64,000 nucleotides of DNA, from assembly GCF_900039485.1 (NCBI RefSeq), contig NZ_LN999833.1:310001-374000 (forward strand). Reading direction: 5' to 3'. This document shows, one piece after another, positions 1 to 64,000 of this stretch. Every line of letters begins with the position of its first letter. Positions within the stretch are counted from its first letter, which is position 1. Source of the stretch: Candidatus Doolittlea endobia (GTDB lineage Bacteria; Pseudomonadota; Gammaproteobacteria; Enterobacterales; Enterobacteriaceae). The position numbers and the translations under genes are program-made. The notes beneath the pieces are model-generated. The model was given only the letters and a program-made list of their open reading frames with translations, was not told the origin of the DNA and ran no database searches.

Positions 1-763
1 TCTCCACATAGCACGTCTCATTTATCCGACTGTTCTTCCAGACAGGTGATAAATAGCTGATAGCGCACCGACGTGTCTGGCATTCAAGATAGTTAACGAT
101 ACGGGTGTATTGATCTTTTCCATATCAGAGATGACCAGGCCAATGGAACGAGTACGCAAGCGCATAAGCCGTTTAACATTAAGCCAGGCGATTTTATCCA
201 GTTTCACATAGGTCTCTTTATGCTTGTCAATTAACCGTTTTCCCGAATGTCCATAATTGCAACAAAGGAACTGAACTTTAATAGTCGTTAAGCTTCTAAG
301 CCTATATTGAATTTGCCGAATAGCGTTAATCATCTCTATAGCATCTGTAGATTTCTTGCTTCAAACCCATCCTTACATCTTATCGTGATATCACATAAAG
401 ATGTACTGATTGATGTTTAAAAAAAAGGACAAACCACCCTTGTCTTTAACTCATAACGAGATTATCAGCTACCGTGTCCCTGCATCCAAAACTATTTATT
501 ACCATGTCGCATTGTGCTCTCGATGCCGAATGATCATTGCATCGAATTCCATTTCTTGTACTATAATGGAGGAAGATCACAAGCAATTTTGGTATATGCA
601 TTTTGAAAATAAAAGGATATACATAAATATGTGTTTCACACATAACTTTTATTTTAATTGCCTATTGAAGATTATCATGTAGTTGCAATCAGAGTAAATT
701 TAATTAGCGCAGTGTTGTATCTACTGAAGATTCAGCGGAATAAAAAGCCAAGTAATATTGACA
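1..763. other. Spacer downstream of mnmE; nothing recognised
   Basis: This stretch lies 3' of mnmE and has no gene I recognise. An open frame of 103 codons runs on the minus strand at 22-333. It has no clear ribosome binding site, is rich in Arg and Leu, and resembles no family I know. It could be the remains of a gene or chance. A second 90-codon frame at 410-682 on the plus strand overlaps an antisense frame and looks non-coding. Confidence 0.4.
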
Positions 764-2122
764 TCATTTCCCGATGCAAAAACTGGAAAAAATTCTGCTG
801 AGTAGGTCATCTGAACTGAATGCTCCAGTTATTTCGTTCAGAAACTGCTGTGCCAAACGTAGTTCCTCTGTCAGCAGCTCGTTAGCATAAGCAGTCACTA
901 ACTGTGCTTTTCCATGTTGTAAATGGGTCGCTGCGGTCTCTAGCGCGTTAAGATGACGCCTGCGGGCCAAAAAGCGCCCTTCGGTGCCGCCGGTAAAACT
1001 TATTCTCTGTTTCAAATGGGTGCGCAGCAGATCCATATCTACGCCAGACTTGGCGGAGAGTGTAATAACTGAATAGCCGCTTACTTCGCTAATAGCGACG
1101 CTTTCTCCTGTCAGATCGGCTTTGTTGCGCACCACAGTAACCTGCATCTCAGGTGGGAAATGGTTAATAAATTCCGGGCACAACATATCAGGGTCGTCAG
1201 GGGAGATAGTGGTGCCGTCTACTATGAATAGTACATGGTCTGCTTGTTCGATTTCGCGCCAGGCGCGTTCGACACCAATACGTTCTACTTCGTCACTAGC
1301 GTCACGCAGTCCGGCAGTGTCGATAATATGTAGTGGCATACCGTCTATGCAGATATGTTCACGCAACACGTCTCGAGTCGTGCCTGCAATATCAGTAACG
1401 ATCGCTACTTCGCGTCTCGCCAGTGCATTAAGCAAACTGGATTTACCGGCGTTCGGTTTACCAGCAATCACTACTGTCATCCCTTCTCGTAGAAGTCTGC
1501 CCTGGCGCGCTTCGGTGCGTACCTGTTCTAAATTTTCGATAATATCGTTTAGGCTCGCTTCAATTACATCCTTAGAGAGGAGATCAATATTTTCATCGGG
1601 AAAATCGATAATTGCTTCGATATAGACACGTAGTTTGATAAGCGCTTCCACTAATTCATGAATGCGCTTTGAAAACGCGCCTTGTAGCGAATTGGTCGCT
1701 GAGCGTGCGGCCTGGGCAGAGCTAGCGTCGATGAGATCGGCGATAGCTTCTGCCTGGGTCAAATCTATTTTCTCGTTAAGAAAAGCGCGTTCTGAAAACT
1801 CGCCTGGGCGCGCAATGCGCACGCCTGGTATTGCGATGATACGCTGTAGCAATAAATCTAATATGACTGGGCCGCCATGGCCTTGCAATTCTAAGACATC
1901 TTCGCCGGTAAAAGAGTGAGGACCGGGAAAAAACAACGCGATGCCTTGATCAAGTGACACGCCGTCGTCGTCGAGAAAAGGAAGATATTCAGCCTGACGC
2001 GGTCTCGGCAGTTTCCCCAACATCGCATAAGCCACCTGGACAGCTAAGGAGCCAGAGACGCGTAATATGCCGATGCCGCCGCGTCCGAGCGGAGTAGCAA
2101 GAGCAGTAATAGTCTGGATCAT
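764..2122 (-). CDS. mnmE: tRNA modification GTPase MnmE (TrmE)
   Basis: MnmE works with MnmG to install the (carboxymethyl)aminomethyl group on U34 of tRNAs that read two-fold degenerate codons. The 452 residues match the usual length of about 454. An N-terminal tetrahydrofolate-binding domain is followed by a helical domain and an inserted Ras-like G domain. The P-loop GKPNAGKS is at residues 221-228, DTAG at 268-271, and NKAD follows. The protein ends in the diagnostic FCIGK, with the conserved catalytic-site cysteine at residue 449. It is the last gene of the rpmH-rnpA-yidD-yidC-mnmE cluster. The gap to yidC is 341 bp, wider than I would expect, and holds a dispersed repeat copy. The reading frame looks intact. 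MnmG is not in the window. Confidence 0.97.
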
Positions 2123-2310
2123 GGAAACACTCGATTTACGCCGTGAAGCGCGGTTGTAAAAATAAAGGCGGTTATGTTAGACCGAAGTCGTGACTTTATT
2201 TATAGTGCAGACGACAAAATTTGATGCAATGGTTATTCTGTATCAGAAGCGCAACGCTACATTTATAAGCTGTGTTTGAAAGCGTGTTAGCTTTATTGTT
2301 TGTTATTGAA

Positions 2311-2362
2311 TCGTTTCAATCAGACATACACTAGATTATCGTCAATATGGCAATGAATGGTT
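2311..2362 (-). repeat. Dispersed repeat family R1, copy a
   Basis: Read on the minus strand, this segment of the yidC-mnmE gap closely resembles 27502-27546 and 12373-12420. All carry a CATTGCCATAT-like start, then GATAATCTAGTGTATGTCTG or a near match. A more diverged copy is at 52405-52458 on the minus strand. The alignment was made by eye. No coding sense was recognised; it may be the end of an old insertion element. Confidence 0.55.
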
Positions 2363-2463
2363 CCGGAAATGGCACATGCCCATATTACTGACTTGTCAAG
2401 CCTTTTGTTCATTAAAGGCAGAAATATTAGATATCATCAGCGTACAATGTGACCAGGCTCGCT

Positions 2464-4104
2464 TTACTTGGTTGTTTTATCCTGTTTATGCAGCAGGCCG
2501 CGCTTTTCCAAGCCACGGTAAACTAGTGGCTGCTGGATGAGAGTTACTAAGTTGCTGATGGTATAGTATAATACTAGACCTGAAGGGAGCCACAGGAAAA
2601 ATATTGTAAAAATGACCGGCATAAAAGTCATGAGCTTCTTCTGAAGAGGATCGACAACAGTGGTAATCGACATCTTCTGGATAAAAAACATGCTAATACC
2701 CATTAAAATCGGCAAGACGTAGTATGGGTCTTGTGCCGATAGATCTTTTATCCACAGTGCGAACGGCGCATGACGCAATTCAATAGCACCTGAAAGCATG
2801 TAATACAATGCGAGAAAGATAGGCATCTGGATTGCCAACGGCAGACAACCGCCTAGCGGGTTGACCTTTTCCGCCTTGTAAAGCGCCATTATTTCCTGAC
2901 CTTGCCGTTGCTTATCGCCTTCTAGGCGTTCGCGCATCACGGCTAGTTTCGGTTGTAACATTCGCATCTTAGCCATCGAAGTGTACTGTGCTTTGGTCAA
3001 AGGGAATAGCATGCCACGCACGATGAAGGTAATAAGAATAATGGAAAATCCCCAGTTTCCGATATAGCTATGGATGTATTCCAGTAGCTTAAACAGCGGT
3101 TGAGAAATAAACCATAACCAACCGTAATCGACAAGCAGATCTAGATGCGGGGCAATGGCCGCCATCTTGTCCTGAATTTCAGGACCGAGCCATAATGCAG
3201 CTTTCAGTTCTCTTTCGCTGCCAGCCGCGATGGTGACTGGAGCAGATTTGAAGCCGATTGTTACCAAACCGTTTCTTAAGTCCTTGGTATAAAAGGTGTT
3301 TTCCCCCGGTGTTAAAGGCACCCAGGCCGTAGCAAAATACTGCTGAAGCATAGCGATCCAGCCGCCTGCGGTGCTGACGCATAGATTCTCGTCTTTAATA
3401 TCTTTGAAACTATACTTCTGATATTTATTGTCTGTGGTGGAATAGGCCGCACCACGGTAAGTATGCAGCGTAAAGTTATTTCTGCCAGTATCATACGCCT
3501 TAGGCAAATTAATGGATTGCGTCAATTGACCGAACAACGATAATTCAATCGGTAGAGCGCTGACGTTATTAATATTATAATTGACATTTAACGCGAAATC
3601 ACTGCGTTTAAGGATAAAAGTTTTGGTGTACATCACACCGTCAGAAGCAGTATAGGTCAACGGAACGTACAATTCATTCTGGTTGTCCGCCAAAATATAG
3701 ATGTTCTTGTTCGTCCTAAATATTAGGCGATCGCCGTTGGGATTGTCCAAACCGTTTTTTCCGATCAGACCGCTTCGGGCCTGATAAACAAATTCCGGTG
3801 ATGTTTCAAGTAGATGGAAAGGCTGTAGCGAATTCAATTTATCAGGATAAGATAGGAGGAAAGCTTGTTCGATGTTACCGCCGCGAGTGTTAATTTTTAG
3901 TGAAAGCACGTCGGTTTGAACCGTAATGAGGTCTTCACTATTTGCTAACATATTCTGACTGTCTAAGCTTAGGGTAGTAGTGTTCTCGGTCTGTTGTATG
4001 GCCTTGTCGGTAAGCGTAGAAATATGGTCTGTTTGCCAGGCTTGCCAGATTATAAAAGACACGAACAGCAGAGCGATGACAAGAAGATCGCGTTGCGAAT
4101 CCAT
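2464..4104 (-). CDS. yidC: Membrane protein insertase YidC
   Basis: YidC inserts and folds inner-membrane proteins, alone or with SecYEG. The 546 residues compare with 548 in E. coli. The N-terminus ([20 protein letters not shown]) is the typical first transmembrane anchor. A large periplasmic domain follows to about residue 330, then the conserved five-helix insertase core, including the [18 protein letters not shown] region and the [16 protein letters not shown] motif. The C-terminus is basic, ending KQDKTTK, as expected for ribosome contact. It starts 12 bp after the yidD stop, which supports co-transcription. No disruption is seen. Confidence 0.97.
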
Positions 4105-4116
4105 CGTTAGTATTCT

Positions 4117-4365
4117 CTAGTTGTCATTGTTTGTTGGTGGAACGAGGTCTTTTCCACCTGGGTTCAAAGGGTGGCATTTTAATACGCGCTTTAATGTCAG
4201 CAAACAACCTTTTAATACACCAAACCTACGTATTGCCTCAATTCCATACTCTGAACATGTGGGCCTAAACCGGCAATGAGGCCCCAGAAATGGGCTGATG
4301 ATAAGCTGATAAGCACGTATCAATCCAATTGGTAGCTTTGAGCCTAGCGATGATGGCGACACCAT
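4117..4365 (-). CDS. yidD: Membrane protein insertion efficiency factor YidD
   Basis: YidD is a small membrane-associated protein encoded between rnpA and yidC. It helps YidC-dependent insertion. The 82 residues include the family hallmark [19 protein letters not shown] and the later KCHPLNPGG, with the conserved cysteines present. Its start lies inside the 3' end of rnpA (22-bp overlap), a normal arrangement for this operon and a sign of translational coupling. Confidence 0.93.
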
Positions 4366-4688
4366 AATTTTTCTAATATTTCCGTCAGGGCATGATTATT
4401 TAAATCAGCTATACCTTTTTTAGCAATAATCACAAAATCCATGGGTGGCAAAGCATGCTGATGTAGGCGAAAACTTTCTCGCGTCAAGCGCTTGATCCGA
4501 TTACGTTGATAGGCCCGTTTTACATGTTTTTTGGCGACCGTAAGGCCAACACGGGGATGTCTTAGTGTGTTCAGGCGGCCGAGAACAGTAACATGCGGCG
4601 TGCTAGCCCGTTGAGGCTGCTTAAAAACAAAAGCAAAGTGCTTAGGAGTTAACAGCCGTAATTCTCTTGAAAATGCGAACGCAACCAT
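4344..4688 (-). CDS. rnpA: Ribonuclease P protein component
   Basis: This is the protein subunit of RNase P, which binds the catalytic RNA and helps trim tRNA 5' leaders. The 114 residues match the family (E. coli 119) from [10 protein letters not shown] to [10 protein letters not shown]. The RNR-type signature [18 protein letters not shown] is intact and highly basic. The last few residues of the E. coli protein are missing. The gene overlaps yidD at its 3' end and follows rpmH. The RNA partner (rnpB) is not in this window. Confidence 0.96.
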
Positions 4689-4704
4689 CCGGTGATAATC
4701 TTTC

Positions 4705-5360
<656 letters not shown>

Positions 5361-5963
5361 ATGGTTCTGGTTACTCGTCAAGCCCCTGATTTTACGGCTG
5401 CCGCTGTGCTCGGCAACGGTGAAATTGTTAATGATTTTAATCTCACATCGCATATCCAGGGTGAACCGGCAGTCATTTTCTTCTGGCCGATGGATTTCAC
5501 CTTCGTCTGCCCGTCTGAGTTGATTGCGTGTGACAAACGCTATGCTAAATTCCAGAAGCGCGGTGTTAAAATCATCGGTGTGTCTTTTGATTCTGAGTTT
5601 GTACACAGCGCCTGGAGGAAGGTGCCTACCGATAAAGGCGGTATCGGACCGGTTCAGTATCCCATGGTCGCGGATATCAAACGCGAAATTATTCAAGCTT
5701 ACGGCATTGAGCACCCTGACTCTGGCGTTGCGCTTCGCGGTTCGTTCTTAATCGATAAAAACGGAATCGTTCGCCATCAGGTTGTTAATGATTTACCACT
5801 AGGCCGTAATTTCGATGAAATGATGCGTATGGTCGACGCGCTGCAATTCTACGAAAAACACGGTGAAGTCTGTCCAGCACAATGGGAAAAAGGACAGGAA
5901 GGGATAGAGACTTCCTCGGAAGGGGTAGCTCAATATCTGTCCTCGCACATAAACAGGCTATAA
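5361..5963 (+). CDS. 2-Cys peroxiredoxin (AhpC/TSA family)
   Basis: This protein reduces hydrogen peroxide and organic peroxides using a thiol. The 200 residues carry the peroxidatic site DFTFVCPSE with Cys50, and the resolving cysteine in GEVCPAQW near residue 171. The GVALRGSFLIDKNG motif supplies the conserved arginine. This is the Prx1/AhpC subgroup known as tsaA in Yersinia and Serratia rather than E. coli AhpC. A strong AGGAG lies at 5351-5355, six bases before the ATG, and fixes the start. The electron donor could be thioredoxin (trxA is at 12.8 kb), but that is inference. A hairpin terminator follows at 6022. Confidence 0.95.
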   Translation: MVLVTRQAPDFTAAAVLGNGEIVNDFNLTSHIQGEPAVIFFWPMDFTFVCPSELIACDKRYAKFQKRGVKIIGVSFDSEFVHSAWRKVPTDKGGIGPVQYPMVADIKREIIQAYGIEHPDSGVALRGSFLIDKNGIVRHQVVNDLPLGRNFDEMMRMVDALQFYEKHGEVCPAQWEKGQEGIETSSEGVAQYLSSHINRL

Positions 5964-6021
5964 TTAATCGCCTTGCGTATGTGAAACATACTAGTCAGAA
6001 CAGTGATTCTACCCATATTAT

Positions 6022-6050
6022 ACCGGTTGGTGACCCCTGACCGGTTTTTT
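6022..6050 (+). terminator. Rho-independent terminator after the peroxiredoxin
   Basis: An ACCGGT repeat at 6022-6027 pairs with ACCGGT at 6040-6045 around a 12-base loop. A run of T follows immediately to 6050. It lies 60 bp after the stop codon on the same strand. Confidence 0.65.
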
Positions 6051-6944
6051 ATTTCGGACGTTTAGCGCGTGTGCCATGACGCACACTGGAAGCTTTCTTG
6101 CAATGATAAATAAAAAAGTTTATACGTCAATTCAAGTGATGGCGTGTTATCCGCTGAGTTATAGCTGACTAGATGATTACTTGAGCCTGACAAGGCCTTA
6201 TTAATGGGTTATACATCAGTCACGTAAAAGTTATAAATTTGTTTAACAATATTAATTGTTTCTGTAGATATAGACGAATAAACCATTATTCGTCTATTGT
6301 ATAATAGATAATGACTGCAAGTATTTAAGCTCGATACTATCGGAAACTTGCAATAGTACCAGTGTAGCACTGTGCATCGTAATACCGGTAATATGTCTGA
6401 TTGAGCGCCTCGATAGCGAGGAAACTAGAACGTTTTCAAACATAACCTACAGTATAGCGTTAAGATTACGATCCCGACATTGTGTTAAAAGTCATGCGCC
6501 TTATTACAAAGAGATAACATCAGGCTTACTAAATAGAATGTGCGTTACGAAATGGAACCTAACAACAAATTTTAGTCGTCGAACACACGCATGCCACTTA
6601 AAAAAACGTCAATGTCGGTGCCGATGCTGAGTATATAATCTGTTACAAACTGGCTTAATAAGTTAATTATAGATGATTTGCTAGCCGACAAAGATTACAA
6701 CAGTGATTTAATTATTAAAGAAACGACATAGAAAGCAGTATCGGCAGTTCGACAATGATCTTTGCAGAATTATGTTGTTGATTGCTTAAAGATTAAGCAG
6801 TTGTGAAGAATGGCGACTTAATTTGTAAAAAGAATGTTCTCCGTTCTACATCCAGACTCGATTTGTAGCAATCTGGGCTAAGATCTTGTGACAATAGTAC
6901 CTATGATGGATAGCGATGATCTTTTAGCTTCTTGGTAAGAAGTC
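6051..6944. other. Spacer before clpB; no gene recognised
   Basis: About 0.9 kb of AT-rich sequence. In E. coli the bamD-rluD-pgeF region precedes clpB, but I could not recognise any trace of these. The only structured element is a dispersed repeat at 6383-6464. Confidence 0.4.
6383..6464 (+). repeat. Dispersed repeat family R1 (3' part), copy e
   Basis: This segment aligns by eye with 31321-31400 over about 80 bases. Shared blocks include ATATGTCTG, TTGAGC, GTTTTCAAACATA and a GTATA-rich end. Shorter related stretches are at 47571-47620 and 24612-24640. The ATGTCTGATTGAGCGC portion also overlaps the end of R1 copies a and d, so these may be pieces of one longer ancestral element. Confidence 0.55.
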
Positions 6945-6972
6945 CTTGAATTTTAAATTAACGACCTCATCT
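6945..6972 (+). promoter_or_regulatory. Sigma-32 (heat shock) promoter of clpB
   Basis: CTTGAAT at 6945-6951 and CCTCATCT at 6965-6972 are separated by 13 bases. This closely matches the heat-shock sigma factor consensus (CTTGAAA, 11-16 bases, CCCCATNT). It ends 40 bp before the clpB start codon. It stands out in a spacer that is otherwise decayed, so heat-shock control of clpB is probably still under selection. Confidence 0.7.
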
Positions 6973-7012
6973 GATCTTAAGGGTAGTGGTTTTGGCCAAT
7001 ATGGGAGAAGTT

Positions 7013-9586
7013 ATGCGTCTGGATCGTCTTACTAATAAATTCCAGCTTGCCCTCGCCGACGCCCAGTCGTTGGCTCTTGGGCGCGATAACCAATTTATCG
7101 AACCTTTACACGTTATGGCGGCACTACTAAAGCAAGAGGGGGGTACCGTACGTTCGCTGTTACAATCTGCCGGAGTTAATGTGATTACGTTTATCAACGC
7201 GGTAGAACAGGCCTGTGAGCGTTTACCGCAAGTAGAAGGTACCGACAACGACGTTCAGCCTTCTCTGGATCTTGTGCGTACACTAAACTTGTGCGACAAA
7301 CTAGCACAAAAACGCACAGACAGTTTTATCTCCTCCGAACTCTTCATTCTTGCATCGCTAGAGTCGCGCGGCACTTTATCCGGGCTACTGAGTTCGGCGG
7401 GCGCTACAAAAGCATCTATTACCAAGGCTATTGAGCAGATGCGCAGTGGTACGCAGGTGAATTTTCAGAATGCTGAAGATCAACGTCAGGCGCTGAAAAA
7501 ATTTACAATTAACCTGACCGAGCTTGCCACACAGGGAAAGCTAGATCCTGTTATCGGGCGTGATGAAGAAATTCGCCGTACCATCCAGGTGCTCCAGAGG
7601 CGCACTAAAAATAATCCGGTCCTTATCGGCAAACCAGGAGTGGGTAAAACCGCTATTGTTGAAGGGCTAGCGCAACGCATCGTCAATGGAGGAATCCCCG
7701 AAGGCTTAAAGAATAACCAGGTATTATCACTGGATATGAGCTCGCTTGTGGCGGGCGCAAAATATCGCGGTGAATTTGAAGAGCGCCTGAAAGGCGTTTT
7801 AAACGATTTGTCTAAACAAAAAAGCAATGTCATCTTATTTATCGATGAGTTGCATACTATGGTGGGCACCGGTAAAGCCGATGGTGCGATAGACGCTGGT
7901 AACATGCTCAAACCTGCGTTGGCTCGCGGCGAACTGCACTGCGTTGGTGCAACAACGCTTGATGAGTATCGCAAGTTTATCGAGAAGGATGCCGCGCTAG
8001 AGCGGCGTTTCCAGAAGGTATTTGTTTCTGAGCCGGATATAGAGAATACCATCGCTATTTTACGTGGTTTAAAAGAGCGTTACGAACTGCATCATCATGT
8101 GCAGATTACTGATCCGGCTATTGTTGCCGCCGCGACACTCTCCAATCGATATATTGCCGACAGGCAATTGCCTGATAAAGCTATTGATCTTATCGATGAA
8201 GCCGCATCCAGCATTTGTATGCAGATCAATTCTAAACCTGAAGAACTTGACCGGTTAGATCGTCGAATTATTCAATTGAAGTTAGAAAAGCAAGCGCTGA
8301 TGAAAGAATCAGATGACGCCAGTTTAAAGCGATTAGCGATGCTTAATAACGAATTAGCGGAAAAGGAACGCGATTACTCTAAACTTGAAGAGGAATGGAA
8401 AGCGGAAAAAGCTTCTTTGTCTGGCACCCAGCATTTGAAATCGGAATTAGAACAGGCAAAAATCTCAATAGAACAGGCACAACGCGTTGGGGATCTAGCG
8501 CGAATGTCTGAGCTTCAGTACGGTACAATTCCCGCGCTGAAAAAACAGCTAGCGGCGGTTTCGCAAGCTGAAGGAAAAAGTATGCGTTTACTGAAAAATC
8601 GCGTGACCGACCTTGAAGTTGCTGAAGTGTTAGCCCGTTGGACGGGCATCCCAGTTGCACGTATGTTAGAGAGCGAGCGAACAAAACTGCTGCGTATGGA
8701 ACAGGATTTACATCAGAGGGTCATTGGACAAAATGAAGCTGTAGAAGCGGTTTCGAATGCTATTCGTCGCAGCCGTGCTGGTTTAGCGGATCCTAACCGA
8801 CCTATTGGGTCCTTCATGTTTTTGGGACCGACCGGGGTAGGTAAAACAGAATTGTGCAAAGCATTAGCCATGTTCTTGTTTGATAGCGACCAGAATATGG
8901 TGCGTATCGATATGTCGGAATTCATGGAAAAACATTCAATATCTCGGTTGCTTGGCGCCCCTCCTGGGTATGTCGGTTATGAAGAAGGAGGATATTTAAC
9001 TGAGGCGGTGCGCCGCCGTCCTTATTCAGTCATTTTGTTAGATGAGATCGAAAAGGCACATCCCGATATTTTCAATATTCTTCTACAGGTATTAGATGAC
9101 GGCCGATTGACAGACGGCCAAGGTCGCACCGTGGATTTTCGTAATACCGTTGTCATAATGACCTCTAACTTAGGATCGGATATTATCCAAGAACGCTTCG
9201 GCCAGATAAACTATCAGGAAATGAAGGATTTGGTACTTAATACAGTTAGTCATCATTTTCGGCCGGAGTTTATTAACCGTGTGGATGAAGTTGTCGTGTT
9301 TCATCCGCTAAGCAGGGAATATATTGCCGAGATTGTTCAGATCCAATTGCAACGTCTGTATCAGCGGTTGGAGGAACGAGGTTATATTATGACTATCAGC
9401 GACGAGGCTTTGGCGCTAATAAGCAAATTTGGCTTCGACCCCATTTATGGGGCACGCCCGCTGAAACGCGCTATTCAGCAAAAGATCGAAAACCCGTTAT
9501 CGCAGCAGATCTTGTCCGGTCAGCTATTACCAGCTAAACCTATCAGACTGGATGTACAGAACGATAATATTGTCGCCAGACAGTAA
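7013..9586 (+). CDS. clpB: ATP-dependent disaggregase ClpB
   Basis: ClpB is a hexameric AAA+ chaperone that pulls polypeptides out of aggregates with DnaK. I chose the ATG at 7013, not an upstream GTG, because it follows GGGAGAAG and begins [20 protein letters not shown] as in E. coli. The product is 857 residues, the same as E. coli. An N-terminal Clp domain is followed by the first AAA+ module, the coiled-coil middle domain, and the second AAA+ module with Walker [10 protein letters not shown]. The first Walker A reads GKPGVGKT rather than the usual GEPGVGKT; residue 207 is Lys from AAA at 7631. The catalytic Lys and Thr are unchanged. All other key regions, including the GYVGYEEGG-type pore loop, are intact. 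Confidence 0.97.
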
Positions 9587-9625
9587 ATTTTACAGCAGCA
9601 AGCTAGGAAAATTATCCTGGTTTCC

Positions 9626-9643
9626 GCAACATAAGTATGTTGC
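9626..9643. other. Small inverted repeat after clpB
   Basis: GCAACATA and TATGTTGC pair perfectly around two bases. There is no following T run, so this is not a typical terminator, but it lies 40 bp after the clpB stop and could end or protect the transcript. Confidence 0.35.
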
Positions 9644-9651
9644 CTCATATT

Positions 9652-10020
9652 CTAGCCACGATCTCCAACTGGGCTGAGGACAATGACTAACTACACTGAA
9701 GTTGAAACAAGATTCAGGTACCTACTGAAGGTAGTAGTGAGGAATATGCATAATAAAGGAAGACCTGATATAACTAAGCCTCATATGTAAAAAAGGTTTT
9801 TATTTGAAAATATTTTCAACTTCAAAGCAGGTGGTAGTTTTCTGCTTGTAAACGGTTTGTCAAGTCCTACAGCTTCCGAGTTTAACCAGAAAACTCTGGG
9901 TTAGAAATTTCTAGAGAGACAAGAAGAAAGAATTCTAGATGTAACAGTGAATGTGTGTAACTCCAGAAGAATGCTTGTAAAGGCAGTCATAAACTTTATG
10001 GACACTTACTATAAAGTGCC
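9652..10020 (+). pseudogene. Fossil 16S rRNA gene (rrn next to clpB)
   Basis: The sequence aligns by eye with two blocks of enterobacterial 16S rRNA. The first, 9652 to about 9835, follows 16S from near E. coli position 250 (GATCCC.AGCTGG-like) through the GTAGTGAGGAATAT region. The second, about 9848-10020, follows 16S from the CGGTTTGT.AAGTC region through a GAATTC.AG.TGTA..GTGAA match. Many substitutions, and missing 5', middle and 3' parts, exclude function. In E. coli the rrnG operon follows clpB in the same orientation, which supports the reading. No 23S or 5S remains were recognised beyond it. Confidence 0.8.
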
Positions 10021-10365
10021 ATGGAAAATTGCCATCTTGTTGAGAGTGCGTCACCTGCCCCTGTCCGATATAACAATAAGGATTAGCTTTTATTTCAACG
10101 AAACAAGCTAAAACGGAATGCTCTTAGCAACGGTCACCAAGTCTCAAATTCTGTGGAGAGAGCCTCTTGTTAAACTCTAAGATACTGCATTAAAACAATG
10201 TCCTTCTCGACGCCGTCGCATTTGCTTTTCTAATAAACAGCGAGGGTTTTTGATGAATCCAAATAGCGATCAGAAATGTCGTATTAAAAATGTGCCAACA
10301 AAATTAATTTTTCCTATTTTCCAATGTCTGTCTTTGACTCGTAACAATAGCCATTAAGTGTAGAA

Positions 10366-10393
10366 ACGAAAACGCCACTTTTCACGTGGCGTT
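10366..10393 (-). terminator. Rho-independent terminator of rho
   Basis: On the minus strand, AACGCCAC and GTGGCGTT (10371-10378 with 10386-10393) form a strong stem. A T-rich tail (TTTTCG then TTTC) follows, just after the rho stop codon. Confidence 0.75.
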
Positions 10394-10409
10394 ACACGAG
10401 TTTTGTGAC

Positions 10410-11669
10410 TTACGAACGTTTCATCATAACGAAAAATTCTTCATTAGTTTTTGTCATCGCTAACTTATTTATTAAGAATTCCATTGCGTCGATTTCACTC
10501 ATTGGATGAATAATTTTTCGCAGGATCCACATTTTCTGTAGCTCTTCTTGAATGGTGAGCAATTCTTCTTTACGAGTCCCCGAACGATTGTAATCAATCG
10601 CTGGGAAAACGCGTTTCTCGGCGATTTTACGCGATAGGTGCAGTTCCATATTGCCCGTTCCCTTAAACTCTTCGTAAATTACTTCGTCCATTTTAGAGCC
10701 AGTATCGATAAGCGCGGTAGCGATGATGGTTAGGCTTCCACCTTCTTCCACATTGCGCGCTGCACCGAAAAAACGCTTAGGGCGATGTAAGGCATTAGCG
10801 TCCACACCACCAGTCAATACCTTGCCAGAAGCAGGCACTATAGTGTTATAAGCACGCGCCAGACGAGTAATAGAATCTAGCAGGACAATAACGTCTTTCT
10901 TATGTTCAACCAGACGTTTAGCTTTTTCAATCACCATTTCGGCGACCTGAACATGGCGAGATGCCGGCTCGTCAAAGGTTGAAGCGATCACTTCACCTTT
11001 TACCAAACGCTGCATTTCGGTTACTTCTTCCGGACGTTCGTCAATCAACAGAACCATTAAGACACAGTCAAGATGGTTATAAGCGATGCTTTGAGCAATA
11101 TTCTGAAGCAGCATGGTCTTACCAGCTTTCGGCGGCGCCACAATTAACCCACGCTGGCCAAGGCCTATAGGTGAAGCTAGATCTAAAACACGCGCGGTCA
11201 GATCTTCTGTGGAGCCGTTGCCGCGTTCCATGCGCAAACGTGAATTAGCATGCAGTGGCGTTAGGTTTTCAAATAAAATCTTGTTGCGTGCATTTTCCGG
11301 CTTATCATAGTTAACTTCGTTCACTTTTAGTAGCGCAAAGTAACGCTCTCCTTCTTTTGGTGGGCGAATCTTCCCTGAAATGGTGTCACCGGTGCGTAGG
11401 TTGAAGCGTCTGATCTGGCTAGGAGAAACATAGATATCATCTGGGCCTGCAAGGTAGGAGCTGTCGCTGGAACGGAGAAAACCAAATCCGTCCTGCAAAA
11501 TTTCCAGCACACCATCGCCGAAGATATCTTCGCCACTCTTAGCATGCTGCTTGAGGATAGCAAAGATAATGTCTTGTTTACGCATGCGGGCCAGGTTTTC
11601 TAGCCCCATATCCTCGCCGAGGATTACAAGTTCTGAAACCGGCGTATTTTTTAATGCGGTAAGGTTCAT
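10410..11669 (-). CDS. rho: Transcription termination factor Rho
   Basis: Rho is a hexameric RNA-dependent ATPase that ends transcription of untranslated RNA. The 419 residues equal the E. coli length and are collinear throughout. The N-terminal cold-shock-like RNA-binding domain includes DGFGFLRS. The Walker A-type motif APPKAGKT is followed by the [13 protein letters not shown] segment and the Q/R-loop regions. It is transcribed in the same direction as trxA, 1.1 kb upstream, as in enteric bacteria (trxA-rho). I did not recognise the short rho leader peptide rhoL in the 5' region. A clear terminator follows. Confidence 0.98.
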
Positions 11670-12760
11670 AATGATAGTTTCTTAAACTCGGGATATATCT
11701 CGAACTGTGTGGATGGTATGGCAGCGTAAAATCGTGCCTGTCTATAGCATTGAATACCGCTTAGGCTGAGAAACAGCGACTTATGCAATATGAATAATAA
11801 GAAGACTAAGATTAATAATGCTGAACAATGAGTCGTGACTTAGATTTGATGATAATGGTTTATAGTCATATTCCATCTCATGATCTTATCATGTATCGTT
11901 AGTTTTATGATCAAGACACTTGATGTGGTACGTCAATTCAACTTATATCTCTTTAAGAGCTGTTGTCATAAGTTAAAGACAAGGATTGGCTGTTTTTAGG
12001 CAAAAAAAATGGCAAAGATAGCTCCGTATGCCTGAGATTTGATCAAATCACTCATGATACTGGCATGTCCTGAGTAAATTTTAACCATAAACATACTTAT
12101 TCTTGGTACTGTTTGTAACAATAGCCTCTATATTGCCGAATTTATTTGTGCTTACTACATGATTAAGTGTTAATGATTTCTTGTAGCGTCTGTACACTTT
12201 CGCTCTAAAATATGAGAAAGGGCTTATTTTCTTGTTGCTATCATCGTCAAATTGTTAAACAGGCTATTATTATGTATATAATGGGCAATTGTTTACTCTG
12301 CCAGGAACCTGTTTGAAGTAATTTTTAAAATACACTAAATAACATAAGGCTACTTTAAATACATCTAAAACTATTCATTATCATATCGATGATAATCTGG
12401 TACATGTCTCGTTAAACGACTTAACGATGTAGCATTGACCTATCAATGCGTATGACCATTATATTTAAAACCATCTACAATAAAGATACACAACACCAAT
12501 TTCGTCATATACTTTTTAAAGTATAAAAGTAATAAATCTGAGTTACGACACAAACAACAAATTAATTTAAATTTTGCCACTTGATACTTCGATGGTCACA
12601 TTCGGTATTTTCTTACCGCAAGAACAAAGCTCAGATTCAAACTACGAGCGAGATCACAATGCAGTAGGTGCAAATTTAGCATGATTCTTGATAAGCGTCT
12701 AGCTCTCAATACGAGCAATATTTCTGAACGCCAGCGTCAGAAAAAGATTCGCAATACTGC
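11670..12760. other. trxA-rho spacer
   Basis: This 1.1-kb spacer is far longer than the trxA-rho gap in free-living relatives. It must hold the rho promoter or leader on the minus strand. I see no coding remains. It carries dispersed repeat R1 copy b at 12373-12420. Confidence 0.4.
12373..12420 (+). repeat. Dispersed repeat family R1, copy b
   Basis: ATTCATTATCATATCGATG then ATAATCTGGTACATGTCTCG parallels 27502-27546 and the reverse of 2311-2362, with scattered mismatches. Confidence 0.5.
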
Positions 12761-13087
12761 TTACAGATTTGCGTTAAGAAACTCCTTTAACTGTCCTTTA
12801 GATAAGGCGCCAACTTTAGTGGCTACCGCTTCACCATCGCGGAACAATAACAAGGCTGGAATACCGCGGATGCCATACTTTATCGTAGTAGCTGGATTCT
12901 CTTCTGTATTCAATTTAGCGATGATTATTCTGCCGTCAAATTCATCAGCGATTTCTGTAAGAATAGGCGCAATCCTTTTACATGGACCACACCATTCTGC
13001 CCAGAAATCGACTAGAAATAGTCCCTTAGCCTCTATTATATTCTTTTGAAAGCTATCGTCACTAAGATAGAGAATCTTATCGCTCAT
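12761..13087 (-). CDS. trxA: Thioredoxin 1
   Basis: This small disulfide reductase supplies electrons to ribonucleotide reductase, peroxiredoxins and methionine sulfoxide reductases. The 108 residues (E. coli 109) carry the active site FWAEWCGPC and the cis-proline loop GIRGIPA. In E. coli the residue after the cis-proline is Thr and here it is Ala. The residue after the active-site Lys is Arg instead of Met. GGAG sits upstream of the ATG with about six bases of spacing. The divergent neighbour rhlB of enteric bacteria was not recognised upstream. Confidence 0.97.
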
Positions 13088-15653
13088 GTTTTACTCCACA
13101 GGAGTATTGCTATCTATCCTTGTAGCAATACTTAAAAACAAGCTGATTTTATTGTATACGTTTATAACGAATGGCTAACTCTACCACACTATGAGAAAAT
13201 ATACTTAACAATTGCAAGCCATCAATTAATTATTGAAGCGCTTTAAAACTTTGACAACTGTACGTTCATTCAAGCGCTGACTTTGTTCATTTCGTTCTAT
13301 CCACTCACCTGCCGTTTAAAGACAGCACACCAAGTAGCTCAGTTCCTGATCATGAAACCACCCGTGATCTGTCGGTAAAACTCTTCAGATTCCGCATATT
13401 AGTCTAGACAATCGACCTGAATGGAGTTAGCCTGCAACGTTGATATCTTATTAGGAACGCCGACAGTACGTAAATGCTAGATCAAATCACCTCAATATAA
13501 GCTATATAGGGATATAGGCTGTGCGTCTTCACTTTACAAAGATATCCGCTGACCCTGATACGCACTGTCGACGAATGTTTAAATATGCCGTTCTTCGCCA
13601 TTCTCGCTTATCGGATACGCCAGTTAGCCTTCAAGGTAATATGCATACGAGCATGTTGTAGTACACTGCATATAAGAAGAATTACTTTATTCCTTTAACA
13701 AAGAAAAATAATGCGTTACTTCAAACGCTTGTTGAGGGGGTAATATCTGATAGGCATATTACTTCGCCAATACTAAGCACTACCAAGATATCTCAAACTA
13801 CCCCTCACCGTTGATAAGCATTGCGTTGAATTGTTGACCGGCGATGTTTCTTAGAAACGGCGCTTATACATTTTAGTAATATTACCTATAGATATAGGGA
13901 CGACGGATATAATACAGCTACTTGCTGATCATAGATTCTTTTTATGACTAATGAAACCAACGATTACGAATTGGTATACCCGTATCGGTTGCACCAAACA
14001 CGACGGCTTCGAACGATTACGCCATTATCCAGTGTGCACAAAACATGATCTTAAGATAATCAAAAGTTGTATTAGCTATTAGATTTCCCTCAGTGTATAT
14101 AAATACATATCCTCGTTAAATAAATAAATTTAGATGTAGAGATTCTCTGCACGAGGACTAGAGTTTTTATCCAAAAATCAATTGCAGATAGCATAAAGCT
14201 TAATGTTGCAGCCATTATCTTCTGTGATGTAATAAGGACAAGTCTTGCTGGCAACAATTGCATACGAAACGAGTTTTTGATAGTATTGAACTGATGCATG
14301 GTTCGTTTATAACGGGTTTTGGACTTATTAACGAAGCAACATATACTTAGCGGATAAATCTATATAATTTAAAATTATATATTAACATCAAAAATTTAAC
14401 TTACAAACTATATTGTTTCCAAAATTAGATTGATGCATGACAAGGTAATTTGGTAAGCATGTCAAATGAAACCGCCAAACCAGGCGATAGGGTTCTACCA
14501 GATAGACTGCGACTTCATAAACAAAGCCGCTCAAGAAAGAAACGCTGCTTTATTTATTGTTAAATTTCATCTGCTAATATAGGTATGATCTCTATATCCG
14601 ATGTAAGAAGAGGCTCTAGCTAAGCGCTTTTATTCCTGGAGACGATTGTTTCATCGTACTGAAACTCAACGAAGAAGTCATGCAAGAAGCGATATGCACC
14701 CAGACGTCGGATAGTAATTTATTTCTATGCAATGATTTGTTGGCTAATTGTTTGATGCTGTTAATACAGTATTATTATAGTTATATAGAATAAACTAAGC
14801 CTTGTAGCGCGAATAAGAAAGCTTGCAAGCACGATTAATAAAAACAAGTAACTTTTTCTATCCTAGTCATATTAACTCCATACGCTATATACTCTATAAC
14901 AACTCTTCCTCTGACAGTCACATTTCTGCACACCGTCAGCCTGTATTCACCCGACCAGATAATCCGAGATACGGCACGTCTTATTTTACTATATCGCTCA
15001 GCACAAACTGGCGGATACAGTTGACGTTTTCCTGCGATTTATCGTAATTTTGTTAGAATGAAAATGTATTCATAACTACCTTTACAATGCGATCGTGCAT
15101 ACATCATGCTTGCATACGCTTTCGTGTTATTAGAAATAGTACAGCGCCTTGCTTCCCGCCAATATTGGCTGTGGTACTAACGCATCAACGGAGAGAGATA
15201 CGAGTAATGCAACTGAAGTGGACAAAATATAATCAAAACCATGATATCTTAGCTGAAGTGCAGGTTATTACAGTGTTCTCCATGCCTGTAAGCGCAGTGT
15301 GGTGTCAGGCGACAACCAAGTATCTTTCAGTAGTAAAAGCCATTTTAAGCACGTTCCGATAAAAAGGGATTGAACGCCTTAAAACAGATTAATACTAAAA
15401 ACGGCTTTTTTGTTGTAAGCAAAAGGGGTACTTTAATCAAGTACCAGCCAGGGATTTACCAAACTAAGACTGCCGCTGCTCACACTCTCGTCGCGGGTTC
15501 TGACAGACGACTCGTCAGAGCAGTATAATAAACTTCCTTCTCTTTTTAGGTAAAGGTTCCGACGCTTTCAGCCAGGCAATTGTGATAGGAATTTCGGATC
15601 ATAACGCCTTTGCAAGATAGCCTAAAAAAGCAAGTTATAAAATAGAACATAAA
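13088..15653. other. 2.6-kb spacer between trxA and nhaP2
   Basis: This long AT-rich stretch has no intact gene. rhlB and gppA would be expected beside trxA, but I could not align any frame to them. An open frame at 15087-15362 contains an ATG at 15207 preceded by GGAGAGAG, yet the predicted peptide is unfamiliar. A repeat R2 copy is at 14290-14360. Confidence 0.4.
14290..14360 (+). repeat. Dispersed repeat family R2, copy a
   Basis: CTGATGCATGG followed about 35 bases later by ATATACTTAGCGGATAAA. The same two blocks with similar spacing occur at 24866-24948 and 49951-50030. The second block alone is at 56253-56285 and the first alone near 39585. Confidence 0.5.
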
Positions 15654-15666
15654 AAGGAGACCGCGT

Positions 15667-17397
15667 TTGGACAGCAGCGCCATTATAAATTTGTTTATTA
15701 TAGGTTCAATATTGGTGGGGGGGGGTATCTTACTCAGCGCCTTTTCCTCACGTCTTGGCATCCCTATTCTATTAATTTTTCTAGCTATTGGCATGTTAGC
15801 GGGAATTGATGGATTGGGTGGCATTGCATTTGATAATTATCCTATAGCCTATCTTATCAGCAACTTGGCGCTAGCGGTAATCTTATTGGATGGCGGTATG
15901 CGTACGCGAGACGCTGCCTTTCGCGTTGCACTCTGGCCATCGCTGTCTCTTGCAACGATAGGGGTCATTGTCACCGCTGGTCTAACCGGTATAGCCGCTG
16001 CTTGGCTTTTCGGACTGGATAAAATTGAAGGTATGCTTATCGGCGCTATTGTAGGTTCTACCGATGCTGCAGCAGTGTTCTCCCTGTTAGGAAACAAAGG
16101 ATTGAACGAACGCGTGACATCCACGCTTGAAATTGAATCAGGTAGTAATGATCCTATGGCAGTGTTTCTAACAATAACGCTTATCGCAATGATTCAAAAC
16201 GGACAGACCCACCTTGACTGGCTGTTTTTAATACATCTTATCCGCGAGTTCGGTCTTGGCGTGATCATAGGCTTATGCGGCGGTTGGCTGTTGCAGCAAA
16301 TCATTAACCGAATTACATTAACCAATGCCTTGTATCCCTTGCTTGCGGTTAGTGGCGGTATCATGATTTTCGCCCTAACCACTGCGCTAGAAGGTAGCGG
16401 AATCTTGGCTGTCTATTTGTGTGGTTTTGTGCTAGGCAATCGACCGATACGCAACCGATATGGTATTTTACAAACTTTTGACGGTATGGCTTGGCTCAGT
16501 CAAATTTGCATGTTTCTAGTGTTGGGTCTCCTTGTGACGCCAAGTGATTTGTGGATAATTGCTATTCCGGCGCTTATTTTATCCCTATGGCTAATGTTCA
16601 TCGCTCGCCCTCTATCTATTTTTGTCGGTTTACTGCCGTTTCGTAACTACACTACCCGTGAGAGAATTTTTCTTTCCTGGGTTGGTCTACGCGGAGCAGT
16701 ACCGATTATTTTAGCGGTATTCCCAATGATGGCAGGCCTGGAGAATGCACGTTTGTATTTTAATGTCGCCTTTTTTATTGTTCTCATTTCTTTACTTTTA
16801 CAGGGCACTTCACTCGCCTTTGCCGCTAGGCTAGCGAAAGTGGTTATACCTCCGACCGCGTCACCAATTGCCCGTGTGGGAATGGATATTCATCCGGAAA
16901 ATCCCTGGGAGCAGTTTATATATCAATTGGGAGAGGAAAATTGGTGTGTAGGCGCAGCGCTACGCGATCTGACAATGTCTCCTCATACGCGTATTGCCGC
17001 TTTATTTCGCGATAACGTATTGTTGCACCCGACCGCTCATACCAGGCTACGTGCAGGGGATGTGCTTTGCGTCATCGGACGGGAGCGGGATCTCCCAGTA
17101 CTTGGCAGACTATTCAGTCAATCACCGCCCGTTGCACTAGATCAGCGTTTCTTCGGGGATTTTATTCTAGAAGCCAGTGCACGCTTGCGCGATGTTTCAT
17201 CTATTTATGGTCTGGAATTTGCCGGCGAAGTGGATAGTGAACTGACCCTTGGGCAATTTGTTATGACCTTGCTCGGAGGTGGAGAACCAGTAGTCGGCGA
17301 TAATATCGTGGCGGAAGGTGTTGTATGGAGTATCGCGGAAAAAGACGAACATCAAGTTAGCAAAATCGGCATCAAGATTGCCGACGATCCAGTTTGA
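15667..17397 (+). CDS. nhaP2: K(+)/H(+) antiporter NhaP2 (CvrA)
   Basis: This CPA1-family antiporter of the inner membrane exchanges potassium (or other cations) for protons and helps cells adapt to low osmolarity. The 576 residues (E. coli 578) have about a dozen hydrophobic segments, the [10 protein letters not shown] motif that includes the transport-site Asn-Asp pair, and the VGLRGAVPI motif. A cytosolic regulatory part follows, containing a TrkA-C-like region. The start is a TTG at 15667, six bases after AAGGAGA, and gives [16 protein letters not shown] as in relatives. No break is visible. Confidence 0.95.
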
Positions 17398-17412
17398 AGC
17401 ACTATTACCCGT

Positions 17413-17428
17413 CCTCCTCCGGAGGAGG
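17413..17428. other. Perfect 16-bp palindrome after nhaP2
   Basis: CCTCCTCC is followed directly by GGAGGAGG, 15 bp after the nhaP2 stop codon. The right half is a strong Shine-Dalgarno-like sequence and the left half an anti-Shine-Dalgarno-like one. There is no T run. It could form an RNA hairpin with a tiny loop or be a relic of something else. Confidence 0.5.
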
Positions 17429-17769
17429 GATGGTAAGTGCAAGACCTATGCTGATGTTTCAACCACGACATTGTGCAATGGGCTTATTAGACGCAATTGG
17501 AACCAATAATTCGTCGTTCAATAATGATTTCTACTGCCTTATCGAATATCGAAAAGGCATCCTGATTTGTACAGAAACACTGCAGACATTAATTAACAGA
17601 ATAGACAACCCTCGCCTTTAAATCTTGTTTCACTGCAACGGCATTTTGGCTGGGTTATTTAAAACATCTCTTCTCAAAAAGACTAAGTTAAAATCATTAC
17701 CTTCACCTGTGGAATGCTCCCCTTCTGGGTTCCCCGTAAGTTTTTCTGTGCAAACTATGACTGCACGCA

Positions 17770-19168
17770 ATTATGATGAGTGTCGTATATATTATAACTT
17801 TTGATTATTCTCTAAGATGGATACTTGTTCTGGGACAGCTACCCCGTTTCTCCCAGCCATTTATTTGCCGAATCCATGCTCATTTTGAGCCCAGTCCGGA
17901 AGTCTGGGAAGCAAAATCAAATAATCTATTAGTACATTCTCTATCAAGACGGTATCGCGTGCAGGGCCCTATTCGGGTGGTCACCGCCAAAATCGCGTCT
18001 TTCCAATTACGGCGTTAATATCATGATCGCACACAATAATGAATTTGATATACATGAATTGAAATAGACCAAATTCCATCATTACCCGCCTGGCCTAACC
18101 GGCATGTTACTTTTAATAGTTATTACCGCCAGTCGATAGGACCACCTTTCCTCACGATTTCAGGAAGCTGTTTTTGCAAAATTAAAATAAAGACTTCATT
18201 AAACGCTGCGCTTATTACCGCCGGTTCATCTGGCGGAAGACCCGTATAGGTTTAACGGTATAGCGCATTACGACGATGTGTAATATGGAGCTAGGAAGAT
18301 ATCGGTTTCATTGTAGCAACCCGCATAATCGCCATACTATCTTTCTATCGCTGTTCCGCTCGCTTCCAAGTAACCTTCTAGAACGATTTCGGCGCTAGCC
18401 GGCACGTCCAAATCGCAAAATATGCATTTTGCTACTTCGGTGTTTCTGCTGCTTAATAGGCATGCGAAAGCATGTTCTGAGAACGTGTCAAGTATCGGCG
18501 TTACTGCGACTAAGATTGTTGCCGGATCGGCATTGAGTGCAACCGCGACAGGCAAGTACTGACCAGTATCTTACTACGTTCATTCTTGAAAATCCAAGTA
18601 CCGCCGCGCTGTAAAAGCCAGCGCATAATCATTTTATTTTTTTCTTAACACCTTCTTGTGATAGATACCAAGATTTTACCGTTCCTTATTTAGCTCTTGA
18701 GTGATCGTAAACCAACAGGTGATAAGCGGTACGGAACAGTGCATGACAATAATACGCACATTTCGCCTTGTCAGATTTGCTCTTTGACAAAGCGAAAAAT
18801 GCAGTCGTTTTGTTAGTATGCAGTATCTGGCAATATTGAGGAGCCTGATCCAGCAAATCGCAAAAACTTTTGCGTGGTTCTGGCATTTTTAAAAGTCAGG
18901 AATTTGCTTACATTACTTAAAGTATTAATACTATCTTGACACATACTAAGCGCTACCCGTTCGGAAATACCAAACAGATTGTAGAGTATCGGCATAGTGC
19001 GCCCTTTCTGATTTTCAAACAGAAGCGCAGGACCACCAACGCGCAGCGCGCGGTCAACGTTTTCTGTCGTTTCTAAATAGGGATCGATTGATAAGCTGAT
19101 TCGTTTTAATTTCCCTTTTTTATTTTTAACTTGTGACGACAGCTTCTAAAAGAAATCATTATTTTTTA
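17770..19168 (-). pseudogene. ubiD: Decayed ubiD (3-octaprenyl-4-hydroxybenzoate carboxy-lyase)
   Basis: Minus-strand frames give successive pieces of UbiD, in order and in three frames. An N-terminal part ([20 protein letters not shown], then MPILYNLFG) lies around 18950-19120. [12 protein letters not shown] lies near 18850. [16 protein letters not shown] to [10 protein letters not shown] is at 18340-18550. [11 protein letters not shown] with [11 protein letters not shown] lies near 18140-18260. DTVLIENVLIDYL lies near 17930. Frameshifts, stop codons and deletions rule out function. Intact UbiD is about 497 residues and decarboxylates a ubiquinone precursor using prenylated flavin. Neither the expected downstream partner fre nor upstream tat genes were seen. 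Confidence 0.9.
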
Positions 19169-19709
19169 GAAAAAAATCTTGCTTTAGTGAAAAAGATTGT
19201 GCAAGGTATCGAGAATATGCATGAATTCTAATTCTATAAAGCAAATGATTTTGCGTGACTGGTTAAGTCCTACAATAAAAAGACTATATATTAGTAATGA
19301 AACATGAGCATCTTTGCTGTTCAAAAAACAATTTCTCAGCGTATTGTGTAATTTACGATATTCTAATGTATGCCTGATGAAACGTTTCGACAGAGAGAAT
19401 GTTGAGGTGTTTTACAATATATCTTATAGGTGTAGCGCGTTATCACTATCACTGCAATATTATCATCCTTGATATTCTTTTACCAAGAAACAAGGGTTTG
19501 ATTCTTCCCAAGCCGCAAGCAGAAATGTGCTAACAAAATGAATTTTCCAATTTGTTTTAAAAAAAAGATGCATAACAAGACCATTGGACGGGTATATGAC
19601 ACTTTTCCCCAACCTTCGCATTATGGGCAGTTTATCTCCTGCTTCAAATGCAGGAAAGATTTCTCCGGCTCAGAAAAAGAAGCGTGCCGTCATTGGTTGA
19701 GAATACAAG

Positions 19710-20357
19710 ATGGATATTTTTAAGGCACTGTTGCACGCCCTCTGGCAGCAAGATTTTAAAACACTTTCAGATCCAAGTTTGATTTGGGCTATTTATTTTC
19801 TAGTGTTTGTCATCCTTTTTTTGGAAAACGGCCTTTTGCCCGCTGCTTTTTTACCCGGAGATAGTTTACTTATATTACTCGGTGTGCTGAGTGCTAAGGA
19901 GACGCTGCATTTTCCTTTTGTTTTAGTACTTCTTACTGTCGCCGCTAGCCTGGGCAGTTGGGTAAGTTATCTACAGGGGAAATGGCTGGAAAACAACCGG
20001 GTAGTAAAAAGCTGGTTGATCCATTTGCCAGCCCGTTATCATCAACGGGCGCGCCAAATGTTTTATCGTCATGGGTTTTCAGCTTTGCTGATCGGTCGCT
20101 TTATCGCATTTGTGCGCACCCTACTACCGACCATTGCAGGCTTATCTGGCCTGAGCAGTACGTATTTTCAATTTTTCAATTGGATCAGTGCTTTCCTTTG
20201 GGTTTTTATCTTGACGCTGATTGGGTTCATCCTTGGAAAAACGCCTGTCTTTCAGCATTATGAAGAAGAAGTGATGTTATGTTTAATGCTGCTGCCGTTA
20301 GCACTTCTGACGATAGGACTGGTGAGTTCTGTGGTTGTAATTTCGCGTCGAAAATGA
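19710..20357 (+). CDS. yqjA: DedA-family membrane protein YqjA
   Basis: DedA proteins are proton-dependent inner-membrane transporters. YqjA supports alkaline and drug tolerance, and the wider family includes undecaprenyl phosphate flippases. The 215 residues closely match E. coli YqjA. The key residues of the family are all present: Glu39 and Asp51 in FLENGLLPAAFLPGD, and Arg130 and Arg136 in GRFIAFVRTLLPT. Several hydrophobic helices are evident. The C-terminus is a little shorter than in E. coli. The ATG at 19710 gives the expected start; the ribosome binding site is weak. The usual partner mzrA was not recognised downstream. Confidence 0.93.
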   Translation: MDIFKALLHALWQQDFKTLSDPSLIWAIYFLVFVILFLENGLLPAAFLPGDSLLILLGVLSAKETLHFPFVLVLLTVAASLGSWVSYLQGKWLENNRVVKSWLIHLPARYHQRARQMFYRHGFSALLIGRFIAFVRTLLPTIAGLSGLSSTYFQFFNWISAFLWVFILTLIGFILGKTPVFQHYEEEVMLCLMLLPLALLTIGLVSSVVVISRRK

Positions 20358-21142
20358 CTTAATGATTCGTATAAAATGAAAACATCAGATTATCTTAATT
20401 TTCATGAAGTGCTTTCGCCTCGGTCTACTGGTTGCAGCTGTTCTGATGCAACAGAATGAAAATTATTGCTATACGCAAGTATAGAACGTTACCGAACGGT
20501 TTTGTTCTATATTAATACCTTAGAATAAATACAAAGGACGCAGCTGTTAGAAGATTCCGCAATGCTCAAAAATCGCCGCAACATCAGCCATCCTCCGTGC
20601 TTTATGAAGGAACACCTTACCCTATCAGTTTACCTAAGTGTTTTGTCTGACTGTCATGTAGAATTCACTTTTTTTGTTTTTTTGACTGGGTTATGTTTAC
20701 TTTAATCCATAAGCATTAAAACTCTTCTAGCTTGTAATATTGACGACCTAACTTTACTAACTTTCTTAGCTGCACGGTACAGTAATCGAGCAGCTCACGC
20801 TATACCGCATACCGCTATAGATTACACTTTATGTCAAACAGGTTGAAGGCGCTAATAGCGTTCTGAAAATCTTATAGGAGAATAGCGTCAAACGGTCTCC
20901 GAGTTTAAAATAATTAATGGTTGGCAAGGGGGAAGAAGAAATAGCAAACCAGTCTAAGATGTTCAATGCGAGTATGTAAATTATAAGTAATACCGCTTAT
21001 CCGTTGATTTTAATAAAACCGTATAAACTAGCCATGCTTTAGTCATTTAAAAGTTAAGTTGGTTTAAATGGCAAATCACATGACGAAGTGCTTATTGCAG
21101 ATTTCTGTAAATATTTATTAACATCTATTGATGTTCGGATGA
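20358..21142. other. Spacer between yqjA and tRNA-Leu
   Basis: About 0.8 kb of AT-rich sequence without a recognised gene. In relatives mzrA and yqjC follow yqjA; I could not align any frame to them. Confidence 0.4.
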
Positions 21143-21224
21143 TGCCGAAGGCCGGACTCGAACCGGCACACCACAAGGCGGTTGATTTTGAATCAACTGC
21201 GTCTACCTATTTCGCCACTTCGGC
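21143..21224 (-). tRNA. tRNA-Leu(CAA)
   Basis: On the minus strand this folds as a class II tRNA beginning GCCGAAGTGGCG. The anticodon loop is TTCAAAA, giving anticodon CAA, and the arm is variable-length. The T loop is GGTTCGAGTCC. Acceptor ends pair (GCCGAAG with CTTCGGC) and the discriminator is A. The CCA expected next is TCA, so the tail must be added by tRNA nucleotidyltransferase. Confidence 0.93.
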
Positions 21225-21513
21225 ACAGAAGGCTAAGGATAGCGAGGTAAATGATACTGTTTACAGGTCCCAATAAAATGCTAATCCATTTTCATCTTAA
21301 CTGTTGAAAATAGCCGCGTTCTTTATTGCAGCAACTGCTGGCTTATATTATCGATAGTGACTTAAATTTATTAATTTATCATCCTTGCTGCATCTTCTAT
21401 ACTCATTTTGTTATCGAAGCGATCAACTTAGTATTCTCTATACCAGAGAATCGTCTGGATGCAGGGATACTGTATAATCATGACAACAACTACTAATGCG
21501 GCATGAACTATAG

Positions 21514-21586
21514 TGGCCCCTGCTGGACTTGAACCAGCGACCAAGCAATTATGAGTCGCCTGCTCTAACCACTGAGCTAAGGGGCC
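21514..21586 (-). tRNA. tRNA-Ile2(CAU), lysidine type
   Basis: This is nearly identical to E. coli ileX. It starts GGCCCCTTAGCTC and has anticodon CAT in CTCATAA. It is not a methionine tRNA: the body matches the minor isoleucine tRNA whose C34 is changed to lysidine by TilS, encoded 3.9 kb away. One anticodon-stem pair is now G-U. The 3' tail is CTA rather than CCA. Confidence 0.92.
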
Positions 21587-22084
21587 AAGTAGCGTGGATT
21601 GTAAATGATGCTACCAACCAGGTCTATAGAGAAACCCATCCTATATGGAGAATTTATCGTTATTTTTTGATTAAAATTGTTAATTATCGGCACCGTGGAC
21701 AAAGATAAACGAAAAGGTATAATGATATTATCTAGCGCGAATAAAAGATATACATGTTACTAGATCGTATCAATAATAAGCTGATATCTCAAGCATTGTT
21801 TGATGACCGCCGCTAGCGCGGCTGTGCCAGATCAAGCCTCAGTGTCAGTTATGTCTAGATAACGTTTTGTAATAGAGCCCAATGATCATTCTATAATACT
21901 AATGCAGTGCCTGTTTACCAATATTAGCTAGCCTGCACCTACCGCGTCTCATTAAGAATAATTAGACAATCGTTTAATTCCTCAATAAATCTAAATGCAC
22001 AGCACATAACAATAGCAATGCTGACAGTATCGAGGTAGTTACGTAGCGACAAATCATTAATAATGAAGACAAAAATAAAAAGGA

Positions 22085-22157
22085 TGGGTCGTGCAGGATT
22101 TGAACCTACGACCAATTGATTAAAAGTCAACTGCTCTACCAACTGAGCTAACGACCC
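22085..22157 (-). tRNA. tRNA-Lys(UUU)
   Basis: Minus-strand cloverleaf beginning GGGTCGTTAGCTCAG with anticodon TTT in the loop CTTTTAA. Acceptor and T-arm pair fully. The encoded tail is TCC instead of CCA. In E. coli lysV sits with valU beside gltX, the same neighbourhood as here. Confidence 0.95.
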
Positions 22158-22180
22158 ACTTTCAAAAAATATTAGAACGA

Positions 22181-22253
22181 TGGGTGATGACGGGATCGAA
22201 CCGCCGACCCCCTCCTTGTAAGGGAGGTGCTCTCCCAGCTGAGCTAATCACCC
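22181..22253 (-). tRNA. tRNA-Val(UAC)
   Basis: Minus-strand cloverleaf beginning GGGTGATTAGCTCAG with anticodon TAC. It matches E. coli valU almost exactly. Only one copy remains of the three tandem copies in E. coli. The tail is TCG, not CCA. It probably shares a transcript with tRNA-Lys, 23 bp away. Confidence 0.95.
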
Positions 22254-22480
22254 CTGCTGTATGAAGTTACATTATAAGGAACCACAGAAATGAGTCAACG
22301 ATTTTCCCCCTCGAATTTTATGTATTCGTATTAAATTGAGTCATCTTGGTGATCTTTCCTGAACAAAAACCTACCGGATGTGGACGGGTATTGAAAATAC
22401 GCTCCCAAGCGGTAGACTATTTACTCACTTTGTTATGGGCGAGGACTTGTTCGCCTTGCATAATAGAGACAATGCAGGTA

Positions 22481-23908
22481 ATGAAAATTAAAACTCGTTT
22501 CGCGCCAAGCCCAACCGGCTATTTACATGTCGGTGGAGCGCGTACCGCGCTCTACTCGTGGTTATTTGCCCGCCATTTTAGAGGAAGATTTGTACTGCGC
22601 ATAGAAGATACCGATCTTGATCGTTCTACGCAACCGGCGGTTGATGCCATTATAGATAGTATGAATTGGCTCAACCTGGATTGGGACGAAGGTCCATACT
22701 TCCAGACGAAACGTTTCGTCCGCTATAACGCAGTTATTGATGATATGCTGTCTAATGGAACAGCTTATCGCTGCTATTGCTCCAAAAAACGGCTAGAAAC
22801 GTTGCGTAAAGAGCAGATAGCCAGGGACGAAAAACCGCGCTACGACGGCCGCTGCCGCGATAGCCATGCATATCACGTCGACGATAAATCCTGCGTAGTA
22901 CGTTTTCGCAACCCGCAGAATGGCTCGGTGATGTTTAATGATTTAATCCGTGGGCCTATTAAATTTAGCAATCAGGAACTGGATGATCTCATTATCCGCC
23001 GAATCGATGGGTCCCCTACCTACAATTTCTGCGTGGTGATTGACGATTTTGATATGGCAATAACTCACGTTATCCGTGGGGAAGACCATATCAGTAACAC
23101 GCCGCGCCAAATTAATATCCTTAAGGCGCTTGGAGCACCAGTGCCGGCTTATGCTCATGTTTCAACTATCTTAGGCGATGATGGCAAAAAACTGTCCAAA
23201 CGCCACGGTGCGGTAGGGATTATGCAGTACCGCGATGAGGGGTTTTTACCGGAAGCGCTGCTGAACTATTTGGTTCGTCTAGGATGGTCACACGGTGATC
23301 AGGAAATTTTCAACATCGACGAGATGAAACAGCTCTTTAGCCTTGAGGCGGTGAACAAGTCCGCCAGTGCTTTCAATAATAAAAAGTTGTTATGGCTGAA
23401 TCATTATTACATTAATCATCTACCGGCCAGTTATGTTGCTACACATCTAGCCTGGCATATAAAGCAACAGGGAATTGATACTCGCACTGGACCGAAATTA
23501 GCGGTGCTTGTCAAGCTACTAGGTGAGCGTTGCAAAACGCTAAAAGAGATAGCGATTAGCTGTCGCTATTTCTACGAAGATTTTAGCGAATTCGATTCTA
23601 ATGTGAGCAAGAAGTATTTATGCCAGGCAGCAGCTCCGGCTCTGGAGACGGTACATGCTAATCTGGCTTCGCTCACTGAATGGACGCCTGCTGCAGTACA
23701 TACGGCTATTAAGCAAACAACCGAGGCACTTCAGGTTAGTATAGATAAAATCGGTATGCCCTTGCGCGTTGCAATTACCGGCGTCAGCCAATCTCCTGCT
23801 CTTGACATCACCGCGTATGCCATAGGTAAATCGCGCTGTTTAGCACGTATCATCCAGGCGTTGGATTATATTGCCTGCCGAGCGAGAGGAAACACCGATC
23901 AAGCCTGA
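22481..23908 (+). CDS. gltX: Glutamyl-tRNA synthetase
   Basis: This class I synthetase charges tRNA-Glu. The open frame extends upstream to 22346, but I place the start at ATG 22481 because it gives [19 protein letters not shown], aligned with the family, and follows an AGG. The product is 475 residues (E. coli 471). The HIGH-type motif is in [11 protein letters not shown] and the KMSKS-type loop is KLSKRHG. The C-terminal anticodon-binding domain is complete through [10 protein letters not shown]. It is divergent from the tRNA-Val/tRNA-Lys pair and followed by tRNA-Ala, as in E. coli. Confidence 0.97.
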
Positions 23909-23995
23909 TTTGCCGGCTATGGTATATTTAGCGTTGACAGAGTATATTGGTGGTTATACCATGCTTCTCATTTACCGGAAGCGACATCGTGGTAC

Positions 23996-24068
<73 letters not shown>

Positions 24069-24070
24069 CC

Positions 24071-25432
24071 GCTAAAAATCAGCCAAGGTCCTTTATAGGT
24101 GGACCGGAGGTCGATTGCTTAAGCAGAAACATTTGCTAGGCTACCTAATCGGCGGGTTTGTGTCAGACCGTTAGTGAGGAAACGGAATAGTGCTAGATAA
24201 GCGCAGCAATAACTTACCAGTGTCTTTTTGGTATCGAAAGACTTTATTCAACAGCAAGTTGATGGCTACCATTCTGCTCGCCTGTAGTGCTTTTTTATGC
24301 GCATGCCTAACCAAGAAAAATGGACAATATCTCCACCTTGGAAGCTGAAACTGCATAGACATATTTACTGCGGAAATTAGCGTAATGAGGCTGACATTGC
24401 CGAGACAATAATTGCGACTTAGAAACCGGTGAAGATACATTCTCCTAGAATTTTAAAAGGCTTTTTCTTCGTGCGGAGCGTTATAACTGATAGCTTAAGC
24501 AAGGACAGAGAATGAATGTATAGAACATATTCGAGCTACTACACGGCAGCGCCGTATCGTTATTATATAGGCATCTGATTCAGGTGGTGGTCTTTATATG
24601 GTATTCTATAATGCAGCTAGAACGTTATCAAACACAGCTTGCTGATGTAGTGTTGAGTGCATAATGTCGTGTTACATCAAACTTTATCAGTGTCACTACA
24701 AAGAAATAACACCAAAACTATAGCAGTATGATGAGTGTTTAAATCAAATTTAAAGTGTAGGCCTACTTATTTTCATTTATTTTTTGCTTAAAAAGCAACC
24801 AGTGTCTGTCTTTAATTCATGCGGTAACACTGTTAAACAAATTTAATGTAGCCTTTTATATAACTGATACATGGCTTGTTCATAAAGTCTTGTTTGAGTA
24901 AACTAGCGATATGGTAAACAAAAATATACTTATCAGATAGAGTGGCATTTCTTAAATTGACGTACTCGCATCATAATCTGTCAATATTGTCCGGATGTTA
25001 AACTGATATCTCCAGTGCTCAATTGAGCAATAGTGATCAATGCCGAATGCGGTTATTGTAAGAAATGATTAGAGGAAGAGAGCTGTAGGGACAGCGATAA
25101 GTTTGGCCTACACAGCGCGTTTAAATTAACATACAGATTGTAAAATCAACGCTGAAATAACTACAACATTAGTCACGTTAATAACCAAATAAAAACGAAA
25201 ACCTTAACATATGCTTAGCCTACACTAGATGTTGCTGTATTGCTGTTATCGCGAGCAATTATGTGCGTAGCAAAACTTTGCAGAGTTGTTGATGTCTCTT
25301 CCCGACGCAACAATACTGTTTGGTCGGCCATTGCAGCGCTTATTGATTCGCTAGCGTCGCTGGCAAGATGATGTAAATCAATCCGCAAATTTACTTACTT
25401 TACCAAGCTCGATCAATGCCAGCTAGGACTAC
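24071..25432. other. Spacer between tRNA-Ala and tilS
   Basis: About 1.4 kb with no recognised gene. The 89-codon frame at 24171-24440 on the minus strand is unfamiliar and has no convincing start signal. Fragments of dispersed repeats occur at 24612-24640 (R1-like) and 24866-24948 (R2). The accA-side neighbours of tilS in E. coli are absent. Confidence 0.4.
24866..24948 (+). repeat. Dispersed repeat family R2, copy b
   Basis: CTGATACATGGCTTGTTCATAA, followed about 50 bases later by AATATACTTATCAGATAGAG and GGCAT. It parallels 14290-14360 and 49951-50030 in order and spacing. Confidence 0.5.
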
Positions 25433-26851
25433 ATGGAACCTGACGCCAATCAAGTGCAGATGTTACGCCGTCGCGTCGTTGCCTGCGTCGCGCCTTACCG
25501 ATCTTTGCTTCTGGCATTCAGTGGTGGTCTAGATTCTACGGTATTGCTGAATGCCCTCGCTGCGTTACGCGATGGCGATGGCTTCCAAGGTGGTGATAAC
25601 GTCCTGGCGCTGCGGGCTGTACATATCCACCATAACTTGAGCCGCCACGCAGATGAATGGACTGCGCATTGTGCGCAGGAATGTCATCGGCTTAATGTCA
25701 CATTTACTGCAATACATGTTACTGTTGACGCTACGTCGGATGGCATTGAGGCGGCGGCGCGCAGCGCGCGTTATGGGGCGCTAGCGGCGGCGCTGACACA
25801 GGATGAAGTGTTGATTACCGCTCAACATCAGGACGATCAAGCAGAAACGTTGCTGTTGGCGTTGAAACGCGGTAGCGGGCCTGCCGGTTTGTCGTCAATG
25901 GCGGCAGATGCGCCATATTTAGGACATCGTCTAGTGCGCCCATTACTGGGCTTTGGTCGGTGGGAGCTAGAGGCGTATGCCAAGGCGGACAAGTTGCACT
26001 GGATTAAGGATGACAGCAATACTGATCTGCGTTTCGATCGAAACTTTTTACGTCTGCGCATCTTGCCACTTTTGCGGCAGCGCTGGCCGAAGTTTGCTAA
26101 CGCTTTATCTCGCAGCGCGCAGCTTTGCGCCGAGCAAGAACAGCTTCTCGATGAACTGCTATCGGAAACATTGGCCGGTCTCATCGAACCAGATGGGTCG
26201 TTACGCTTGACGGCGCTCACCACGATGCACGGAAGCAAGCGAGCAGCCTTGTTACGTCGTTGGCTGAAGAGTCTCGGCGTAAAAATGCCTACAAGGGCGC
26301 AATTATCTCGCCTATGGCAAGAAGTCGCGCTCAGTCGACGCGATGCGGTTGCACAATTGAAACTTGACGGCTGTCTTGTTCGGCGCTTTCGCGATCATCT
26401 TTATATCGTGCCGTGTTTCCCGCCGCTTACAAACAGTAAGGCTGTCTTTCCCTGGCCATGGGAAAGCGCACATCTTGTGTTGCCATCTGGTCTGGGCAAA
26501 CTCTATCGACGCCAGGTTAATACTGGTAGCACAGCAACGTTGCTGACTATTGTGCGCGCACCATTTCCTGGTGAACGAGTGTCGGTGCGTTTTAGTCCCG
26601 TGCATGGTAAATTATATATTGTAGGAAGGCGCCGAGGCCGAACATTGAAAAAAATCTGGCAAGAACTGCACATCCCTCCATGGCGGCGTAGTCGCACACC
26701 ACTACTGTTTTATAACGATCAACTAATTGCGGCGTTGAATGTCTTCGTAACTTGGGAAGGTGCAGCGCGTGAGGATCACGCGCAATGGCAGATATTTTGG
26801 CAATCCGATAATAAGGAATTATTCTGTACTGACCTACCACGCGATACCTAA
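25433..26851 (+). CDS. tilS: tRNA(Ile)-lysidine synthase
   Basis: TilS attaches lysine to C34 of tRNA-Ile2(CAU), converting its codon specificity from AUG to AUA. The 472 residues exceed the 432 of E. coli, mainly through a longer N-terminus and insertions. The PP-loop SGGLDST is at residues 30-36. Catalytic-region motifs such as HIHHNLS, DDSNTDLRFDRNFLR and the C-terminal GRRRGRTLKKIWQELHIPPW are present. Its substrate tRNA is encoded at 21514-21586. The GC-rich codon use stands out against the spacers on either side. Confidence 0.96.
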   Translation: MEPDANQVQMLRRRVVACVAPYRSLLLAFSGGLDSTVLLNALAALRDGDGFQGGDNVLALRAVHIHHNLSRHADEWTAHCAQECHRLNVTFTAIHVTVDATSDGIEAAARSARYGALAAALTQDEVLITAQHQDDQAETLLLALKRGSGPAGLSSMAADAPYLGHRLVRPLLGFGRWELEAYAKADKLHWIKDDSNTDLRFDRNFLRLRILPLLRQRWPKFANALSRSAQLCAEQEQLLDELLSETLAGLIEPDGSLRLTALTTMHGSKRAALLRRWLKSLGVKMPTRAQLSRLWQEVALSRRDAVAQLKLDGCLVRRFRDHLYIVPCFPPLTNSKAVFPWPWESAHLVLPSGLGKLYRRQVNTGSTATLLTIVRAPFPGERVSVRFSPVHGKLYIVGRRRGRTLKKIWQELHIPPWRRSRTPLLFYNDQLIAALNVFVTWEGAAREDHAQWQIFWQSDNKELFCTDLPRDT

Positions 26852-27149
26852 ATTTTGGGTAGTAAAACTGATAATACGACCCAGTTTCTTATATAAGACT
26901 TGCCTTGACGATCACCAAATACTCACGCGCCTTTTCGATATCATTTGGCGTGCTACGCCAGTTATTATTTTCCCCTTACAGAATATAAGGGCTAACGCCC
27001 AATGGCAGGTGCAGGTACAGACAGGTACAGGCGAACTTAAGATTATCGTAATTGTTGCAGTCGCATTATATCTTAAGCCTGCCGAGCAGCATATGTTAAT
27101 TAATACCATTAATTAATTGCTAGTACCAAGAATCTTGACCGTTTTCACC

Positions 27150-27300
27150 ATTTCTGAATTGGTAATCTCAAAAGCGTCGCCTGTGCACATAAACGATGTA
27201 TAGCAGCCATCAAAATAGATGAGCATAGCGACTTCTCCGACTCGGAGGCATGTTGACCGAGACATAGTCCGCGTGCGGCTTATGGTTCGTGACCACTTTA
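27150..27300 (-). pseudogene. rcsF: Probable trace of rcsF
   Basis: A minus-strand frame contains GCYTSFMCTGDAFEIT, resembling the RcsF C-terminus (GCYRQAVCIGSALNIT) with both cysteines in register. Weaker similarity precedes it in another frame. RcsF is the outer-membrane lipoprotein sensor of the Rcs envelope stress system. In E. coli it lies several genes beyond tilS on the opposite strand, as here. Only about 50 codons are recognisable; the rest is lost. The intervening rof, nlpE and proS were not seen. Confidence 0.5.
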
Positions 27301-27501
27301 GGGCAGCTATTGCTCGTTTTTTTAGAATTAATGATCTTACCATGCATTATTTCTACTTTTGAAAGCAAATAATATCGGCAATAGATAGATACTATGGATT
27401 TTAGTAACAATCTACGCTGTGCTCCGGCTTGATTAAATTTAATCACTTTTACAGCCTCGGTTGCCCAGCAGATGATCTACAATCAACTCCTTGTCTAGAA
27501 A

Positions 27502-27546
27502 CCATGCATTGCCATATCGAAGATAATCTAGTGTATGTTTGACCCA
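27502..27546 (+). repeat. Dispersed repeat family R1, copy c
   Basis: ACCATGCATTGCCATATCGA followed by AGATAATCTAGTGTATGTTTG. This is the best match to the reverse complement of 2311-2362. Confidence 0.55.
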
Positions 27547-28206
27547 AATACAGCCTGCAGAAGCAGTGTTGAGTTTTCAATGCTGAATGACATCACATTG
27601 TATGCCATTGCCTTCACTACAACGACATCGATCTTCGCCATGTGCATATTAAAAATAGAAGGATTTATAACCCATGATAATTGTATGATGTATTCTAATA
27701 CACCACGATTAGAAAATATAAGTCATGACGACTAAAATTATTTGTTTTTCAAAATTAAGGTATGTATCACTATATACAAAGCATACTAGGCCGATTTTTA
27801 AAATTAATTGCAATACATCGGCACTACACGTTTCGGAGATAATAGTGCCATTACGTTAATGTTGTCTAAGGGTTTCACTGACAGTATAACATTTTCAATG
27901 TAATATATACAAAATGTATATAATACCTTTATTCCCAAGAACGCAATCAGCGATTAAGGAAAACGAAGTTTTTTTATAGGAGCAACTATGAAAGTTGCAT
28001 TAAATCAGAAGCGACCATGCACATTTTACAGTATGATAAAATCTACAGACGAAGTATTTATTAGGTAAGTAATGAAAGTGGCCTGACATGAATCAATTTA
28101 GCTTTAGCGGTTCGCTCTGCTCTGTCTTCATAGACTCCGACATCCGGGTAGGAAAAGCAGTAATAAACATACGTATGTTCTACAAGCAGTATCCTAAAGT
28201 TCAGAG
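27547..28206. other. Spacer upstream of pfkA
   Basis: This AT-rich spacer contains no recognised gene. A peptide frame at 27535-27735 and short T runs near 27970 have no family match. Confidence 0.35.
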
Positions 28207-28212
28207 GTGGTC

Positions 28213-29175
28213 ATGATTAAAAAAATTGGTATACTGACAAGCGGCGGTGATTCACCAGGAATGAATGCAGCCATCCGGGGCGTAGTACGGGCCGGACTTT
28301 TTGAAGGCCTGGAAGTCTACGGAATTTATGACGGATACCTCGGCCTATTTCAGGATCGTATTGCGAAACTGGACCGTTATAGCGTTTCAGATATGATTAA
28401 CCGCGGCGGCACTTTTTTAGGTTCTGCGCGTTTTCCGGAATTTCGAGAGAAAGGTACTCGCGCTATCGCGATTGAAAACTTAGCCAAGCGTGATCTAGAT
28501 GCGCTGGTGGTAATCGGCGGTGATGGATCCTATATGGGCGCAAAGCGTTTAACCGAAATGGGGTTTCCCTGTATTGGTCTGCCGGGCACGATTGATAATG
28601 ACGTGGCTGGCACAGATTATACTATTGGCTACTTTACCGCGTTGGAAACTGTTATCGAGGCCATCGACCGGCTGCGTGATACATCTACATCACATCAACG
28701 TATTTCTATTGTCGAAGTTATGGGCCGGTATTGTGGCGATTTGACCCTGTCAGCCGCTATTGCCGGTGGCTGTGAATTTATCATATTGCCTGAAGTAAAA
28801 TTCAAACCGGAAGACCTGGTCTACGAAATTAAAGCAGGTATCGCTAAAGGGAAAAAACACGCCATTGTCGCAATTACCGAACACATCTGTAATGTTACTG
28901 AGTTAGCACAGTATATTGAAAATGAGACGGGACGAGAAACTCGCGCCACTGTACTTGGGCACATTCAGCGCGGCGGCAGCCCGGTAGCTTACGACCGTAT
29001 TTTAGCCTCTCGCATGGGTGCCTATTCTATTGAGCTGCTGCTGCAAGGCTACGGGGACCGTTGTGTCGGCGTGCAAAATGAGCGACTGGTACATCACGAT
29101 ATCGTCTATACCATTGAAAATATGAAACGCCCTTTCCGCAGCGAAATTCTGGAAACGGCTAAAAAACTCTTTTGA
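28213..29175 (+). CDS. pfkA: 6-phosphofructokinase 1
   Basis: This enzyme phosphorylates fructose 6-phosphate with ATP, the committed step of glycolysis. With the start at ATG 28213 (after CAGAGGTGG) the product is 320 residues, exactly the E. coli length. [15 protein letters not shown] binds ATP, TIDND holds the catalytic Asp, and the GRYCGDLT and HIQRGGSP regions are complete. The other glycolytic gene here, tpiA, is at 55 kb rather than nearby as in E. coli. Decayed purMN on the opposite strand converge on its 3' end. Confidence 0.97.
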
Positions 29176-29522
29176 TTTTGTCGCTTGTTTTGCCCTCGGC
29201 TCTGAGGGCAAATACCTGAAAACAAGTACTAAAGATTACTGCACCAGAGCAATGCTTGCCTCTCTTATAGCAGACGATAACTTCAGCATTACGCTCAATG
29301 CTATACACTCCTACAATATCTTTGCATTTAGAGTCATTTATTGCTAGATCGAAGATGGTCCGATGTATGATCCGCCTCGATAGCGAAATTGATATCCTGC
29401 CTGACAAAGGTAGCGGAGAATATGTATCAAACCGACAAGAATGCTCTAATTGCCGGTGGATCACTATCGATCAGGACGGCGCCTTTATAACCGTCCGTAA
29501 TCAATGCAATTAAGTGTTTCAT
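29176..29522 (-). pseudogene. purN: Decayed purN (GAR formyltransferase)
   Basis: A minus-strand ATG at 29522 starts MKHLIALITDGYKGAVLID then AIRAFLSV, matching the PurN N-terminus (start, nucleotide-binding loop, RAVFSN). The glycines of the loop are altered and a stop follows soon after. A later piece near 29180-29260, [23 protein letters not shown], matches the PurN C-terminal VILQAKVPVFAGDSEDDI region. The middle is largely deleted. PurN makes formyl-GAR in purine synthesis and follows purM in an operon, as here. Confidence 0.7.
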
Positions 29523-29526
29523 TAGC

Positions 29527-30477
29527 GAATAATTATCCTGATACTTTTTGTTAGCAACCTGAATGTAGTCGAGTGCACAAGCAGTTTTGCCAAGATCAGC
29601 CAAGATAGTAGCTAGCGCTTTGTCGTCGCTATCCGAGGGCACGTGCCAAGAACGCAATTAAAAGTAACGGTACGTTTCATAGTGGCTAATATTGCCGGCT
29701 AGCTGTATCCAGTGGAAAATAGTTGTGCCAGCTGTTTCATGAATCACTGCCTGGATACCAGCCGGAATAACTTTGGGATTTTTCCCAAAAGCCACCATCA
29801 GTCAAATATGCAATAGCATGTACTATAATCTGCGTGATAGGAGATAAAACCGTTTTGACGTAATACGCGTCGGCAATAACAAACGGTCCGCTAGCGATTT
29901 GCCTTTGATCTGCATTTGTTCAGAGTCAGTCTTACTGAAAGATAAAACTTTACGTACAAGTGAGTAACCGTTGGAGTGCAGGCCACTTGCGGCCACGGTC
30001 AGCAGGGTATCGCCAGCTTGCATTTGCACCTGTCGATGATGTCTGATATTTCTGCCGTTTCTCCACCGACCAGCGCGCTGCCAGACTGTTTACGGCCATC
30101 GGCGATACCGGTTATCACCGCAAAAGCGGTATCAATATCTAGTTTGCCGGTAGCATAATAATAAAGGGAAAATAGTGGTTCAGTGCCCTGAACCACTAGG
30201 CCATTCACACACATTACCATCAAGGCAATACCGATAGTATCGTGGCGTTTTAAATCCATAGACGCAGTCTAGTCCCGACGCCATCTGTGCTTGACATTAT
30301 AATCGGCTCGTGATACTTCTTTAGAAGAACGCATAGGGCGCCGAAGCCGCCTGATACCCAAATTGCTTCTGGACGCGTAGTCTGCTTCACAACACTTTTA
30401 ATACGGTTTACTAATGCGTTGCCAGTATCAATATCCACGCCTGCGTCTTTGTAATTGAAAAAAGTTTCGTCGGTCAC
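29527..30477 (-). pseudogene. purM: Decayed purM (AIR synthetase)
   Basis: Three or more minus-strand frames together rebuild most of PurM in order. The GTG at 30477 begins the recognisable [20 protein letters not shown], leading to [10 protein letters not shown]. After a frameshift near 30255 comes [19 protein letters not shown] to [10 protein letters not shown] deletion of some 50 codons is followed by [18 protein letters not shown], then HAIAYLTDGGFWEK, AVIHETAG, NISHYETYR and DDKALATILADLGK at the C-terminus. Frameshifts and internal stops prevent a product. Intact PurM (about 345 residues) closes the imidazole ring in purine synthesis. Confidence 0.93.
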
Positions 30478-30738
30478 TGCAAGACCTTCGCTGTTGATCA
30501 GCATGGGTTATACAGCGTGGCAAGCGTTTGTTTATAAGAGCTATTGAATTCGCGCTAACCTTTTATTGACTATAGTAATCCGCTAAATCTTTGATCATGA
30601 TTAGGAATTTATACGGTACGACAGAAACAAAGTGACAGTCTTGCAACGAGTTAAAGAATTGCATGGGCAATTTAGGCACCGTCAAGACGTATTCAGGACG
30701 TACTGTATAGAAAAACGTTCCATTCTAGAAATAGCCTA

Positions 30739-30775
30739 GGATTTAAAACGCAATAAACAATCTATTATCCTTCGC
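30739..30775 (+). repeat. Dispersed repeat family R3, copy a
   Basis: TTTAAAACGCAATAAACAATC and TATTATCCTTCGCGATA parallel 56179-56219 with few differences. It may derive from the same ancestral element as R2, because the 56-kb R3 copy is followed by R2 45 bases later. Confidence 0.5.
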
Positions 30776-31320
30776 GATACTGCCTTATTTGTTTTCCGAC
30801 AGGAAGCAAGGGCGCTATCCAAATAGCGTTATATCTTACGAAAGTATACCACTATTGTGGCTTTAGTTAATCAGGTTAAGTTTCATTAACAGTAATTTTT
30901 ATAGTGTTCATGTTTTTCGCTCTCAAAAAAATGAGAAAGAATTCGTTTATTGTGCACTTTTAGATATAAAAGCGCAATTTTCCATGCGCTGCGTATATAA
31001 ATCATCATATGCTACCAGCAATCTGCTTTAACATAATTTTTTAAATGCATTAAACAGCATGGAAATTAATTTCCATATTTTTTACAGGTTTTATGTCTTG
31101 TTTTTCGGCTCGTTTAATGAGGAATTGCCAATCAAAGTGTGGCTTTTCTAGCAAAATCCAGACAAAATCGAGATCTTTTAATAGCGACACTTAAAATGTA
31201 TAGCCACTTTTGTTGTGTCTAAGAAGGTAAGTAATGTTTTTCGTTAGCCCATGAAAACCGCTCTTAATACTTGTGCAGTATGCCTTTATTCAAAGACTTT
31301 TATGACTATATCGAAAATAG

Positions 31321-31400
31321 TCTGATATATGTCTGGTTGAGCACCGTAATAGTAAAATAAACTGGAATGTTTTCAAACATAGATACGGTATAACATTTAG
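31321..31400 (+). repeat. Dispersed repeat family R1 (3' part), copy f
   Basis: This segment is collinear with 6383-6464 over about 80 bases, sharing ATATGTCTG, TTGAGC, GTTTTCAAACATA and a closing TTTAG/TTAAG block. Confidence 0.55.
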
Positions 31401-31873
31401 TTTCTGATGCTGCATGACTATTACAGCGAATTATGTTGATTTTACCATATATTTCGTCTGTTTTATTAGCATGCTAGACAATGGTGAAAACGCTATTTGT
31501 AGAACTAGTCTATCAGATTCTCTGCGTTGGACTGGAACTGACAGTTTACTGGTTAAGCTACAATGTCTACCGATTTAATCATTACTTCGATTTCTTTTTT
31601 GTAACGCATTGCAACACGGCCGTTGCCACGGTGAACAATTTGATCATTGTTCTTATCGGCCTAAGATTTTCCTCCGACTATTAATTCTATAACGCTTTCG
31701 GCAATGGCGAAAGCCAAACCTAACGGCGTGACAACCACACGCAGTGTAAGTGATTATCTTGCTCTTTATGGGAACGATGACACTGCAGTTGAAATTGTTG
31801 GTGCTATGATTATCACCTACGCTGTTTGCTATTCACACAACGAAAAATCTGTTAGTAATAAAAGGAAAGAAGA

Positions 31874-32875
31874 ATGAGCGTAAGTGAGATATGGCTAAAA
31901 GCAACCTCTTACCTGTTAATGTTTCTTTTTATCATACTGATAATACCGCTACATTTATTTCCCTGCTTTATCGCTGGCTTTCTAGGGTATGAGGTAATTA
32001 TTTCCCTGACTCCATGGTTTGAACGTCTAGTGGGTAGTGTCCGTGCACGTTTGGTTGTTGTAACGCTGATTGCTGTATTTGTAGTTATTGTAATGACGCT
32101 GAGTATCGTGAGCCTGGTAAGCTTCTTGACCTCTGACATCCAGCGCGGTATTGATATTACCACCGAAATCAACTGTATTTTTTCCGACGTGAAGAACCGA
32201 ATACCTGATTATCTTCCATCATTCTTTCCCGGAAACGCAGAAGAACTAAAAGATCAACTTTTTACTTTAGTTGAGTCTAATCTAATTATTATCCGAAATA
32301 TGGGCCGTTCTTTTCTGCACGGACTGATAACCGTTTTTATCGGTCTTATTATCGGCGCGGTAGTGTCTTTAAATAACCCATCAGGTCGTAACACTTATTT
32401 TACGCAGCAGTTACTAAAGCGCCTGTATTATCTCTCTGAGGCGTTTCGCAATATTGTTTTTGCCCAAATTCAAATATCGCTGATCAATACCCTTTTGACG
32501 TCGATGATGATTTTGGTGCTGTTTCCGCTTTTCGGCGTTCATCTTCCGTTAGGTAAAACGCTGATTGTGGCCACTTTTATCTTCGGCCTACTGCCGATTG
32601 TCGGTAATCTTATTTCTAATCTCATGATTATCATTTCAGCGCTCTCCATCTCCTTAAGTGTAGGTGGAGTGATGGTGCTGTACCTCATTTTGATCCATAA
32701 GTTGGAGTATTTCCTCAATGCCGAGATCGTCGGTAGCCGTATCAATGCTAAATCTTGGGAGCTACTGCTTACAATGCTTATTTTGGAGGCAGCGTTCGGT
32801 CTGGAAGGATTAGTAGCGGCGCCGATCTATTACGCTTATCTGAAAATTGAATTACGAGCGCTAAAACTGATTTAA
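31874..32875 (+). CDS. AI-2E family (PerM-like) membrane protein
   Basis: This is a 333-residue polytopic inner-membrane protein with seven or eight hydrophobic segments in the pattern of the AI-2E exporter/PerM superfamily. A paired N-terminal hairpin comes first, then an amphipathic stretch near residues 95-140 (ITTEINCIFSDVKNRIPDYL), then C-terminal helices with a LLPIVGNLISN motif and LEAAFGLEGLVAAPIYYAYLK. It does not closely match E. coli YdiK, YhhT, TqsA or PerM from memory, so I give no symbol. Substrates of the family are mostly unknown. AAAGGAAAG precedes the ATG. The retention of this lone transporter, with dead sequence on both sides, suggests it is useful. Confidence 0.75.
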   Translation: MSVSEIWLKATSYLLMFLFIILIIPLHLFPCFIAGFLGYEVIISLTPWFERLVGSVRARLVVVTLIAVFVVIVMTLSIVSLVSFLTSDIQRGIDITTEINCIFSDVKNRIPDYLPSFFPGNAEELKDQLFTLVESNLIIIRNMGRSFLHGLITVFIGLIIGAVVSLNNPSGRNTYFTQQLLKRLYYLSEAFRNIVFAQIQISLINTLLTSMMILVLFPLFGVHLPLGKTLIVATFIFGLLPIVGNLISNLMIIISALSISLSVGGVMVLYLILIHKLEYFLNAEIVGSRINAKSWELLLTMLILEAAFGLEGLVAAPIYYAYLKIELRALKLI

Positions 32876-34346
32876 TCCGGTAAGTGCTTGTGCGCATGTC
32901 TAGCGCCTCTCCCCGATCTGTCATAACCAGTGGAAAGCAGGTTAACAACAGAGAAGCTATCAATTTAGTACGCGATGAGTTGCAGTTTACTTCGGAAATA
33001 AATTTACCTGTTATGCCGATATTACCCAGTTGATAAACGACATAAATAAAGACCTGTGCAATCCTTGTCGACATTATACTCGGCAGTAACTGTGGCGATC
33101 TGCAGCGCGATAACAACAGCACATTGAATGAAGTATTATGCGACTATGATTATCAACATGATAAATGCACTCTTAACTTCTCTGGTCACACAAACATATT
33201 CGTCGAAAAATGACTCTTTCCTGATACTCGATGCTCAGTTTAAATATGTAGATTTCGCACATCTGAAATAATAGATGAAATCTTTAATTAATCAAATTGA
33301 CTGCGTAATGACCGATAAGTAGCTAATAAAGCTAAACGCGATGGCACGCAGCATCAGATACAACTGCTAATTAGTAACGATTTGCTATTCCAAGCACTAC
33401 TTTTATCGATATCTATCAGTCTGGGTGACGATCAGCTCTATGTTATCGATCATCTGCTTTGGCCAATTATTTAATTGCACCACATAGGCTAATTGCTAGT
33501 ACTCTTTTCGATATTGGGAGAAAATATCTGCTTCATGTACATAAATCCAAGTAATACTACTCTAGGTGCATTTTCAAAATAAATAGCTGCTTCCAAAAAG
33601 ACCTTATAAATATTCATGTATTAGATCATGTAAAAGTATGTTGAATTTGATCAACAGTATTAATAATTACTGTATTTGTATATATTCTTTACGTTGGTCT
33701 AAATAACCTAAAGTAAATATTATCAGAAGTTCGATACACCATGTTAATAAAATGTCTTTGCGAAAATGAAGTACGAAACGCGTCCTTTTTCTGGGCAGCA
33801 TTCAGATGCAATTGGCTGAAATCTTATAGTGACAACACTTAAAATGTACGCATCCGGTTCTTTTAATATCGTAATTTGGATTTGCTGATAGCAGTCTACA
33901 GTCATCTACTGATCTTATAGAGAAGTACTTGGTCTGTATCTATTACCTATCAGCCACTTTATTACTAACGATTTCCAGACGATAATGCGTTGACTTATTG
34001 CTGACGCGGTATTCATTATATGGCTGATCCTGTATCTTTTTGCAAAAGATAAAGCGCAGCGATGATGTGGTTCACGGCTTATTTACGCAATCTATGCGAT
34101 CAATTTCTACTTAAATTATAAGTGCACATTAACTATTTGATGAGGTGATTTCAACAAGATAACAGATTAAACTTTCGGTCAGAACAGCGGAAGACATACT
34201 CGGCAGGGCAAAAGGCGTCTAGCTTGATAATAGCGAGTACTCAGGCCGCCTATTACTACCGGTTGCAATAACACATAAAGTCGATGGTATTCGACGCTTG
34301 GGAAGTTTGCTATGCAAGTTAAAGTGACTTGTGGTACTGATAGAAC
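32876..34346. other. Spacer between the AI-2E-family gene and tldD
   Basis: About 1.5 kb of AT-rich DNA in which I recognise no gene. A short stretch at 33810-33860 resembles 31170-31210 (ACACTTAAAATGTA core), another possible dispersed repeat. Confidence 0.35.
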
Positions 34347-35792
34347 TCAGGCAGTCCCCCCAACAGTAATTTTATCAAGTTTTAACGTCGGCTGACCCAC
34401 ACCCACCGGCAGTCTTTGGCCCTCTTTATCGCAAACACCGATCCCTTTATCTAGCGTCAAATCGTTACCTACCATCGAAATCTGCTGCATCGCTTCAATG
34501 CCAGAACCGATAAGCATCGCCCTCTTTACCGGTGTGGTAACACGTCCATTCTCAATCAGATAGGCTTCCGCTGTAGAGAAAACGAACTTTCCAGAAGCAA
34601 TATCGACTTGTCCACCGCCAAAATCGGGCGCGTATATTCCCCGTTCCACGCTGGCGATAATTTCTTCCGGCGTTGATTGGCCTGACAACATATAGGTATT
34701 AGTCATACGCGGAATCGGCAAGTACGCATAAGATGCGCGCCGGCCGTTACCAGTAGGCGTAACTCCCATCAGACGAGCATTAAATTTATCCTGCATATAT
34801 CCTTTCAGTAAACCATTTTCAATAAGGATTGTATATTGTCCCGGCACACCTTCATCATCGATCGTCAACGAACCGCATCGGCCGGAGAGTGTGCCATCAT
34901 CAACCACCGTACATAGTTCAGAAGCCACTCGCTTGTTCATTTTTCCACTGAATACCGAGCTGCCTCGGCGGTTGAAATCACCCTCCAAGCCATGTCCTAC
35001 TGCTTCGTGCAACAACACGCCCGGCCAACCTGCCCCGAGTACCACCGGCATGACACCGACGGGGGCAGCAGCAGCGGACAGATTCACCAAAGCCCTCTTC
35101 ACAGCTTCTCGAGCCCAGATATCGGCCCGTACTTCGCCGTCAACGTCTTCGAGAAAGAAATCGTATCCAAAACGGCCTCCGCCACCGCTGGCGCCGCGTT
35201 CGCGTTTACCGTCCTGAGCCACCTGCACGCTAATGGACAGACGCACCAGTGGACGTACATCTGCTGCCAGCGTGCCGTCCGTTGCAGCAACCAAAATCTG
35301 CTCATAAATCCCTGATAGACTAGCCGTGACTTCCTGCACGCGTCCATCGGCATCTCGCGCTGCTTTATTTACCCGATGCAGCAGCGAAATTTTCTCTTCT
35401 CGCGGCAGGCCGCTAAGCGGGTCTAGTTGTAGGTGCAGAGAGCGATAGGTTACCTCGTCCAAAGTTTGCACCCAGTCGCTGCCAGATTCGTTGACAATAC
35501 TAAGCGCGGCCTTTGCGCTCTGATTCAGAGCCGCGAGAGTAATTTGGTCGGCATAAGCAAAACCAGTTTTATCGCCGATAATCGCCCGCACGCCCACGCC
35601 CTGATCAATATTATACAATCCTTCTTTAATAATACCGTCTTCGATTACCCAGGCTTCATGATAAATTGATTGGAAATAGAGATCGGCATAATCCAGCCGC
35701 CACGCGCTCATCTGCTCTAATAATGAAAAAAGATGTTCATGCTGCAAATGATTTGCAGAAAGTAAATTCCCACTGACTAGCGTCAGACTCAT
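34347..35792 (-). CDS. tldD: Metalloprotease TldD
   Basis: TldD and its partner TldE (PmbA) form a zinc protease heterodimer that degrades unfolded peptides and matures some peptide antibiotics. The 481 residues equal the E. coli length. The zinc motif [12 protein letters not shown] lies in the middle, and the conserved [18 protein letters not shown] and C-terminal [17 protein letters not shown] regions are complete. The start at 35792 is preceded by a weak AAGAG. Its partner gene is not in the window. The upstream neighbour in E. coli, yhdP, was not recognised. Confidence 0.96.
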
Positions 35793-38024
35793 AGATGTGC
35801 ACTCTTAAATAAATAAATTCGACCCCGTAAATTCAACTCTATTTTTACAACACAACTGCTTAAATCCAATAAGGCCATATAAACTGGCATACAACGATTA
35901 TATAAAAGGTTATATTTCTTAACAGTGTAATGATTTCTGTAGCTTCTGCAATCAGAAGAATAAAATAATAGTGAGCACTATCCTTTTTTGAGGACAGCGC
36001 ATCTCCTATGCCAAAGGATAATTATATCCTACTCCATCATCTTTACTACAACAAGGATAGATCACATCACGTAATTTTTAAAAATAAAAGGATAAAATTA
36101 TAAATCATAACCCAATGCTCAAAGCAGACGTAAAGCTGCCTCTATTTTCAGCTTGTCTCAGCCGCCGATGTGTAATTATTCCATAAAAGCTTGACAGCAA
36201 AGACAGTGACTCTTACCGACAAGTTAATTGCGAATGCCGTTGCTGACTTGCTTAGCAATCGCATCCTGTCGAACAGATTATTGTTATGTAAGTTTGTTGT
36301 TCTTAATAGACGATATCTTTTTAGTCATGCCGCAAGTGTCGAGAAAAGATTTCGTCATGAGTTTAAAAATAAGCATTAGTTATTTTTTGTTAAATAAATG
36401 GCGAACTCTTGTTAACAAAGAGAAGATGTTTCACATCTGGTTATAATTCTCTTGGTGTTGATTACTAGTAGTCTCGCTATTCACAGCATATCGCTGACGC
36501 AGGCTTCTTTCTTGATTTTTCGGCGATGCCCTGCCTCAAGGAGGCTTACAATAGATTTGTATACTTCTTCGGTGTTTGAAGGTCAGGACGCAAACCAGTC
36601 ATTTTGCGTGATCACTGTCAGTTCATTAATACGTGTACTTCTTATCCGGCACCGTGGTTAAGTGCGCAGTTATCGTATCGCTTCCAAAGAAGCTGGCCCT
36701 AATCTGTCCAGGGGGAACTTAGACAAAATCGTTTTTACGCGTAGCTAGCTAGCGCCTATATCTGAGGGGCCAAACCGCTAAGTCAATTCATTATAATGCT
36801 GCTGGGAATTTTTCCGGTAACAGTGGTTTCCCACGGCTAGTATCGATGATACCCTGTTAAGAGGTTGAAAGTCACTCTCTTTCCCGCCAAAGCTCAAATT
36901 ATCGTTGTACAGGCCATTCACAAACCACATGAAGTCTACCGGCGCTTTGAAGTCTACCGGCGCTTTTACCATAGTGATTGACACCAGTGTTCTGCTACGT
37001 CATTGCCACGCTGCAGACAAAGAATAGTTTGGAGTCTTCAAACCCGCCATTATGTCAATGCCAACGACGATTGTCGTTCAGATCGTTAACGCATGCCAAA
37101 TCAAATTTATCACACAATACCAACAGGCCGGTCATTGCCAATGCTGATTATTGACGATAATCTGACCGATAGTCAAAATATGAGCTTCGTTAAAACTATA
37201 ATGTTTCATACACTACCGCGGTATCCCGAAGTACCGAGTTTTATCGTTTAAGCACTATTACCCGACTCCGAAAATACGTAATATTGCGAAGTTAATTGGC
37301 CATATTAATTAAATTACTCTACTGAGCGAACTGCCCTGCGCTGGAACAATTAACCATCGGTGCTTCTCCGTTAGTAGTCAATAATGTCGCAAACTTTTAT
37401 CAGTGAAGTCAGGAGCTCGCATTGCCCTCAGTCATACTTTGTGTACAGTATTGATGTATCAGAGACTTATTTGGTTTTTCTGGTAGCACGGTGTTTCTCT
37501 ATCATCGACCAAATACCTTATAGTGTTTCAGTCGTGACATCAAAAATGGTGGCAATCCTAATTTGCAAAGTTAAGTTGTCTTTCCACTGCTTAGTTTCAC
37601 GAAGCACATTTAATAATATCGAACTTTTGTGAAGATCACTCTCGATCTTGCCATAATGCTATCTATGTTTTCATAGTGCATAGATTCTATTAGCTAACAA
37701 ATAATATACAGTTAATTCATTAAATAAATCTGAAAAGACTGTACTCAACAGCACCAGATGTCAATATTATTGTGAATGATGTCCCGTATGTGTCAAAGGC
37801 AAGGTGCATTTTCTTATGAGGTCTTATTACAGATAATAAAATCTAATCACGAATTAAAGACAAACATTCGTTGTTCTTTTTTAGAAAGAAAAAATATAAA
37901 AGCAGCTTTACACCTTATATTTGATTAAATTACTCATTATGTTTATATAACCTTTATCCACCGTGACAGAGCTGACTCTTATAGGCTCGCTCCTGACAGC
38001 AGAATCAGACGTTTTTTGGCGATA
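35793..38024. other. 2.2-kb decayed spacer
   Basis: This long spacer between tldD and the purD fragment has no intact gene. The minus-strand frame at 36778-36984 is of unknown origin and contains a perfect tandem duplication. Most of purD should lie here if not deleted, but I could not align it. Confidence 0.35.
36931..36966. repeat. Perfect 18-bp tandem duplication
   Basis: GAAGTCTACCGGCGCTTT occurs twice in direct succession (36931-36948 and 36949-36966). It looks like replication slippage in non-coding DNA. On the minus strand it would encode KAPVDF twice, but no gene is recognised. Confidence 0.8.
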
Positions 38025-38124
38025 CGCGATACTGGCATTTCCAGGCGAGACATAGACGTTGTCGGTAAGTGTTGATTTTGTGGCTTTCTAACGTCCACCA
38101 TTGCCGATAATTAAAATATTTCAT
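38025..38124 (-). pseudogene. purD: 5' fragment of purD (GAR synthetase)
   Basis: A minus-strand ATG at 38124 lies 12 bp after the purH stop. After a one-base shift the sequence reads ILIIGNGGR, the PurD N-terminus (KILVIGNGGREHALAWK). NVYVSPGNASIA then matches VFVAPGNAGTA. The rest of this gene of about 430 codons was not found. PurD ligates glycine to phosphoribosylamine in purine synthesis. Confidence 0.75.
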
Positions 38125-38136
38125 AGAACTTCTAGT

Positions 38137-39355
38137 TTAATGACGGAAATGGTGCATATGGGCAAAGATCATGCTCATTTCATATTCATTGGCGGTAGTG
38201 ATGACTTCGTTATCGCGAATCGATCCACATGACTGAATGACGCAATGTACGCCTATCTCCCCGTAGCATCAATACTGTCGCCTGCGTCCACCGTCTTAAT
38301 TTCAACAATTTTTGCTGAATAAGCGCGGCTATTTGCCCGTCGCCGATACCAACGGCACGTTGGTCGCGAGCGTAAACAATAGCGTTGGATTTGACGAATT
38401 TAGTTATTTTCCATCAGGAAAATGCATCGCGCATTTCTTATTCGCTCGGCTGGCACTCGCTAACCACACTCAAATCCTGCGGACTTACCATGCCGGCATC
38501 TCAATCTTGCACTAACAGGTCGTCGTTAACCCATTTGAAATCCAATTCAAGTAACGGCTTCTGTAAATTGCACAAGCTAGTATCCGAATATTTGCTTGCT
38601 GACTAGTACAGTCAGAACATCGTCATTAATCGTCGATGTAATGATGACCTCAATAAGTTGACGACTGATAGCAGTACCAGCAGTAGCCGGTTGAAAGCAA
38701 TAATTCCGCCAAACGTGGACGTCGGGTCGGTCTGGTAGGCACGATTATAGGCGGCTAGCAGGTTGCTTTGTATCATTATGATAGGCCGGTACCTGGTTGC
38801 CAAAATAGTTTTTAATCGTACCGTCATAGACAGCGATGTATTCAAACGCCTGAATAGAGCGAGGTAAAACGGATCTCCAAGGTGAGATCGACCCGTTGTC
38901 TCGATCCATTTCCGAGACAATTGAGGAATAGTCGGCGCTATCAACTACAACAACAACATCTTTATAATTTTCAGTGGCAGAACGCACTATTGTCAAGCAC
39001 CGATATCAATGTTTTCCACCGCCTTTTTCTCGGGTATATTTCGCACGTATCACCGTAGCAGAAAATGGTATTGGGACAGCGTCACACTTGCTCATAATTG
39101 CGTCATCGATATTACGCCGACCAGGATCCCGCCAATGTACTTTGGGATGCAGTGTTTTAATCCGCCAGTCCATTATTTAGGAAATTCTGTATAGTCGAAC
39201 ACTGCGGTAACTGGTAGACCCGCTTCAGTCAAAAAACGAACTGTACCACTGGTAGTAATTAGCTCAACACCGCGTTCAAATAGCGACTTTATCAGAATAT
39301 CGGTTTTATCAGAAATGCTAAGAAGCGCGCGACGAATAGGTCATAGTAATTGCAT
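38137..39355 (-). pseudogene. purH: Decayed purH (AICAR transformylase/IMP cyclohydrolase)
   Basis: The minus strand from ATG 39355 to TAA 38137 retraces PurH in several frames. [16 protein letters not shown] and [19 protein letters not shown] come first. [48 protein letters not shown] and others follow. The end is [19 protein letters not shown] then HMHHFRH. It is about 370 bp shorter than a normal gene (about 1,590 bp), with frameshifts and stops. PurH performs the last two steps of IMP synthesis. The purH-purD order and divergence from an rRNA operon match E. coli rrnE. Confidence 0.95.
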
Positions 39356-39711
39356 AGCAAATAACCTTTGATACGATAAATAAGAATAATAACGATGCAG
39401 ATCGTACTGATTAACAGTATAATGTTTTGTCGTGCTCATTCGACCCAAATGAAATTACTTGAATTGTAGAGAAAATGTTTTCACAATATTTACTAGATTT
39501 AACTTTGTGTTGATAAATTTGTGCAAACTATATATAAAGTTATTTTTTGTGTAAAATTAGCAAATAAACAATGAAAATATCAGTTGATACATGGCTAAAA
39601 CAATCTATAATTCACTTCTATATCTGACCTTTTGCTTTGGTGAAGAGGCCTATATGACGTGAAGGACAGCATATAGACGCATCGTTCGCTAATTGAATTC
39701 TAATTGCATGG

Positions 39712-39740
39712 TGCTCTTTAAAAATTTGTCAGACAATTTT
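39712..39740 (+). promoter_or_regulatory. rrn leader boxA remnant
   Basis: TGCTCTTTAAAAATTTGTCA followed by GACAATTTT matches the conserved rRNA leader antitermination segment of enteric bacteria (TGCTCTTTAACAATTTATCA, GACAATC). It lies 70 bp before the 16S fossil and shows that this was a true rrn operon. Confidence 0.75.
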
Positions 39741-39783
39741 TATGGATACTCACAAGAGTATATCAACACACTTAAATATTAAA

Positions 39784-40210
39784 TTTTGAAAAGTGATGGT
39801 TTAAATTAAACTCTAGAGGCAGATCTAATATATGCAAATCAAACTGTGGTAAGAAGCAACTTATGTTTGTTTCGGCAGGCAGAGGACGAATGGAGGGGTC
39901 TAACTAGTAGAGAGATAACTGTTGGGTGGTAGTTAATACTTGCTTAATATCGAGATACTGAAGTGGAACTTTCAGACCTCATCTTGTCGAATGAACCCAG
40001 ATAAGACGAACTAGTAGATGGGTTACAGTTTGCCTCGTGCCGACATCACTTGGTATAAAGTGTATTTGATACTCTTAAATTGGTATCTCGCAGGTGTAAC
40101 GGTAAAATGTGCAGACTGAGTTCTGAGCTGAGGATCGCAGAGGGGTATCATATGCATGAAGAACGATTGTCTCTTTATAATTCGTGGCAATACATGGGAT
40201 CACCTCCTTG
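39784..40210 (+). pseudogene. Shrunken 16S rRNA fossil (rrn next to purH)
   Basis: Only about 430 of 1,540 bases remain. They follow 16S in order: the 5' end (TTGAAAAGTG for TTGAAGAGTT); GCAAATCAAACTG near position 60; GTAGTTAATACTTGC.TAA near 170; ACTAGTAGATGGG near 240; ATTTGATACT and CAGGTGTAACGGTAAAATG near 660-700; and the 3' end. The last 13 bases, GGATCACCTCCTT at 40197-40209, are unchanged and include the anti-Shine-Dalgarno sequence. Large internal deletions exclude function. The ITS continues beyond (ACACAGATTATTTGATA at about 40232-40248). Confidence 0.9.
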
Positions 40211-40275
40211 CCTCAGTGGTACCTTAAGTAAGGTGTCGACACAGATTATTTGATAATTGTAAAAAGTAAGAAAAA

Positions 40276-40340
40276 CCTGCTATGGGTAGATACCTGAAAG
40301 TGATTAGAACAAACTCCAAGGGTAAAGAGAACTGTGTACG
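40276..40340 (+). pseudogene. Possible tRNA-Ile(GAU) relic in the ITS
   Basis: GTGATTAGAACAAACTCC then AAGGGTAAAG resembles the D-arm to anticodon-arm part of ribosomal-operon tRNA-Ile (GTGGTTAGAGCGCACCCC, gap, AAGGGTGAGG). It lies where tRNA-Ile normally precedes tRNA-Ala. The anticodon and acceptor halves are gone. Confidence 0.45.
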
Positions 40341-40454
40341 ACCGACAGGTGGCTGTATGTTGCAAGCAAAGTTGAACTACATGTACAAGCTTGTACAGGC
40401 ATGAAGTAATTAACGTGAGTAGAGAAGTGACGGCATATGTAAAGTGAACAACTT

Positions 40455-40530
40455 GGGGCTATAGCTCAGCTGGGAGAGCGCCTGTTTTGCACACAGGAGG
40501 TCAGCGGTTCAATCCCGCTTAGCTCCACCA
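40455..40530 (+). tRNA. tRNA-Ala(UGC), survivor of a dead rrn operon
   Basis: The complete cloverleaf begins GGGGCTATAGCTCAG and has anticodon TGC, the G3-U70 identity pair and an encoded CCA at 40528-40530. Compared with E. coli alaT, the last pair of the anticodon stem has changed from C-G to T-A and one T-stem pair from T-A to A-T. In each case both sides changed, so pairing is kept. This is strong evidence of continued selection although the 16S before it is destroyed and no 23S follows. Confidence 0.95.
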
Positions 40531-41030
40531 TTTTTCTTGTAAATAGTGGTTTGATTATAATATTTTAGATCTGAAAAACGGATTCCCTTAACGGATTCCC
40601 TTTAGGGAGGAGCTATAGTTATTGGATGCCATTTCAGGATGCTCTAATTTGTGCTACTTACACCGGCTAGCGTAAGTATGGATTATCGCGGCCAAAATTA
40701 TTTGGCCATTATTAAGTCAACGTAGCTAATAATGTCATCGGTAACGTTTTTCAGCGTTTTGACAACACCGGGTTGACTGTAGAGAGTGCTAAATGCTTCA
40801 GTTAACACGTGAGCTTGCGGAATGATTTTATTTCGAACATACAGGCAAACCGTTCTTTGACAAGCATGGTTGGTTTTATGTTTTTCGGCCGTACTCTTTA
40901 ATCCGTGTCGTACAATGGTAAACCAGGTTTCTCTATGCTCAATCAGCATCGAGTACGCCCGAATTAAGATGGAAATCCGTGTTTAGTCTTCATGCCATAA
41001 TGTGTTAACAATAAGACCTGCAATAAAATA
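40531..41030. other. Spacer where 23S rRNA would be expected
   Basis: No 23S or 5S sequence was recognised. The spacer holds a 13-bp tandem duplication (AACGGATTCCCTT at 40577-40589 and 40590-40602), a small hairpin GGCCAAA/TTTGGCC at 40690-40707, and an unfamiliar 83-codon frame on the minus strand at 40698-40949. The expected neighbour ndk was not seen. Confidence 0.4.
40577..40602. repeat. Perfect 13-bp tandem duplication
   Basis: AACGGATTCCCTT is repeated head to tail. It resembles slippage in neutral sequence. Confidence 0.8.
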
Positions 41031-42182
41031 ATGTCTGAACTTTCACCTGTGTCGGGAAAGACCTTTCCCTCTGCACTTGCGGCTCAACAGAAATTGAACC
41101 TACTTAATATGACTCGCCAACAGCTACGAGAGCTTTTTGCGTCTATAGGGGAAAACGCTTTCCGTGCCGATCAGGTGATGAAATGGATTTATCACTATTT
41201 CTGTGATGATTTTGATCAGATGACGAATATCAGCAAGCATTTGCGTGCTAAGCTAAATGCATTGGCGGAAATCCGCGCACCAGAAGTCGCCGAGGAAAAA
41301 CGCTCTGTCGACGGCACTATTAAATGGACTATCAAGGTAGGCGATCAGCAGGTCGAGACAGTCTATATTCCCGAGAACAATCGCGCTACTTTATGCGTTT
41401 CCTCTCAGGTCGGTTGTGCGCTGCAATGCCCTTTCTGCTCTACTGCGCAGCAGGGCTTTAACCGTAATCTCAGGGTATCGGAAATTATCGGCCAGGTTTG
41501 GCAAGTGGCAAAAATTATCGGCGTCGCCAGGATTACCGACCGACGTCCTATTACCAATGTGGTTATGATGGGCATGGGTGAGCCACTACTCAATCTTACT
41601 AATGTAGTGCCTGCAATAGAAATTATGCTGGACGATTTTGGTTTCGGTCTGTCTAAGCGACGCATCACACTATCTACTTCAGGTGTAGTGCCTGCTCTGG
41701 AAAAACTTGGTGACATAATAGATGTAGCACTGGCGATTTCTCTTCATGCGCCGAACGATATAATTCGCGACAAAATTGTGCCGATTAACCGCAAGTATAA
41801 TATTAAAACTTTTCTGTCAGCGGTGCGCCACTATCTTGATAAGACTAATGCCAATCAAGGCCGCGTGACTGTAGAGTATGTAATGCTTGATCACGTCAAC
41901 GACGGGACCGAACACGCACATCAACTAGCGGCATGTTTGAAAGATACACCGTGCAAGATTAATATTATTCCCTGGAACTCATTTCCAGGTGCTCCTTACC
42001 GCCGCAGTTCTAATAGCCGGGTAGATCGCTTTGCTAAGATACTAATAAGTTACGGGTTCACAGCTATTGTGCGTAAAACGCGTGGTGACGATATCGACGC
42101 TGCTTGTGGACAATTGGCGGGAGAGGTGATCGATCGGACTAAACGTACCCTGCGTCAATTTATGAACGGTCAAAAGTGCTAG
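41031..42182 (+). CDS. rlmN: Dual-specificity rRNA/tRNA m2A methyltransferase RlmN
   Basis: This radical-SAM enzyme methylates C2 of A2503 in 23S rRNA and A37 of some tRNAs. The 383 residues (E. coli 384) carry the iron-sulfur cluster motif CALQCPFC at residues 129-136. [20 protein letters not shown] and the late [12 protein letters not shown], with the second catalytic cysteine, are also present. The ribosome binding site is weak. It heads the block rlmN, rodZ, ispG, hisS, yfgM, bamB that is conserved in enteric bacteria, here with the ispG and yfgM positions decayed. Confidence 0.97.
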
Positions 42183-42499
42183 CTTGAGGTGAAGGCGCGT
42201 CTAATGATAAATAATTGGCATGCGATAGCCTGTATTCACGTTAACGGAATAAAAGTACTGATACGCGAACCGAATAGCGGTGGTAATTTGGATGCTGTCT
42301 GGTTAAATCCGTCATAGTTTGCTTTACAAAACTAGCGCCTTAAATAGCAAAATTCTAAATAATTACGGTGCGTTTTAGTGTGTTTTAGGGCAATATGTAC
42401 TCGTGCAATAGCGCGCTCCCGTGGCTGCGCAATCAGCAATAAGGATAAAAGAGCCGATCTCTGGAAATCGCCAGCTACTGCTTTTCAAGTCAAATAATG

Positions 42500-42532
42500 C
42501 TGCACATGTGCGTAAAATACGCGCATGTGCAG
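42500..42532. other. Strong hairpin between rlmN and rodZ
   Basis: A 15-bp stem (one T-G wobble) with an AAA loop: CTGCACATGTGCGTA at 42500-42514 pairs with TACGCGCATGTGCAG at 42518-42532. There is no T run on either strand, so it is not a standard terminator. It may process or stabilise the mRNA. It is the only striking feature of the 503-bp gap, which normally contains no long spacer in relatives. Confidence 0.6.
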
Positions 42533-42685
42533 TGCGATTCTGATTCTGAAAAGATGGTATCTATTTTTGTAATTACAGATTTACTTCGCTGTATTAGCGA
42601 AGTGGCTAAATAACGTGCAATATTGTGCGCACACGGTTTACTCGTAGTTTTCTATAATCTAAACAGTACCAGCAATCTCTAGCTA

Positions 42686-43639
42686 ATGAATATTGAAGCT
42701 TTGCAAGATCAAGCACCAACCACGACGGGCGGATACCTGCGTCAAGCCCGCGAAAATATGGGGTTAAGCCAGCAGTCGGTAGCCGAACGGTTGCGCCTGA
42801 ATGTATCTACTGTGCAGGATATCGAAAACGATCACGTTAATCCTAACCTCGCTTCAACATTTCTGCGAGGCTATATTCGTTCTTATGCGCGCTTGGTTCA
42901 AATTTCTGAAGAAGAACTAATTCCAATGATGGCTGAACAGGCACCGATAAAACCATTGAAGGTAGCGCTGATGCAGAGTTTTTCTCTTGGTAAGACTCGT
43001 AAGAAACGCGATAGCTGGCTGATGGGGTTCACCTGGTTTATCCTGTTTGTGATGATTGGTCTGACAGGCGCCTGGTGGTGGCAAAATCATCAGGATCAGC
43101 AGCAGGATATCACCAATATAGTCGATCAAGCCTTCGCCAAGTTATTGCGTGGGGATGATGTCGCATCGGTTGTACTTAGCAACGGGGTGGATGACGTAGG
43201 TCAACCGACGGAGAATCAACCTGTCAACACGAATACCGATGTGCCGATTGCCGCACCGTCTTCATCATCTGTAAGCGCGGTGCCTATTCCTTACATCGCC
43301 GGCCAAATTGCTGACAGAACGTTGTCAACGTCCATCCCTTCCACACCAACAACATCATCCGTTTCACCCGGGACTGTCCCCGCTGATGCCAACAGCAATG
43401 TGATAGTGATGAATTTTACCGGCGACTGCTGGCTGGAAGTGTTCGATGCCGGTGGCAAGAAGCTTTTCAGCGGCATTCAATATAACGGCGCCAGACTGAA
43501 TCTAACTGGTCAGGCACCATATAAATTAAACATAGGAGCTCCTTCCGCAGTACAAGTTCAGTACCAGGGAAGGCCGGTAGATCTAAGCCGGTTCATCCGG
43601 TCAAATCAAGTTGCGCAGTTAAACGTAACCACCCAGTAA
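42686..43639 (+). CDS. rodZ: Cytoskeleton protein RodZ
   Basis: RodZ links the MreB cytoskeleton to the cell-wall elongation machinery and sets rod shape. The 317 residues (E. coli 337) start with a Cro-like helix-turn-helix domain (LRQARENMGLSQQSVAERLRL, about residues 18-38). A basic juxtamembrane stretch KTRKKRDSW and one transmembrane helix (GFTWFILFVMIGLTGAWWW) follow. A low-complexity Ser/Thr/Pro linker is shorter than in E. coli, and the periplasmic domain is complete (MNFTGDCWLEVFDAGGKKLF to FIRSNQVAQLNV). Its retention suggests the cell keeps a wall and shape control. Confidence 0.95.
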   Translation: MNIEALQDQAPTTTGGYLRQARENMGLSQQSVAERLRLNVSTVQDIENDHVNPNLASTFLRGYIRSYARLVQISEEELIPMMAEQAPIKPLKVALMQSFSLGKTRKKRDSWLMGFTWFILFVMIGLTGAWWWQNHQDQQQDITNIVDQAFAKLLRGDDVASVVLSNGVDDVGQPTENQPVNTNTDVPIAAPSSSSVSAVPIPYIAGQIADRTLSTSIPSTPTTSSVSPGTVPADANSNVIVMNFTGDCWLEVFDAGGKKLFSGIQYNGARLNLTGQAPYKLNIGAPSAVQVQYQGRPVDLSRFIRSNQVAQLNVTTQ

Positions 43640-43668
43640 CAGTTAATCACAAGGTTGGAGAAAGTTTC

Positions 43669-44598
43669 ATGCAAGTGCCGTAGCCGTAAATCGTCGAAAA
43701 TTAAAACTTATTTACGTCGGAAAAGTTCTGGTAGGCGATGGCGTCCCCATTCCTATGCAATCAATGATCAACACCCGCACTACCAATATCGCGGCGCCGG
43801 TAAACAATACCGGCGATTAAACACGTCAGTGTTGATATGTCAGCATCCTACTATGGACGCTGCAACGGAACTGCGACTGTAGCATTCAACCTAATCAAAC
43901 AGCAAGTCGCAGTTCCGTTGGCATCGAAGTTGGATGCAATCTGAAAAAGTATCGCGAACCCACACCAGAGGTCTTGGTGAATCGGCTATGTACTATGTGG
44001 ATGCCTTGACCTGTTCAATTTCAATGTGTTTAAAGTTAGCGTGAAAGCTTCTGATGTGTTTCTAATTGGTACGATCCTATCGCTTTTTGACCTCGTGTTC
44101 GCCGCTACATCTGGACATTACTGAAGCCAGCGTCGTCTGCAGTAGAATGCTGAAATCAGTAATTAATCTTTGTCTGCTTTTAAGCAAAGATATTGGGCAA
44201 TATGTTGCGTATTTCGCTGATGGCGAATCCGAAAAGAAGTTAATATCTGGTTTGATATTTTTTACCTCTGTACGTTCATACTCTCGGCATCAATTTTATT
44301 GTCTGTTCAATATGTTCGGGTCAGGAGTTTGATGTTATCGTGTCAATATCCTAGAGCAGCAATTGGAGAATTGCATCACGCCAATATATGTTTCCATCAT
44401 AGCTGTGTGGATAAATGATCTCGGTGAAGCGCAGTATCCACACTTAGTAGAACCAGAGGTATGACAAAGGCGGGTTACTATTAAAAGGCGTTTGCTAGCG
44501 CGAACGTTTCAATAACGCACTGTTAATCGACCAATTAGAGAGCCATGCACAAAAGTGGCGATGTTGGACGAGCGTCAATCTGATAGATAAAATTACAC
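43669..44598 (+). pseudogene. ispG: Decayed ispG (gcpE), MEP pathway
   Basis: After rodZ, fragments of IspG appear in order in changing frames. [19 protein letters not shown] and [11 protein letters not shown] come first. LKKYREPTPEVLVNR, LHLDITEASV, SVINLCLLLSKDIG and GINFIVC follow, then SGQEFDV, ITPIYVSIIA, and finally ALLIDQLES for the C-terminal DMIDQLEAR. Several stops, frameshifts and a net loss of about 190 bp are present. GGAG at 43657-43660 marks the old ribosome binding site. IspG reduces methylerythritol cyclodiphosphate to HMBDP, an essential step of isoprenoid synthesis by the MEP route. Confidence 0.93.
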
Positions 44599-44611
44599 AG
44601 GCAAAAATTCG

Positions 44612-45919
44612 ATGAAAAAAAACATCCGGGCTATTCGCGGAATGAATGACTATTTGCCGGAAGAGACGGCCTGTTGGCAGCGCGTGGAAAAGATACTTAA
44701 AAATGTGTTGGACAGCTACGGCTATAGTGAAATCCGCTTGCCGATTATCGAGCAAACCCCTCTTTTCCAGAGGGCTATCGGTGCGGTGACCGACGTAGTG
44801 GAAAAAGAAATGTATACCTTTACAGATCGCAACGGAGATAACTTGTCTCTGCGCCCGGAAGGTACCGCTGGCTGCGTGCGCGCCGGCATTGAACATGGGT
44901 TGCTATACAATCAGGAAAAGCGGTTGTGGTATATGGGACCGATGTTTCGTTATGAACGTCCACAGAAAGGCCGCTACCGTCAGTTCCACCAGATAGGCGC
45001 TGAAGTATTTGGTCAACGTGGACCGGATGTTGACGCTGAGCTTATTTTTCTAACTGCCCGCTGGTGGCGAGCGCTAGGTATTCAGAAAGATGTGGCACTG
45101 GAGCTAAATTCCATCGGTGCGATGGAAGCGCGCGCGCGCTATCGCGAGGCGATGATCATCTTTTTGCGCCAGCATGAAGACCGCCTGGATGAAGATTGCC
45201 GCCGTCGCATGCATACCAATCCAATGCGGGTTTTAGATACAAAAAATCCAGATATTCAGGCACTGCTTAATGATGCTCCGGTTTTAGTTAATTATTGTGA
45301 TAACGATTCTCAGGCTCATTTTTCCCGTCTGTGTGAACTTTTAAACTTAGCCGGCATTCCATATACAATTAATCCGCGTTTGGTGCGTGGCCTAGATTAT
45401 TACAACAAAACGGTTTTCGAATGGGTAACTACCCGCTTGGGATCACAGGGCACTGTGTGCGGCGGCGGCCGATATGATGGTCTAGTAGAACAACTTGGCG
45501 GTCGCGCCACTCCCGCCGTGGGTTGCGCGATGGGGATAGAACGGCTAATATTGCTAGTACAAACTGTCAACCCGGATATCGCCGCAGAAACGCGTGCGGA
45601 TGTCTATTTGGTGGCGGAAGGGGAAGGCCTGCAGAGTGAGGTACTGCGGCTAGCGGAGCAGTTGCGTGACACACAACCCTCTCTTCGACTGATGACTAAT
45701 TACGGTGGCGGTAGCTTCAAAAAGCAGTTTGGCCGCGCTGACAAGCACGGCGCACGCATTGCACTTGTTCTTGGAGAAAGAGAAGCAGCGGCTGGGCAAG
45801 TAGTGGTGAAGGATTTGGCCACGGGTAGCCAGGAAATCCGTGCACAAAACGATGTCGATACATATCTGAGATCGATTTTCAGTTCAGGAAAAGGGTACCG
45901 TGAAAGTCTACACCGTTAA
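44612..45919 (+). CDS. hisS: Histidyl-tRNA synthetase
   Basis: This class II synthetase charges tRNA-His, encoded at 53.3 kb. The 435 residues (E. coli 424) include motif 1 ([12 protein letters not shown], then [10 protein letters not shown]), motif 2 ([17 protein letters not shown]) and the histidine-binding and motif 3 segments ([28 protein letters not shown]). The C-terminus carries about ten extra residues running over the old start of yfgM. The gene begins 13 bp after the ispG fossil, so its promoter must lie within or upstream of dead sequence. Confidence 0.97.
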
Positions 45920-46160
45920 TAACGAAACGCGCGATATGCTGCCCTGTCTTTGTCAATAACTGTAAAAGCGATGGCTATAGCTATTATGCTCGACGTCGTT
46001 GCTGTTCTGGGTGCTGCATTCTCATGACGAGAAGACGATAAAGGCCATGCAGCATTTTGCTGACACTAATCCCAATAACTTTTGGGCGTTGTTCTTGATG
46101 GAGCGAGTGCGCGTATTGCCGTAGCAAAAGCATAGATAGAACATTGCAAATTCTCAATAG
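45900..46160 (+). pseudogene. yfgM: Decayed yfgM (ancillary SecYEG translocon subunit)
   Basis: Starting at GTG 45900, overlapping hisS, the sequence reads [10 protein letters not shown], resembling the YfgM N-terminus (MEIYENENDQVEA). A later stretch KAMQHFADTNPNNFWALFLMER matches the tetratricopeptide part (AAEKFAAENKNTYGALASLELA). Only about 260 bp of roughly 620 remain, with stops. YfgM is a membrane-anchored periplasmic chaperone linked to SecYEG. Its position between hisS and bamB supports the identification. Confidence 0.7.
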
Positions 46161-46178
46161 AGTGACGGACAGGACACT

Positions 46179-47354
46179 GTGCAGTTGCGCAAGATAATGG
46201 GACTCTTATCGGTCACCCTGCTTCTCGGGTGCTCGTGGTTTAACAATGAGGAAGACATCGTGACCATGTCGCCTCTGCCAAAAGTAAATAACCGGTTTCA
46301 GCCAACAACGGTATGGAGCTGCGCAGTCGGTATCGGTGCAGGCGAATTTTATTCCAATTTGCACCCTGCCTGGCAAGACGGCCGTGTATTTGCAGCAGAT
46401 CGTCATGGCGTAGTGAAAGTACTTGATGCGGACAGCGGAAAAGAGATTTGGTCAAACAACCTCTCTATCCATACCGGCTTTTTCTCATGCAATCGTCCAG
46501 CGCAGCTTTCCGGCGGCGTGTCGGTGGCTGATTCACGGATTTATCTTGGCAGCGAACTGGCTAAGGTTTATGCTCTTAACGCACAGAACGGCAGTGTCGT
46601 CTGGCAAACTACAGTTGCCGGTGAGGCTTTATCTACTCCGGTGATTAGCGATGGCATGGTACTAATCCATACCAGTAACGGCATGTTACAAGCGTTAAAT
46701 AAGGCTGACGGTGTAATAAAATGGACTGTGAACCTTGATATGCCGCTCTTGACGTTACGCGGCGAATCTTCTCCGACGACGGCGTTTGGTACTGCAATCG
46801 TAGGCGGTGATAACGGCCGGGTCAGTGCAGTTATGATTAATCATGGCCAACTAATTTGGCAACAGCGCATTTCACAGTCGAGCGGTGCTACCGAAATCAC
46901 CCGGATCAACGATGTACAAACGACGCCGGTTGTGGTTAACGATGCCGTTTACGCCCTAGCCTACAACGGAAACCTGGCAGCACTGGATCTGCATTCCGGC
47001 CGGGTGATTTGGTCGCTTGGAATCGGATCTGCCACCAATCTAATAGTGAACGACGGCAGGATCTATCTGGTAGATCAAAATGATCGCGTTATCGCGGTGG
47101 ATGCCCAAGATGGCGTTACCCTTTGGTGTCAGAGTGGGCTACTACACCGTAACCTGACTTCACCGGTGCTGTATAATGGCTATATTGTTACCGGCGACTC
47201 GGAAGGTTACCTGCATTGGATTAACATCGATGATGGCCACTTCATTGTTCAGCAAAAAGTGGATAGTGCCGGCCTGCTGGCTGCCCCTATCATTGGTGGC
47301 GATAAACTTATTGTGCAGGCAAAAAATGGCAAAGTTTACGCTATTACACGTTAA
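46179..47354 (+). CDS. bamB: Outer membrane assembly lipoprotein BamB
   Basis: BamB is a beta-propeller lipoprotein of the BAM complex that inserts outer-membrane beta-barrels. The 391 residues (E. coli 392) start at a GTG at 46179 after AGGA, matching the family start MQLRK. A lipoprotein signal ends LLLGC with Cys18, and Ser at +2 predicts outer-membrane delivery. Eight-bladed PQQ-like repeats run through the rest (for example GSVVWQTTVAGEALSTPVIS and YNGYIVTGDSEGYLHWINID). der, which follows in E. coli, is missing. Confidence 0.96.
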   Translation: MQLRKIMGLLSVTLLLGCSWFNNEEDIVTMSPLPKVNNRFQPTTVWSCAVGIGAGEFYSNLHPAWQDGRVFAADRHGVVKVLDADSGKEIWSNNLSIHTGFFSCNRPAQLSGGVSVADSRIYLGSELAKVYALNAQNGSVVWQTTVAGEALSTPVISDGMVLIHTSNGMLQALNKADGVIKWTVNLDMPLLTLRGESSPTTAFGTAIVGGDNGRVSAVMINHGQLIWQQRISQSSGATEITRINDVQTTPVVVNDAVYALAYNGNLAALDLHSGRVIWSLGIGSATNLIVNDGRIYLVDQNDRVIAVDAQDGVTLWCQSGLLHRNLTSPVLYNGYIVTGDSEGYLHWINIDDGHFIVQQKVDSAGLLAAPIIGGDKLIVQAKNGKVYAITR

Positions 47355-47794
47355 TATGTGTCGTCACAGGATTTGCTCGTACTTTCTTTAATTAACTCTG
47401 ATTGATGTACAAGCCATTCATAATGGTCGTATCAGACTTAATTAATCATGAAGTAATGTACATACATGTTAAATGTTACTCCTAAAACATGAGTCATGAC
47501 TCATCATGAAGTCTTATGTAGCAATTTGCTTTAGCGAAGCTAAAGTTAATACTTTCAGTATTCGATGTATATTCTAGAGCGTTATAGGAATATCTTCAAA
47601 CACGCCGCACAGATATAGTACGAACCTCCAAATACCGAATGACTATTCATTACACTATTTTAATCATATCGCCTGCCAAGGCGACAGCAGAGGCGTGAGG
47701 TTGCCGATAATCTGAAAAAAATTTCTCATTGAGAAAGAGTTGCTCTTAGCCATCCTCTGTGATCTAGAGATATTAATTAAAGGAAGTTAAAAGC
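47355..47794. other. Spacer between bamB and lolB
   Basis: In enteric bacteria hemA lies divergent to lolB and der follows bamB; neither is recognised here. An R1-like trace (TCTTCAAACACGCCGCACAG, near 47600) is the only repeat seen. Confidence 0.35.
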
Positions 47795-48415
47795 ATGCTT
47801 GAAAGCAGATATGCCATTTCCCGTTTAATGCTACTGGCCATACCACTGCTAACTACTTGTAGTATCCATACGCCTTTCAGCCTGGCCAAAAATCAGTCAT
47901 CGCCGAAATGGCGCGCTCATCAGCAGTCGCTCTCCATACTCAGCTATTATCAAACTTGCGGCGCTTTTGCTTATTTTTCCAGACAAAAGAAAATTTACGC
48001 CCGTTTCAATTGGACGCAAATCAACGCCGATCATTACCAGCTAATTTTAACTAACCCGTTAGGCAGCACTGAGATAAGCCTAAATGTTCAATCTGGCGTA
48101 GCTGAGCTTGTCAACAATCAGGGCAAACGTTATGTCAGCAATAGCCCCGAGGTGATAATTCAGAAGCTCACGGGTATGTCTATCCCGCTTGACAACTTGC
48201 GACAGTGGATGCTTGGCCTGCCCGGTAATGCTACTAATTTTACCATTGATTCCTGCGGCTATCTGCACACCCTGAATTATAGCCACAACGAGCAGCGATG
48301 GATCGTGATTTATCAAGGCTATCACGACAATACCTTCCCGGCGCTGCCGTCAAATTTGGAGTTGCGACAGGGCGACAATCGCATCAAATTAAAAATGGAT
48401 AGCTGGAGATTGTAA
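47795..48415 (+). CDS. lolB: Outer membrane lipoprotein receptor LolB
   Basis: LolB accepts lipoproteins from LolA and inserts them in the outer membrane. The 206 residues (E. coli 207) align throughout, including KKIYARFNWTQ, LTNPLGSTEISLN, KLTGMSIPLDNLRQWMLGLPG and the end RIKLKMDSW. The lipobox reads LLTTC with Cys22; the residue before Cys is Thr instead of Ala, Gly or Ser, an unusual but perhaps tolerated change. The stop overlaps the old ispE start in TAATG, showing former translational coupling. Confidence 0.94.
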   Translation: MLESRYAISRLMLLAIPLLTTCSIHTPFSLAKNQSSPKWRAHQQSLSILSYYQTCGAFAYFSRQKKIYARFNWTQINADHYQLILTNPLGSTEISLNVQSGVAELVNNQGKRYVSNSPEVIIQKLTGMSIPLDNLRQWMLGLPGNATNFTIDSCGYLHTLNYSHNEQRWIVIYQGYHDNTFPALPSNLELRQGDNRIKLKMDSWRL

Positions 48416-48620
48416 TGATGCACCAGTAACCAGATAAGGTAAAAAGGTAAATTTTACCTGTTTTATATATCACAGATCGCCGCGCCGATATACTGGTATT
48501 TATGCTTGGAGAAGCGGCGTTTGCTGAAAACATCAGCGAGTGCATCATGCCTGTTATCCCAAAATGATGGGAGCCGATCACAAGAAAACATTTTTTCTAC
48601 AGTTGAACTGCATCTTTCAT
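48415..48620 (+). pseudogene. ispE: Decayed ispE (CDP-ME kinase), MEP pathway
   Basis: The frame begins at ATG 48415, overlapping the lolB stop. After two stops it reads LPVLYITDRRAD, the IspE start (LNLFLYITGQRADGYH). A large deletion then joins to LVFMLGEAAFAENISECIMPV, the middle of IspE ([23 protein letters not shown]). Only about 200 of some 850 bp remain. IspE phosphorylates CDP-methylerythritol. Order lolB-ispE-prs is the same as in E. coli. Confidence 0.85.
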
Positions 48621-48633
48621 AGTTGTTAAAATA

Positions 48634-48655
48634 CGCATCAGTTTTGACTGATGCG
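48634..48655. other. Hairpin between ispE relic and prs
   Basis: CGCATCAGT and ACTGATGCG form a 9-bp stem around TTTG. No T run follows on the plus strand. It may end the lolB transcript or lie in the prs leader. Confidence 0.45.
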
Positions 48656-48812
48656 GCAAAGGCGTTTGTATATTTGCTAAATTCGATACCTAGGTCAAAG
48701 TCCGTCAGGCTTTATTGCAGCCATCCGGGATGAATGTGTGGTTTTGTAGCCCGATATTAGCTGTGTCCAATATCTACTTTAGGTGTAGTTTGAGGTTCTT
48801 CTCGTTCCCGAT

Positions 48813-49751
48813 ATGAAACTTTTTTCTGGAAATGCCACCCCTGCGCTAGCACAGCAGGTTGCCACCTGTTTATGTACCAATCTCAGTAATTCTACCGTCA
48901 GTCGTTTCAGCGACGGGGAAATCAGTGTACAAATTAATGCAAACGTTCGCGGTGATGATATCTTCATTATTCAATCCACCTGCGCGCCCACCAATGACAA
49001 TCTGATGGAACTAGTTATCATGGTTGATGCATTGCGCCGGGCTTCCGCTGGTCGAATCACCGCCGTTATTCCCTACTTTGGTTATGCGCGTCAGGATCGA
49101 CGCGTCCGTTTCGCCCGTGTTCCGATTACTGCCAAAGTTGTGGCTGATTTTCTGTCAAGCGTCGGTGTTGACCGCGTGCTGACAGTTGACCTACATGCTG
49201 AACAGATTCAAGGCTTCTTTGATGTGCCGGTGGACAACGTATTTGGCAGTCCGATCCTGCTGGAAGATATGTTACAGCAAGATTTGGAAAACCCAATCGT
49301 CGTTTCCCCAGATATCGGTGGGGTTGTACGTGCACGCGCAATAGCCAAGTTGCTTAACGATACCGACATAGCAATTATCGATAAGCGTCGCCCGCACGCT
49401 AACGTATCACAGGTGATGCATATTATCGGCGACGTGACAGATCGCGACTGTGTGCTAGTAGATGATATAATCGATACCGGCAGTACCTTGTGCAAAGCCG
49501 CTGAAGCATTGAAGGAACACGGCGCAAAGCGGGTATTTTCTTACGCTACGCACCCAATTTTTTCGGGTAATGCCTATGAGAACATCAAGAATTCGGTTAT
49601 AGATAAAGTGATCGTTTGCGACACCATCCCACTGCATCCAGCCATCAAGACGTTGTCAAACGTGCGTACACTAATGCTATCTGGGCTGCTAGCGGAAGCG
49701 ATTCGCCGCATTAGCAACGAAGAATCCATCTCTGCTATGTTTGAGCACTGA
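48813..49751 (+). CDS. prs: Ribose-phosphate pyrophosphokinase
   Basis: This enzyme makes PRPP from ribose 5-phosphate and ATP, feeding nucleotide, NAD, His and Trp synthesis. The 312 residues are collinear with E. coli Prs (315). The flexible loop FGYARQDRR, the PRPP-binding [21 protein letters not shown], and the end [13 protein letters not shown] are intact. In E. coli translation starts at a GTG three codons upstream; here that codon is GTT (48804-48806), so the ATG at 48813 must be used. GAGG lies at 48792-48795. With purine synthesis lost, PRPP probably serves salvage. Confidence 0.96.
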
Positions 49752-50396
49752 TCGGAAGCGTCTAGTAATGCTACCGGATTTACTAAAAAAAGAATTTTTT
49801 TGTTTATCTTCCACAAGGGGATTGGCTTAAGCTTGTAACCACTGTGCGATTAATTTTACAATATTTCTAGATAAGATGCATAGAATAAAAGTGAATCCTT
49901 ACTCATGTTTTAAGAGCGAGACATACAAAGACCTACGGAAGTTATATATGATTGATGCATGGACCGTGGATCTTATTGAATTCACTCTGTTATATAGTAA
50001 GCAAAATATACTCAGCGGATAAAGCGGCATAAGTACCCGTAGCAAATGTCTTGCTCATAAAATCATATTCTTTAAAAAACAATGCATGACAAATCATCAC
50101 AATTTTGCTAGCAGATATAGGATATGAACAATCATTAAATAAACTGAAACAGCGGCTGTAGTCTATAATTTAACCGCGAAAATATAAAAACATTATCAAT
50201 TACAAATTCGATATTAGTAAATTGCCATACTATATATCTTTATAAACAATTAAGTAGTAGTAAGGATTATATTAATAATATACGTAATAGTTTTGTCATA
50301 CATCGATCAAGACGTTTGAGGTGGTACGCTGTTCTACTTGCTAATATATTTTACTTATGACTACTTGAGCTTAACAAGAGCCTTGAGAGTGAAGAT
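49752..50396. other. Spacer between prs and pth
   Basis: AT-rich with no recognised gene. It carries R2 copy c at 49951-50030. Confidence 0.4.
49951..50030 (+). repeat. Dispersed repeat family R2, copy c
   Basis: TTGATGCATGG, then about 40 bases later AATATACTCAGCGGATAAAG and CGGCAT. It parallels 14290-14360 and 24866-24948. Confidence 0.5.
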
Positions 50397-50981
50397 ATGA
50401 GGCTTAAACTAATTGTAGGTCTGGCTAATCCTGGCGCTGAATACGCCGACACTCGCCACAACGCTGGCGCCTGGTATGTTAAGTTATTAGCAAAGTACTA
50501 TCAGCAAACTCTAAAAGAAGACAGGAAGCTCTACGGCTACAGTGGCCGGCTGACTCTCGGTGGTCAGGATGTGCGCCTGTTGGTACCAACAAGTTTTATG
50601 AATCTTAGCGGGAAAGCAGTAGCCGAAACGGCCGCGTTTTACCGCATTGCACCGGAAGAAATTCTTATCGCGCATGATGAACTGGATTTGCTGCCAGGCA
50701 ACGTCAGGCTAAAACTGGGAGGTGGACATGGCGGCCATAATGGGCTGAAAAACATTATCAGCCATTTTGGTAATAATGCTCACTTTTACCGCTTGCGTAT
50801 CGGTATCGGCTATCCTGGAAATAAAAATCAAGTCGTGGGCTTTGTGCTTGGCAAACCGCCCACAGTAGAACGTCAATTAATAGATGGTGCTATTGATGAA
50901 GCAGTGCACTGCACGGAGATCCTTGTGACTCAGCATTCTGCCAAAGTTATGAATCGCCTGCATGCTTATCGCCCAGATTAA
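50397..50981 (+). CDS. pth: Peptidyl-tRNA hydrolase
   Basis: Pth frees tRNA from peptidyl-tRNA dropped by ribosomes. The 194 residues equal the E. coli length. [20 protein letters not shown] contains the catalytic His. [28 protein letters not shown] and GHNGLKNII follow, as in active enzymes. The gene precedes ychF by about 110 bp, the usual enteric pair. Confidence 0.97.
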
Positions 50982-51089
50982 GCAAGACAGCGAATCATGT
51001 CTGAAATCTCTGTATGATGCACGCTTGGAAAGATATCATACCAGCAATAGTAATTAATAGACTCATAATATAGAGACTGAAGGTGAAAT

Positions 51090-52181
51090 TTGGGATTCAA
51101 ATGCGGTATTGTCGGGTTGCCCAACGTTGGAAAATCCACTTTATTTAATGCGCTGACCAAGGCGGGAATTGAAGCGGCTAATTTCCCGTTTTGTACCATT
51201 GAACCGAATATCGGTATAGTGCCGATACCAGATGCGCGTTTGGACCAATTAACGGCAATCGTCAAGCCGCGACGTACCGTGCCAACAACAGTAGAGTTTG
51301 TCGATATCGCAGGACTGGTAAAGGGTGCATCTAAAGGAGAGGGTCTTGGTAACCAATTCTTGACTAACATCCGTGAGACAGATGCCATTTGTCATGTCGT
51401 GCGCTGCTTTCAAAACGATAATATCATTCATGTAACGGGGTCTGTCTGTCCGACAGAAGATATTGATGTCATCAATACCGAGCTAGCTTTATCCGACTTG
51501 GAGAGATGCGAACGCGCTATCTACAAGGTGAAAAAACGAGCTAAGGGTGGCGATAAGGATGCTAAACTGGAGCTATCGGTGCTGGAAAAATGTCTCCATT
51601 TCCTTAGCAAAGCTAACATGCTGCGCACGCTTGATTTATCACTCGAAGAGAAAAATGCTATTCGCCATCTAAGCTTTTTGACTCTGAAACCCACGATGTA
51701 TATCGCCAACGTTAACGAAGACGGTTTTGATAACAATCCTTATCTGGATGAGGTGCGTGTCATTGCTGTAGCTGAAGGGTCGGTGGTGGTCGCAGTTTGT
51801 AGCACTGTGGAATATGCTCTCACTGAGCTCGAAGAAAAAGAGCGCGAGGAATTCATGACGGAGCTAGGACTTAAAGAGCCGAGCCTAAATCGCGTTATTC
51901 GCGCCGGCTATGATCTTCTTAATCTACAGACCTATTTTACCGCCGGAAGCAAAGAAGTGCGCGCCTGGAGTATCCCTGTCGGTGCCACTGCACCCCAAGC
52001 AGCCGGGAAAATTCACACCGACTTTGAAAGAGGATTTATCCGCGCCCAAACTACTTCCTTTGCCGATTTTTTTATTTATAAAGGGGAGCAAGGCGCAAAA
52101 GAAGCTGGTAAAACACGTTCTGAAGGGAAAGAATATATAGTACAAGACGGCGATGTTATGCATTTCCTTTTTAATGTTTAA
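51090..52181 (+). CDS. ychF: Ribosome-binding ATPase YchF
   Basis: YchF (OLA1 family) is a GTPase-fold ATPase that binds the ribosome and takes part in oxidative stress responses. The 363 residues equal E. coli. The start is TTG at 51090 giving [16 protein letters not shown], with GGTGAAA upstream. The P-loop GLPNVGKS, the DIAGLVKGA segment, the NVNEDG specificity region that replaces NKxD, and the C-terminal TGS domain ([12 protein letters not shown] to [13 protein letters not shown]) are all complete. Confidence 0.96.
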
Positions 52182-52739
52182 ACCAATTTTTCATAAATAC
52201 CACTAGCATCTAAGCGCTGGCAAGTCGTATGAGCAAAATTTCTATTCTCTCAACTGCGTATATTTTTGTACTACATCCTTGCTTATATACCTGTTCTTGT
52301 GTTATTTAAGTATAGAATATCTGGCGAGGATCATCTTTATTGCATACATAAGACCCTTGTTCGTCTGCACGGTCATAATTTTATTGATACACTTTCTTTT
52401 AAAAGCGCGTCGAAGCGCTCAAACAGACATACGCCAGTAATATAGTAATAAATGATACTATTGGAAATTGAATTCCAATACTGTGGGATAGCACAGGGTT
52501 GGCAGCAAGCGCATCATGATCTTATGTACGTAATAAAGAGCTCTTGATGGATATTTTATATTGATGATCGCATAAGAAAACAAGCCCTTATTCGTGTTTT
52601 AGAGCAAAAAATATACATATATTATCCAGTCTTGTTAGATTCAATCGGTCACAAGTAAAGACCTACTCAACGATAGAACAGTATAATTTGAACTTACATA
52701 TTCACATCACGACCGCACACCGCCAAATTTGCCCATTAG
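52182..52739. other. Spacer between ychF and the wecG relic
   Basis: AT-rich, no recognised gene. It contains a diverged R1 copy on the minus strand at 52405-52458. Confidence 0.4.
52405..52458 (-). repeat. Dispersed repeat family R1, copy d
   Basis: On the minus strand, CATTTATTACTATATTACTG, then GCGTATGTCTGTTTGAGCGC. It combines the end of copies a-c with the GTCTG.TTGAGCGC start of copy e at 6383, supporting one longer ancestral element. Confidence 0.45.
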
Positions 52740-53216
52740 AATTTATAATAACGACGGGTGCCGCTATCAGATCTGTGATCTGTCCTGGCGTCGGCTCGGC
52801 TGGTTCCATCGAATATTTGTTTGCAAACACATGGCTGAACCAGCATGCTTAGTGGAAATTAACACTAAAGCGCTCAACATTGAGCGGGATACGGCGCTGA
52901 AAAGTTACTCGACGAAGTGGCATCTAAATATGCCAAGAGTATCAGGATCGTGCGTTTGATCCGCCGTAAATATCTCCATTCTAAAGTCAGTCGTAATGAT
53001 TTATTCCAAAAGAGTAGGAGTATTGGTGTTTTTATCCATCCGTTAGTGCTGATGAACATTGAAGCGCAATTGCGTATACGCTTGAATGTTACATTGTTAG
53101 CCAGCATGGATGCTTATATGAGTGTTGTCACAGAAGCGAGCTCAAGAGCAACTGATGCGTTATTTGAAAAATTACTAGACAGCCTGTACGTAAATCCGTA
53201 CTATTCTCGGCCGTAA
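52740..53216 (+). pseudogene. wecG: Decayed wecG (ECA ManNAcA transferase)
   Basis: Pieces in two frames match WecG. LVEINTKALNIERD corresponds to LVAINAEKMLTIED. KYAKSIRIVRLIRRKYLHSK and VSR correspond to [20 protein letters not shown] and VSR. IGVFIHP, EAQLRIRLNVTLLASMDAYM corresponds to [20 protein letters not shown]. The C-terminal third is absent. WecG adds ManNAcA in enterobacterial common antigen synthesis. In E. coli wecG and yifK precede the argX-hisR-leuT-proM tRNA operon, the same context as here. Confidence 0.85.
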
Positions 53217-53225
53217 AGTCGCTGC

Positions 53226-53302
<77 letters not shown>

Positions 53303-53330
53303 TCGCATTTATTCGCAGAATCGTGGTAGT

Positions 53331-53404
53331 GGTGATTGTAGCTCAGTTGGTAGAGCTCTGGATTGTGATTCCAGTTGTCATGGGTTCGAGTCCCATCAGT
53401 CACC
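53331..53404 (+). tRNA. tRNA-His(GUG)
   Basis: This tRNA-His has anticodon GTG and the extra 5' G paired with C73. Relative to E. coli hisR the acceptor stem has changed at several pairs (G4-C69 to A4-T69, A7-T66 to G7-C66, C5-G68 to T5-G68) yet all still pair. This shows selection for function. The tail reads CCG instead of CCA. Confidence 0.94.
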
Positions 53405-53414
53405 CCGTTATTAG

Positions 53415-53500
53415 GAGAAATGCAAAATAGGCAAGCGCGCTAGCTTTAGGTTTTAACTGTTTGAATGCACGTGAGGGTTCAAGTACTTCTCTTTGCTACG
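53415..53500 (+). pseudogene. Decayed tRNA-Leu (leuT position)
   Basis: Between tRNA-His and tRNA-Pro, the sequence retains GCGCGCTAGCTTTAGGTTTTA and GAGGGTTCAAGT from tRNA-Leu(CAG). The acceptor stem has at least two mismatches, the T stem one, and the anticodon is now TAG. It occupies the leuT position of the four-tRNA operon. It is most likely dead. Confidence 0.75.
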
Positions 53501-53577
53501 CATCTTTAATGTGCTTAATATTATTAGCCTATTGTCGGCATGAGGTTACCTATGGTGGTGTGCGTAGTGTGTTATCT

Positions 53578-53654
53578 CGGCGAGTAGCGCAGCTTGGTAG
53601 CGCAACTGGTTTGGGACCAGTGGGTCAGAGGTTCAAATCCTCTCTCGCCGACCA
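53578..53654 (+). tRNA. tRNA-Pro(UGG)
   Basis: Cloverleaf starting CGGCGAGTAGCGCAG, anticodon TGG in TTTGGGA, T arm GAGGTTCAAATCCTC and encoded CCA. Nearly identical to E. coli proM, the last gene of the operon. Confidence 0.96.
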
Positions 53655-53869
53655 TATTACTCAAGAGTTTATTAGCTGATTGTCTAGATGATTTTTATAT
53701 AATCTTTTCTGGCACATCAACTCGCTGACTCTTATTCTTGGAATGTTAAAGGTTGAGACATTGATGCCGAATGTTTATTACATCGCCAAAAGAGCGGCAT
53801 TCCTTGGGAATGTGTTGCACATTAACAATCTTGCTCGCGTCACTTAATTGCTTCTAAGCATGCTTTATT

Positions 53870-54400
53870 ATGATGAGATCATTAAATCGCTGCTCCAAAC
53901 GTCGTGCAGTTTGGTTAGCATTAGCACTTACCGCCTTCGCGTTAGAACTGGTCGCGCTTTGTTTTCAACATATTATGCTGCTCAAACCCTGTGTTTTGTG
54001 TATATATCAACGTTGTGCTCTGTATGGAATTATGGCGTCCGGGTTGGTGGGCGCCATTTCTCCCGCGACGCCACTGCGTTTCGCCGGCTTGATAATATGG
54101 CTGTATAGCGCTTGGAAGGGCTTGATGCTGGCAATGCAATACACTGATATACAACTACATCCATCACTATTAGTCACTTGTGACTTTTGTATTAGTTTTC
54201 CTACCTGGCTGCCATTGGATAAGTGGATGCCGTTAATCTTCAGTACTAACGGTGACTGCATCGTCCATCAAAGGCGTTTTCTATCGATGGAAATGCCGCG
54301 ATGGATGATCCTCATCTTTATCGCTTATCTAGTACTAGCAATACTCATTTTGCTTTCACAATTTTTCCCTTCTCGCAAACGCGATTTTTTTTCACTTTGA
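53870..54400 (+). CDS. dsbB: Disulfide bond formation protein DsbB
   Basis: DsbB reoxidises periplasmic DsbA and passes electrons to quinones. The 176 residues match E. coli. Four transmembrane helices are evident. The redox pairs are present: Cys41-Cys44 in KPCVLC, and Cys104 and Cys130 in the second periplasmic loop. The quinone-site Arg48 in YQR is kept. An additional Cys107 is present. DsbA is not in this window. Fossil ubiD and ubiE raise the question of which quinone DsbB uses here. Confidence 0.95.
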   Translation: MMRSLNRCSKRRAVWLALALTAFALELVALCFQHIMLLKPCVLCIYQRCALYGIMASGLVGAISPATPLRFAGLIIWLYSAWKGLMLAMQYTDIQLHPSLLVTCDFCISFPTWLPLDKWMPLIFSTNGDCIVHQRRFLSMEMPRWMILIFIAYLVLAILILLSQFFPSRKRDFFSL

Positions 54401-54957
54401 TAAGTGTAAACTATTATCTTCTCAGCGAGCTGATTATCTCGCTGCTTTCTATAATTATTTCTGTATGTTATTGCAAATCGGTTTGCAAATCCCTAAAGCA
54501 AGACGAAAAGAAAGACAAAAATCAAACAACCTTGAGTCAAGACCTTCCTTTTCTAGGAAGAATCTAGATTTAATTTATTGCTATCTAGGATAGAGTCTTT
54601 AATATATGATTCGTAGTGAAACCAAGTACTGTAACCAGGCAGTGTTTGGCTATTGAACCAATATTAATGCTACTAGCGATACCAATGTGCACCTCGTTCC
54701 TGGCGTGAAAGCATGCCGTTATTTAATAGGCGACGAGGTCTTAAAGAAGACATCGGTTTTGTTTTTAGGCCAAAATAAAATTTTGGCCATGTGCGTGACT
54801 ACTCTAATAAATTTCTATACACTTAATAAAGATTGAATTGACTTTTCAAAATCATAATTGACGAGATGACGGTATAGTATATGAGTGTACACAAATATCA
54901 GACAGCCTAAGTTATTTACACTGTCCCACTCAATAATTTGGTTCGTTTTTATACCAT
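54401..54957. other. Spacer between dsbB and tpiA, with a hairpin
   Basis: The two genes converge here. At 54768-54788 GGCCAAAAT and ATTTTGGCC form a 9-bp stem around AAA. A smaller stem (CTTCCT/AGGAAG) lies near 54545. Neither has a typical T run, but they are the only terminator candidates. No coding remains seen. Confidence 0.4.
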
Positions 54958-55725
54958 TCAAGTCTGTTTTGCTTCTGCCGCGGCCTTAACGATCACTGAG
55001 AAAGTGTCAGCGTTTAGTGATGCTCCACCTACCAGAGCGCCATCGATATCCGGTTGAGTGAATAGCTCAACCGCATTGTCGGCGTTGACTGAACCTCCAT
55101 ACTGGATGATCACCCGTTCAGCAATTGCCGCGTCATATTTTGCGATATGACTACGGATAAATTTATGCACCGCCTGCGCCTGTACTGGCGTAGCAGCTTT
55201 ACCAGTACCGATTGCCCAAATGGGCTCGTAAGCAATGAGGGCGCTTTCGAATGCTTTGGCATCTAGTTTGTTCAATACTACATCAATCTGATGGGCACAT
55301 ACCGCTTCGGTTTTACCGGCTTCGTTCTCCGCTTTACTCTCGCCGATGCATAATACCGGAATCAATTCGGCTTCCTTCAAAACAGCGAATTTTTCGGCGA
55401 TCAACTCATTACTTTCCTTATGATAAGCACGGCGTTCGGAATGTCCAATGATGATATATTTCGCGCCGATATCTTTAAGCATTTGAGTAGAAACTTCGCC
55501 GGTATAGGCGCCAGAAATATGAATATCGACATTCTGTGCACCCAGCGCAATTCGGCTATTACCAAGATGGTATTTCGCTAGATCAAGATAAATTACCGGC
55601 GGAGCAATGGCGATATTGCAACCAACAACATTGCTAAGTTTGTTACGTAGTGCTGAAATCAGGTCATTAACCATGCGTTTGTTGCCGTTAAGCTTCCAAT
55701 TACCCATTACTAACGGATGTCGCAT
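54958..55725 (-). CDS. tpiA: Triosephosphate isomerase
   Basis: This enzyme interconverts DHAP and glyceraldehyde 3-phosphate in glycolysis. The 255 residues equal E. coli. The catalytic residues are in place: Lys11 in GNWKLNG, His95 in IIGHSERR and Glu167 in [14 protein letters not shown]. The phosphate-binding GGSVNADN and GALVGGASL are also intact. Confidence 0.97.
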
Positions 55726-56812
55726 TGTTATCCTCCATTTAAAATGCGATTAAAAACAGATATTTGTTGTTCTTTTTTAAAGAAAATCTTATGGAAAATA
55801 TAAAATTCGTGTTTTTGCAGATCGATAAAACGCTATAAAGCTATCTATAGTAGATTCAATATAGATTTCTACACGACTAATGTATGACCTGTTTATCATA
55901 GCATTGCTTGTTTTTTATGAGAAAATTATAGATTGCCTCGTTTGTTTTCGGCTGATCAATAATCGTAGCCTCTATCCAGTACTCCGCAGTAAACTCCTTC
56001 AGTTTGGACACCTGGTACTGTCAGCAACAGTACTAGGTGTTAACGTTTCTCTGAATAGTATATAGTATAAGGCATATATCTTATTCGAAGTAAGGTTTTA
56101 AAATCGATACTGATATACCTTTATTGACCCAACGGTAAAGGCGACGGTGACCAGTTGTTTCAAGGACTGTTCTTAGAATTTAGAACGCATTAACAAACAA
56201 TCTGTTATCCTTGCGATAACCCATTGCTTTTTTATATGGCTAATGTGAATTAGGTAAAAATACACTCAGAAGATAGAGCGGTACATAATGTGAATTTACG
56301 TACTTATATCAAACGACTTTCGTCTATTTCCTTTTTAAAATAGGAGTCACGTCAGATGGAACCTTATTTACAGCAGGAATAATCTGTTCTGTTTTAGGTA
56401 AAATAAATGAAAACAAATGCCGTATACTTATGTTTGATAAGATCACTGATCATGCTTATTGTTAGATGAATTTTACCATAATTTACATCTTGTGACAACC
56501 TCGCTTAAGGTTATACACCTATCTTTTTGCGACAAATCGGCAATGTAATTATAAACACATTATGTTGAAATGAAACAACACAAGGCAAGCTTTCTAAGCT
56601 TTGTTAAAAGCAAAGCAATATCGAATTCATTCATAATTAAAGAGCAAGAGCGCAATCAAAGTGTCGTCAATATTAAACTTTGATAAGTTCTCTTAAAAGA
56701 TTCCATTTATAAACGAAATGACATCATAATATAAATTTACAAGGAATACGTAGCTTCTGATATAGGGCAGTGATGATAAAAAGGCAGCGATGATAAAAGA
56801 GGATAATAACGA
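55726..56812. other. Spacer between tpiA and crp relic
   Basis: About 1.1 kb of AT-rich sequence. It contains R3 copy b (56179-56219) and R2 copy d (56253-56285). A segment at 55757-55785 (TTGTTGTTCTTTTTTA) also resembles 37865-37895, a further weak repeat. No gene recognised. Confidence 0.4.
56179..56285 (+). repeat. Dispersed repeat R3 copy b followed by R2 copy d
   Basis: TTTAGAACGCATTAACAAACAATC, shortened here to its parts: TTTAGAACGCATTAAC then CAATCTGTTATCCTTGCGATA (56179-56219) matches 30739-30775. TACACTCAGAAGATAGAGCG at 56261-56280 matches the R2 core. Their proximity suggests both are pieces of one old element. Confidence 0.5.
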
Positions 56813-57416
56813 ATGGTTTTAGGCAAACTGCAAACAGACCCAACTCTTGAATGGCTCCTGTCTCATTGCCATATTCACAAGTATCCATCAAAGAGGACGT
56901 TGATTTGCCAGGGCGAAAAAGCAGAAACGCTTTACTACATCGTTAAAGGCTCCGTTTCGGTGCTGATTAAGGATAAAGAAGGCAAAGAGATGATCCTTTT
57001 CTATCTTAATCAGGGCGATTTTATCGGCGAGCTGGGGCTATTTGAAAACGGGCAGGAGCGTAGCACTTGGGTAAGGGCGGAAACAGCCTGTGAAGTGGCG
57101 AAAACAGGTGAATCCGGATATCTTAATGCGTCTGTCTTCACAAATAGCCAGTTGACTTCAAGTAATCTCAGAGAAAGTTGGTAATTTAGCCTTTCTAGAT
57201 ATGACATGGAGAATCGCACAAACATTACTGAATCTGGCTAAACGACCGGATGCCATGACTCATCCAGACGGTATGCAAATTAAAATGACTCGGTAGGAAA
57301 TTAGTCAAATTGTCGGTTGCTTACGGGAAACAGTTGGCCGTATTTTAAAAATGCTTGAGGATAAGAATCTTATCGCTGCTCACGGCAAAACTATCGTTGT
57401 TTACGGTACTCGCTAA
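56813..57416 (+). pseudogene. crp: Recently broken crp (cAMP receptor protein)
   Basis: The first 100 codons are nearly identical to E. coli CRP ([14 protein letters not shown] to [10 protein letters not shown]). A deletion of about 36 bp then removes EISYKKFRQLI-like residues and shifts the frame. Small indels follow. The C-terminal DNA-binding half is readable in another frame ([20 protein letters not shown] to [10 protein letters not shown]) but carries a TAG at 57294-57296 where Gln is expected in TRQEI. The recognition helix also shows GCLRETV for GCSRETV. The N-terminal 123-codon frame could still make a truncated cAMP-binding domain without DNA-binding ability. Confidence 0.95.
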
Positions 57417-58477
57417 ACTCTTTCACCTCGGACATAGCTAGGATTGGTATATCCTTTTAGTAAGACTTATGTGCGCAGACACATTTCTTGCCATAAAAGA
57501 AATTACATCTTTAAGTAAACGATAGTTCTTTGCTTTCTGGTTGCCAGCTCATAGTCTGTAATGTCTCTGTTTTCATCGGTTTTTTGTATTCCCTAAGCAG
57601 TATATTTATCTACGTACGGCCTTCTTTCATAGCCGTCTGTTGCTGGCAGCGAACTGCATTGGTTGATTGTTGGTGCGACTTGCTGGTGCAGCTTATGCCT
57701 TGGTGGATACGTCGAGAAGGCGATGCTAATTCGCTTTGTGATGGGATCCATAGCAGTTATGCATCAGATTATTACGCGGTATATAAGCAAGAGCTTTTAT
57801 TTAACATCCTATAATAAGATTTCCGTTTGTTGCTTGAAACAAGAACATGCCGGTCTCTAATTCTAAAGACGACACTAACCATGCTATTTCGCTTATACGT
57901 TCAAGTTTTTACTCTAATTCTAGAAATGCAAATATAATATTCTTAGGTTTTTGATACGAATGCAGCAATCTCGTAACTTGTTGGGTTTATGATCCTAAAG
58001 ATGTCGGTTCAGATTTACACTCATAGGTGCCTTTTTAAAAAGGCTGTTATAGCTTTCCCTCAGCTAGCACTTTTATATTACACTACGTGGTATACTGTGT
58101 GTTAGGTTGGAGTGCAACTCCATTTTATCGTTCCTACTTTCGGTACTATTGTTACACTTATCATCAATTATTCGCTTCTGCGCTTGGCCTCCAAGTTCCA
58201 TGTGTCAATAACCCTAGCCAGATATCGGTGATCAACCTGCTAACAGCAGGTGTAGACTTCATAAAAACGTAAGTTACCGACTGACGGAGCACTAGAGGAA
58301 TCTGGTCTATTACAGCAATTGCTTAAGACATGCTCGCTGAAGAAGTGACGCGCCACTGTCGGGATTTTAACACGCATCTGTTACACTTCTCTGAAATTGA
58401 TTGAGCAAAGCGATAAACATGGCAACGTGAAAGAACCACTACGAGCTCTTTACTGTAAGCAAAAGAACAGAAAATAT
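57417..58477. other. Spacer between crp and ubiE relics
   Basis: About 1.1 kb with no identified gene. A plus-strand frame at 57530-57814 is hydrophobic and rich in Trp and Cys but unfamiliar. Confidence 0.35.
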
Positions 58478-58947
58478 TAATGACAGCTTGATGAATGACC
58501 TGATGTATTGTGTGTTGGCAATGCTGAAAGGGAGTGTAAAAAATGCATAGTCACGGCATTTTGGGCAATGTTAAATTATATTTCAGCTAATTCTGAAGCG
58601 CTCCATTTCAAGATAAAACTTTTGACTGTATTACTATTTCGTTTAGTCTGCACAACGTGACCGAGAAAGAGTTAGCGTTGCAGTTCGATATATCGAGCAT
58701 TAAAAGTCGGCGGTTAACTGCTGATTCTTGAGCTTTCCGCTTCGCGTTTTATGCCGCTTAACAAAGCTTACGATCTTTATTTCTTCCATGTTTTGCCGCA
58801 TGTCGACGAAATGGTAGACAAGGGATACTGGTATCTATCGCTAGCTGGTGAGGTCTATTCGCATGTACTAGAATCAATAATGTTAAATGTCGGATTCGAT
58901 AATGTTAAGCATTTTAATATTGACCTACAGCATCATGCGAGGTTATA
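58478..58947 (+). pseudogene. ubiE: Decayed ubiE (ubiquinone/menaquinone methyltransferase)
   Basis: Pieces of UbiE lie in order: MNDLM, LAMLKGSVKNA, HGILGNVKLYFS, ANSEALHF, FDCITISFSLHNVTEKELAL, then PLNKAYDLYFFHVLPHVDEM and GFDNVKHFNIDL (for [20 protein letters not shown] and GFESVDYYNLTA). The first 50-60 codons and the SAM-binding glycine motif are missing, and stops and frameshifts are present. UbiE performs a C-methylation in ubiquinone and menaquinone synthesis. The neighbours rmuC and ubiJ were not recognised. Confidence 0.85.
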
Positions 58948-59502
58948 AATTCTAAATTGCTGCGCGTGGAAAGGTTAGAAACTGACGTAATTGATAATGT
59001 ACGCGATCTGTCGCGATCCATTTTATAAGCCAGTGTTACTGATAATACGATAAGACCAGATACAGTTTTAAAAAATATGATGAGACGATTTTCAGCAGAA
59101 ATCGTTGACTTGCACCTTGATTACACAGATATATACCGTCTGGCAAAACGGCCAGTTAGTGATCAAAGGGATCACTTCTCCGAATCTTGACCGATGATCA
59201 AGATCTATCGTTCTAATATGTCTTCTATCGTGGGTGGTATCCATAAATATCGTTAACCTCGGCTGGTAGCTGCAGTCCCTGTCACTTGTAGGCAAAAGCG
59301 ATAGTGAAGTGTTATTAGTGTATCATCATACTGGCAAGATACAGCAACAATCGGTTAGCTAACCGTGTATTATTATCCGCAGATAATGTAATGTTTTGGC
59401 ATATTAAGGCCAAATTTTTCTCAGATGGCATTATCGGTAGTTTGGGTTGCTGTGCTAAATAGGTAGAATAAGCGACTGTTTAGTTCCGGAACTGGTAAAT
59501 GA
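58948..59502. other. Spacer upstream of msbA
   Basis: AT-rich; comEC, which precedes msbA in E. coli, is not recognisable. The msbA-lpxK promoter should be here. Confidence 0.35.
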
Positions 59503-61251
59503 ATGTTAAACGATAAAAATCTTTCCACTTGGCAAACTTTCCGTCGACTTTGGCCAATGATCTCCCCTTTCAAAGCAGGTTTGATCGTTGCGGCTATAGC
59601 TCTGATCTTAAATGCTGCTAGCGATACTTTTATGTTATCACTACTTAAGCCGTTATTAGATGACGGATTTGGTCAAGCCAATAGTAACATCCTAGTTTGG
59701 ATGCCACTAGTCGTGATCGTCCTAATGGTACTACGCGGCGTCAGCAGCTTTATTTCAAGCTATTGTGTTTCCTGGGTTTCTGGGAAAGTAGTTATGAACA
59801 TGCGTCGCCGGCTATTTAATCACATGATGGATATGCCAGCATCTTTTTTCGATCAGCAATCTATCGGCACGCTACTTTCACGCATTACCTATGATTCCGA
59901 CCAGGTAGCCTCATCCTCTTCCAGAGCGTTAATTACCGCCATTCGTGAAAGTGCATCGATTATTGGGCTGTTCGCGATGATGTTCTATTACAGCTGGCAA
60001 TTGTCGTTGATTCTGATGGTAATTGCACCCGTGGTATCATTAGCCATCCGCCAGGTGTCAAAGAGGTTCCGCCAAATCAGTAAAAGAATGCAGAATACTA
60101 TGGGGCAGGTAAGTGCCAGCGCCGAACAGATGCTTAAAGGACATAAAGAAGTGTTGATTTTTGGCGGACAACAAGTAGAAAACGATCGTTTTAACAGCGT
60201 CAGTAATCATATGCGCCAACAAGGGATGAAAATGGTTGCTGCCTCTTCGCTTTCCGATCCGTTAATCCAATTTATCACGTCGCTTGCGCTAGCTTTCGTC
60301 CTGTATGCTGCGAGCTTTCCTTCGGTCATGAAAACTTTAACTGCTGGCACCATCACCGTGGTGTTTTCGTCAATGATAGCCTTGATGCGTCCTCTGAAAT
60401 CCCTAACCAATGTCAATGCGCAGTTTCAGCGCGGCATGGCCGCATGTCAGATTCTCTTTTCCATTCTTGATATGGCAACCGAAAAAGATGAAGGCACACT
60501 GGAAGTGGAACGCGTTAAAGGGGATATTGCTTTTGACCACGTTACTTTTTCCTATCCGGGCAAAGAGACGCCTTCACTGCATGATATCAGTCTCACTATT
60601 CCCGCAGGGCATACAGTAGCGCTAGTAGGTCGCTCTGGATCCGGAAAATCCACTATTGCCAATTTGTTAACGCGTTTTTATGATATTCAGCAGTGTCATA
60701 TCCTACTCGATGGCATTGATTTATGCGCTTATAAGCTTGCTTCTCTGCGTAATCAGGTAGCGCTAGTATCTCAAAACGTGCATTTGTTTAATGACACTGT
60801 TGCCAACAATATCGCCTATGCCCGCAAGGCTACTTACTCTCGTGAGCAAATTGAAAACGCGGCGCGCATGGCCTATGCCATGGATTTCATCGAGAAAATG
60901 GACTTTGGTCTAGATACAGTAATTGGCGAGAACGGCATTTTATTATCCGGTGGCCAGCGTCAGCGCATTGCCATCGCGCGCGCACTGCTGCGGGATTGCC
61001 CTATCTTGATCCTCGATGAAGCTACCTCGGCGCTTGATAGCGAGTCCGAGCGAGCGATTCAAAAAGCGCTAGATTCGCTCCAGAAAAATCGGACTTTCCT
61101 GATCATTGCTCATCGCCTATCCACCATTGAAAAAGCCGATGAAATCTTGGTTATAGAGGAAGGGCGGATCGTTGAGCGCGGAAATCATAAGAAACTGATG
61201 TCGCACCAGGGCGTTTATGCTCAACTTCACCGACTACAGTTTGGTCAATGA
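59503..61251 (+). CDS. msbA: Lipid A flippase MsbA
   Basis: This ABC exporter flips lipid A-core across the inner membrane. The 582 residues equal E. coli. Six transmembrane helices occupy the first 320 or so residues. The ATPase domain has Walker [10 protein letters not shown], the Q loop [11 protein letters not shown], signature LSGGQRQR, Walker [13 protein letters not shown] and switch His in AHRLST. Its stop overlaps the start of lpxK by four bases (ATGA), so the two are translationally coupled. Retention implies that lipopolysaccharide or at least lipid A is still made. Confidence 0.98.
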
Positions 61252-62306
61252 TAGCCCGCATCTGGTTTGGCGCCTCTCGCCTGTATTGGCTGCTATTGCC
61301 GTTTTCTTGGCTGTATGGATTCATTACAGTGCTTATCCGCTCTAGCTACCTCTTCGGCTGGCGTAAAGTACATCATTTTCCACTGCCGATCGTAGTAGTG
61401 GGCAACTTGACTGCCGGCGGAAACGGTAAAACACCAATGGTATTGTGGCTAGTTACGCAACTCCAGCAAAGGGGCTGGCGGGTTGGAGTCGTGTCACGCG
61501 GTTACGGCGGACAAGCGGCACGCTATCCACTGCTACTAAATGAGACCACAACCAGCGATCAGTGTGGAGATGAGCCATTACTTATCTGGCAGCGTACTGG
61601 TGCGCCGGTTGCGGTGGCGCCGAGACGAGTCGAGGCAGTAGCGGCGTTGCTATATACGCAGCCTCTGGATGTAGTTGTCACCGATGACGGATTGCAACAT
61701 TATGCGCTAGGAAGAGACATCGAATGGGTTGTCATCGACGGTCAACGCCGTTTCGGCAACGGCTGGTGTCTACCTGCTGGTCCTATGCGCGAATGGGTCG
61801 GGCGCTTGCGAACAGTACAGGCTGTCATTGTCAATGGCGGAGAAGCTCGGCCTGGTGAGCTGCCAATGCGGCTTGTTGCCAGCGCGGCGATTAATCTACT
61901 AAGCGGTGAACGTCGCGCTCTCGGCAGCCTGTCTCCAATAGTAGCGATAGCCGGCATTAGCCATCCAGCACGTTTTTTCGCCACCATACGCACAGGCGGT
62001 GTAACGCCTGTGCGTATGGTGGCGTTCAACGATCATCAGGCCTACCATCAGCAAATGCTAGATACGCTGGTTTCGTCAGAAGAGCAATTACTAATGACAG
62101 AAAAAGACGCAGTCAAATGCCGCGCCTTTGCTCGCACCAACTGGTGGTATTTGCCGGTTGACGCGCAATTGCTTCCTGAGGCAGAAAAAGCGTTGTTAAC
62201 GCCAATTTTACAGGCGATTCGCCGTTATCAGTCAACGGCGGACGGCAAGATGGATTATTCGGCTCTGTGTTTCCCTGATTACAAAATATACAACATAAAG
62301 TCCTGA
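61248..62306 (+). CDS. lpxK: Tetraacyldisaccharide 4'-kinase
   Basis: LpxK phosphorylates the 4' position of the lipid A precursor. The 352 residues are about 24 longer than E. coli (328); the extra residues follow the normal end and suggest that the old stop was lost. An N-terminal membrane segment precedes the P-loop [50 protein letters not shown] and NWWYLPVDA are all conserved. The gene contains a perfect 20-bp inverted repeat at 61979-62024. The frame is intact and coupled to msbA. Confidence 0.95.
61979..62024. repeat. Perfect 20-bp inverted repeat inside lpxK
   Basis: Bases 61979-61998 are the exact reverse complement of 62005-62024, with a 6-base loop GTGTAA. The stem is GC-rich. It encodes residues around [16 protein letters not shown], where the E. 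coli protein differs. In mRNA it would form a very stable hairpin within a coding region. Confidence 0.95.
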
Positions 62307-63241
62307 TATCTGACATTGGTAAGTACAATAATACAGAGCACGGGTAGTTGTCGTTGAGGCCAACAAGCTATTGTTACAAGATCAAATATTTAAAAGAGTA
62401 TATTTAAGAGAGAAATTACTTAAAATTATTTATTTCGGTTTTGAATGCAGGGATTTTAAGTGACCATTGGAACTCAATAGTGTTCTAGTTGCATTTAAAA
62501 AATTAAGCTGATGCTTATCTACTATCAAGCAGACGCACTATTATCCTATCCATAGGGTAATTCGCTGTGTATAAAGAAATGAGCTTTTACTCATTTTAAA
62601 AAACTGTTGTTCATGCTCTATTGACCCGGTGGTATAACTCTTATACTAAGATTGTAATGAATAAACCGTTAATGTTCAGTTGTCATTATTCTCATATATT
62701 TGTAGGCATATTTATTACTGAAAGGCTCTGATTATTGGTTGATCAGAGTATGCCAATTCCCGTCTCATGCTCAAAGCTCGACGCAGGAGGCTACTAGCCA
62801 TCTCCTGCAACGTCCTACCAGGATATAAAGATATTCACGACTATGCTAGTGACGTTACGACTTGCTTCAGCTCTGGTAAAGAGACTACCACGTCTCAGTC
62901 CAAAAAAGGTAATGCGCTGATAGTCTCTGTGTCAATCGCCGATAGCCTGGTAAGCATTGTTCTTTATCATACAACGTAATTTTTAAACGTACTGGAATAT
63001 AATATTCCAAGTGCATTCAAATACTCCCGTTTATTGTTATATTAATATTACAACAAGGGCAGATTACACAGGCTGATAAACAGCGTCGGTATCCACAGAT
63101 GGTCTAAAATTAACTTTTGCCAAAAACTCACACGCTTACAATACGTTGGCATTTAGCCGAATGTTGATTATTATTTTAATAAAAGCTAAGATTTAAGCGA
63201 TTTGACGTATTACGCCAAGTGTAAAGGACATCGCCTTATCC
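62307..63241. other. Spacer between lpxK and accC
   Basis: About 0.9 kb of AT-rich sequence. The genes converge. ycaR and kdsB, which follow lpxK in E. coli, are not recognised. The 70-codon frame at 62767-62979 is unfamiliar. Confidence 0.35.
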
Positions 63242-64000
63242 TTAAGTTTTCTGACATCCGAGTTTCTTTTCAAGATAATGGATGTTGGCTCCACCTTTCT
63301 GAAAATGTTCATCGTTCATAATCTTTAACTGCAGGTCAATATTAGTTTTAATGCCGTCGATAATCAGCTCTGTTAGCGCATTTTTCATGCGAGCAATAAC
63401 CACGTCCCGTGTTTCACCAAAACAGATAAGTTTGCCAATCATTGAGTCGTAATAAGGTGGCACTGAATAACCGGCATAAATATGCGATTCCCAACGTACG
63501 CCTAAGCCACCAGGCGCGTGAAAGTGAGTGATTTTGCCTGGACTCGGCAGGAAGCTTGTAGGATCCTCAGCATTAATACGGCATTCTACTGCATGACCAG
63601 ATACTCTAACCTCATTTTGCTTCAACGACAGAGAGTGTCCAGCGGCGATGCGCAACTGCTCTTTAATAAGATCTACCCCAGTTATCGTTTCGCTAACCGG
63701 GTGTTCTACTTGAATACGGGTATTCATCTCAATAAAGAAGAATTCACCATTTTCGTAAAGAAATTCAAAAGTACCGGCGCCTCGATAACCGATTTCAATG
63801 CAGGCTTTGGCACAGCGTTCACCGATAAAGCGGCGCAGTTCCTCAGTAATGCCAGGAGCTGGCGCTTCTTCTACCACTTTTTGATGACGGCGCTGCATAG
63901 AGCAGTCGCGCTCAGGGAAATACAGGGCGTTGCCTTGAGCGTCTGCTAACACCTGAATTTCAATATGACGCGGATTTTCCAGATACTTCTCCATGTAGAC
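63242..64000 (-). CDS. accC: Biotin carboxylase subunit of acetyl-CoA carboxylase (partial)
   Basis: AccC carboxylates biotin on AccB in the first step of fatty acid synthesis. Only the C-terminal 250 or so of about 449 residues are in the window; the 5' end lies beyond 64000, and the frame is open to the edge ([10 protein letters not shown]). [54 protein letters not shown] and [11 protein letters not shown] are intact. The end IHYLEKKLG matches the family. accB would be expected upstream outside the window. Confidence 0.97.

Follow-up and report, generated by a model that had tools for sequence, protein, structure and literature searches.

The DNA analyzed here, a 64-kb stretch that we call the window (C1:310001-374000), belongs to a shrunken genome, apparently that of an insect symbiont, with 846,562 bases in two contigs (834,734 and 11,828). 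In the window, the intergenic spacer that separates clpB from the convergent gene rho contains two blocks that match 16S rRNA; together these blocks are designated relic D.

6986 to 9586, + strand: clpB, intact (866-aa ORF), anchor on the 5' side of the lost operon
9652 to 9838, + strand: block 1 of relic D, 16S rRNA 272-461 (nhmmer, blastn and shuffles)
9852 to 9978, + strand: block 2 of relic D, 16S rRNA 585-723 (nhmmer; in-place alignment compared with shuffles)
9979 to 10370, no strand: remainder of the clpB-rho spacer, without a significant match to 16S, 23S, 5S, tRNA or leader
10371 to 10393, - strand: terminator-like hairpin of rho
10410 to 11669, - strand: rho, convergent with clpB

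The whole window was searched with an nhmmer profile constructed from the genome's own 16S and that of E. coli and, separately, with a profile of 12 sequences. Using the first profile, block 1 is located at 9654-9838 (16S 274-461) with an E-value of 9.2e-16 and block 2 at 9852-9978 (16S 585-723) with an E-value of 0.049; using the second, the E-values are 1.3e-15 and 0.017, respectively. Block 1 is also found by blastn (E 2.7e-15) and shares 67% identity with the genome's own 16S. The Smith-Waterman score of 9587-10409 with the own 16S is 564, as compared with 302 ± 24 (maximum 373) for 500 dinucleotide shuffles and 224-308 for nine control stretches of equal length from the same window; for block 2 placed in register the score is 186, as compared with 21 ± 19 (maximum 97), and none of 1000 shuffles reaches it.

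A sequence-only reading of this DNA had proposed that the spacer aligns in order with two blocks of 16S, a claim to be checked with nhmmer, the intact 16S and shuffled sequence, and the collinear match and the shuffles bear it out. Both of its blocks are real; their boundaries are 16S 272-461 and 585-723 instead of roughly 250-430 and 575-775, and the relic ends at 9978 instead of 10020 (the extension through 9979-10030 is not significant, with 259 of 1000 shuffles reaching its score). By the same type of comparison, 16S similarity is not significant in 10031-10370, and remnants of 23S, 5S, tRNA-Glu, tRNA-Asp and yafD, sought from 9979 to rho, do not rise above shuffles. At relic D no rrn leader is detectable and no rrn-type promoter is kept; the missing leader might reflect only a chance deletion. 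Approximately 310 of the 1542 positions of 16S are retained, and the Rfam SSU model gives no match to relic D, even with a relaxed E-value and the spacer searched alone, so routine RNA annotation would miss it too. With these losses and 67% identity, relic D is too incomplete and too altered to function as a 16S rRNA.

In E. coli, the clpB stop codon is followed after 440 bp, on the same strand, by a complete rRNA operon. In G004, a close relative that is apparently Sodalis praecaptivus HS and whose ClpB is 89% identical to the one here, the order is clpB, 16S, tRNA-Glu, 23S, 5S, tRNA-Asp, yafD and the operon is intact; 16S also follows clpB in an intact operon in G001. Among the 35 named ClpB loci examined, 16S is located within 0.7 kb of clpB in six, and the contig ends within 0.6 kb of clpB in a further 15, as is usual for assemblies at repeated operons. 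Together, these observations identify an rRNA operon as ancestral at clpB. The sequence-only reading had equated the site with E. coli rrnG in both position and orientation; this holds for the clpB side, where in both genomes 16S is 3' of clpB on the same strand, but on the other side the flank is rho (opposite strand) here, tRNA-Asp and yafD in G004, and kgtP in E. coli. The differing 3' flanks point to operon exchange or rearrangement on that side. Compared with E. coli rrnG, clpB is upstream on the same strand but the kgtP-side flank is missing: only the clpB side is conserved with E. coli, and the operon is dead here. Because relic D is collinear with 16S, on the same strand, and located where relatives hold an intact operon, the best reading is that it is a 16S rRNA pseudogene that is decaying in place after clpB, as the sequence-only reading had suggested.

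The window contains a second decayed 16S (39794-40212) that had escaped the sequence-only reading. This relic C is part of a larger operon remnant, locus C, that spans 39584-40530; the remnant and its flanks are as follows:

38025 to 39376, - strand: purH pseudogene, 67-69% DNA identity, in order, to the purH flank of the purH-adjacent operon of G004
39584 to 39611, + strand: P1-like rrn promoter, TTGATA-16-TATAAT, 11 of 12 consensus matches
39713 to 39796, + strand: rrn leader with boxA (GCTCTTTAA), 80% identity to the G004 rrn leader
39794 to 40036/40054, + strand: relic C, 16S 17 to 274/291, 63% identity (nhmmer E 1.2e-17, blastn E 2e-14)
40055 to 40196, + strand: weak 16S similarity of relic C, about 629-786 (nhmmer E 0.45); the rest of 16S is deleted
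40197 to 40286, + strand: 16S 3' end (GGATCACCTCCTT) and start of the spacer, 79% identity to the matching stretch of the G004 purH-adjacent operon
40455 to 40530, + strand: tRNA-Ala(TGC), intact, the sole copy in the genome
40652 to 40965, + strand: ndk pseudogene (score 487 vs 141, z 17)

The purH flank is the 5' flank of the lost operon; in G004 the operon that adjoins purH is intact. The P1 region scores 147 with the P1 of that G004 operon, as compared with 59 ± 8.5 for shuffles (none of 300 reaches it). The 16S 3' end proper is at 40197-40212, and the intervening weak segment (40055-40196) has a local 16S score of 153 vs 109 (z 3.8; one shuffle scores higher). The tRNA-Ile that formerly preceded tRNA-Ala is gone. 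The ndk pseudogene is located between tRNA-Ala and rlmN, and in G004 ndk precedes rlmN; this order indicates that locus C lost 23S and 5S through a deletion that extends on the right to the ndk pseudogene. The leader has diverged less than the 16S body (19% of 67 sites vs 30% of 237), a difference that is only suggestive and is partly an effect of segment choice. A 16S processing stem kept for the benefit of tRNA-Ala was also considered and rejected, the candidate being no better than shuffles. Two stretches of the window (36000-39000 and 13100-15600) are long and without intact genes, which is unusual in so small a genome; they likely contain other pseudogenes.

Elsewhere, the genome encodes one 16S, one 23S and one 5S. 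The sole intact 16S is at C1:481127-482668 (locus A), 41 kb from the 23S (locus B) and on the opposite strand; the genome therefore has an unlinked (split) rRNA operon, that is, the 16S is far from the 23S and is not co-transcribed with it. The order in locus A (C1:481 kb) is P1, P2, boxA, 16S, tRNA-Ile, 330 bp, tRNA-Trp; in locus B (C1:523-527 kb) it is P2, boxA, ~200 bp, spacer, tRNA-Glu, 23S, 5S, tRNA-Asp. Sequence comparison identifies leader homologues at A, B and C. In locus B the leader matches break off 86 bp upstream of the 16S start and pick up again 12 bp beyond the 16S end, so the ~200 bp stand where 16S was; the 16S processing stem is still there for the most part, with both of its arms (-35 vs -22.6 ± 3.8; 1 of 300 shuffles). 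Viewed over C1:516000-532000, the 16S is cut almost exactly out of the 23S operon, leaving P2, boxA and both processing-stem arms. The genome has 41 tRNA genes, with Ile-GAT, Ala-TGC, Glu-TTC, Asp-GTC and Trp-CCA each present as a single copy; the only copy of tRNA-Lys(CTT) that we observed is on the 11.8-kb second contig (C2:9355-9427). Locus A is mixed: its spacer is of the Ile type, yet at the end with tRNA-Trp it matches an operon of the Glu type in G004. Recombination between operons or conversion of the spacer has therefore contributed as well, and two ancestral operons at locus A cannot be told apart. A possible relic past tRNA-Ile in locus A (z 3.4 to the Ile-Ala spacer) is weak and is not claimed. 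Genome-wide blastn with 16S and 23S detects no more relics beyond weak matches; relic D itself escaped this search, and further remnants of the approximately seven ancestral operons may therefore have gone undetected.

The separation of 16S and 23S could have a simpler origin: a last single operon may have been split by inversion or recombination between 16S and 23S, with the relics as unrelated bystanders. The opposite strands, the 41 kb separation and the resemblance of locus A to a recombinant of two operon types are in its favor. However, locus B has an rrn leader, an excised 16S and the spacer of that 16S upstream of its 23S, and the 16S in locus A has a leader of its own; one broken operon would have one leader, but A and B each have one. 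This origin is therefore largely disfavored, and we regard it as unlikely.

Relic D might instead be a piece of the intact 16S that was copied or transposed to this site and not an in-place remnant, which would fit with its holding just the middle of 16S, with neither leader nor 3' end. However, it occupies the place and strand at which E. coli, G004 and G001 have their intact clpB-linked operon, and its blocks are collinear over 16S 272-723 on the + strand and closer together than in 16S, a pattern expected from deletions; with synteny already disfavoring it, this origin is very improbable.

The substitutions in relic D provide a separate view. Relative to the 16S of G004, 33% of 311 aligned sites differ and the G+C content has decreased from 0.55 to 0.37; the intact 16S of the genome differs from that of G004 by 2.9%. 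Substitutions occur at 29% of the positions that are invariant among 12 bacterial 16S genes and at 42% of the variable positions (P 0.14); a second comparison gives 30% and 39% (P 0.32). As expected for a pseudogene, relic D evolves without detectable constraint, in a sample small enough that constraint is not strictly excludable; by this substitution test, loss of constraint is counted for both relic D and relic C. These values also bear on the idea that relic D encodes a functional 16S-derived RNA (a fragmented rRNA or a small regulatory RNA), which is prompted by the two stretches that are still recognizable when the remainder is gone. An intact 16S is present in the genome, the invariant positions are substituted at 29-30%, the G+C content has fallen and an rrn-type promoter is not kept, making a functional RNA exceedingly improbable. 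A chance or low-complexity alignment, for which only the weakness of block 2 by itself over the whole window (E 0.05) could speak, is already refuted by block 1 (E 9e-16) and by shuffles and nine control stretches with far lower scores.

The sequence-only reading had described the 16S pseudogene as a dated record of operon loss; this is too strong, because the LogDet distance of 0.43 between relic D and the 16S of G004 is a relative distance only, with no clock available. The four-fold sites of clpB and rlmN give a LogDet of 1.0, a value that spans both lineages and different base compositions and so provides no date for the relics, although these would in principle be datable. Relic C (30%) and relic D (33%) are similarly diverged, so the order of the two deaths cannot be told.

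The observed relics, synteny, single-copy RNAs and leader homology make it very probable that an ancestor with several rRNA operons left at least four remnants, relic D among them, and that its redundant operons decayed piecewise with each keeping its unique RNAs. G004, with seven 16S genes/operons, has two classes of operon, with either tRNA-Glu or tRNA-Ile and tRNA-Ala between 16S and 23S; two of its operons carry an extra 5S. In the proposed route, growth demand would have fallen and approximately seven operons of these two classes would have become redundant; random deletions would then have trimmed them until each part left was unique. Locus A would have been retained for 16S, tRNA-Ile and tRNA-Trp, locus B for tRNA-Glu, 23S, 5S and tRNA-Asp, and locus C for tRNA-Ala; relic D would have supplied no unique RNA, so nothing would have held the clpB copy. 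Leaders would have persisted before RNAs that were still needed (P1, P2 and boxA in A; P2, boxA and most of the stem in B; P1 and boxA in C), and these old leaders may still be in use. The spacer tRNAs of the different classes would have prevented collapse to one intact operon, thereby unlinking 16S from 23S.

Extended to reduced gammaproteobacterial genomes in general, we tentatively suggest that spacer tRNAs could drive the unlinking of 16S and 23S: with Glu and Ile+Ala classes, at least two operons would have to persist partially, and whichever rRNA gene was redundant in each would decay at random, leaving relics such as those described here, with a lone tRNA-Ala perhaps still read from the old P1 through a dead 16S. 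In support, G010 has 16S-Ile-Ala at one site and Glu-23S at another, and in G008 Glu-23S is separate from 16S; however, 16S-Ile-Ala-23S-5S is still linked in G007, so spacer tRNAs do not force unlinking. With the four remnants of this genome, reciprocal decay and the role of the spacer tRNAs become directly testable in Sodalis-allied symbionts.

Stepwise loss of rRNA operons has been described for SOPE (Sodalis pierantonius) in comparison with strain HS (Oakeson et al. 2014, PMC3914690); SOPE has two complete operons and isolated 16S genes at ancestral positions and retains all three spacer tRNAs (PMC3914690). As here, operons were deleted in place in a Sodalis-allied symbiont and the Glu and Ile+Ala spacer tRNAs were kept; unlike SOPE, the present genome has no complete operon, its single-copy RNAs are distributed over three remnants, and two 16S genes have decayed to 63-67% identity. 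By analogy, this genome is best read as a late variant of a known process whose early stage is SOPE. Unlinked 16S and 23S are found in Buchnera, Wolbachia and other symbionts (review PMC7761764); these symbionts share with this genome a single 16S and a single 23S-5S in separate transcription units, but how the split arose cannot be seen in them, whereas in this genome the ancestral operons are marked by decayed copies and by remnants of leaders. In Profftia, an adelgid symbiont, the one 16S likewise stands alone and 23S and 5S are neighbors; in the parts of that report consulted, relic operons are not described (PMC8857208). In the literature searched, we found nothing on relic operons of the present organism.

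The unlinked state itself is common; the route to it is usually erased in symbionts, and here four remnants at identifiable ancestral sites reveal which pieces disappeared from each operon and which stayed. Because such relics escape protein-based as well as covariance-model annotation, the loss of rRNA operons is under-recorded. In another reduced relative (G013, C4 6900-7920, - strand), we observed a younger 16S relic with internal deletions and 73-84% identity, adjoining contigs that suggest more intact 16S copies.
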